Below, in pieces: positions 1 to 37,999 of a stretch of DNA of 37,999 nucleotides. Source of the DNA: a candidate division Kazan bacterium RIFCSPLOWO2_01_FULL_48_13 (GTDB taxonomy: Bacteria > Patescibacteriota > Kazan-3B-28 > UBA10110); NCBI GenBank assembly GCA_001771275.1, contig METE01000002.1:41983-79981 (forward strand). The letters run 5' to 3'. How positions within the stretch are numbered: position 1 is the stretch's first letter; the number at the start of each line of letters is the position of its first letter. The notes under the pieces were generated by a model. The model searched no databases. It had not been told where the DNA came from and saw nothing but the letters and a program-made list of their open reading frames with translations. Position numbers and translations under genes: made by a program.

Positions 1-1911
1 CGAGCCGGTGGTTTTCATATGAGCAGTGAGACAGGTTGGACTCAACGCATCTTAGATGCGGTCGGCAAAAAATACGGCTTTCGATTGGATCAACCAATTG
101 GTAAATTCGGCAAACACGCGCTGGATGTTCTATTGTATGGTAGTGGTGACGAAGAGGTAGTGGCAAAATATCGGACTGCTCGCGGCAATCTAAACGAATA
201 TGTCGTAAAGTGGGAAGGCATTCTCCCTAATCTAATGCGGCGGTACAAAGAGACCGATTCCGATTTTGTCCGGGCTGAGATCGATAAAATTATGGTCGAA
301 CGGATCTGTCCGGTGTGCCAGGGCGGGCGGCTAAGAGCCGAATCGGCGGCGGTCACGGTGGGGGGAAGCTCGATCGTAACGGTTTCGGCGATGTCGATCG
401 AACAGCTGAATAAATTTTTCGATAAGTTAAAATTAGACAGCCAGCGTACTTTAATCGCGGTCCAGATCTTAAAAGAGATTAAAGAGCGGATTGGTTTTCT
501 TAACAATGTTGGGCTAAGCTATCTTACACTTAATCGCAGCGCCACTACGCTATCAGGAGGTGAGGCGCAGCGAATTAGATTGGCAACTCAGATCGGCTCG
601 GGACTTTCCGGAGTAATTTATATTTTGGATGAGCCATCGATCGGTCTGCATCAGCACGACAACGGTAAGTTGATTAAATCGCTGAAGGGCTTGCGTGATT
701 TGGGCAACACGGTATTAGTGGTAGAGCACGATGAGGAAACTATTTTAGAAGCGGACTATGTGGTGGATATGGGACCAGGCGCGGGAGCATTGGGTGGGTA
801 TGTGGTGGCGGTCGGTACGCCTGATCAGATTAAAAAGAATAAAAATTCGCTGACTGGTCAATATCTCTCGGGCAAGGCAAAGGTCAAAGTGCCTAGTGTC
901 CGCCGGCTGCCCAATGGCAAGCACCTATTAATTAAAGGCGCTAGCGAATTCAATCTCAAAAATATTGATGTCGAAATACCTTTGGGATTATTTGTCTGCG
1001 TTACTGGTCTCTCGGGTTCGGGCAAATCGACATTGATTAATGAGATCTTAGTTAAAAAGATCAGCCAGACTTTATATGGCTCGCATGCGGCGCCGGGCAA
1101 ACACAAAGCCATCGAGGGCCTGGACTATTTGGATAAGATCATCAGTATCGATCAATCGCCGATCGGAAGAAGCCCTCGGAGCAATCCCGCTACCTATACG
1201 GGCGTGTTCACGGATATCCGGGACCTGTTTAGCAAACTTCCGGAAGCGCAAATTAGGGGTTATGCGCCCGGTCGATTTAGTTTTAATGTAAAAGGCGGCC
1301 GGTGTGAAAACTGCCAGGGCGACGGCGTGATCAAGATCGAGATGCACTTCTTGCCGGATGTGTATGTGCCGTGTGATGTCTGTAAAGGCAAGCGCTACAA
1401 TCAGGAGGTATTGGAAGTTCATTACAACGGCAAAAACATTTCCGAGGTATTAAATATGTCGGTCGGAGAAGCGTTGGAATTCTTCAAACATATTCCCGCT
1501 ATTCAGAATAAATTAGCTACCCTGCAAGAAGTGGGATTAGGCTACATTACTTTAGGCCAACCCGCCACTCAACTCTCTGGCGGTGAAGCTCAGCGAATTA
1601 AACTGGCATCCGAATTATCGCGGCGGGCAACGGGCAAGACCTTGTATGTGTTGGATGAGCCGACTACTGGTTTGCACTTTGATGATGTTAAAAGGTTGTT
1701 GGCAGTGTTAACGCAGCTGGTCGATAAAGGTAACACCGTATTAGTGATTGAGCATAATTTAGATGTAATCAAAACTGCCGACTGGATCATTGATCTGGGG
1801 CCCGAAGGGGGAGATAAGGGTGGGGAGATCGTAGCGGTTGGTACGCCGGAAAAGGTCGCCAAAGTTAAGCGATCATATACTGGGCAGTATCTCCAAAAAG
1901 TCCTCAAATAA
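1..1911 (+). CDS. uvrA: Excinuclease ABC subunit A, C-terminal part; 5' end runs off the window
   Basis: Two ABC signatures ([56 protein letters not shown]...[15 protein letters not shown]), Walker [11 protein letters not shown], zinc motifs CPVCQGGRL and [32 protein letters not shown]. The frame stays open upstream of the ATG at 19 to base 1 (RAGGFH). Confidence 0.97.
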
Positions 1912-2161
1912 TATTGCCATTCTGTCAGCCCGACTCCCTTGCCATCCTGCCCCGACTCATTTCCCGTCATTCTGGTAAGCCCAGCAGGGCGCACCCAGAA
2001 TCTTTACAATATTATTATTCTTTTTGCCACCCATCCGTCGGCTGACGGACGGGTGGCCCCAAAGGCGGGCCCGACTACGCCAAGCTATCCGTAATGTAAA
2101 ATCAGCTTACCGCTTAACCCGCCCGAACGTACCGTTCGGTACGGGCGGGTGGGTCGAACTC

Positions 2162-2186
2162 CCCAGCACTTAATTTAAGTGCTGGG
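2162..2186. repeat. Perfect inverted repeat (11-bp stem, 3-nt loop)
   Basis: CCCAGCACTTA-ATT-TAAGTGCTGGG read directly. Confidence 0.85.
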
Positions 2187-2461
2187 TCAAACAACGACCC
2201 CGCGACGCTGATTTTTCAAACGGCTCACGCTTGGCTCCGTAAGGGCATAAGGGACGCTTAAGCTCCAATGGCGGAAATAAAACGGCTTAATGGGTTTGGG
2301 GCCACCAAAATAGAACCAACTGAAGTTGACTGGTAGGTTTGTTTTAAGTACGCTCGAGTGTAGGCGACCGTGCCTGCTCAACCCTGAGGAGGTGGCTTAA
2401 CCCGTAAGTTCCCCACAGGGGAATGCCTCGCAGGAGTTGATTGAAAAAAGAGGAGACTTCC

Positions 2462-3373
2462 ATGCAGAAGTCAACTTGGATGAGTGTTGGACAGGCCCAT
2501 CGATTGGGCAAGTTTGTTGTTGAGGCGTTGTTGGCCGTGCGGAGTTATTTTAGCTCCGGCGTAGTCCAAAAAAAGATTAGTGATGGGGATTGGGTATCCA
2601 ATTTTAAGCAGGAATTTATCCAACTGGTTAAGAGGCTGATACCGACTAATCCTTTTTCAAGAGAGCGGGTGGATCGGGCGGCCGATTACCCTAAGGGGTG
2701 GACATTGCCTCCGCTGGACGATCAAAAGGCGCGTTTGACAGAAATATTTCCCCGAATAGATCTGTCCCATGTCGACGCATTGGTGGATGATATTAAGATC
2801 CCCAAATCCAAGCACAGGTTTGTGGACGGGATCGCAATAATTCCCAAGTTTACCCATCTGCTCAAAACCGTTGCGAATCGGAGCGACTTTAACAGCGATT
2901 ATGCGATGATTGGATCGGAATTAGTTAAGCGCATTTCGTTATCCCAGTCATTTTACAACAAGGCCGGTCCCATAGATGACAGGCATATCCGGGTGGATAA
3001 CGAGGCAATGGAGATTGTCTCCAGGCTCGAAGGCTCAACCTTGGGTGATGTTTTAGTGCTTCCAATTAACTTTGGCAGCTTCTATGCTGGATGGTCTCCC
3101 CGAGCAGCTAAATGGGAAGCGCTGAGCAATGGACAGCTTCCGCTGATCTCTGTCCAGATTTTCTGCCTGCTGTTAACTATGCCAGATAGATTAGCGTCTG
3201 GCAGTCTGGGCGTTGATCTATCGGCCGATGGATGGGATCCCGACGGAACTCAAATCTGGTCGTCTTGTACCACATATCTCACAATGGAAAAAGACGAAAT
3301 AGAGTTGTCGATGGGGTCTTCCGGCGAGCCTACCGGCGGTTATGGGACCCCAATAGCTTTCTTGGAGCTGTAA
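2462..3373 (+). CDS. Hypothetical protein (~303 aa)
   Basis: Long ORF; ATG at 2462 preceded by a GAGGAG Shine-Dalgarno, preferred over the TTG at 2441. No family recognised. Confidence 0.75.
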   Translation: MQKSTWMSVGQAHRLGKFVVEALLAVRSYFSSGVVQKKISDGDWVSNFKQEFIQLVKRLIPTNPFSRERVDRAADYPKGWTLPPLDDQKARLTEIFPRIDLSHVDALVDDIKIPKSKHRFVDGIAIIPKFTHLLKTVANRSDFNSDYAMIGSELVKRISLSQSFYNKAGPIDDRHIRVDNEAMEIVSRLEGSTLGDVLVLPINFGSFYAGWSPRAAKWEALSNGQLPLISVQIFCLLLTMPDRLASGSLGVDLSADGWDPDGTQIWSSCTTYLTMEKDEIELSMGSSGEPTGGYGTPIAFLEL

Positions 3374-3463
3374 CTTTTTATGCTCGATTTGGCAATGGCG
3401 GGTGGAAACACTCGCCATATTTTTATTCGAAGTAACTGGGATGATAGTTGTTATCATATAGAT

Positions 3464-5722
3464 ATGGCGGTTTCCAAAACCTTCAGTCCAGATTTAAAGC
3501 AGATCCCGAATAGCCCCGGGGTGTATTTGATGTATGGGGGGATTGCTCTGCGTCATCCTGAATCCGCCAACCGGCGGATGAAGGATATAGGTCGTAAGGC
3601 CGCTTCGCTAGCCTGCCTGCGGACGCGGGACGCGGCCAGGGATTCTTCGGCTGGTCGCCTCAGAATGACAGCAAAAGAGGGTAAAGTGATTTATGTGGGG
3701 AAGGCGATCAACTTGCGGAAGCGGGTGTCTTCGTATTGGAAACAGCCAGTTAAGCAAAGTATCAAAACGCAAGCGCTGATCAAGCAGGTGGCGAAATTGG
3801 ATTTTATGGCTACCGATACCGAAGCCGAAGCGCTGATATTAGAGAACGAATTAATTAAGAAATATCAGCCGCAATATAATGTACTGCTCAGGGACGATAA
3901 AACCTTTCAATATATTCGCATTGGGTTAGATCAAAAATTTCCGGAAGTTTCGGCGGTTCGCCGAGTTAACCCCCAGGAGATTAAGAGTCGGGACCCCAAC
4001 CGGCCGAGATATTTTGGGCCCTACACGGCCGGGAGCACGGTGAAGAACACCCTCAAGTTATTAAATAGTATTTTCCCGATCTGCGGTAAAGCGCGAGAAT
4101 TAAATTTACAGAATAAGATTCCTGCCGGAGTTTACCCTCGACTGCGATCGGGGGCAGGAATGACAAGAGGGGGAGCAGGTCCGCCAGCCGGCGGAGACGA
4201 GAAGGGAGCAGGAATGACAAGAACTGGTTTGTCATCCCGGACCGGATGGACTATGGCCGATCAGGATCCGGGATCTTTTGTTGCGCCATTAAAGGCGCCG
4301 TGTCTTAACTACCATCTGGGGAGATGTTTGGGGGTCTGCGTTGGCAAAGCGACCGGTGCGGACTATCGAGCGGCGATTGATAGAGTAGTTAAATTCTTGG
4401 GCGGTGACACCAAAAACATTATTAAATATCTGCAGGCGCGGATGTCGCGATTATCGAGTGAGCGAAGATTTGAAGAAGCGGCCCGACTTAGGGATCGGAT
4501 AAATTCGTTAGAACAGTTATTTGAACAACAAAAAGTTTCTCGGCCAAAAGATTTGGAACAAGATTTCTTAGGCTGGTTAGTAGAAGGCGAGAAGATGATC
4601 GTCTCGCGCGCTCAAGTTCGGGGTGGCAGGTTGCTCGGCCAGCAGACTTTTGTGTTAAACGCGCCGCTTAGGGATGCCGAGGCCAATTTAATGTCGCAAG
4701 CGATCATTACCATTTACGATAAAGTATTCGAAGATCTGCCCAGAGAAATTATTGTGCCGGTATTACCAGAAGATTCGGGAGCGATCGAAAAGTGGTTAAG
4801 CGATAGGCGAATCAATCCCACCCCACCTCTCTCCGAGTCCAGAGACTCTCAGAGTCGGCGACCCCTTGGTAAGGGGAGGAGCAAAAATAATCCCCTCCTT
4901 TCCAAGGAGGGGGCAGGGGTGGTTGGGAGGAGAGGAGGAGTTCGTGTTATAGTGCCACAAAAGGGGCCGAATCAAAAGTTGCTATCACTGGCCCAGCGTA
5001 ATGCTGCTCAACATTCCGGGTCGCTCTTGGATGTGGACGAACGATTAGGGGTTAAAAAAGCATTAGTAGAGCTCAAAAATCTGCTCAAGCTAAAAAAGCT
5101 GGAGCGGTTAGAAGCCTACGACATCTCGCATTTTGGGGGGACCCACACCGTTGGTTCGATGGTGGTATTGGTGGGTGGCAAGCCCGACAAAAATCACTAT
5201 CGCCGGTTTCGCGTTAAAACGGTACCTGGCATTGATGATTATGCCGCTTTGGGCGAAGTGATCACTCGAAGATTAAGCCCCAAACGCCGAACCGATAAGA
5301 GATTCGCGGTCGGTTTGCCGGATGCAATTTTAATTGATGGCGGAAAAGGCCAGTTAAGTGCGGTGTTAAAAAATGTAACAGCGGATGATAAAAAGAAAAT
5401 TCGGTTTTTTAGTTTGGCCAAACGGGAAGAAGAGATATTTTTGCCCGATAAGTCACAGCCGGTAATTTTGCCCAAGAATTCGGTGGCGTTGCAGCTGTTG
5501 CAACGGCTGCGGGATGAAGCGCATCGATTTGCGATCAGCTACCAAACGGTATTAAAAGCAAAGCAGTTGATAGGAAGCACGGAGAGATTGGCGGGCATTG
5601 GCGCCGCTACCCGCAAAAAATTGGTAAAGCAGTTTGGCAGTTTATCAGCCGCCCGCCGGGCGAGTGATAGTGAACTGGCTCAAGCTTTGAGTGAAAAACA
5701 AATTCGCTCATTCCGATTGTGA
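3464..5722 (+). CDS. uvrC: Excinuclease ABC subunit C carrying three apparent in-frame repeat insertions
   Basis: GIY-YIG core (PGVYLMY...KVIYVGKAINLRKRVSSYW), KAPCLNYHLGRCLGVC, UVR motif, RNase H-like domain (LERLEAYDISHFGGTHTVGSMVV, AILIDGGKGQL), C-terminal HhH. Start at 3464 (MAVSKTFSPDLKQIPNSPG) fits better than the ORF start at 3380. Confidence 0.93.
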   Translation: MAVSKTFSPDLKQIPNSPGVYLMYGGIALRHPESANRRMKDIGRKAASLACLRTRDAARDSSAGRLRMTAKEGKVIYVGKAINLRKRVSSYWKQPVKQSIKTQALIKQVAKLDFMATDTEAEALILENELIKKYQPQYNVLLRDDKTFQYIRIGLDQKFPEVSAVRRVNPQEIKSRDPNRPRYFGPYTAGSTVKNTLKLLNSIFPICGKARELNLQNKIPAGVYPRLRSGAGMTRGGAGPPAGGDEKGAGMTRTGLSSRTGWTMADQDPGSFVAPLKAPCLNYHLGRCLGVCVGKATGADYRAAIDRVVKFLGGDTKNIIKYLQARMSRLSSERRFEEAARLRDRINSLEQLFEQQKVSRPKDLEQDFLGWLVEGEKMIVSRAQVRGGRLLGQQTFVLNAPLRDAEANLMSQAIITIYDKVFEDLPREIIVPVLPEDSGAIEKWLSDRRINPTPPLSESRDSQSRRPLGKGRSKNNPLLSKEGAGVVGRRGGVRVIVPQKGPNQKLLSLAQRNAAQHSGSLLDVDERLGVKKALVELKNLLKLKKLERLEAYDISHFGGTHTVGSMVVLVGGKPDKNHYRRFRVKTVPGIDDYAALGEVITRRLSPKRRTDKRFAVGLPDAILIDGGKGQLSAVLKNVTADDKKKIRFFSLAKREEEIFLPDKSQPVILPKNSVALQLLQRLRDEAHRFAISYQTVLKAKQLIGSTERLAGIGAATRKKLVKQFGSLSAARRASDSELAQALSEKQIRSFRL
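3551..3671. repeat. Palindromic element copy inside uvrC (copy 1)
   Basis: Starts CGTCATCCTGA and ends TCAGAATGACA (inverted ends); contains TCCGCCaaCCGGCGGA; no stop in the uvrC frame. Confidence 0.75.
4118..4276. repeat. Composite palindromic repeat inside uvrC (copy 2)
   Basis: ATTCCTGCC...GGCAGGAAT, CCGCCAGCCGGCGG, GCAGGAATGACA twice, ATCCCGG...CCGGGAT; frame stays open. Confidence 0.7.
4815..4930. repeat. Palindromic repeat inside uvrC (copy 3, different type)
   Basis: CCCCTTGGTAAGGGG and CCCCTCCTTtccAAGGAGGGG hairpins, outer CCACCCC...GGGGTGG; encodes NPLLSKEGAGVV-like repeat peptide. Confidence 0.65.
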
Positions 5723-5735
5723 GAATGGGGGAGGG

Positions 5736-5764
5736 TTGACGGGGGAGCCGGATTATGGCACACT
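5736..5764 (+). promoter_or_regulatory. Putative promoter for the 5872 gene
   Basis: TTGACG, 17-nt spacer ending TATGG, then CACACT. Confidence 0.45.
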
Positions 5765-5871
5765 AACCAGCACTTTTACTGATTTGTGTTTGGCAACTTG
5801 ACACTTACCGAGTACGGAAAGAATACAGAGGTTGTCCCTGTCGAAAGCATCGGCGGGAAGGAGTGTTAATT

Positions 5872-6432
5872 GTGAACGAGAATGGAGATTCGACTGCAGC
5901 TACCGGCGTTGGGAGGCTCTGCAGCCTCTTTGCCAAAATGATAACTCCTCGTCCCCTCGATGAGGTGATCGCGGGATTTCAGGACAAGGGAGTGATGGTT
6001 TGTCTCTCGTTAGAGGAGCTGTTGGACGAGAGCCGGTTCATTTTTAACTCCGGGCATCGTTACACGGTGCCAAAGGTGGGGCAGGACGATGAGCCAACGC
6101 CTGCCTACCTATTGGAGGCTGAACGGCGCGAAGGTCGTCAACCGCAGGTGCCATTGAGCGATCTATTTAAGCGTCCTAACGAGGGGCTAACCCTCAGTGA
6201 GGGCATCTGCTCGATCGTCACACTATTGCCGGTAGAGCAATTAACAGGGATGTTATGTTTCGGCTCCCGGCAAGAGAACATGGTTGACGGGATGATCGAA
6301 TTCCCGATGGTAAGGATATCCAAGGATGACCCATCCCAGATCTTGGTTGAGTGGGTCGATCTCAACAGCTCCGTCGACGAAGCGGCGGTCTGGTGGGTCA
6401 CCCAACGGCACCGGAAAGAGGACGAGAGGTAG
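5872..6432 (+). CDS. Hypothetical protein (~186 aa)
   Basis: ORF with GGGAAGGAG upstream of GTG at 5872 (an alternative GTG lies at 5863). No family recognised. Confidence 0.7.
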   Translation: MNENGDSTAATGVGRLCSLFAKMITPRPLDEVIAGFQDKGVMVCLSLEELLDESRFIFNSGHRYTVPKVGQDDEPTPAYLLEAERREGRQPQVPLSDLFKRPNEGLTLSEGICSIVTLLPVEQLTGMLCFGSRQENMVDGMIEFPMVRISKDDPSQILVEWVDLNSSVDEAAVWWVTQRHRKEDER

Positions 6433-6584
6433 ACAGCCAGGCTCGGTGATGTAAAAGGATGTGGAATGTGGGGGATAGTTTCACCCAAATGTTTTAGACC
6501 ATCAATTTCTTGATGCGCGTTAATCAGAACAGCGCTAAAGATATTCGGTGGTCTTTTTTATTCTACGATTATAGGCAGGATAAA

Positions 6585-6614
6585 ATGACGGCAAGCAAGA
6601 GATGCGTATATAAT
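6585..6614 (+). promoter_or_regulatory. Putative promoter placed for a leaderless transcript
   Basis: ATGACG, 18 nt, TATAAT, then exactly 6 nt to ATG at 6621. Confidence 0.5.
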
Positions 6615-6620
6615 AGTTAT

Positions 6621-6905
6621 ATGAAGGTGGATAAAAGCAAGCTCAAGGCAGCGGGGATGGTGGCGGCAGTAATCGCCGTGGTCGGGGTTATCGTCATCGT
6701 TGGCAATGGCCAGATCAGCCTAACCAAGGGAGTGAGCGCCGATCTGGGGGATCTGGCGGTGGGCAAGGTGACGGTAATGTCGCAAGAGACATACGACACC
6801 GCGGTGAAAAAATTAAATGCTTACTTTGCCGAGGCGGGAAACAAAACCGCACAAGACACACTCATAACCGAAGTTGTCAATATCCTAAAGGAAGTCCAAC
6901 GGTAG
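6621..6905 (+). CDS. Small membrane-anchored hypothetical protein (~94 aa)
   Basis: MKVDKSKLKAAGMVAAVIAVVGVIVIVG: single N-terminal TM segment. Confidence 0.7.
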   Translation: MKVDKSKLKAAGMVAAVIAVVGVIVIVGNGQISLTKGVSADLGDLAVGKVTVMSQETYDTAVKKLNAYFAEAGNKTAQDTLITEVVNILKEVQR

Positions 6906-6935
6906 TATCCTATCCTGTGGATAAATATGGTTGAT

Positions 6936-6958
6936 ATCGGCTCTGACAGCCGATTTTT
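6936..6958 (+). terminator. Intrinsic terminator
   Basis: ATCGGCT-CTGAC-AGCCGAT followed by TTTT. Confidence 0.75.
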
Positions 6959-6984
6959 AGTACTAATATGGGTTGATAAAATCA

Positions 6985-7013
6985 TTGACATTGTAAGTCA
7001 AGTATGGTATAAT
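6985..7013 (+). promoter_or_regulatory. Consensus sigma-70-type promoter
   Basis: TTGACA, 17-nt spacer, TATAAT, upstream of the 7037 ORF. Confidence 0.8.
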
Positions 7014-7036
7014 GGAAACAAGTTAGTTGGAGTACT

Positions 7037-8200
7037 ATGCATAGCCAAAATCACGATAATCAGACAGAGGGTGAAAAACCGACGGAAGACTCGGTGCTTG
7101 ATCGGGTGATGTCCGAAAGCCAATCGTTAGAGTTGGCATCGGCCAAGCCGTCTAAAGTGGTAACGGCTGCTGTCAACAAGCTGCGGGATCGCGAGCGGGA
7201 TGTGTTAATTGCCCGCTACGGTCTTGATCTTAGCCATACCGATAAGGAAACATTGGAAAGCATCGGCAAGAAATTGTCGGTTACTCGCGAGCGGGTGAGG
7301 CAGATCGAAAACGCGGCGTTGAAAAAGATTGCCAAAAAATTTTCGGCGGCACTTAAGCCGTTGTGGAAGATCGTGGATGTCTATCTAACAATGCACGGCA
7401 ATATCGCTGATGTTGATTTCTTGATCGATCATTTTAAATTAAGCCAATCGGATAATTTAGAGCTGGAGAAAAATGCTCTGCGGTTGGCCGTAGCCGCCTA
7501 CACCGAGGTGTATCCGATTAAAAAGCATGTCGACCTTAAAGCTGGCTGGCTGGGTGATAATGTTAAACAAGCAGATATTTTAGAGATCCAGAAGGTGGCG
7601 GTAGGTATTCTAACTAAATCGGGCGAGCCGCTGCCGGAAGCAGTGTTGGTCGATCAGATCGTTGGCCAGGCCAAAAACATGAGTTCGGCATTAGTCAAAG
7701 GGGCGCTGCGAGTGGGCGCCAAATTGGGAATGGATAACAAGAATCGGTGGGGGTTAACTGCTTGGCCGCTGATCGTTCCACGCCGGATTCGCGACAAGGT
7801 GTTTATTATTTTAGAGACGGCTGGCAAGCCGCTGCATTTTGAAGAGATCACTAAACTGATCGGCCAGAAATTTGCCCATGATCGCCAAGTGCTTAGCCGG
7901 ACGGTACACAACGAGTTAATCAGCGACGAGCGGTTTGTATTGGTTGGCCGGGGCATCTATGCGCTGTCAACTTGGGGTTATGCGCCCGGCGTAGTTTCGG
8001 ATGTAGTTAAAGAGGTGTTGCAACAGGCCGGTCAGCCGATGAAGATCGGTGACATTGTAGACGAAGTGCTTAAACGCCGGCAAGTTAAGCGGAATACGAT
8101 CATTGCCAATCTGCAGAATCGATCTTTATTTACCAAGGTGGCCAAAGCTACTTACGATCTGGCCCAGCGGGCCGGTGAGGGCAGCGCCGCCGCTAATTAA
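7037..8200 (+). CDS. Sigma-70 region 4-like HTH protein with long C-terminal tail resembling repeated winged-helix/HARE-HTH (RpoE-delta-like) domains
   Basis: LRDRERDVLIARYGLDLSHTDKETLESIGKKLSVTRERVRQIENAALKKIAKKF matches region 4.2 style; C-terminus has PLHFEEITKLIGQKF...RFVLVGRGIYALSTWGY and KIGDIVDEVLKRRQVKRNTIIANLQN. No region 2 present. Confidence 0.82.
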   Translation: MHSQNHDNQTEGEKPTEDSVLDRVMSESQSLELASAKPSKVVTAAVNKLRDRERDVLIARYGLDLSHTDKETLESIGKKLSVTRERVRQIENAALKKIAKKFSAALKPLWKIVDVYLTMHGNIADVDFLIDHFKLSQSDNLELEKNALRLAVAAYTEVYPIKKHVDLKAGWLGDNVKQADILEIQKVAVGILTKSGEPLPEAVLVDQIVGQAKNMSSALVKGALRVGAKLGMDNKNRWGLTAWPLIVPRRIRDKVFIILETAGKPLHFEEITKLIGQKFAHDRQVLSRTVHNELISDERFVLVGRGIYALSTWGYAPGVVSDVVKEVLQQAGQPMKIGDIVDEVLKRRQVKRNTIIANLQNRSLFTKVAKATYDLAQRAGEGSAAAN

Positions 8201-8211
8201 CCTAACGAGTA

Positions 8212-11145
8212 ATGGAAGGCTTAGGCTCGCTCATTCTAATTGGATTGCTGGTGGTGGGGTGGCTGGCGGTAGCCGCTTTTTTGACCTGGTGGGTGATTAG
8301 TCGCATAGCAGGTAAGCGGGTAAGCGGTTTAGCAGGAAGTCCAAAACCTACCGCCGTCGAAGAAGAGGCGGTACTGTTGGCGATCGAGGTACCTAAAGAA
8401 AATGAAAAGACGCCATTGGCGGCCGAGACGATGTTTGCCTCGCTGCATGGCATCGGCAGTCATCGGTTGAGTTTTGAGATTGAAGCCAGGGAAAAATCGG
8501 TGAGGTTTTATGTCTGGACTCCCGTCTCTTTGCGCAACTATGTCGAGAGCCAGTTCTACGCGCAGTATCCCGATATGAATGTGCTGGAGATGAAGGATTA
8601 TTCGGACCCCACCCTGCTTCCAGCAGGTAGCGCCGGCGCTTCGGTCGATCTCTTATTCTCGAATAAAGATTTCTTTCCGATCAAAACATTTATTAACTTT
8701 ACGGTCGATCCGTTGGCGGCTATTACCGGTATGCTCGGCAAACTATCGGAAGGTGAGCATATCTGGATTCAGCTGGTGATCAGCCCCGAGAGCAACAAGT
8801 GGCGTGATCGGGCGATGGCGTTTATCTCCGCGGTTAAGGCGGGCCGGTCGCCCGAGATCGGCAAAGCCATCACCAAGAGTTTGTTTTCGCTGATAGGCGA
8901 AGTTATTGGATCGTTGGCGCGCGGCGGCGGGTACGAGGCGAAAAAAGAAGGTTCAAAAGTGGAGTTGTCTCCGGGAACCGATCTAATGCTAAAAGCGGTC
9001 GAAGAAAAAAGCTCTAAATTAGGTTTTAAAACCAAGATCCGATTGGTGGTGTGGGACAGGGATGAAGCATCGGCCAAAGCGAAACTTCAGTTGGCGCTGG
9101 GTACTTTCAAGCAGTTTGATAGCACTAATTTAAATTCATTCAGGCCGAGCAAATACATCAACGATCGGGTGGCTATTTTAAACAGATACCACGGACGCGA
9201 ATTAGGTAAGGATGCCTTAATCCTTAATGTAACCGAGATAGCTTCGATCTATCATCTGCCGAATGTCTCCGTTGCCACCCCTAACATCGTGTGGGCGGGT
9301 TCGCGCAAAGGCGAACCGCCAGCTAACTTGCCGTTGGTGGGCGAGGTTCCGGCAGAGCAATTAACGGTGCTTGCCACCACTAACTTTCGTGGAACGCAGG
9401 AAAAGTTTGGTATTAAATTAACCGATCGCCCGCGGCATATCTATATTATTGGTAAAAGCGGTACCGGTAAGTCTACCCTGCTTGCCAATATGGCGATCGA
9501 CGATGTTAGAGAACGGCGAGGCGTGGGCGTGATCGATCCGCACGGCGACTATGTTGATACGGTATTAAAATTTGTTCCCAACTACCGGGTAAACGATGTG
9601 ATTTTGTTTGATCCAGGTGATCGCGACTATCCGATCGCGATCAATATGCTGGAATTACGAGATCCCAAATATAAGGTGGTGGTCGCCTCTGGTGTGGTGG
9701 GCATCTTTAAAAAGATCTTCGGCTACTCGTGGGGTCCCAGATTAGAGTATTGGCTGAGCTCGGCGGTGATGGCGCTGTTGGACTATCCCGACTCTACTTT
9801 AATGATGATCCCACAGCTGTTTACCGACCTCTCCTTCCGGGAAAAGGTAATTAATAAGATCTCCGACCCGTTGATTAAGGCGCGCTGGCTGAACGAATAC
9901 GGCAAATTGGATCAGAAGCAGCAGAACGAGACCATTTCGCCCATTTTAAATAAAGTCGGCCAGTTCTTGTCTTCGCCGGTGATTAGAAATATCGTTGGCC
10001 AACCCAAATCGAGCATCGATTTTAGGCAGGTGATGGACGAAGGAAAAATTCTATTAGTAAAATTAGCCAAAGGTATCATTGGTGAGGATAACGCGGCTCT
10101 ATTAGGTGCCATGATGATTACTCAGTTGCAGTTGGCGGCGATGAGCCGGGCCGATACCGAGGAAAAGGCGAGAAAAGATTTTTATCTGTATGTGGATGAG
10201 TTTCAAAACTTTGCCACCGAATCATTTCAGGTAATTCTATCGGAGGCCAGAAAGTATCATCTATCACTTACTTTAGCCAATCAGTATATGGAGCAGCTGA
10301 TCCCAGAAGTTAGTGATGCCATCTTTGGCAATGTTAATACTATTATTACTTTTCGGGTGGGCGGCGATGATGCCAAGAAGTTGGAAAAAGAATTTGCGCC
10401 AGTGTTTGAGGCCACCGACTTGGTAAATTTAAATATGTTTAATATCTATATTAAACTGTCGATCGATAATATTACTACTAACGCTTTCTCGGCGCAGACA
10501 CTGCCGTTGCCGGACGATATTAATAATAACGAAGACAAGATCCTAAAGATCTCGCGGGAACACTATGCCCGGGCGGCCAGTTTTGTGGAGGAGAAGATTA
10601 GCAAGGCGCTCGAGTATCATCCTCAATCGTCCCCGCCAGTTTCCCGGCCCGCTCCGCGCTGGGAGAAGCCAGTTAATCAGGGACAATCTGCCCCCCGGCC
10701 ACAACCCCAACGAGGCCCCTTCAGGGTCGGCGGACCCCAAAGCTATCAGCAACGCCCAGCCCAATCACCACAACCTCAAAGGGTAGAGGCCCCCAGACAG
10801 CCGTTACCTCAATCCCCAGCACGCCCATTACCTAATCGACCAGTGCCGTTTAGACCAGCGATGAAGGTAGAACCTCCTCATCAGGTTTCACTAGCACCAC
10901 AGCCCAAGCGTAAGCCTGATGATTCTTTGCTGAAGAAAGTTATCTCGGCGATGGAGGCTAAGAAGCCATGGGTACCCGGGCAGAAACCAAATAAGCCAAA
11001 TTTGGTAAACGATTTAAATGATAATAAAAAAGCCATCGAAGATATTCGCCGAGAGCGTTCGGATGAGGCAAAAAGTAAACCAAACGAATCGATTCGCTTA
11101 GACGAAGATAGTGGTTCGATCGATCTGAATAATCAGCAAAAGTAG
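8212..11145 (+). CDS. Membrane-anchored VirB4/TraG/HerA-like ATPase with proline-rich C-terminus
   Basis: N-terminal TM; Walker A GKSGTGKSTLLANMA; GVGVIDPHGDYVD; Walker B-like DFYLYVDEFQNFATESF; proline/glutamine-rich segment near residues 800-900. Confidence 0.85.
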   Translation: MEGLGSLILIGLLVVGWLAVAAFLTWWVISRIAGKRVSGLAGSPKPTAVEEEAVLLAIEVPKENEKTPLAAETMFASLHGIGSHRLSFEIEAREKSVRFYVWTPVSLRNYVESQFYAQYPDMNVLEMKDYSDPTLLPAGSAGASVDLLFSNKDFFPIKTFINFTVDPLAAITGMLGKLSEGEHIWIQLVISPESNKWRDRAMAFISAVKAGRSPEIGKAITKSLFSLIGEVIGSLARGGGYEAKKEGSKVELSPGTDLMLKAVEEKSSKLGFKTKIRLVVWDRDEASAKAKLQLALGTFKQFDSTNLNSFRPSKYINDRVAILNRYHGRELGKDALILNVTEIASIYHLPNVSVATPNIVWAGSRKGEPPANLPLVGEVPAEQLTVLATTNFRGTQEKFGIKLTDRPRHIYIIGKSGTGKSTLLANMAIDDVRERRGVGVIDPHGDYVDTVLKFVPNYRVNDVILFDPGDRDYPIAINMLELRDPKYKVVVASGVVGIFKKIFGYSWGPRLEYWLSSAVMALLDYPDSTLMMIPQLFTDLSFREKVINKISDPLIKARWLNEYGKLDQKQQNETISPILNKVGQFLSSPVIRNIVGQPKSSIDFRQVMDEGKILLVKLAKGIIGEDNAALLGAMMITQLQLAAMSRADTEEKARKDFYLYVDEFQNFATESFQVILSEARKYHLSLTLANQYMEQLIPEVSDAIFGNVNTIITFRVGGDDAKKLEKEFAPVFEATDLVNLNMFNIYIKLSIDNITTNAFSAQTLPLPDDINNNEDKILKISREHYARAASFVEEKISKALEYHPQSSPPVSRPAPRWEKPVNQGQSAPRPQPQRGPFRVGGPQSYQQRPAQSPQPQRVEAPRQPLPQSPARPLPNRPVPFRPAMKVEPPHQVSLAPQPKRKPDDSLLKKVISAMEAKKPWVPGQKPNKPNLVNDLNDNKKAIEDIRRERSDEAKSKPNESIRLDEDSGSIDLNNQQK

Positions 11146-11407
11146 TTCCGACATCATCGTAGTTGCCGCACTCACCTTATACGTTGAAATGAAGCGGCCG
11201 CTGTGACTCGGCGTATGTCGTTATGTGTCCGTCATTTTGGTGGCTCCCGTCCGAATGAACCTTCGTCCGGGCGGGTGTCTGTAGTCGCAATATTATTCTT
11301 TCACTACCTCCGCCCAGAACCGAAGGACCCCTTCGAGGCTGACGCACAACTCCGGAGGGCGGGAAAGGCCTCAGACTCTAATGATGGCATGTGACGGGTA
11401 TAATTGA

Positions 11408-13414
<2,007 letters not shown>

Positions 13415-13500
13415 GGGCTATTGGCCTGACTTTTTTGTGGTAGACTGAATTGTTCTTCAGTAGTGGGGGACGAACATTAAAATCGAGGAGATGGTAAGCA

Positions 13501-14151
13501 ATGGGAATGGCGTGTGCTAGTGAGCATTCTTTGATGGATGATATCGAAACCGGTGATGGGCGTGAGGCGTATCGTATTCTGGGGAAGGCGGCTGCGGCGG
13601 TCTTCGGCTGCATCGCGCGGGCTCGCTGGCGTTCCGAAACGGAAGTGACCTTGGTGGTGGCTATCACCATCACTCAGCAGTTCTGGCTAACTTTTGGGTT
13701 AGTAATGTTGCGAGAGTTCATCGATTACATACTCAGCCACCCTAAGTCGGTAGAATCTCGTTACAGTGTGCCCTGCTTACGCGAGGCACTGAAGCCGACT
13801 ACCCTGCCGCCGTGGCCAACGCGGCAGCCAGCCGTATTTCCTTTTTGGCCTTGGTGTAAACGCCACCAAGATGTGGCATTCCGAGAGGTGATCGATCGAG
13901 AGCTACTAACACCGTTGACGGTGTTGTTGGAAGGGGACGCAGGATTATGGTCTGAGACGGCGGAGAAGCTGGGCGAACACTTGGCCAGGTTGTCCAATAT
14001 TCTTAGGCGATTCGGGAGGTTGCACCATAGCATCAACCAGCCAGGCGAGGTAGATTTAATGCAGGGAGCGATCGGGCCCGCCCTTAAGTCGATGGAAGCA
14101 TGGCGAAAAGAGCGCCAACTTGACCTGCGGGAGGTCCACCCAGATTTCTAA
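13501..14151 (+). CDS. Hypothetical protein (~216 aa)
   Basis: ATG at 13501 preceded by GAGGAG; no family recognised. Confidence 0.7.
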   Translation: MGMACASEHSLMDDIETGDGREAYRILGKAAAAVFGCIARARWRSETEVTLVVAITITQQFWLTFGLVMLREFIDYILSHPKSVESRYSVPCLREALKPTTLPPWPTRQPAVFPFWPWCKRHQDVAFREVIDRELLTPLTVLLEGDAGLWSETAEKLGEHLARLSNILRRFGRLHHSINQPGEVDLMQGAIGPALKSMEAWRKERQLDLREVHPDF

Positions 14152-14164
14152 AGTGCTATCAACT

Positions 14165-14197
14165 CGGCGGTCTGCTTAATGTGGGCCGCTTTTATTT
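14165..14197 (+). terminator. Possible intrinsic terminator after the 13501 gene
   Basis: CGGC...GCCG / GCGG...CCGC hairpin followed by TTTTATTTT. Confidence 0.45.
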
Positions 14198-14284
14198 TAC
14201 TGAATAATTTTATGGTAGACTGAATTGTTGTCCAATCCCGGGCAGCCTATTCTACATTTGCCCATTGAGCAGGAGGTCGTTGAC

Positions 14285-15622
14285 ATGTCGATACAAAAAC
14301 CCCCTCTGGCCACTATCGTAGTGGGAGCCCAATGGGGTGACGAGGGCAAGGGGAAGTTGGTGCACGCTCTGTCGCCACGATTCTCCAAAGTAATCCGTTA
14401 TCAAGGCGGATCCAACGCTGGTCACACGGTGAAGACTGATGGCCAGATCTTTCGCTTTCGGCTTCTGCCGAGCGGGATTCTCTACTCACACTTGATGGCG
14501 ATCCTGGCGCGCGGCGTGGTGGCTAACCCCAGCACCCTGGCGACAGAAATATCCGAGTTGAGAGCGCAGAACGCCTTTCGGGGCCAGTTGTTGGTTGATT
14601 ACGGCATCCACTTAGTCCTGCAGGTACACGAAGAGCAGGACAAACACATGGAGGACGCCAAAACCAGCAGCAATTCGGCAGTGGGAACAACTCGTCGCGG
14701 GATCGGTCCGGCCTATGCTGATCAGTGTTTCCGGGTTGGCTTGAGGGCTGGTGATCTACTACTACCCCAGGCGGAACTGCGTCAGCGATTCTTCGAGGTA
14801 GTCAGCCGCAAGAATGCGCTGTTCGTTGGCTACTACGACGGACTGCCGCTGGATCCGGAAGCGCTGTGGGTAGAACTGGTGAGATCGATCGAAGTAGTGG
14901 CCCCATACATCGGGGATGCCGTCTCAACAGTGATGACCGCCAAGGAAAAGCGGGAGCCGATGCTGTTCGAGGGCGCTCAAGGGGCGATGCTGGATAAACT
15001 GACCGGAACGTATCCGTTCGTGACCAGCAGTCACCCCGGCGTGGGCGGCGCGTTGTTAGGCACCGGCCTCAACTATACTGACATCGTGCGCGTGGTCGGA
15101 GTGACCAAAGCCTACTGCACGCGGGTCGGCAACGGTCCGTTCCCAACCGAAGAAACTGGCTCCATCGGAGACCTACTGTGTGAGCTGGGCGCGGAATACG
15201 GCACGAATACTGGACGTAAACGCCGCTGCGGCTGGCTCGATCTGGTGCTGCTCAACTATGTGGCCGAACTGAATGGCATCACCGAGTGGGCGGTCACCAA
15301 GGTGGATGTGCTAGATGAGATGTCTGAGGTGCTCACCTGCTCCTCATATTCGCATCCCGCCGAAAAGTCACCAGTGGCTTACCCGGAGATGGATCGATTG
15401 GGTGAATACCAGGCGCGCTACAGCCGGTTCGGCGGTTGGATGTCAGACACGACTGGTTGTCGGGAGTCCTCCGATCTGCCAGAGCAATTGTCCAACTACA
15501 TCAAGCACATCGAAGTGGTCACTAAAAGGCCGGTTCGCTACGTATCGGTTGGTGCCGACTCTGACGCTATTGTCGATATGCGGCTGGTCGGGGCCAATCA
15601 GGCGGCTGATGCCGCCGAGTAG
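14285..15622 (+). CDS. purA: Adenylosuccinate synthetase
   Basis: VVGAQWGDEGKGKLV, GGSNAGHTV, GTTRRGIGPAYADQ, FEGAQGAMLD, TGRKRRCGWLD; AGGAGGT upstream of ATG at 14285. Confidence 0.96.
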   Translation: MSIQKPPLATIVVGAQWGDEGKGKLVHALSPRFSKVIRYQGGSNAGHTVKTDGQIFRFRLLPSGILYSHLMAILARGVVANPSTLATEISELRAQNAFRGQLLVDYGIHLVLQVHEEQDKHMEDAKTSSNSAVGTTRRGIGPAYADQCFRVGLRAGDLLLPQAELRQRFFEVVSRKNALFVGYYDGLPLDPEALWVELVRSIEVVAPYIGDAVSTVMTAKEKREPMLFEGAQGAMLDKLTGTYPFVTSSHPGVGGALLGTGLNYTDIVRVVGVTKAYCTRVGNGPFPTEETGSIGDLLCELGAEYGTNTGRKRRCGWLDLVLLNYVAELNGITEWAVTKVDVLDEMSEVLTCSSYSHPAEKSPVAYPEMDRLGEYQARYSRFGGWMSDTTGCRESSDLPEQLSNYIKHIEVVTKRPVRYVSVGADSDAIVDMRLVGANQAADAAE

Positions 15623-15644
15623 TGTTCATTTCGTTGTCATCATC

Positions 15645-15676
15645 AGCGTCCCCGGGAAACCGGGGCGCTTTTTTAT
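15645..15676 (+). terminator. Intrinsic terminator after purA
   Basis: GCGTCCCCGG-gaaa-CCGGGGCGC followed by TTTTTT. Confidence 0.9.
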
Positions 15677-15707
15677 ACCCATCTGCCAGTTCAGGTATAA
15701 TCTATAT

Positions 15708-15838
15708 ATAATGAATCCCGTCAGAGATGCTGGGGACGGGGTAAGGTGGTTGTCTAATATATCTGAATAGAATGAACGATTTATTGATTATATTTATTAA
15801 GCTACGGAAGCGTCGGCGCTTCCTATCTCTAACGGGAT
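15708..15838 (+). promoter_or_regulatory. Candidate structured 5' leader of gatC
   Basis: TATAAT at 15696-15701; ATCCCGTCAGAGAT (15715-15728) pairs 13/14 with ATCTCTAACGGGAT (15825-15838) overlapping the gatC ATG; alternative pairing ATCCCGTC / GACGGGGT (15735-15742). Confidence 0.5.
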
Positions 15839-16136
15839 GAAACTTCCGAAATCAGAGGTGGAACACATTGCGCTGTTAGCTCGGATCGAGTTAACGGAAG
15901 CAGAAAAACAGCATTATGCGGACCAACTTTCCGCCATCTTGGGGTATGTAGATGAGTTGAAGAAGCTGAACATTAAGGATGTAGCGGATGTGGGTCAAAT
16001 CACAGGGCTAACCAACCAGTTAGCCAAGGATGAGATAAAAGGATGTGAACTATCGCGCGATGAGTTGCTTAAGAATGCGCCGATGACAGAGCGCGGGTAT
16101 ATTAAAGTGAAAAGCGTTCTGGGCAGAGAAACATAA
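15837..16136 (+). CDS. gatC: Asp-tRNA(Asn)/Glu-tRNA(Gln) amidotransferase subunit C
   Basis: KLPKSEVEHIALLARIELTEAEKQHYADQLSAILGYVDELKKLN; followed by gatA. Confidence 0.93.
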   Translation: MKLPKSEVEHIALLARIELTEAEKQHYADQLSAILGYVDELKKLNIKDVADVGQITGLTNQLAKDEIKGCELSRDELLKNAPMTERGYIKVKSVLGRET

Positions 16137-16179
16137 CTAAAGAATTACAAATTTCAAATTATAAATTACAAAACATAGC

Positions 16180-16364
16180 TGTCATCCCGAGTCCTCTTCT
16201 CTCGTCATTCTGGCAAGTCCGTCAGCCGACGGACGCATCCAGAATCTTACAGCTATTCTCAGATTCTGGAGTCGCTTCACTCCCCAGAATGACGGAAAAT
16301 AGATTCCTGCCTTCGCAGGAATGACGAGAGGAACGGGAATGACAAAGGGGGAACAGGAATGACA
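16180..16364. repeat. Cluster of palindromic repeats between gatC and gatA
   Basis: TGTCATCCCGA, GTCATTCTGG...CCAGAATCTTACAG, CCGTCAGCCGACGG, AGATTCTGG...CCCAGAATGACGG, ATTCCTGCcttcGCAGGAATGACG, GGAATGACA twice. Confidence 0.8.
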
Positions 16365-16375
16365 ATGTAAAAACC

Positions 16376-17743
16376 ATGAATATCGAAGAGGCAAAAAAGG
16401 TTGATCTCAAAAAATTTCTCATAGATGTCCAATCGGCGCACGAGAAATTCAATATTTTATTATCGATTGCTGAACGCCCCGGAAAATTGGGTAAGGGCGA
16501 TTTGGCAGTACCCTGTTTAATTAAGGACAATATTGTAACGATCGAGTATCCCACTACCTGCGCCTCAAAAATTTTAGCAGGTTTTGAATCACCGTATGAA
16601 GCCACAGTCATTACTAAATTGAAACAAGCTGGGGCTTGGGTGGCTGGCAAGTTGAACTTAGATGAGTTTGCGATGGGCTCATCCACCGAGAATTCCGCTT
16701 TTGGGGCCACTAAGAACCCGGTTGATCCTACTCGGGTGCCCGGTGGCAGTAGCGGCGGATCAGCCGCCGCAGTAGCGGCAGGAGTGACCCCGTTTAGTTT
16801 AGGCAGCGATACTGGAGGAAGTATCCGTCAACCGGCCGCGTTTTGCGGCGTGGTGGGGATGAAGCCAACTTATGGCCGAGTGAGCCGCTATGGATTGGTG
16901 GCGATGGCGAGTTCACTTGATCAGATCGGTCCGATTACCAATACGGTTGAAGATTGCGCTTTAGTTTTAAAAGTAATTTCCGGCCACGATCCGCTCGATG
17001 CTACTTCTTTAGATGTGCCGGTGCCAGATTATGTGGCAGAGATGAAACAAGATATTAAGGGATTAACCGTTGGTGTGCCAAAGGAATTTTTTGGTGACGG
17101 GGTTGATAAAGGGGTGATAGAAAAAGTGAGAGAGGCGATTAAGCAATTAGAAAAGTCGGGTGCAAAGATAAAAGAAGTTAGCTTGCCCAACTCTCGCTAT
17201 GCGTTAGCGACTTACTACATTATTCAGCCAGCCGAAGTCTCGGCCAATTTGGCTCGATTTGATGGTGTAAAATATGGCGCATCAGAAGGGACTGACGAAA
17301 ATATTGAAACTATCGAAGAGATGTATCGCAAGACGCGGGCTAAATATTTAGGCGATGAAGTTAAGCGTCGTATCATGCTCGGCACTTACGCTACTTCTGC
17401 CGGATTTCGGGATGCCTACTATGATCGAGCCCGCAAGGTGGCGACGCTGATCAAACAGGATTTTGATCACGCATTTAAAGAAGTAGATGTCTTAATTACT
17501 CCCACTACTCCTACCACAGCGTTTAAATTGGGCGAGAATTCTACTGATCCTCTAAAGATGTATATGTCTGACTTATTAACCGTGCCAGCCAATATTGCTG
17601 GGATTCCGGCTATCTCTATCCCATGCGGCCAGGTTGATAACCTGCCCGTGGGTCTGCAGATCATGGGACCCCAACTGGGCGAGAGCAAAGTGCTGCAAAT
17701 AGCTTATGCTTATGAGCAATCGACGGATTGGAGGCAGCTATGA
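16376..17743 (+). CDS. gatA: Asp-tRNA(Asn)/Glu-tRNA(Gln) amidotransferase subunit A
   Basis: Amidase signature: [44 protein letters not shown]...[44 protein letters not shown]. Confidence 0.97.
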
Positions 17744-18141
17744 CGACGACTTGGTGGCTGCTACCAATATTGCTATTTGCCTGGCTATTGCTCTGGTGGG
17801 TGACGCGTACCAAAGGTTTGTCCGAGCAGGAGCGCTCCATTATTTTGCGCAAATGGAAAGAGGTGGAGGCTCTGATGGAAGAGAAAAAATATCGCTACGC
17901 GGTCTTAGAAGCCGACAAAACTTTAGATTTTGTGATGCGGCGGATGCATATTGCCGGAGAGACCTTTGCTAAAAGATTTAAAAAAGCTGAGAGTTCTATT
18001 GGGCGTTCCGAGGAAGTTTGGGCGGCTCACAAAATGCGTAATCAGTTGGTGCATGATATTGATTTTGAAATTAATAGCGGTAGGGCTGCTAACGCCATCG
18101 ATTCATTTCATCGGGCACTAAAAAAATTAAACGCGTTATGA
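17740..18141 (+). CDS. Small membrane-anchored hypothetical protein
   Basis: ATGA overlap with the gatA stop; N-terminal TM then a helical soluble domain ([14 protein letters not shown]). Confidence 0.8.
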
Positions 18142-18548
18142 AGATATATATAAGTTGCAGTAAACATTTCTGGGATAAGGTAAGAGCCATAAAGTCCGAC
18201 CTTGAAAGAATGGGTCACTTTGTTACTCCGCCCAATGGTTATAACGATCCAATGTCAGAAGATCTAATTCGACAACTGGATTCCAGCAGTTATGCTACAT
18301 GGAAAGGTGGTATGCTCCGAACCAATAGCGATATTGTTGAGTATCATGATGGGGTCTTGGTGCTGAACTTTTCCAAGAATGGCACGGATAATTATATTGG
18401 AGGGTCCACATTCTTGGAGGCGTTCAAAGCCTTCGAGTTACAGAAAAAATTATATTTATACAACCCAATACCTGACGGTATGTTAAGAGATGAGATAATT
18501 GGTCTTGACCCAGTGGTTATAAATGGAGATCTGGGGCTAATAAAATGA
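18138..18548 (+). CDS. Nucleoside 2-deoxyribosyltransferase-like / Rossmann-like hypothetical protein
   Basis: N-terminal [16 protein letters not shown](G)VLVLNFSKNGTDNYIGGSTFLEAFKAFELQKKLYLYNPIPD; ATGA overlap with the preceding gene. Confidence 0.65.
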   Translation: MKIYISCSKHFWDKVRAIKSDLERMGHFVTPPNGYNDPMSEDLIRQLDSSSYATWKGGMLRTNSDIVEYHDGVLVLNFSKNGTDNYIGGSTFLEAFKAFELQKKLYLYNPIPDGMLRDEIIGLDPVVINGDLGLIK

Positions 18549-19081
18549 TTGAGATAGAAATCAAATTTCGCGTAGATAATAATCGGAGGGCAGATATTGT
18601 CGAGCGGATAGGTCGGCTGTGTCCGAATGGCAATTCCATAAGGCAAATGGATAAAGTCTATTTGATTAAAAGCGATTCATTTAAAGATTTCAAATCCGGT
18701 GATCCAGTAGTGCGCATTCGTGTGGTGGATGACAAATCCACTCTGACTTATAAACGGGCGATTGATGGTCATGGCAACACGATTGAGCATGAGATAGCAT
18801 TTACCCCAATTGCTGAAGGGGAGAATATTCTATGCGAGATGGGATACAAGATGGTTACTGAGGTAGCCAAGACTCGAAGTGTCTGGAAGTCTGGAGATGT
18901 AACTATCAGTCTGGATGATGTGGATGGTCTGGGAGCGTTTCTGGAGTTGGAAATATTGGGTGATAGTGAGCAAATAAAACCTGCTCGAGAAAGAATTCTG
19001 ACATTAGCTCATGAGTTAGGATTGTCAGAATCTGATATTGAGCTAAAAAAATATGATCAATTAGTGTCGGCTAAGCAGTAA
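18545..19081 (+). CDS. CYTH-domain protein (class IV adenylate cyclase / triphosphatase family)
   Basis: MIEIEIKFRV EXEXK signature; VRIRVVDDKSTLTYKR; DVTISLDDVDGLGAFLELEIL; ATGA overlap with the preceding gene. Confidence 0.85.
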   Translation: MIEIEIKFRVDNNRRADIVERIGRLCPNGNSIRQMDKVYLIKSDSFKDFKSGDPVVRIRVVDDKSTLTYKRAIDGHGNTIEHEIAFTPIAEGENILCEMGYKMVTEVAKTRSVWKSGDVTISLDDVDGLGAFLELEILGDSEQIKPARERILTLAHELGLSESDIELKKYDQLVSAKQ

Positions 19082-19084
19082 ATT

Positions 19085-20440
19085 ATGACGGAATATATTC
19101 CTACAATTGGACTCGAGATACATGTGCAGTTATCGACTAAGTCGAAGATGTTTTGCCGTTGCGATAATAATGCCGAGGGGAAAGAGCCTAATACTGTTGT
19201 CTGTCCGCTGTGTATGGGCTTTCCCGGAGTGCTTCCAGTTGGGAATGCGACGGCAGTAGAATATGGCGTAAAAACAGCTCTGGCATTGGGTTGTGCCATC
19301 AATAAGTTCCAGCGGTTCGATAGAAAAAACTATTTTTATCCTGATTTGCCAAAAGCTTATCAAATCTCCCAGTTCTTTTTTCCAGTTGGTGAACATGGCA
19401 GTGTTGCTATTGATTATTTAGGTTTGGACAGAAAAACCAAGAAGGAATTTAAAGTTGGTATCAACCGGATTCACTTAGAAGAAGATGCCGGCAAATTAAT
19501 CCACACCAAAGATGCTACGCTGGTCGATTTTAATCGGTGCGGCACGCCGCTGATGGAGATAGTAACCGAGCCGGATATTAATTCGCCAGAAGAGGCGAAG
19601 GCCTTTATGCAGGAGCTGCAACGCGTCGTTCGCTCCCTGGGGGTTTCTTTCGCCGATATGGAAAAGGGTCATCTGCGAGTTGATGCCAATGTCTCGGTGC
19701 GGCCCAAGGGTCAAAAAGAATTGGGCGCCAAGATCGAGGTCAAGAATATGAATTCGTTTAAATTTATGGAGCAGGCGCTGAAATTTGAGATCGAGCGCCA
19801 GATCAAAGTATTAGAAGCGGGGGAGAAACTTCAACAAGAAACTCGCGGCTGGGACAGTAAATCTGGCACTACTATTTTGCAGCGGGTGAAAGAGGGCTCG
19901 ATCGATTATCGCTATTTCCCGGAACCCGATCTGCCGCCGGTTGTTCTGACCGATGATCAGATTAGTCAGTGGCAGAATTCGATCGGTTTACCATCTACCC
20001 TTCGGGCAACGGCGGAGCGGAAGGGTCTGCCATATAGCCGTGTATTTGAGCTGCAGGATAAAGACAAATTAATGTTGTTTGTGGGTGTTATGCATATGAG
20101 GGTGGAGTTAAATCCCATTCAGGTGGCTAACTGGATCGAAAAATTTGATAACGAAGAAAAGCTGATCGAATTTATGGATGTGGTGGGCAAACATAATTTA
20201 TCACCGGCGGCGGCCCAAAAGTATTGGGAAACTGGCCAGATTCCTAAAGTGATGGACGAAGCGGTCTTAAAGCAGGCGGTTGAACAAGTTCTAACCAACA
20301 ACCCGGATGTAGTCGCAAGATATAAGGCAGGGGAGACTAAGCTAATCGGATTCTTGATCGGGCAGGTAATTAAGCAAGCAGGAAGCGGAGCCGATCCGGC
20401 CTCTGTTGCAGCCCAGTTGAATAAACTACTTGCCCAGTAG
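19085..20440 (+). CDS. gatB: Asp-tRNA(Asn)/Glu-tRNA(Gln) amidotransferase subunit B
   Basis: IGLEIHVQLSTKSKMFCRC, CPLCMGFPGVLP, KNYFYPDLPKAYQISQ, MRVDANVSVR-like LRVDANVSVRPKG, C-terminal YqeY-like domain. Confidence 0.97.
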   Translation: MTEYIPTIGLEIHVQLSTKSKMFCRCDNNAEGKEPNTVVCPLCMGFPGVLPVGNATAVEYGVKTALALGCAINKFQRFDRKNYFYPDLPKAYQISQFFFPVGEHGSVAIDYLGLDRKTKKEFKVGINRIHLEEDAGKLIHTKDATLVDFNRCGTPLMEIVTEPDINSPEEAKAFMQELQRVVRSLGVSFADMEKGHLRVDANVSVRPKGQKELGAKIEVKNMNSFKFMEQALKFEIERQIKVLEAGEKLQQETRGWDSKSGTTILQRVKEGSIDYRYFPEPDLPPVVLTDDQISQWQNSIGLPSTLRATAERKGLPYSRVFELQDKDKLMLFVGVMHMRVELNPIQVANWIEKFDNEEKLIEFMDVVGKHNLSPAAAQKYWETGQIPKVMDEAVLKQAVEQVLTNNPDVVARYKAGETKLIGFLIGQVIKQAGSGADPASVAAQLNKLLAQ

Positions 20441-20566
20441 TAGAGCTGGGCGGGGCTTTGCCCCCAATAACCTTAATGTCTGCGCCCATCTCACTACTGG
20501 GTTCACCCGCAATCAGAGCTGATTATCTCATTTTTCAGCGTAGCTGGACCGGCTCTTACTTCTGGG

Positions 20567-20595
20567 TTGACAATTTCATCAACTAATGGTATAAT
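20567..20595 (+). promoter_or_regulatory. Consensus promoter upstream of the 20670 / ATPase genes
   Basis: TTGACA, 17-nt spacer ending TGG, TATAAT. Confidence 0.8.
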
Positions 20596-20669
20596 GAAAA
20601 GAAGCCTCGGGATTGACCAAAGGAGGGGAGGTAAGGTAAAATTATAGGTTAGTAAAGAAAAAATCCTTT

Positions 20670-21008
20670 ATGGAAAACAATAATCCTGAATCAGCAAAAG
20701 GTGACGGCGAAAATAGGTTGGAAGTTATCCCCTCGGTAATTGAGGTGGGGCGATCAACCGGGCCGATCATCATCCAGCCAAGCATGGATGAGGATATGGG
20801 GCCGGAACCGCCCTTTGTTCCCCAGGCCATATTGGAGGTGGCGCCCGATGATGTGGTGCCGACCGGTGAATTAAGCAGGCCGGAATCGGCGTTTGATAAA
20901 ATTGATGGCACTGGTGCGCTGCAAGGCCAGTTTGAGGGAGCGAACACTACAGCGGCCGCGGTGGCTCGTCATGCCGTGATAGAATTTAATAGGTTGAAAG
21001 AAAAATAA
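20670..21008 (+). CDS. Small hypothetical protein (~112 aa)
   Basis: ORF directly upstream of and co-oriented with the ATPase; acidic/proline-containing; no family recognised. Confidence 0.6.
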   Translation: MENNNPESAKGDGENRLEVIPSVIEVGRSTGPIIIQPSMDEDMGPEPPFVPQAILEVAPDDVVPTGELSRPESAFDKIDGTGALQGQFEGANTTAAAVARHAVIEFNRLKEK

Positions 21009-21043
21009 ACGAAAAAGCAGTCGACGGTTCAAATTAAAATAAA

Positions 21044-23479
21044 ATGTTTATTTGGGTGGCAGTTATATTAGTACTGATTGGGCTCGCTATTGTCGGGTAT
21101 GTTTTTTATACGGGAACCGCTCAAAAAAAGAATCTGCGGCAGCAGCTGGGTAGCGCGGTTGGCCGGCGATTATTTTTAATTACTTTGCCCAAGGAAGTTA
21201 AAGACGAAGAGAAGAATAAAGAGATCAAGGACCTGATTGCGCCGGCGGAGATATTGCTGCGCAATCTGCATTCGATCCAGGATAGTTTTAAGGGCGAGCA
21301 CATCACCCTGGAGATTATGGCCCAGAGCGGCTTGATCGGTTTTTATATCAGCGTGCCGGATAAGTTAAGCACCCTGCTCGAGAAGCAGGTAACGGCTCAG
21401 TACCCCGAGGCGGTGATCGAAGAAGTAGAAGATCCCAATATCTTTCCGGAACAGGGCCAAGTAGCGGCGGCCCAGTTGAAATTAAAAAAGGAATCGGCCT
21501 ATCCGATCATGACCTACAAATTATTTGAGAATGAGGCGTTAAATGCGCTGACTAATGCTTTAAGCAAACTCAACGAAGATAACGAAGGAGCAGCGATTCA
21601 GATCTCGCTCCGACCGATTGGAGATCGTTGGCAGAAGAAGGGGAGAGCGATCGCCAACGCATTGCAGCAGGGCAAATCCAATAAAACCATTGTGGCCGGG
21701 GTGATAGAAGGGTTGCAGGGGCTGATGATGCCGGGCGGCAAGAAAGAGGATGCGCCGAAAGAGGACAAAAAGCTGACTCCCACTCAAGAAAAAATGGTGG
21801 AAGCGATCGGCGAGAAATCATCCAAATCTGGATTCGAAACAGTAGTGCGGGTGGTGGCGGCTTCTCCCACCCGGGAAGAAGCCCAGATCAACCTAAATAA
21901 TATTTTAAGCAGCTTTCATCAATACAGCAGCTCGCAGAACAATCGGTTTGCCTTGGATAAAGTGCCGGAACATAAAGTTATCTCTCAGTTTATCTTTAGG
22001 CTGTTCAATCTGGGCCGGCCTTATATCTTGAACACCGAAGAGGTCGCCACGCTGTGGCATCTGCCCAATGTCCATTTAGACACTCCCAATATCCGCTGGC
22101 TGCGAGCCAAGCGGCTGACCCCGCCGGATAATCTGCCCAAAGAGGGGATTATCTTAGGCAAGAACAACTATCGCGGAGTGGAAAATATGATCCGGATCAA
22201 AGAAGATGATCGGCGCCGGCACATCTACTGCGTTGGTAAAACTGGTACCGGTAAAACTACCTGGATGCAAAATCTGGCCCTGCAAGATATCTTAACCGGT
22301 CAAGGTGTCTGCGTAATTGATCCGCACGGCGATATGATCGATTGGCTGCTCTCCCGGATCCCGAAAGAGCGGGTGGACGATGTTATTCACTTTTATCCGC
22401 CCGATCTGGATCGGCCGATGGGATTGAATATGCTGGAAGCGGGGAGGGCTGCCCAAAAAGATATGGTGGTGTCCGAGATGATCTCTATCTTTTATAAATT
22501 ATTTGATCCGACCGGCAGCAATCAGGTGATCGGTCCGATGTTTGAGCATTATATGCGCAACGCGATGCTGGCGCTGTTGGCCGACGATGAAACCGGCGCT
22601 ACTTTAATTGAGATTCCGCGGATGTTTACGGACAAGGAGTTCCGTGAATATAAACTGTCGAAAGTTACGGATCCGGCAGTGCGCCAGTTCTGGGTGCAAG
22701 AATACCCTCAATCGCAGCGGGGTCAGCAGTCAGCCGATATGCTGAGCTATGTCATCAGCAAGATCGGTCGGTTCCTGTCCAACGAAATGATGCGCAATAT
22801 CGTGGGCCAGGCGCGGTCGGCCTTTGATATTCGCCAGGTGATGGATGAAAACAAGATTCTGCTGGTTAATCTGGCTAAGGGTCTGACGGGGGATATCAAC
22901 AGCAACTTGCTCGGGTTTATTCTGGTTTCTAAGATCCAGATGGCGGCGTTGGGTCGGGCGGATGTGCCGGAGAATGAACGAAAAGATTTTTATCTGTATA
23001 TTGATGAGTTTCAAAATGTAACTACCGATTCGATCGCCACGATTTTATCAGAAGCCAGAAAGTATCACTTAAACTTAGTGGTAGCGCATCAGTTTGTGGC
23101 CCAGCTGGAAGAAAAGATTAGAGATGCAGTGTTGGGTAATGTTGGTACGATGGTGAGCTTTAGAATTGGCGCGCCGGACACGGAGGTGATCGGCAAAGAG
23201 TTCGCGCCCGGAGTAAGCGAGAATGATTTAGTTAATATCGAAAACCGCAACGCCTACATTAAGTTGATGGTAGACGGAGCGGCTACTAAGCCGTTTAATT
23301 TAACCGCCCTGCCTCCAATGGGTACTGCTAACCTTAAGGTAATGGACGCCTTAAAGAAGCTCTCACGGCTTAAATTTGGCCGGGATAGACGAATCGTCGA
23401 TATGGAGATTAGGGAGCGGGGCAGATTTATCACCGAATCGCAGAATAATCCGCCATCAGAGCCGAAAAATCCGTTTTAA
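21044..23479 (+). CDS. Second membrane-anchored VirB4/TraG/HerA-like ATPase
   Basis: N-terminal TM; Walker A GKTGTGKTTWMQNLA; GVCVIDPHGDMID; DFYLYIDEFQNVTTDS; collinear with the 8212 protein over most of its length. Confidence 0.86.
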   Translation: MFIWVAVILVLIGLAIVGYVFYTGTAQKKNLRQQLGSAVGRRLFLITLPKEVKDEEKNKEIKDLIAPAEILLRNLHSIQDSFKGEHITLEIMAQSGLIGFYISVPDKLSTLLEKQVTAQYPEAVIEEVEDPNIFPEQGQVAAAQLKLKKESAYPIMTYKLFENEALNALTNALSKLNEDNEGAAIQISLRPIGDRWQKKGRAIANALQQGKSNKTIVAGVIEGLQGLMMPGGKKEDAPKEDKKLTPTQEKMVEAIGEKSSKSGFETVVRVVAASPTREEAQINLNNILSSFHQYSSSQNNRFALDKVPEHKVISQFIFRLFNLGRPYILNTEEVATLWHLPNVHLDTPNIRWLRAKRLTPPDNLPKEGIILGKNNYRGVENMIRIKEDDRRRHIYCVGKTGTGKTTWMQNLALQDILTGQGVCVIDPHGDMIDWLLSRIPKERVDDVIHFYPPDLDRPMGLNMLEAGRAAQKDMVVSEMISIFYKLFDPTGSNQVIGPMFEHYMRNAMLALLADDETGATLIEIPRMFTDKEFREYKLSKVTDPAVRQFWVQEYPQSQRGQQSADMLSYVISKIGRFLSNEMMRNIVGQARSAFDIRQVMDENKILLVNLAKGLTGDINSNLLGFILVSKIQMAALGRADVPENERKDFYLYIDEFQNVTTDSIATILSEARKYHLNLVVAHQFVAQLEEKIRDAVLGNVGTMVSFRIGAPDTEVIGKEFAPGVSENDLVNIENRNAYIKLMVDGAATKPFNLTALPPMGTANLKVMDALKKLSRLKFGRDRRIVDMEIRERGRFITESQNNPPSEPKNPF

Positions 23480-23601
23480 TAGGGGAAAGACGATGAAGGG
23501 TGGGGGACAGATAACTTGCTTTTTTACACCCTGTATAGATATAATTCTTTAGTCTAAGGCAATAAACCTCGTATAAATATCAACCTAAATATAGAAAGAA
23601 A

Positions 23602-24126
23602 ATGACCAAGAATAAACAACTCGAACAATTACGCGCCTTAGTAGAGACCGCCTCAGCCAATCTGGCTTCGGCTAAACAGCTGTTGGCCGGCTTATTGGGT
23701 ACCTCGGTAAGCGGTTTGGACTATCAAGGCAAGGCAACGGGGATGACCTCTGACGGCAAAGTGGTCGAGGGAGTGTTCGACGGTCAGTATATGGTAGATA
23801 CCGACGGGAAAAAATATCCGGTACCGGCCAACTATGCCAGCAAATCTAAGTTAGTAGCCGGCGATGTATTAAAACTAACCATTATGGAGGACGGCTCGTT
23901 TATCTATAAACAGATCGGGCCGATCGCCCGTAAGAAAGTTATTGGCACCTTAGTGCAGGAAGGCGATGACTATAAGGTCGTGGCGGGCGGCAAGTCGTAT
24001 AAAGTGCTGTTGGCCTCGGTGACCTATTTTAAGGCCTCAGCGGGCGATGAGCTGACCATTCTGATCCCGGAAGCCGAAGACAGCGAATGGGCGGCCATTG
24101 AAAGCGCAGTCATTCAGCCTAATTAG
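23602..24126 (+). CDS. Conserved-looking hypothetical protein with two repeated beta-rich halves
   Basis: Good ORF; internal repeat (see findings); no named family recognised. Confidence 0.7.
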   Translation: MTKNKQLEQLRALVETASANLASAKQLLAGLLGTSVSGLDYQGKATGMTSDGKVVEGVFDGQYMVDTDGKKYPVPANYASKSKLVAGDVLKLTIMEDGSFIYKQIGPIARKKVIGTLVQEGDDYKVVAGGKSYKVLLASVTYFKASAGDELTILIPEAEDSEWAAIESAVIQPN

Positions 24127-24140
24127 GCTAATATGTAGAT

Positions 24141-24632
24141 ATGGCTTTGCCATACGATTACATAGCTGGTCTGACTGACGGGGAGGGGTGTTTTTCCTTA
24201 CGATGTCACAGTGAAGTTAAGCGCCAACGAAAAGGTCAGCCAGCGTATTTGCGCTGGAGGGCAGAATTTGCAATTGTCATGAGAGCTGATGACGAGCCGC
24301 TTTTAGGCTTGGTCCAAGAGACCATCGGATGCGGTACTATTACCAAATCACGGGGAACGGTTAGATATTCAGTACAGGGGATAGGCGATCTTCACGATAT
24401 AATTTTGCCATTTTTCTTGAAGCACACGATGTATGGCAAAAAACGAAAAGATTTTGAGCTCTGGGGAAAGGCAGTTAAAATTCTGTGGCGGCATAATTCG
24501 AACTTGGTCAATATCCGTAGCGGCACGAAAGGGTTTACAGACAATCCGTGGGGCGCTGATGAACTTGCGGAATTAAGAAGTATCCACCAAGAAATAATGG
24601 GAGTTAAAACAAACCAGCTAGTGGTTGGGTGA
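24141..24632 (+). CDS. LAGLIDADG-family homing endonuclease-like protein
   Basis: YIAGLTDGEGCFSL matches the LAGLIDADG motif; downstream FAIVMRADDEPLLGLVQETIGCGTI is typical of the family. Confidence 0.85.
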   Translation: MALPYDYIAGLTDGEGCFSLRCHSEVKRQRKGQPAYLRWRAEFAIVMRADDEPLLGLVQETIGCGTITKSRGTVRYSVQGIGDLHDIILPFFLKHTMYGKKRKDFELWGKAVKILWRHNSNLVNIRSGTKGFTDNPWGADELAELRSIHQEIMGVKTNQLVVG

Positions 24633-24660
24633 TTTTTGCTATAACGGGTTCAGTCTGTGG

Positions 24661-24699
24661 GATACTTCGCACAAGATACATTGTGCGACTCTCTGTATC
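24661..24699. repeat. Nested inverted repeat
   Basis: GATAC-t-TCGCACAA-gataca-TTGTGCGA-ctctct-GTATC. Confidence 0.75.
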
Positions 24700-24724
24700 A
24701 AAACTCCCCTGTGGGGGTTGGTGT

Positions 24725-24780
24725 GTCATCCCGAACTCGTTTCGGGATCTTAGATTCTGAAATAAATTCAGAATGACAAT
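24725..24780. repeat. Intergenic copy of the TGTCAT...ATGACA palindromic element
   Basis: TGTCATCCCGAActcgtTTCGGGATCTTAGATTCTGAAataaaTTCAGAATGACA: two hairpins inside inverted ends. Confidence 0.8.
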
Positions 24781-25211
24781 TTACTAGTGAAACTGGCCGG
24801 ATATTTAACCCGTAGCAATTCCGAGGCTTCAGCAGGCGTACACCAGCGATACTGGCTGTGTTCCCTGCTTAAAGCGATCGGAGCGTTTTCATCCACTATG
24901 GCGCAGCGGTAGATAAAGAGAATTAATCCTACGCCAACTGTGTCGCCGGGATGTTGCGGGATGCGGATCTTAGACAGAATGCTATCGAAGTATTTAAACT
25001 CCTTTAATTGCAGTTTGGTTTCTTCGGCGATCTCTTGAGTTAGGGTCTGCTCGATACTCTCTCCGTGCTTGACTCGCCCACCGGGAATATCCCAGTAAGC
25101 GCGATTCTCATCAATCAATTCCTGTTTATTAACTTGCAACAACAAGATCTGGCCGGCTCGGTTGGTGATCAGGGCCTTGATGCCTAAATTGTAGATATCT
25201 TCGTTCGCCAT
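24768..25211 (-). CDS. NUDIX hydrolase
   Basis: Nudix box-like GGRVKHGESIEQTLTQEIAEETKLQL; start taken at MANEDIYNLG (25211). Confidence 0.88.
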   Translation of the reverse strand: MANEDIYNLGIKALITNRAGQILLLQVNKQELIDENRAYWDIPGGRVKHGESIEQTLTQEIAEETKLQLKEFKYFDSILSKIRIPQHPGDTVGVGLILFIYRCAIVDENAPIALSREHSQYRWCTPAEASELLRVKYPASFTSKLSF

Positions 25212-25279
25212 CTCCCCTATCATATCAGAGATAGAGAAGGGCCGTTTTTCTTTTCTGGGATTGTATTTATATAAAAATA

Positions 25280-25322
25280 AGGCCCAGATTTGCACAACGC
25301 AAGGTTGCGCAATTCTGGGCCT
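25280..25322 (-). terminator. Long-stem intrinsic terminator for the 25376 gene
   Basis: On the minus strand AGGCCCAGAATTGCGCAAC...GTTGTGCAAATCTGGGCCT followed by TATTTTTAT. Confidence 0.8.
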
Positions 25323-25375
25323 GAGGCTGTTACAAATTGTGGTTGGGCTCGGTTCCCTATTGGGCTGATCTTGGC

Positions 25376-26104
25376 CTATTGGAGGAGGTAAGTCTTTTCT
25401 AACTGATGCATTAGCTTATCAAACTGGTATTTGGACAAGCAGGTGCCCTTTAGCGGGTTGCTCGGATCGGTCAGGAATGCCGACATAACGGAGCAGGGGT
25501 ATTCGGATGTAAGCGCCCGCTCTATCAGCTCGTTACGCACTTCGTCTAGCACCCCGATCTCTTGAGCCAGTAGGCAGAGGTCGCCGAGGTCGGTCTCATC
25601 CATAGAAAGCGCGTTAAGAATAATGTCCACTTTTTCTTTGCTGCTCAACCAAGGGGAGTCTTTGCGGTATATCGCCAAGTCGTTAGCGACTTGGTAGCCG
25701 GCTTTCCCCCCCTCCTCGATCGCCCGCTTCAGTAATTGTGGTGTCACCTCTCGCAGGATGCTGTAACGCTTGGCAATGTTATAGGCGTCCTTAATGGAGT
25801 GGCGGGTGTTGAGCGCTAAGGTGGCGCTTTCTTGCCGGGTGAGCACTGGCTGCTCAGGTCTCAGACCAGCCACCCGAGAGGCAATCTGAGAGTAACCGTC
25901 CTCAACCAAGTGCTTGACTACCAGATCTACCTCTGGCCAGTATCTCAAGCTGGCTGCGAATTGAGCTAAAGCCTCAAGCGTGGCGCCCACACTCGTGAAT
26001 TTCCCATTTTCTATGAGAGATTTTATCAATTCCCTTACCCGGGTTTGATTATCTCTCGTCGACGAAGAAGATTTGGCATCGGTGCCGGTGGTTGAATTGG
26101 ACAT
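25376..26104 (-). CDS. Hypothetical helical-repeat-like protein (~242 aa)
   Basis: MSNSTTGTDAKSSSS start with AGGAAGTG upstream; alpha-helical-looking sequence; no family recognised. Confidence 0.7.
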   Translation of the reverse strand: MSNSTTGTDAKSSSSTRDNQTRVRELIKSLIENGKFTSVGATLEALAQFAASLRYWPEVDLVVKHLVEDGYSQIASRVAGLRPEQPVLTRQESATLALNTRHSIKDAYNIAKRYSILREVTPQLLKRAIEEGGKAGYQVANDLAIYRKDSPWLSSKEKVDIILNALSMDETDLGDLCLLAQEIGVLDEVRNELIERALTSEYPCSVMSAFLTDPSNPLKGTCLSKYQFDKLMHQLEKTYLLQ

Positions 26105-26185
26105 GCAAAACACTTCCTTTGCCCTCGTCAGGGCCAAATTTTTAATCGGGTCGAAGCCCGGCCAGCCGCGTCTGGCTGCGGCTAC

Positions 26186-26214
26186 ATCCTATCATTTATT
26201 AGAAAAATAGTCAA
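26186..26214 (-). promoter_or_regulatory. Promoter for the 25376 gene
   Basis: Minus strand TTGACT, 17 nt, TAGGAT with TGA extension. Confidence 0.65.
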
Positions 26215-26240
26215 GGTGGGAGCGGATTTATTATAAAAAT

Positions 26241-26284
26241 AAGCCCGAAACTCAGTAATTGGCAAATTACTGAATTCCAGGCTT
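26241..26284 (-). terminator. Long-stem intrinsic terminator
   Basis: Minus strand AAGCCTGGAATTCAGTAATT-tgcc-AATTACTGAGTTTCGGGCTT then ATTTTTATAAT. Confidence 0.8.
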
Positions 26285-26310
26285 AAAGCCATTGTGGGCG
26301 GGAGGGTCCC

Positions 26311-26580
26311 CTATCTGTGGCACGCCGAGCCGACTGCTTCGGCCTCGCGCTCGATAGTGACCAACGCCCGATCCCAACTGACCGCCTGGTTTAACTTGAT
26401 ATGGATCTTTGTAATGCGACCATTGACTGGGGTGGTGATTGATTCCTCCATCCCCATAATGGTGCAGATCGGATCGCCGGCTGTCACTCTGTCTCCTTCT
26501 TTAACGAGAATGGTAGCTGGCTTGAAGCCGTATGGCGCGTACAGTATATTGCCGCGACGCATTGCTGCTGTAGCTTTCAT
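26311..26580 (-). CDS. Biotinyl/lipoyl-like swivelling-domain protein without the canonical lysine
   Basis: ATILVKEGDRVTAGDPICTIMGMEESITTPVNGRITKIHIKLNQAVSWDRALVTIE aligns with biotinyl/lipoyl folds; MGM at the usual MKM position. Confidence 0.75.
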   Translation of the reverse strand: MKATAAMRRGNILYAPYGFKPATILVKEGDRVTAGDPICTIMGMEESITTPVNGRITKIHIKLNQAVSWDRALVTIEREAEAVGSACHR

Positions 26581-26686
26581 TAACCACCCCTCCGGTTTGG
26601 TAATTGCGAAGAACTAAACAATACCCTCTTCGCTTGGATTGTTAGACGCGTCATCGATGCCAATCGATGAATAATGAATAAAGAAG

Positions 26687-26729
26687 GCCGGGTAGTTTGG
26701 TCCGAAGAGGTTATCCTCGGCTACCCGGC
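26687..26729 (-). terminator. Intrinsic terminator downstream of the 26770 gene
   Basis: GCCGGGTAG...CTACCCGGC with inner CCGAGG/CCTCTTCGG; minus-strand tail CTTCTTTATT. Confidence 0.65.
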
Positions 26730-26769
26730 AAGACCAATGATCGGCAACGCTGGCAAGCCTAAGCTTGCA

Positions 26770-26991
26770 TCAGTCGTGGGCGAGCTCTTGGGCGATGAAG
26801 TTGTGCAGATCCTCGCCAAAGCTCGGAGTGTTCTGCTTAAAATGTTTTGGTTCTCCGCCATTGAGACGGAGGCACAAAACACCGCCCTCCGAGCAGATGT
26901 GGACTTTTGTCCCGTTCTCTGTAGTCACCTGCTGACGACCGCCGGCTGCCATGGTGGCGTAGGCCATCCCCTCGATTCTCTCAATTGTCAT
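26770..26991 (-). CDS. Small hypothetical protein (~73 aa)
   Basis: ATG at 26991 preceded by GGAGGGCGG on the minus strand; overlaps the stop of the upstream gene. Confidence 0.6.
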   Translation of the reverse strand: MTIERIEGMAYATMAAGGRQQVTTENGTKVHICSEGGVLCLRLNGGEPKHFKQNTPSFGEDLHNFIAQELAHD

Positions 26992-27367
26992 TACCGCCCT
27001 CCTCGCGATGTGGTATTTGTACGGTTCTGAGGAATCTTTTAATCCTATCGCGTTGGTAGGCCGTGCGAGGGATTCTGAGTCTGTATGTGATCCCTGGTTG
27101 CTTTGGTAGAACCGCGATTGAGAGATTCCCGGAGGCGGTGACATTAACGGTGGCGGCCAACTCTGGTGTCTGATCGCCCTTCCCGGGCCGATAGATTGGC
27201 ACTCGCTGCCGAGGACCCGTCAAAGACTTCTCGACCGCTACCAGAACATTGTCGGTCTCAGCTTCACTCAGACCAGATGTTCTGATGATAGCCAAAAGTG
27301 CTACATTAGTTGCCCCATCATTCGCGGGGAACGTCTTCCCCACGATGGTCCCTGTCGTTTCGGTCAT
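26981..27367 (-). CDS. Small hypothetical protein (~128 aa)
   Basis: MTETTGTIVGKTFP start; resembles the 27767 protein in the C-terminal half. Confidence 0.62.
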   Translation of the reverse strand: MTETTGTIVGKTFPANDGATNVALLAIIRTSGLSEAETDNVLVAVEKSLTGPRQRVPIYRPGKGDQTPELAATVNVTASGNLSIAVLPKQPGITYRLRIPRTAYQRDRIKRFLRTVQIPHREEGGNDN

Positions 27368-27557
27368 GACCCTCTCCTTCAACGACTTGTCAACATTTAC
27401 AAAGAGTCAGGCTGCCACAGGGGTTCGCTCAACTCTTAAACAATACAACTATACAGGTGAGGCTTGCCTTGTCCCCTTGTACAAAGCTACCTTGTAATCT
27501 TCCTTATGAACAATTCTAAAATACGGTTTTTAGTTATAGGAGTCAATAAAAAAAATA

Positions 27558-27620
27558 GGGCCGGCTGGTTGTCGAGAAGAAAGCGCGTACGCCTTCGACT
27601 TTGACTAACCATACCGGCCC
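27558..27620 (-). terminator. Long-stem intrinsic terminator
   Basis: Minus strand GGGCCGG..TGGTT...AACCA.CCGGCCC followed by TATTTTTTTTATT. Confidence 0.8.
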
Positions 27621-27766
27621 ACCAGTGGGACCCTGGCCGCGCTTTTAACCATTTTGCCAACGATGACAGTTAAATTAATTAGTGCGACCGGGCTTTGCCT
27701 CCGCCTTCTTAGTTCCCCAAACCTGTCGGGTGCTCCCTTAGCTTTAACTACCTGTTGATTCGATGA

Positions 27767-28129
27767 TTATCCCCCGTCCCGAGCTGATAGTCGTCGGCTG
27801 ATAACACCGGCCGAATAGATCGCGAGGGGTGGGGGTGGTGCATCTGGGTTGAGTACCGTAATGTCCCGTAAGAAACCTTCGGCGTTGCCGGGAAAGTGAC
27901 TAACAGGCATATTAATTCTTCCCAGATTGAATGGCCCTCCGTTCTTAACGGAGATATCGATCTTTCCGTTTCTCACTTCAGTGGTAACGGAGAGGTAGGT
28001 CGAGGTTCCCCTTGATCCCACGAGAGAGAACTCTCTCGTGGAGGGGAGACGATCGGAGTTGCCCCCGATCGCTTTGGCTGCCTCCGCCAGCACTTCAGAG
28101 ATGTCCGCTTCGCTTAATCGTAATGACAC
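27767..28129 (-). CDS. Small hypothetical protein (~120 aa)
   Basis: GTG at 28129 preceded by GGGAGGAA on the minus strand. Confidence 0.65.
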   Translation of the reverse strand: MSLRLSEADISEVLAEAAKAIGGNSDRLPSTREFSLVGSRGTSTYLSVTTEVRNGKIDISVKNGGPFNLGRINMPVSHFPGNAEGFLRDITVLNPDAPPPPLAIYSAGVISRRLSARDGG

Positions 28130-28205
28130 AAGGCAATTCCTCCCAGCTGGTAGTTGTGCACAGTAACGGCGGCTAAATCAAAGGACAACAACAGGTAGGC
28201 ACTAT

Positions 28206-28220
28206 CGGGTAGGCTACCCG
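28206..28220. repeat. Short inverted repeat upstream of the 27767 gene
   Basis: CGGGTAG-G-CTACCCG. Confidence 0.6.
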
Positions 28221-28273
28221 AACCTGACCAAATTAAGCTATTTTTCTCTTTCTGTCAATGCCGTTTATAGTTT

Positions 28274-29179
28274 CTACCAGAAAAAGTTGGACTGCAGGGC
28301 GGGATTGGCAGAACCAGCATAGAACTGGTTTGATGGAGCGGCGGGAATGATCGCCCGATCCCAATCGATATCGATTAATGGCACCGGGTTGATGGCGATC
28401 CGGGTCCGATCGTTAATGTAATCCACTTGAAAGTGCAGGTGGGGATTGGTAGTCCCACTATTACCTAAATGACCGATTAAATCCCCCACCTTAATTTGTT
28501 GACCAATCTTAACCGAAATATTTTGTAAGTGCCCATAAGTAATTTGGTAGTCCCCCATCTTAACGATTACGGTGTTACCAATTTTGTGGCCGGCAAAGAT
28601 CACTTGGCCAGCACTGGCGGAAACGACATCAATTCCCTCACGACCAGCAAAATCAATACCGTTGTGCCGATCTCCCCACTTGGGGTATTTGATATTGTAG
28701 TTTTCTTTAATGGCAGAGAGGGGTCCGAACCAACCGTAAACAAACCAAGTATCGGTTGAGTCAGTTGAAATAAATTGACCATTTTGAATCGCAAAGTATT
28801 TTTCTCCCTGGTTAGTGTCCCACCAAATCCCCGGGTTGTTTTCATCCCCACTCCCTCTCCGAGCAAGAGTGCCCTCTGGGCCGGCTGCCGAGCTGGGTTC
28901 CACCCCGGAGGGGCTTCTGCCCCGGAGGGAGGCCCACCTCGACCCCACATTAAACGGCACCCTCAACTCTACATTCGATGTTTTTGATGTTAACGGCAGT
29001 TCCGGTTTAGTATATACGGTAGCTACCGTATATACAGCCGGATTGATGGTTGTTGTTGAGGCCGAGCCGCTGGATTGGGCGGAGACAAAGCCATCCGTTG
29101 ATGGGGTATGTAAAGAGCTCGGCAGAAGAACGATGCCAATAACCATCAGGCCCACTATGACTAACCTGGTTCTATACAT
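28274..29179 (-). CDS. M23-family (LytM-like) peptidase with an apparent in-frame insertion
   Basis: N-terminal signal/TM; GDRHNGIDFAGREGIDVVSASAGQVIFAGHKIGNTVIVKMGDYQITYGHLQNISVKIGQQIKVGDLIGHLGNSGTTNPHLHFQVDY. Confidence 0.92.
   Translation of the reverse strand: MYRTRLVIVGLMVIGIVLLPSSLHTPSTDGFVSAQSSGSASTTTINPAVYTVATVYTKPELPLTSKTSNVELRVPFNVGSRWASLRGRSPSGVEPSSAAGPEGTLARRGSGDENNPGIWWDTNQGEKYFAIQNGQFISTDSTDTWFVYGWFGPLSAIKENYNIKYPKWGDRHNGIDFAGREGIDVVSASAGQVIFAGHKIGNTVIVKMGDYQITYGHLQNISVKIGQQIKVGDLIGHLGNSGTTNPHLHFQVDYINDRTRIAINPVPLIDIDWDRAIIPAAPSNQFYAGSANPALQSNFFW
28840..28945. repeat. GC-rich palindromic segment inside the M23 peptidase gene
   Basis: Contains CCCCGGAGGGGCTTCTGCCCCGGAGGG and CCCTCTCCGAGCAAGAGTGCCCTC; encodes low-complexity SRWASLRGRSPSGVEPSSAAGPEGTLARRGSG. 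Confidence 0.55.
29010..29035. repeat. 26-bp perfect palindrome inside the M23 peptidase gene
   Basis: GTATATACGGTAGCTACCGTATATAC. Confidence 0.9.
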
Positions 29180-29265
29180 TGCTTGATTGCTTAATTGCCG
29201 ATTAGGCTTTAACGCTCCACCCTACCTGATTTTGGGCTCTCAGTCAAGGTATTTTGGTAATATAA

Positions 29266-29322
29266 AAGCCCGCTCTCCCCTATTCTGCTGTTGCAGCAGA
29301 ATAGGATCATCGAGCGGGGCTT
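29266..29322 (-). terminator. Long-stem intrinsic terminator after purC
   Basis: Minus strand AAGCCCCGCTC...TATTCTGCTGcaacAGCAGAATA...GAGCGGGCTT then TTATATT. Confidence 0.8.
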
Positions 29323-29333
29323 GGGGGCCAAGG

Positions 29334-30146
29334 TTAGCGCCATCTCCCTTGGAGAATGGCTTCGGGGTCGAGGCCGAGCCGCTGGGCCAGGCCCGCATAG
29401 CCCTTCATCACATCGCCGAGATCGAAACGGAAGTTATCCTTGTCCAACTTCTCGAGGGTCTCGGCATCGACTAGACGGCAGGTGTCGCCAGTAATTTCGT
29501 CGGCGAGCACGATCGAACCATCAGCCAGACGACCAAACTCGAGTTTAAAGTCGAGCAGGCGAATGCTGTGCTCAGCGAAGATTCCATATAACGAATCGTT
29601 GGTGATATCGGCCAGGGCACGAACCTGCTTCATCTCTGACCAAGTCAGTAGCTCCATGATGTCAACCGGGATCTCGTCGGAGGTGAAGAAGGGATCGTGG
29701 AGGGCGTCGTCCTTGAGCCCAATCTCGGTTAGGGGCTCTGACAGTTTCTGGCCAGCGGTGATGCCGTACCGTTTACAGAGACTGCCGTGTGCTTCGTTGC
29801 GCACGATCACCTCAATTGGGATGATCTCAACTCGTTGTACGAGTTGATGAACGGGACTGACCTGGGCGATCAATGTCTGGGGGATGAGATCACCGGTTTG
29901 CCTCAGTTCATTCATCAGAAATGAGCTGATGGCGCAGTTGAGGCGGCCTTTGCCAGCCTTCTCATCGCGCTTGACGGCGTCGAAGGCGGTAAAGGAATTT
30001 TTAAACTCCATCAATACTAAATCATGTTCGCCGGGGCACTGGCGGACACGCTTGGCTTTGCCGTCATAGATGAGGGGGGCGCGGCTAAGCTCCTCTTCTC
30101 CTGTTGCGCGAAGGGCGTCGGTTAAAACACCAATGGCACCGTCCAT
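29334..30146 (-). CDS. purC: Phosphoribosylaminoimidazole-succinocarboxamide synthase
   Basis: LIYDGKAKRV, EFKNSFTAFDAVKRDEKAGKGRLNCAISSFL, VIVRNEAHGSLCKRYG, LLDFKLEFGRLADGSIVLADEITGDTCRL. Confidence 0.95.
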   Translation of the reverse strand: MDGAIGVLTDALRATGEEELSRAPLIYDGKAKRVRQCPGEHDLVLMEFKNSFTAFDAVKRDEKAGKGRLNCAISSFLMNELRQTGDLIPQTLIAQVSPVHQLVQRVEIIPIEVIVRNEAHGSLCKRYGITAGQKLSEPLTEIGLKDDALHDPFFTSDEIPVDIMELLTWSEMKQVRALADITNDSLYGIFAEHSIRLLDFKLEFGRLADGSIVLADEITGDTCRLVDAETLEKLDKDNFRFDLGDVMKGYAGLAQRLGLDPEAILQGRWR

Positions 30147-30218
30147 ATATTCCTCCAGAAATGTCGAAGATCATCGCCTAACAGCGACACCCCATCCTAA
30201 CAAACTATTGGATCTCAC

Positions 30219-30914
30219 TCAAGCGATAATATCGCTGGTGTTAACGGGGAGATACTGGCCGGAAGCCAAGTCACGCAAACGCAGATGCCCGATGCGGACG
30301 CGCTTAAGCTCTTGAATCTGCAGATGCAGCAGCTCGGCGATGCGTCTGATCTGCCGCTTTCTCCCCTCTTTTAGGGTGAGCGATACAACATAACGACTGC
30401 CGGTCAATTTTTCGATAATTTTAACCTTGATCGGTTGAGTCAACGAACCATCCAGTTTAACCGGTTTGGCAAACTGTTGAATTTTTTGTTCATTACCTTT
30501 CAAAACAACTTCGTACTCTTTTTCATGTTCGTAGCGGGGATGAGTTAGTTTATTGGCCAAATCTCCATTGTTGGTTACCAGAATCAATCCGCAGCTGTCT
30601 TTGTCTAATCGGCCAACTGGATAAACGCGGATGTCTTTGGGGAAGAAATCGGCGATGGTTTTCTCCGCATGTTCGTCACTCACCGTAGAAGTAACGCCAA
30701 CCGGTTTATTAAAGGCGTAGATCACTTCGCTTTCCGGTTGGACTACTTTATTTCTGAACTTGACGGTGTCGGCGGCGGGGTCGACGGTGGTCCCCAGCTC
30801 TTTACCGACCTTTCCATTAATCGATACCAAACCCGCCACAATTAGCTCATCGGCTTTGCGGCGGCTGGCTATCCCGGCGGAAGCGAGGAATTTATTGAGT
30901 CTTTCTCTGGTCAC
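30219..30914 (-). CDS. RsuA/RluB-type pseudouridine synthase
   Basis: S4 domain RLNKFLASAGIASRRKADELI; FNKPVGVTSTV; YPVGRLDKDSCGLILVTNNGDLANKLTHPRYEHEKEYEV; EGRKRQIRRI. Confidence 0.95.
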   Translation of the reverse strand: MTRERLNKFLASAGIASRRKADELIVAGLVSINGKVGKELGTTVDPAADTVKFRNKVVQPESEVIYAFNKPVGVTSTVSDEHAEKTIADFFPKDIRVYPVGRLDKDSCGLILVTNNGDLANKLTHPRYEHEKEYEVVLKGNEQKIQQFAKPVKLDGSLTQPIKVKIIEKLTGSRYVVSLTLKEGRKRQIRRIAELLHLQIQELKRVRIGHLRLRDLASGQYLPVNTSDIIA

Positions 30915-31317
30915 GACGCAGGAGAAATAAAGCGATTAAAAATGCGGCTAAATAGATGAGGGCGCCGTAAAAACAAGGAGAGAAAAAAGGATTGGTAACG
31001 GTAACCGGACAGGCCGAGGGGCAGGTTTCGCCTCGGAAGAGTTTATAGGCCACATAACTCCAGTTGCCCCAGGCAAAGATAGTGCCGAGGCCCAAGAGCC
31101 AGGTAATAAACCGTTGCCAGAGCTGGTCGATTTTATCAGGAGTAAAGAGGATATATAGGGCGGATAGGAAAGCGATCGATAGACCAAGAGCGCCATAAAA
31201 ACACATTACTTTAAGCGGATTAAAACCGCGGGCGATATCGTCGGCCACCACATTCCAGGCAAATAGTACGCCGCCTAATAACACTAACAGCTGTAGATAT
31301 TGGATAGAACGCATCAT
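30892..31317 (-). CDS. Multi-pass membrane hypothetical protein
   Basis: Four hydrophobic segments, repeated NP...CFYGAL motif, CPSACP. Confidence 0.75.
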   Translation of the reverse strand: MMRSIQYLQLLVLLGGVLFAWNVVADDIARGFNPLKVMCFYGALGLSIAFLSALYILFTPDKIDQLWQRFITWLLGLGTIFAWGNWSYVAYKLFRGETCPSACPVTVTNPFFSPCFYGALIYLAAFLIALFLLRRDQRKTQ

Positions 31318-31356
31318 AGAATTACAAATTAAAATTATAAATTACAAAAGTTGAAG

Positions 31357-31464
31357 TGTCATTCTGAGCGATAGCGAAGGATCTAGCGAACCGGTCCTAA
31401 GGCCTGGATCCTGAATAAGTTATTTATAATAGGCCTACGGCAGTAAAGTGTTTTCAGGATGACA
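31357..31464. repeat. Intergenic palindromic element copy with well-matched inverted ends
   Basis: Starts TGTCATTCTGA and ends TCAGGATGACA (10/11 inverted match); internal GGCCT...AGGCC. Confidence 0.82.
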
Positions 31465-31489
31465 AGGGGGTGGGGATGACGCCCAAACG

Positions 31490-34400
31490 TCATTTTAATA
31501 AATTGATGACTTTTTTGAGGCCGTCGATCCAGTTGGCGCCGAGGCCTGCTAACGGCAGCTTGATCAAATTATCTGATACCTTGGCGCCGATGTTGCCCAA
31601 TGCGGCAATAATATTTTTATCTTTTACTACGATAGTTAGTGTAATATTACATAAATATTCTATCGGTTTATTGCTATGAGCGATATTGCGGGCCACGATC
31701 GAAGTGATCTTTTGGGTATCTAAGGCCAATAGTTTCAGCTTGAGTAGATCAAACAGATTTTGGACCTCTTTGGGCAGATCGCCAAATTTCTCTTGCATCT
31801 CGGAGAGGGCCCCTTTCATTTCTTTCTCGTCTTCCACTAAAGCCAGCTGCTGGTAGATCTTGATCCGCTGGGCCTCGTTATCGATGTAACTGTTAGGTAG
31901 GTAAGCGGAGATTGGCAGATCGACGGTAATGGTATCGACCTGCGGTCGATAGCCGGTCTTCAACTCTTCGATAGCGCGGTTTAAGAGCTTGGTGTACATC
32001 GTTAAGCCCACGGCGCTAATATGGCCGTGCTGTCTTTTAGATAGTACGCCGCCAGCACCTCGAATCTGGAGATCCCTAAGGGCGATCTGATAGCCGCTAC
32101 CTAATTCGGTATGGCTGGCAATAGTCTTGAGCCGCTCCAAGGCTTTACCTGATAGTTTGCCAGCGCTGTAGTAGAAATGAGCATAGGCTTGGATCTGGCC
32201 GCGACCGATCCGTCCGCGGAGCTGATGAAGCTGACTAAGACCAAAGTTCCCGGCATTGTCGACGATCAGTGTGTTGACATTGGGGTTGTCCAACCCATTT
32301 TCGATGATAGTGCTGGCGACCAGGCAATCGTATTTGCCCTGGCGAAAATCCTCCATAATTTTGGCTAGCAATCGTTCTGGCATCTGGCCGTGAGCATAGA
32401 CAAACCGCACTTCGGGCAGCACTTCTTTTAACTTGTTGGTAATACTGGCAATGGTAGCTACCCGATTATGGACAAAATAAACCTGGCCGCCTCTTCTAAT
32501 CTCGTTTAATACTGCATCTTTGACTGCACTCATATCAAACGGCGCCACAGTAGTTTGAATAGGCAGCCGGTTGATCGGCGGGGTCTCGATGGTGCTAATA
32601 TCGCGGATGCCGGACAGAGCCAGATTAAGCGTGCGCGGGATTGGCGTGGCGGTTAACGATAGTACATCCACCTCGGAACGCGCCAACTTTAATTTTTCTT
32701 TATGCCTAACACCAAACCGCTGCTCCTCGTCGATAATGATCAGCCCTAAGTTGGCAAATTTAATATCCGGCGATAACAACCGATGGGTGCCGATCACGAT
32801 ATCGACTTCGCGGGTTTTTAATCCGGCCACGATGCGCTTTTGTTCTTTAGTCGAACGAAAGCGGCTTAAGGCAGCCACCTGAGTGCCAAATGGGCTCAGT
32901 CTTTCGGTAAAGGTTTTGAGATGCTGCTCGACCAAAATGGTGGTAGGGGCCAGCACCGCCACCTGATAGCCGGCGGTGACGGCCTTAAAGGCGGCCCGGA
33001 TGGCCACTTCGGTTTTCCCAAATCCGACATCGGCGACTAATAATCGATCCATCGGTTTAGATTTCTCCATATCACTCAAAATATCTTGAATGACCTGTTC
33101 CTGGTCGGGTGTCTCTTCGAAGGCAAACGAATCAGCCAACGCCTTCTCCCAGAATTCGCCGCCTTCAAAAATGATGCCTTGATGAAGCGCTCGTTTAGCG
33201 TAAAGATCCAGTAGTTCTTTGGCGAATTCTTGCGATTCTTTTTTGATCCGGCTGACCAACCGCTTCCATCCCTGCGAACTGAGCTTGGACAGAGTGGGCT
33301 TTTCGCCAGCTACTGAGATATATTTGCTAATTTTGTCGATCTGATCAACTGGCACATAAATTTTGTCAGCGCCAGCGTATTGAATGGTCAAATACTCGCG
33401 AGAGATATCGTTAACGGTCATCGTGCCGATCTCGGTAAGTTTTCCGATCCCGTGATCGGCGTGGACCACATAATCCCCTTTTTCGATACCGGCCAAGAAG
33501 GCCAACTGCCGGCGGCGGGGCGTTTTTTTGGCGTGGCCGGTTTGGTCGGTAATGGGAGAAAATATTTCGGTATCGGTCAGCAGAATAATTTTTAATGCCG
33601 CGCTCATAAACCCTTCTGGCGCACGGCCTTCCAGCAGGGCTAATTTATCGGTGGGTTGATCCCCCATCGCAATTTTATGATCCAGGAGCACGGGCAGCAG
33701 CTGTTTGCTTTTTTCAGTGGCCAAAATTATCTGATAGTTCTTGCTGTCGTACTTTTTAATCTCGTTAGCCAGCCGATTGAGATTATTGGCAAACAGAGGG
33801 GCCGAGGCTAAATCAAATCTGATCAGATCACGCTCGGTGGGCGGAATAGCAACAAAGTGCCAGGCGGGCAGAATATCCAGCTGCTTGCTGACGGTAGTAA
33901 GGATGGTGTTGTCGCGATTGTTATTGCTGCCCTGATACAGTTCGTACAACATTTGAAACAGCTCGTCGGCTTGATGAAAAATGAGCAGGTACGGTTTGGG
34001 ATCCGGCTCCATTAGATCGAGTAAATACTGGTTGATCTTGGCGCTTTTAATGGCGGGCACCTTGATCAAATCTAAATGATTGCGAGTGGCGGCGCTGACT
34101 GGATCAAATTCCACGATCTGCTCCAATTGGCTGCCATTGAACTCCAACCGGTAGGGATATTGATTTCCCAGCGCAAAGATATCAATTACGCCGCCTCGCA
34201 TGGCCACCTCGCCGCTTTGAAAAACTTTGGTCTGCCGTTCGTAGCCATTGGCGATCGATTGGACCAGGAGCTCTTCTATGTTATATTCGCGGCCAACTTT
34301 AAAATCACTGGCGGAGGCGGGACTGGTGAGGGGTTCGATTAGTGATTTAGCTGGAAAGATAAAAATACCGGGCTCTTTGGTGGTAAGCGCGGCGGTAGCC

Positions 34401-34717
34401 GAAGCCCGTTCCAAGAAATCGGCGATGTATTCTTTGCGATTGATCCGCTCGGATTTGAGATCGGGATAGGTATAGATGGGTGTATTGGTTAACTGCTCTA
34501 AATCCTGCTTGAGAGCCGCCTGCTCACTTTCATTCTTAACTACATAGATGATCTTCTTGCTGGTATCTTGGCGAATCTGTGATAAAACTAACAGCTTCCC
34601 TGTTTGATTAAGGCCAGTAATATAAACTTTGCCATTGTTAACCTTCTGCTTAAGAGATTTATAAGCAGCGAGATTGCTAAATTTAGCAGACAGGTGGTGC
34701 AGAATTGATGCGACCAA
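31490..34717 (-). CDS. mfd: Transcription-repair coupling factor
   Basis: CarD-like GDYVVHADHGIGKLTEIGTM...YLTIQYAGADKIYVPVDQIDKISKYI; helicase DRLLVADVGFGKTEVAIRAAFKA, IIDEEQRFGVRHKEKLK, SLTATPIPRTL. Start codon TTG at 34717. Confidence 0.96.
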   Translation of the reverse strand: MVASILHHLSAKFSNLAAYKSLKQKVNNGKVYITGLNQTGKLLVLSQIRQDTSKKIIYVVKNESEQAALKQDLEQLTNTPIYTYPDLKSERINRKEYIADFLERASATAALTTKEPGIFIFPAKSLIEPLTSPASASDFKVGREYNIEELLVQSIANGYERQTKVFQSGEVAMRGGVIDIFALGNQYPYRLEFNGSQLEQIVEFDPVSAATRNHLDLIKVPAIKSAKINQYLLDLMEPDPKPYLLIFHQADELFQMLYELYQGSNNNRDNTILTTVSKQLDILPAWHFVAIPPTERDLIRFDLASAPLFANNLNRLANEIKKYDSKNYQIILATEKSKQLLPVLLDHKIAMGDQPTDKLALLEGRAPEGFMSAALKIILLTDTEIFSPITDQTGHAKKTPRRRQLAFLAGIEKGDYVVHADHGIGKLTEIGTMTVNDISREYLTIQYAGADKIYVPVDQIDKISKYISVAGEKPTLSKLSSQGWKRLVSRIKKESQEFAKELLDLYAKRALHQGIIFEGGEFWEKALADSFAFEETPDQEQVIQDILSDMEKSKPMDRLLVADVGFGKTEVAIRAAFKAVTAGYQVAVLAPTTILVEQHLKTFTERLSPFGTQVAALSRFRSTKEQKRIVAGLKTREVDIVIGTHRLLSPDIKFANLGLIIIDEEQRFGVRHKEKLKLARSEVDVLSLTATPIPRTLNLALSGIRDISTIETPPINRLPIQTTVAPFDMSAVKDAVLNEIRRGGQVYFVHNRVATIASITNKLKEVLPEVRFVYAHGQMPERLLAKIMEDFRQGKYDCLVASTIIENGLDNPNVNTLIVDNAGNFGLSQLHQLRGRIGRGQIQAYAHFYYSAGKLSGKALERLKTIASHTELGSGYQIALRDLQIRGAGGVLSKRQHGHISAVGLTMYTKLLNRAIEELKTGYRPQVDTITVDLPISAYLPNSYIDNEAQRIKIYQQLALVEDEKEMKGALSEMQEKFGDLPKEVQNLFDLLKLKLLALDTQKITSIVARNIAHSNKPIEYLCNITLTIVVKDKNIIAALGNIGAKVSDNLIKLPLAGLGANWIDGLKKVINLLK

Positions 34718-34720
34718 CTC

Positions 34721-34749
34721 TTGACTGGTTACTAATTATATGGTATAAT
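34721..34749 (+). promoter_or_regulatory. Promoter driving rightward transcription into the mfd-pth gap
   Basis: TTGACT, 17-nt spacer ending TGG, TATAAT. Confidence 0.7.
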
Positions 34750-34755
34750 GAGAAG

Positions 34756-35025
34756 AAATCTTAACCGTTTTGACAACCTATGGTACACTTTTCTATTCGG
34801 ATAACTGCCGGAAAGTTGGGAGAATCTTGCTTGCAAGCCATTGTCCTACCCTCCTTGGACTACGCTTGCAGGCAGGATTCTCCCTGCTTATTCTCTCCGA
34901 GTTGGAGACCAGAGGCGTCCCGACCCACCCATTGTGTTGGGGTCCGGTACAAAAACTCTTTATCGAGTTTGACGCCTTCTTAGGGGGCTGGGGGAAAAGT
35001 TAAGAGGGGCCTCACCGCCCCTTTT
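34756..35025 (+). ncRNA. Candidate structured non-coding RNA, family unassigned
   Basis: Plus-strand promoter, terminator hairpin at 35002-35025, no convincing ORF; 20-bp helix 34818-34837/34865-34884 with two G-U pairs; junction AGGCGTC/GACGCCT enclosing GACCC/GGGTC and AAACTC/GAGTTT hairpins. Confidence 0.55.
35002..35025. terminator. Terminator hairpin, possibly bidirectional (candidate ncRNA and pth)
   Basis: AAGAGGGGC-CTCACC-GCCCCTTTT. Confidence 0.65.
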
Positions 35026-35032
35026 AACATAT

Positions 35033-35551
35033 TTAAATTTTCAGAAACTTTTCTTTAATGGTTCTTACCGCCACGGGTAAGATTTTCTTAACTTGGGATA
35101 ATTGAGTGTTGGTAAAGTTGGCGGTGACATATTCGTTAGGTTCCAATTTCTCCGATCGGCTGATGCCTACTTTAAGCCGGGGGAAGATGTTGGTTTTTAG
35201 ATTATCAATCACCGATTGAACGCCTTTGTGTCCCCCACTGCTGCCGATCTCGCGATAGCGGAGCTTACCCAGATCCATATCAATATCGTCGGCCACGATT
35301 AAGATGTCCTCCGGCTTGACTCGATATTTTTTACTGATCGTTTTTACTGATATGCCAGAATTATTCATAAAGGTTTGTGGTTTGGCCAGGGCGATCTTAT
35401 CGGTTGCCCCGCCTACGGCCTGAAACTGGTCGTTCTTTTTTAACATTAGGCCTAGTTCTTTGGCCAAAGCATCAACTACCATAAAACCCACATTGTGCCG
35501 GGTGCGCTCATATTTTTTACCGGGATTGCCTAATCCGACTACTAATTTCAT
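35033..35551 (-). CDS. pth: Peptidyl-tRNA hydrolase
   Basis: MKLVVGLGNPGKKYERTRHNVGFMVVDALA; KPQTFMNNSG; DDIDMDLGKLRYREIGSSGGHKGVQS. Confidence 0.96.
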   Translation of the reverse strand: MKLVVGLGNPGKKYERTRHNVGFMVVDALAKELGLMLKKNDQFQAVGGATDKIALAKPQTFMNNSGISVKTISKKYRVKPEDILIVADDIDMDLGKLRYREIGSSGGHKGVQSVIDNLKTNIFPRLKVGISRSEKLEPNEYVTANFTNTQLSQVKKILPVAVRTIKEKFLKI

Positions 35552-35769
35552 TGTTCCGCTTGATCGGCATCAGCTAACGCGTCCAATGCTTCTTGGCTGA
35601 TGTCTAATTTATCGCCTGACGGCTCAGTTTTGTGGATGCCGCCTTCGGGTTTATGCAAAACATCCTCGTCGGGACGAGAGGGACTAATTTTCTCAACTTT
35701 TTCCACCTTCCGATTAGGATTACCAGGAAAGTGGAAGGGACCCTGCCCTTCAATTCTTATTTCGTCCAT
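35548..35769 (-). CDS. Small hypothetical protein overlapping the pth start
   Basis: 73-aa ORF with 4-bp ATGA-type overlap with pth. Confidence 0.6.
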   Translation of the reverse strand: MDEIRIEGQGPFHFPGNPNRKVEKVEKISPSRPDEDVLHKPEGGIHKTEPSGDKLDISQEALDALADADQAEQ

Positions 35770-35834
35770 ATATCTAATTGTTCGTGAAGCATTCGCCCTA
35801 CATCCGCAGGATTAAAACCTCACGCCACAGCTGC

Positions 35835-36098
35835 TTAAGCTGCGTAGACCATTGTACCCTCTTTAAGGGGCTCGTCAACTTTGATGCCAATGATGGCACC
35901 TTTCTTGGCCGATTCAACAGCGGCCCGTTCGATCTGCATCGAATCAATAATCTGTTCGGTCTCGGTATCGCCCTTAACGAACTTCACCTTGTCGCCCACT
36001 TTAAGGGGCGCGGCTAATTCGATAATCGCTACTCCGATCTTGTCGTAGTAGTGGCTGACCTTGCCGATCGCCTTATTGGCTACTTTTCCTCCTGCCAT
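35835..36098 (-). CDS. Small translation-elongation-factor domain II-like protein (~87 aa)
   Basis: MAGGKVANKAIGKVSHYYDKIGVAIIELAAPLKVGDKVKFVKGDTETEQIIDSMQIERAAVESAKKGAIIGIKVDEPLKEGTMVY; GGGAGGA Shine-Dalgarno before ATG at 36098. Confidence 0.8.
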   Translation of the reverse strand: MAGGKVANKAIGKVSHYYDKIGVAIIELAAPLKVGDKVKFVKGDTETEQIIDSMQIERAAVESAKKGAIIGIKVDEPLKEGTMVYAA

Positions 36099-36129
36099 CT
36101 TATCCTCCCTTGGGTTAGGATATGACAAA

Positions 36130-36157
36130 TTGATTATACCACATCTTTTGCTATGAT
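36130..36157 (+). promoter_or_regulatory. Putative extended -10 promoter for purH
   Basis: TTGATT, 16 nt, TGCTATGAT. Confidence 0.55.
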
Positions 36158-36255
36158 GGGCCGTTGGGGCCAAGGCAATCTTGGCCCAGGCAAGGCTTGA
36201 AAACCAGGACTGTATTGTAAAATCTGCCGCAAGGCAAACAGGAGAGTGATTAGGT

Positions 36256-37929
36256 ATGAAATACCTCGACCAGACCAGCCAGTTGCCCCAGGGCAGACTG
36301 GACCTCACCCACCCCATTGCTCTGGTGATGTTGGGGGCGAAAGACAAGACTGCGGCCGTTGCCAGGCAGATCTGGCGCCTCGCCAAAGCCGGCTGGACGC
36401 TGTATGCCACCGGTGGGACAGCTAAGTTTCTGGCAGAAAAGAAGGTCATCGTTACTGATGTAGCCAAACTGATCGGCCATCAGCCGGCGATGGACCATCG
36501 GATGGCCAGCTGCAGTTGGGAGACTAACTCGCTGCTGATATCTGATCAGAACAACCCGCAACACGCGGCCCATCTAATAGACCAGCTCGGGTACTATCCC
36601 ATCCAGCTACTGATCTGCACGGTCTACGGGTTGCACGACGAGATGCGCAATCCCAAAAGCACCTGGCAGTCGCGGCTGGAGCTGACGGACTTTGGCGGTC
36701 CAGCAGCGATCCGGGCAGCAGCCAAAGGCAGAAGGGCGATCGTCTGGCGGACTGACCAGCTAAAGCCCACTATCGACCGGCTACTCAAAGGCGACATGAC
36801 GACAGAGTGGCTGGAGGAGGTGGCTGCTGAAGCCGAACAGTTCATCGCTCACTACTGTGGGCTATCGGCGGCCAACATCAGCGACGGTCGGTTGCAGACC
36901 CTGTGTCTCGAAAGAGTCCGGGGGCTGCGCCGCGGGGAGAATCCGTATCAAACCGGAGCCGCGCTGATGAAGAACGCGTTTGGCCACAATGATCCGTTGG
37001 CGCTCGATCGCTTCGATATCGTTGGCGATACCGAACCGGGGTGGGTCAACTACACCGATGTTGACCGGGCTTTAAACACCCTCACTACTCTGGCGGCGGT
37101 GTTGGAAGTAAACCACCGCTTTTCGCCGCCGAGCTATTTGGGGGTAGTGGTGAAGCACGGCAATCCGGTTGGCCTAACTACGGCCGGCACGGAGGAAGAA
37201 GCGCTGGAACTAACACTGACCGGCAATCAGCGGGCGGCCTTTGGTGGGATTCTGATGGTCAATTTTGTGTTGACCAAGGAATTGGCCAAGAAGATTATCC
37301 GCGGTTGGTTGCCTGATGGCGAATCGTTCCGCTACCTGGCGGGTATCGTTGCTCCCAACATGACGCTGGACGCGATCGATGTGTTGCGCGGCAAAGAGAT
37401 GAAGAAGCAGCTGCTCATTAACCCGGTCCTGGAATCGATCGACCTCGCCAGCCTCGATACCAGCCCACAGTATCGGCCAGTCCGCGGTGGCACTCTGGTC
37501 CGTAACGGGGAGCGCTACTTGCTTGATCTAGCGGACAAGCGGTTGATGGTCGCTAATGACCATCTGCCGACTAACGATATCAACCTCCTGATCGCCTGGA
37601 CGGCTTGTGCCACCAGTAACAGCAACACCACCAGTTGCGCTGGCAACTACCAGTTGGTAGGCAATGGCGTGGGGCAACAGGATAGGGTGGGCAGCTGTCA
37701 GCTGGCGATGGCGCAGGCGGGCGATCGAGCTCGCCTCTCCTCGGTGGTAACTGACAGTTTCTTCCCCAAACTGGACGGCCCCCAGGTGCTGGTCGAACAC
37801 GGTGTTGCCACGGTGATGAACACTACCGGAAGCCGAGCGGACGATGAGGTTGCCATGTACTTTAAAGAGCACGGCATGGTTCACATCACCATCCCCGACG
37901 AGATCGGTCGTGGTTTCTTCGGCCACTAA
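36256..37929 (+). CDS. purH: PurH-like bifunctional AICAR formyltransferase/IMP cyclohydrolase, divergent N-terminal domain
   Basis: LYATGGTAKFL, ENPYQTGA, VVKHGNPVGL, RAAFGGI, VGNGVGQQDRVGSCQLA, DSFFPKLDG; CAGGAG upstream of ATG. Confidence 0.85.
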   Translation: MKYLDQTSQLPQGRLDLTHPIALVMLGAKDKTAAVARQIWRLAKAGWTLYATGGTAKFLAEKKVIVTDVAKLIGHQPAMDHRMASCSWETNSLLISDQNNPQHAAHLIDQLGYYPIQLLICTVYGLHDEMRNPKSTWQSRLELTDFGGPAAIRAAAKGRRAIVWRTDQLKPTIDRLLKGDMTTEWLEEVAAEAEQFIAHYCGLSAANISDGRLQTLCLERVRGLRRGENPYQTGAALMKNAFGHNDPLALDRFDIVGDTEPGWVNYTDVDRALNTLTTLAAVLEVNHRFSPPSYLGVVVKHGNPVGLTTAGTEEEALELTLTGNQRAAFGGILMVNFVLTKELAKKIIRGWLPDGESFRYLAGIVAPNMTLDAIDVLRGKEMKKQLLINPVLESIDLASLDTSPQYRPVRGGTLVRNGERYLLDLADKRLMVANDHLPTNDINLLIAWTACATSNSNTTSCAGNYQLVGNGVGQQDRVGSCQLAMAQAGDRARLSSVVTDSFFPKLDGPQVLVEHGVATVMNTTGSRADDEVAMYFKEHGMVHITIPDEIGRGFFGH

Positions 37930-37999
37930 CTCTAAGTTATGTGGCCGTTCAAAATAAGAAAATAGGAGGTGCAAGAAGTGGCTCGCAGAACATACGAGA

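Follow-up and report, generated by a model that had tools for sequence, protein, structure and literature searches.

The uvrC locus and its inserts

The window, a stretch of 37,999 nucleotides, belongs to a genome of the candidate division Kazan (G000; a 791-kb assembly in 20 contigs, 97.5% complete) and carries uvrC, with ligA 6 kb downstream of it, as well as uvrA. For comparison the same-genus sister species G001 (contig set JAFGPN01, labelled Patescibacteria group bacterium), the relatives G002 and G003 from the same family, and G008, which belongs to a different family of the order, with its congener G007, were used. The features are listed in Table 1. The start of uvrC was set at 3464, where it aligns with the start in G001; the open frame itself runs from 3380.

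Table 1. Features of the window, with the evidence for each placement
Feature	Position	Strand	Evidence or remark
uvrC CDS	3464..5722	+	NCBIfam TIGR00194 (E 3.7e-141); Pfam domains; alignment with G001
Insert 1 of uvrC, 46 extra codons in the GIY-YIG hairpin	3542..3679	+	Alignment with the empty site in G003 and G002; junction sequences; pLDDT <50
Insert 1, first CGTC unit	3551..3586	+	CGTC tag 3551-3554, interrupted-stem hairpin 3555-3586; DNA fold
Insert 1, second unit, inverted	3642..3670	-	Hairpin 3642-3666; minus-strand TGTC tag 3667-3670; DNA fold
Insert 2 of uvrC, about 62 extra codons between ARELN and KAPCLNYH	4106..4291	+	Alignment; repeat matches 4108-4173 and 4228-4275
Insert 3 of uvrC, repeat-derived, between DRR and VIVPQKG, ends approximate	4808..4942	+	Alignment; repeat matches 4827-4927; AlphaFold low-confidence stretch
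Perfect single CGTC unit in ligA, CGTC-ATTCCCGC-GAAG-GCGGGAAT-CTT	11724..11750	-	Hairpin scan; ligA identity
Intergenic CGTC pair, TGTC-ATCCCGAA...TTCAGAAT-GACA	24725..24777		85% match to the ileS pair
Intergenic paired element	31357..31464		Tags as in insert 1, interior of another, commoner subfamily

An earlier note had described a palindromic element at 3551-3671, placed in frame within the GIY-YIG hairpin of UvrC. This insertion is real, and its sequence, peptide and coordinates were confirmed up to 3670. The 46-residue peptide IALRHPES...LRMTAKE is flanked by PGVYLMYGG and GKVIYVGKA, which form the two hairpin strands, and the invariant GIY-YIG residues of the protein are intact. At the DNA level the element begins with CGTCATCCTGA at 3551 and finishes with TCAGAATGACA at 3670, and its predicted fold consists of two hairpins with outward tags (CGTC...GACA), the first being CGTC-(ATCCT..ATCCGCC/GGCGGAT..AGGAT) and the second, inverted, TGTC-(ATTCT..GGC/GCC..AGAAT). 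A mismatch of 2 nt divides each stem (into 5+7 bp and 5+3 bp), the tails are ATA and CCC, and no target-site duplication could be defined.

The note had reported a single insert. Alignment with the relatives showed that uvrC of G000 holds three in-frame inserts, and a further one lies in ligA of the same window. All three uvrC inserts match repeats dispersed in the genome, and insert 2 is composed of several of them.

Distribution of the uvrC inserts among relatives

In the alignments, uvrC of G002 and G003 has no insert at sites 1 and 2; at site 3 there is none in G002, and G003 is masked. The uvrC of G001 has inserts at all three sites, with content unlike that of G000 at sites 1 and 2. Its site 1 holds a different repeat (AGATTGCCACGCTCCGCTCGCAATGAC plus another piece). 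The observation that the note had named as a refutation, a homologous, non-repetitive peptide at this place in all close relatives, was thus not made. In G000 the sequence GGATTGCTCTGC is retained directly before the CGTC tag of site 1 and may be a remnant of a first insertion shared by both species.

The hairpin motif has a constant 19 residues in 64 of the 68 other UvrC loci, with exceptions in G001 and G008, and among the matches listed from a draw of 380 Patescibacteria genomes a displaced hairpin was seen only in G000, G001 and G008. The UvrC of G008 carries a repeat-like insert, GERLPRSARNDEKG, in the same hairpin, which was linked to the repeats because of a 27-nt match to the G001 insert; no second copy was found within a 220-kb sample of G008. 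Another insert of this protein, in the RNase H domain and containing VIPRKAGIQ, matches dispersed DNA of G008 and had no match in a sample of G007. Since displaced hairpins occur in just these three genomes among the matches listed, invasion of the UvrC hairpin is restricted and had at least two origins or was transferred. UvrC is usually about 600 aa long; open frames of about 760-957 aa were observed in G365, G179, G105, G289 and other members of family f62.

The dispersed repeat family

Repeats were analysed from the search matches and the stretches around them. In G000 there are 105 occurrences of the end pattern GTCATYSYGA, far beyond chance as judged from the 7 of a reversed control. The pattern is also frequent in G001 (82 versus 14 for the control), less frequent in G003 (36 versus 11) and not clearly higher than the control in G002 (9 versus 7). 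Perfect hairpins were found at 52 of 480 distinct GTCAT sites, compared with a mean of 1.0 and a maximum of 3 after shuffling; the fraction is not a genome-wide rate, because the stretches had been selected around tag matches.

Among the 69 hairpin units of G000 and G001, 66 bear a TGTC or CGTC tag and 64 have a stem of 8-9 bp with a loop of 3-5 nt, the combination 8/5 being the commonest (40 units). The tail is CCA in 30 of the 69 and CTA, CTT or CTG in most others. Since GTCAT and a closing AT were search requirements, these features are to some extent a product of the scan; the lengths of stem and loop, the first base of the tag and the tail were free. Pairs of units were found between genes as well as in uvrC, ileS and leuS. 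Tagged units are densely clustered at G000:C1:63190-65012 and G000:C10:49723-49820, where GTCATCCTGAAAACACTTTACTGCCGTAGGC is the commonest subfamily and some copies have GGGCCAAAGGCCCC in mid-element.

The other genomic copies of insert 1 that the note had expected were found in part: there are 17 further partial matches in G000, including a near copy of the first unit in stretch L189, but the genome search gave no exact full-length second copy. The likeness to the intergenic element at 31357-31464 holds for the ends only, and that element was rejected as a copy of insert 1. Over 120 bp, a dispersed copy has a mean of 0.56 open frames out of 6, so that the copies surviving in frame look like a filtered minority.

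In-frame copies in other genes

The unit in ligA reads in frame as a 10-residue peptide. It was not found in LigA of G001, G003 or G007; LigA of G008 has a CGTC pair in the same loop. A pair in ileS (TGHSELGSESNKKIPKRVRDDKK) is common to G000 and G001 and was not found in G002 or G003, and a pair in leuS of G000 (ACHPEPDSGSDGEMPKQVRHD) was not found in any of G001, G002 and G003. The ligA and ileS units fall within the stem and loop range given above. When the window genes were compared with G001, repeat-type inserts were seen only in uvrC and ligA, and uvrA had none. A true unit was also found inside a methyltransferase gene of stretch L145. Other candidates were discarded: the in-frame tags in gyrase A, PyrF and a MurF-like gene looked, by inspection, like chance 10-mers in native sequence, and that of a tyrosyl-tRNA synthetase lies in an N-terminal extension which may not be translated.

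Several further differences between these genomes were noted. Directly upstream of uvrC in G001 (L034:235-930), a reverse-transcriptase gene (RVT_1) overlaps the uvrC start and contains an in-frame REP pair, TCHAEFSSASKVLKQVQDDR; the open frame at its position in the window has no Pfam match. Besides its REP pair, LeuRS of G000 (L178) carries some 120 additional residues (SRSFVMGVNESDLKK...LLIHPNTG), within or close to the editing domain, that G001, G002 and G003 lack, and IleRS of G000 (L172) has an additional stretch (LPYSPGGQFIPVRYF...GPGSKYN) not in its relatives. IleRS of G001 has other small inserts, TAGQRDSGSA and GIPGKPGRSA. At 28850-28927, a minus-strand gene (28274-29179) has an in-frame insert of 26 residues (LRGRSPSGVEPSSAAGPEGTLARRGS) relative to G001, with no second copy in the fetched stretches.

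Predicted structure of UvrC

An AlphaFold model built with 27 aligned sequences had a mean pLDDT of 74.5 and a pTM of only 0.44. Its three long stretches with pLDDT <50 (residues 28-71, 223-269 and 456-490, numbered from 3464) are the inserts, and the hairpin strands flanking insert 1 (19-25 and 75-81) were modelled. The model fits disordered loops at the inserts and does not prove them, as low AlphaFold confidence can also stem from a scarcity of homologues.

Origin and retention of the inserts

Insert 1 is very probably an inverted pair of CGTC REPs in frame in the turn of the UvrC hairpin, carried as a tolerated disordered loop, and the in-frame inserts in repair and synthetase genes of G000 are most likely tolerated insertions as well. 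We infer that the repeats move, that the inserts are translated and that the nuclease remains active. A non-autonomous palindromic repeat would move, probably as a DNA hairpin, and a CGTC pair would have entered the hairpin turn in frame, to be transcribed and translated with uvrC. The extra peptide would form a disordered loop with which the nuclease can still work, and two more repeat insertions would have settled in two other segments of the protein. Insertions disrupting frame or fold would be lost to selection, and in-frame, stop-free copies in permissive loops would survive.

Alternatively, the inserts may be kept for a function, either as a DNA or RNA hairpin acting in pausing or message stability or as a peptide under selection, which we regard as unlikely. 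The ileS insert shared by G000 and G001 is conserved at 10 of 10 fourfold sites, compared with 103 of 280 (37%), and the shared uvrC insert 3 at 18 of 20, compared with 93 of 191 (49%). The two ileS copies are 95% alike, while the nearest other copy reaches 85%, and both the UvrC hairpin and the LigA loop are reused in G008. However, this conservation concerns two cases only and exceeds the best other windows of the respective genes by a small margin; inserts 1 and 2 of uvrC show no conservation between G000 and G001, and the ligA and leuS inserts are not in G001. A further step, that in this order REP copies in repair and tRNA-synthetase genes re-enter the same loops in separate lineages and that some are held constant by selection on the hairpin or peptide as functional intragenic modules, is somewhat less probable still. 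Proteins have few permissive loops, so the hits of G000 and G008 in the same loops are not proof of target preference, and such sharing by chance is not very unlikely. Less expected are the reuse of loops and the high conservation of the two shared inserts. Because some inserts are common to G000 and G001 and others are not, a direct test of neutral passengers versus selected inserts is possible.

That insert 1 is removed from the message like an intron, or from the protein, and UvrC made without it, might be suggested by its position within a conserved domain and by its palindromic DNA. This is very improbable, since in several species the uvrC, ligA, ileS and leuS inserts that were examined all have a length divisible by three and no stop, a property not required of an excised element, and Pfam and NCBIfam scans of UvrC showed no intron or intein domain.

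The presence of three inserts within a single gene could also indicate that uvrC is a decaying pseudogene collecting repeats. Between G000 and G001, dN/dS of the UvrC core was 0.088/2.1 = 0.04 (NG86, with a dS close to saturation) and 0.091/1.10 = 0.08 (YN00), and both uvrC genes are therefore under strong purifying selection. With the frame of full length in both species, all UvrC domains recognised and the invariant GIY-YIG residues kept, decay is just as improbable as excision. Natural loop expansion or an assembly artefact, for which low-complexity expansions in other loops of neighbouring genes might speak, was rejected as the least credible explanation, given that the insert DNA matches dispersed repeats, that the same sites are occupied in two genomes binned separately, and that the hairpin is empty in relatives, with a near-constant 19-residue motif and few displaced cases.

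As tolerated REP insertions, these cases would be examples, in a distant lineage, of the bias towards DNA-repair and tRNA-synthetase genes that has been reported. For annotation, peptides such as a 16-residue example or KIPKRVRDD in conserved proteins denote repeat DNA and not protein domains.

Comparison with known palindromic repeats

CGTC REPs have an unpaired CGTC, TGTC or CCTC tag, a stem of 8-9 bp beginning with AT, a loop of 4-5 nt and a CCA-like tail; they occur mostly as inverted pairs, have no transposase, and include RPE-4 and RPE-6 of Rickettsia (PMC3733652). The G000 repeats fit this definition in their CGTC or TGTC tag, AT-starting stem of 8-9 bp, loop of 4-5 nt, C-rich tail and inverted pairing, and repair and tRNA-synthetase genes likewise contain them in frame, sometimes with two in a single gene. 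Such copies were already reported, many of them in repair genes (uvrA, uvrB, DNA ligase, recBCD), others in tRNA synthetases and in one gene twice (Di Nocera et al. 2013, PMC3733652). As the discussion of that paper names UvrABCD, a uvrC with a REP may already have been recorded. Insert 1, with its interrupted stems and long spacer, differs from typical CGTC REPs and is a variant of the dominant family of the genome, and, unlike in the published cases, there are three insertions in uvrC, in part of other types of repeat.

The comparison with Rickettsia palindromic elements (RPEs, also reviewed in PMC10969869) made in the note was apt, as palindromic repeats lie in frame in conserved genes in both and are apparently tolerated. 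The likeness, in the sense of "works like an RPE", derives from the shared CGTC definition (PMC3733652) and not from a comparison with RPE sequences. The host of RPEs is an intracellular alphaproteobacterium, and the host here is a Patescibacterium. RPE-1, the best known of the RPEs, is longer and belongs to another type of palindrome.

GTAG REPs and REPINs are similar in being small palindromic units, often in inverted pairs and some of them intragenic. They are mobilised by RAYT transposases, and a Y1 transposase would be expected with them. The G000 units differ in their CGTC or TGTC tag, and no match to PF01797 (Y1 transposase) was found in the 97.5% complete assembly. No earlier report of REPs or MITEs in CPR/Patescibacteria was found in the open-licence literature. 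Because in-frame copies in repair and tRNA-synthetase genes are already described (PMC3733652), the G000 repeats are a known rather than a new kind of element, here extended to the Patescibacteria, as far as could be found a new phylum for it.

Follow-up and report, generated by a model that had tools for sequence, protein, structure and literature searches.

The 6S RNA (RF00013) is a structured RNA with the form of a long rod and with refolding potential. In rhizobia, NfeR1 has CCUCCUCCC anti-Shine-Dalgarno motifs in hairpin loops whose stems have diverged; it base-pairs at the translation initiation region of mRNAs and thereby silences them (PMC10746234). For PmaR, from Agrobacterium, the interacting region is stated to be something other than an anti-Shine-Dalgarno sequence, and the majority of the predicted target sites lie off the ribosome binding site (PMC6234868). 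The raiA motif RNA is reported to be a widespread and highly structured bacterial non-coding RNA from Bacillota and other phyla (PMC11706538). For the CPR, or Patescibacteria, no paper was found that pairs these bacteria with a structured RNA; subscription journals were largely missing from the literature covered, and a prior description is not excluded. The RNA considered here lies beside pth in the window, by which is meant the whole stretch of 37,999 nucleotides that was analysed. By the criteria of a P1 hairpin with a C-rich loop, a P5/P2 junction, P3, P4, a promoter, a terminator and convergence with pth, all of which are met, it is a new pth-adjacent RNA family, and it is filed as a new family within an established broad category, that of structured small RNAs, outside every named family.

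The gap between mfd and pth spans 34718-35032 of the window, with the signals of the RNA on the (+) strand (Table 1) and both flanking genes on the (-) strand, as the preliminary description of this DNA had it. The promoter proposed there, TTGACT-17-TATAAT, is present, scores 11 of 12 against the consensus and is TG-extended, a TG preceding the -10 element. The terminator proposed for the 3' end is present as a 12-bp stem, with the caveat that the (+) strand U-run is no more than UUUU and a consensus scan flags a terminator on the (-) strand only, so that the terminator may be bidirectional, serving both the RNA and pth. Also proposed were a 20-bp helix with two G-U wobbles capped by GUCC/GGAC, and a three-way junction AGGCGUC/GACGCCU enclosing GACCC/GGGUC and AAACUC/GAGUUU; the helix, P1, has the two G-U pairs and the inner stem GUCC/GGAC and is one base pair longer than claimed, and the junction is as described. 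The analysis establishes an architecture in which the long hairpin P1 is followed by the three-way junction P2/P3/P4, which can be closed by P5, and then by the terminator. The minimum free energy of the (+) strand is -116.2 kcal/mol, where shuffled sequences average -81.9 (z = -6.6; 0 of 200 shuffles as low), and the (-) strand fold of the same locus gives z = -3.45. Open reading frames of 67-77 aa overlap the RNA locus; the corresponding frame shrinks from 77 to 59 aa in the relative from the same genus, whose locus has 14 nt fewer, so that coding is not maintained. That a structured RNA exists here as a non-coding gene roughly 270 nt long, equipped with promoter and terminator signals of its own, is held with very little doubt, its transcription being inferred.

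Table 1. Features of the RNA gene and of its neighbours, in positions of the window
Feature	Position	Strand	Sequence or pairing	Remarks
Promoter	34721..34749	+	-35 TTGACT (34721-34726); 17-nt spacer; -10 TATAAT (34744-34749)	
Entire RNA gene	34755..35028	+		5' end inferred from promoter, 3' end from terminator stem
Strand A	34812..34826	+	5' strand pairing with strand B	lengthens helix P1; rests on pair counts
P1	34818..34838 (5' strand) with 34864..34884 (3' strand)	+	21 bp	
Apical stem-loop of P1	34843..34860	+	GUCC-UACCCUCCUU-GGAC	CCCUCC at 34849-34854, anti-Shine-Dalgarno-like motif
Strand B	34878..34891	+	UUCUCCCUGCUUAU	partner is strand A or strand C (P5)
P2	34914..34918 with 34972..34976	+	GGCGU with ACGCC	closes three-way junction
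P3	34919..34926 with 34940..34947	+	CC-C-GACCC with GGGUC-C-GG	
P4 hairpin	34953..34970	+	AAACUC/GAGUUU	
Strand C	34990..34996	+	GGGGGAA	forms P5 with UUCUCCC (34878-34884); rests on sequence, covarying P5 in relatives and fold energies
Terminator-type stem-loop	34999..35028	+	GUUAAGAGGGGC-CUCACC-GCCCCUUUUAAC	12-bp stem
pth	35033..35551	-		peptidyl-tRNA hydrolase; convergent neighbour, conserved synteny anchor
mfd	31490..34717	-		divergent neighbour in window

Searches at the DNA level turned up copies of the RNA within the genus, at 84% identity, and within the family; those in the order were weaker. A covariance model, R1, built from nine class-level sequences (alignment A2), matched all nine genomes of the class with E values from 4e-19 to 3e-33, each of the nine copies lying beside pth and convergent with it; seven further, distant matches to R1 came from the wider phylum, and more were found by reading pth-adjacent DNA. 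The second model, R2, was made from six distant sequences (alignment A4) with no member of the window's class, and its recovery of the window RNA at E = 2.4e-8 is therefore independent support for homology. At E up to 0.01, R2 matches at least 28 of 363 genomes of the phylum, the figure being a lower bound because strict filters were used. The conserved core picked up by R1, and independently by R2, is 34811-34996, and searches with either model give one strong copy per genome. The family spans many lineages of one phylum, inferred to be Patescibacteria/CPR; a scan of viral contigs for pth found nothing. In genomes without a model match, CCCTCC occurs beside pth on the convergent strand in 4 of 43 and on the other strand in 1 of 43, an excess that is suggestive only as a sign of divergent members. 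Genomes without a model match (L059, L064 and L126) have other long CCCTCC hairpins near pth, in convergent orientation; members that have diverged strongly are one possible reading of these. One family has a second conserved stretch, GTCGCCTAGACAG..., beside pth (L061:1053-1110, L049 and L058), which could be either a further RNA or a piece of a divergent form. Two order-level relatives have an inverted-repeat element of the GTCATTCC...GGGATGACAG type located between P1 and the promoter of the RNA (L004:1275-1430 and L006:1240-1400), and the transcript would consequently have a longer 5' leader there.

Conservation extends to the surroundings of the gene. At 23 of 24 strong loci, L105 being the exception, pth lies on the convergent strand, and from the end of the model match to the pth stop there are 36-144 nt at 22 strong loci and 473 nt at one. 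The weaker loci L110 and L114 have pth about 880 nt off, also convergent, and in L086, L112 and L113 the RNA is located elsewhere, not beside pth. The gene adjoining L086 and L112 looks like rplK, a reading made from the DNA with no database match behind it. Promoters of the form TTGAC(N)-17-TA...T stand upstream of nearly all homologous loci, and downstream of most of them is a stem followed by T-rich DNA. The genome to which the window belongs (G000) has a second pth-like gene, at C12:4290-4697 on the (-) strand, with 53% identity to the window's pth.

The paired structure is borne out by covariation. In the class alignment A8, 89.3% of cells are paired and 24 of 48 pairs have changed on both sides, with 0 of 500 shuffles as high and pairing of 50% or less in slid controls. 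The distant alignment A7, of 15 sequences, has 93.4% of cells paired and two-sided changes at 27 of 42 pairs (0 of 500 shuffles; slid controls 45% or less). Both A7 and A8 were fitted to the structures, which favours their pairing figures; A4, a MAFFT alignment for which no model was used, has two-sided changes at 15 of 42 pairs, again with 0 of 500 shuffles.

Strand B (UUCUCCCUGC..., after P1) has more than one possible partner, and can pair with strand A to give an extended P1 or with strand C to give P5, plus P2 in many relatives. For A:B, alignment A7 shows 83.5% of cells paired with 10 two-sided changes; for B:C the figures are 91.3% and 9, and none of 500 shuffles matches either pairing on these measures. 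L110 and L113 have unrelated strand sequences in the same three-strand arrangement. Constrained folds give the two states energies of -50.3 and -50.2 in L094 and of -77.1 and -74.9 in the window copy, and the gap between the two states is small in many sequences and up to about 10 kcal/mol in others. Since covariation is seen in each of the two pairings and their predicted energies are close, the RNA looks bistable, a judgement that depends on thermodynamic prediction together with covariation, single-sequence energies being uncertain. Coexistence of P5 with part of A:B, as a pseudoknot, is also possible in the class to which the window belongs.

The apical loop of P1 is CCCUCC in 26 of 28 homologous loci, with a tip that is nearly always CCCUCC(UU), and the apical stem that carries it varies and covaries (GUCC/GGAC, GUUC/GAAC, CUUAAA/UUUAAG, CCUUAA/UUGAGG). 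Two of the nine class members lack the motif, the hairpin of L076 being truncated and the motif of L078 degenerate (CUCUCU), and the junction is kept in both. The 3' end of the genome's 16S rRNA reads GGAACACCTCCTTTC, in longer form GGAACACCUCCUUUC, and it follows that the loop, which repeats the CCUCCUU core, copies an intact anti-Shine-Dalgarno core; in the distant type, the loop CACCCUCCUUU resembles the whole of the 16S tail CACCUCCUUU. A pattern search that matched 0 of 9 had hinted at a lost or altered anti-Shine-Dalgarno in 16S rRNA, which would make a trans anti-Shine-Dalgarno RNA necessary; this was rejected because the 16S end differs at one upstream base with CCUCC intact. Rejected also was a tie between the CCCUCC loop and GGGAG in strand C, as the loop stays CCCUCC when P5 changes to CUCUCUG/CAGAGAG (L089) or to CUCCAG/CUGGAG (L104 and L106). 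Among the leaders of 213 sampled genes of this genome, GGAGG is present in 36 and AAGGAGG in 9, so potential targets exist. In the same sampled leaders GGAGGG, the exact complement of CCCUCC, is not enriched, the base after GGAGG being T in 16, A in 9, G in 7 and C in 6, and AAGGAGGG occurs in only 1 of the 213 genes.

None of the named RNA families accounts for the locus. The window has no match in Rfam 15 at gathering score, and at relaxed E values (up to 10) only chance matches to microRNA, snoRNA and frameshift-element families; the loci of 29 relatives gave no sensible family match either. The RNase P RNA of the genome (RF00010) is at C1:56886-57655 and its tmRNA (RF00023) at C8:25900-26263 (E 3e-59), neither of them at this locus. 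RF00013 has no match at this locus, and a 6S RNA candidate at G000:C8:17434-17576 (-), with 32.7 bits and thus below gathering, has counterparts in all four family genomes examined. The SRP RNA models RF00169 and RF01854 matched none of 21 relatives, G000 included, a weak negative because some controls, the Bacillus subtilis control among them, were missed too; SRP RNA may be strongly diverged in these relatives, or the search may be insensitive. The SRP helix-8 signature (CAGG..GNRA..AGCAG) is absent from this RNA, and its only pattern match in the RNA's own genome is on another contig; an SRP RNA found by such a pattern was rejected, the pattern matches forming no consistent family. The preliminary description, which had found no resemblance to RNase P, tmRNA, SRP or 6S RNA, is upheld at this locus, and its reading of a novel structured non-coding RNA is supported by helices that are kept and covary in homologues occupying the equivalent gap beside pth, together with the absence of an Rfam family. 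New relative to it are the loop that resembles an anti-Shine-Dalgarno, the second possible pairing of strand B and the phylum-wide spread. The genome carrying the RNA is 791 kb in size, and its RNase P RNA match, on the (-) strand, covers 770 nt, about twice the model length, which suggests a large insertion. Several intron-like insertions, which contain homing-endonuclease-like reading frames, interrupt its 16S gene (L175:8030-11582 (-), on G000:C4); one of them overlaps a group II D1D4 Rfam match, and the gene ends at the 3' side in GGAACACCTCC instead of the usual GGATCACCTCC. The genome size and these insertions in the 16S gene are consistent with the inferred placement in Patescibacteria/CPR.

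The best explanation, tentative and somewhat short of probable as a whole, is that of a new-family RNA with a trans-acting anti-Shine-Dalgarno loop and a strand exchange. The RNA would be transcribed and act in trans, its single-stranded loop CCCUCCUU imitating the anti-Shine-Dalgarno tail of 16S rRNA (5'-CACCUCCUUU) and pairing with AAGGAGG in mRNA leaders, whereby translation initiation would be blocked on mRNAs with a strong Shine-Dalgarno sequence; the A:B / B:C exchange would set its activity, stability or protein binding. For the loop, the rhizobial NfeR1/AbcR small RNAs offer a parallel, and NfeR1 is a precedent for silencing of this type. The anti-Shine-Dalgarno mechanism taken alone is inferred, without an identified target or transcription data, and can be called possible but not yet probable; against it are the missing motif in L076 and L078, the lack of preference for GGAGGG and the want of a target. 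The wider proposal, that this is a core RNA shared throughout the phylum by the ultra-small CPR bacteria and serves as a bistable translation-initiation regulator, an anti-Shine-Dalgarno decoy with strand exchange between two conserved folds, is doubtful at present. The main rival to mRNA as the partner is a protein that reads the 16S tail. The RNA could be a housekeeping ribonucleoprotein RNA whose CCCUCC loop mimics the 16S 3' tail and binds or titrates such a protein, perhaps Era or some other factor in 30S maturation or initiation, and its single copy, strong structure and synteny with genes of translation (pth and, in some lineages, apparently rplK) speak for this, as does the likeness of the distant-type loop to the entire tail. 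No protein partner has been identified, however, and strict conservation is limited to the CCCUCC core, which two members have lost, so that this role is considered unlikely.

Other explanations set the trans-acting anti-Shine-Dalgarno RNA aside altogether. A diverged universal RNA, SRP or 6S, missed by the Rfam models would fill the place of the SRP gene, unaccounted for in the 21 relatives, and the extended P1 rod recalls 6S; yet without the helix-8 signature, and with a better 6S candidate conserved in the family at another locus, this is quite improbable. That pth is nearly always the neighbour, with a shared terminator region, could instead point to a cis element for pth or mfd (a bidirectional terminator, an antisense or a leader) and not to an RNA gene at all, a view given very little credence when the RNA has its own promoter, a structure and G-U pairs that favour the (+) strand, no overlap with pth, and a position away from pth in L105, L112 and L113. 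A fold that arose by chance, a repeat or a protein gene that escaped recognition has only the overlapping reading frames of up to 77 aa to recommend it, and is refuted by covariation, with synteny, an open reading frame that is not maintained and one strong copy per genome also opposed to it; hardly any weight is left to it. What conservation across distant families, covariation, fixed synteny and an anti-Shine-Dalgarno-like loop jointly indicate is an important conserved role for the new RNA. Among bacteria the CPR/Patescibacteria form a very large group, whose genomes are tiny and in which few regulators are known, and the RNA is a specific and testable entry point to translation control in their cells, with a model that is searchable in metatranscriptomes.

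With 6S RNA this RNA has in common a long rod and refolding potential, and differs in that it has no match to that family and that the genome holds a separate 6S-like candidate. It resembles the raiA motif RNA in being highly structured and widespread, but has no Rfam match. With PmaR it shares a long stem whose loop is rich in C and accessible (PMC6234868), and it differs in the three-way junction and, once more, in the lack of an Rfam match. NfeR1/alpha-r14 and AbcR1/2 of the alpha-rhizobia come from an unrelated phylum, the RNA has no Rfam match to any such family, and mRNA silencing is only inferred for it; the nonamer CCUCCUCCC of alpha-r14 and AbcR is not found in it, its loop UACCCUCCUU having only the CCUCC core in common. 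The likeness is that of structured intergenic small RNAs in which an anti-Shine-Dalgarno motif is exposed in hairpin loops on variable stems (PMC10746234), and whereas alpha-r14 presents three hairpins, each with CCUCCUCCC, this RNA presents one hairpin with CCCUCCUU, a three-way junction and an alternative pairing.
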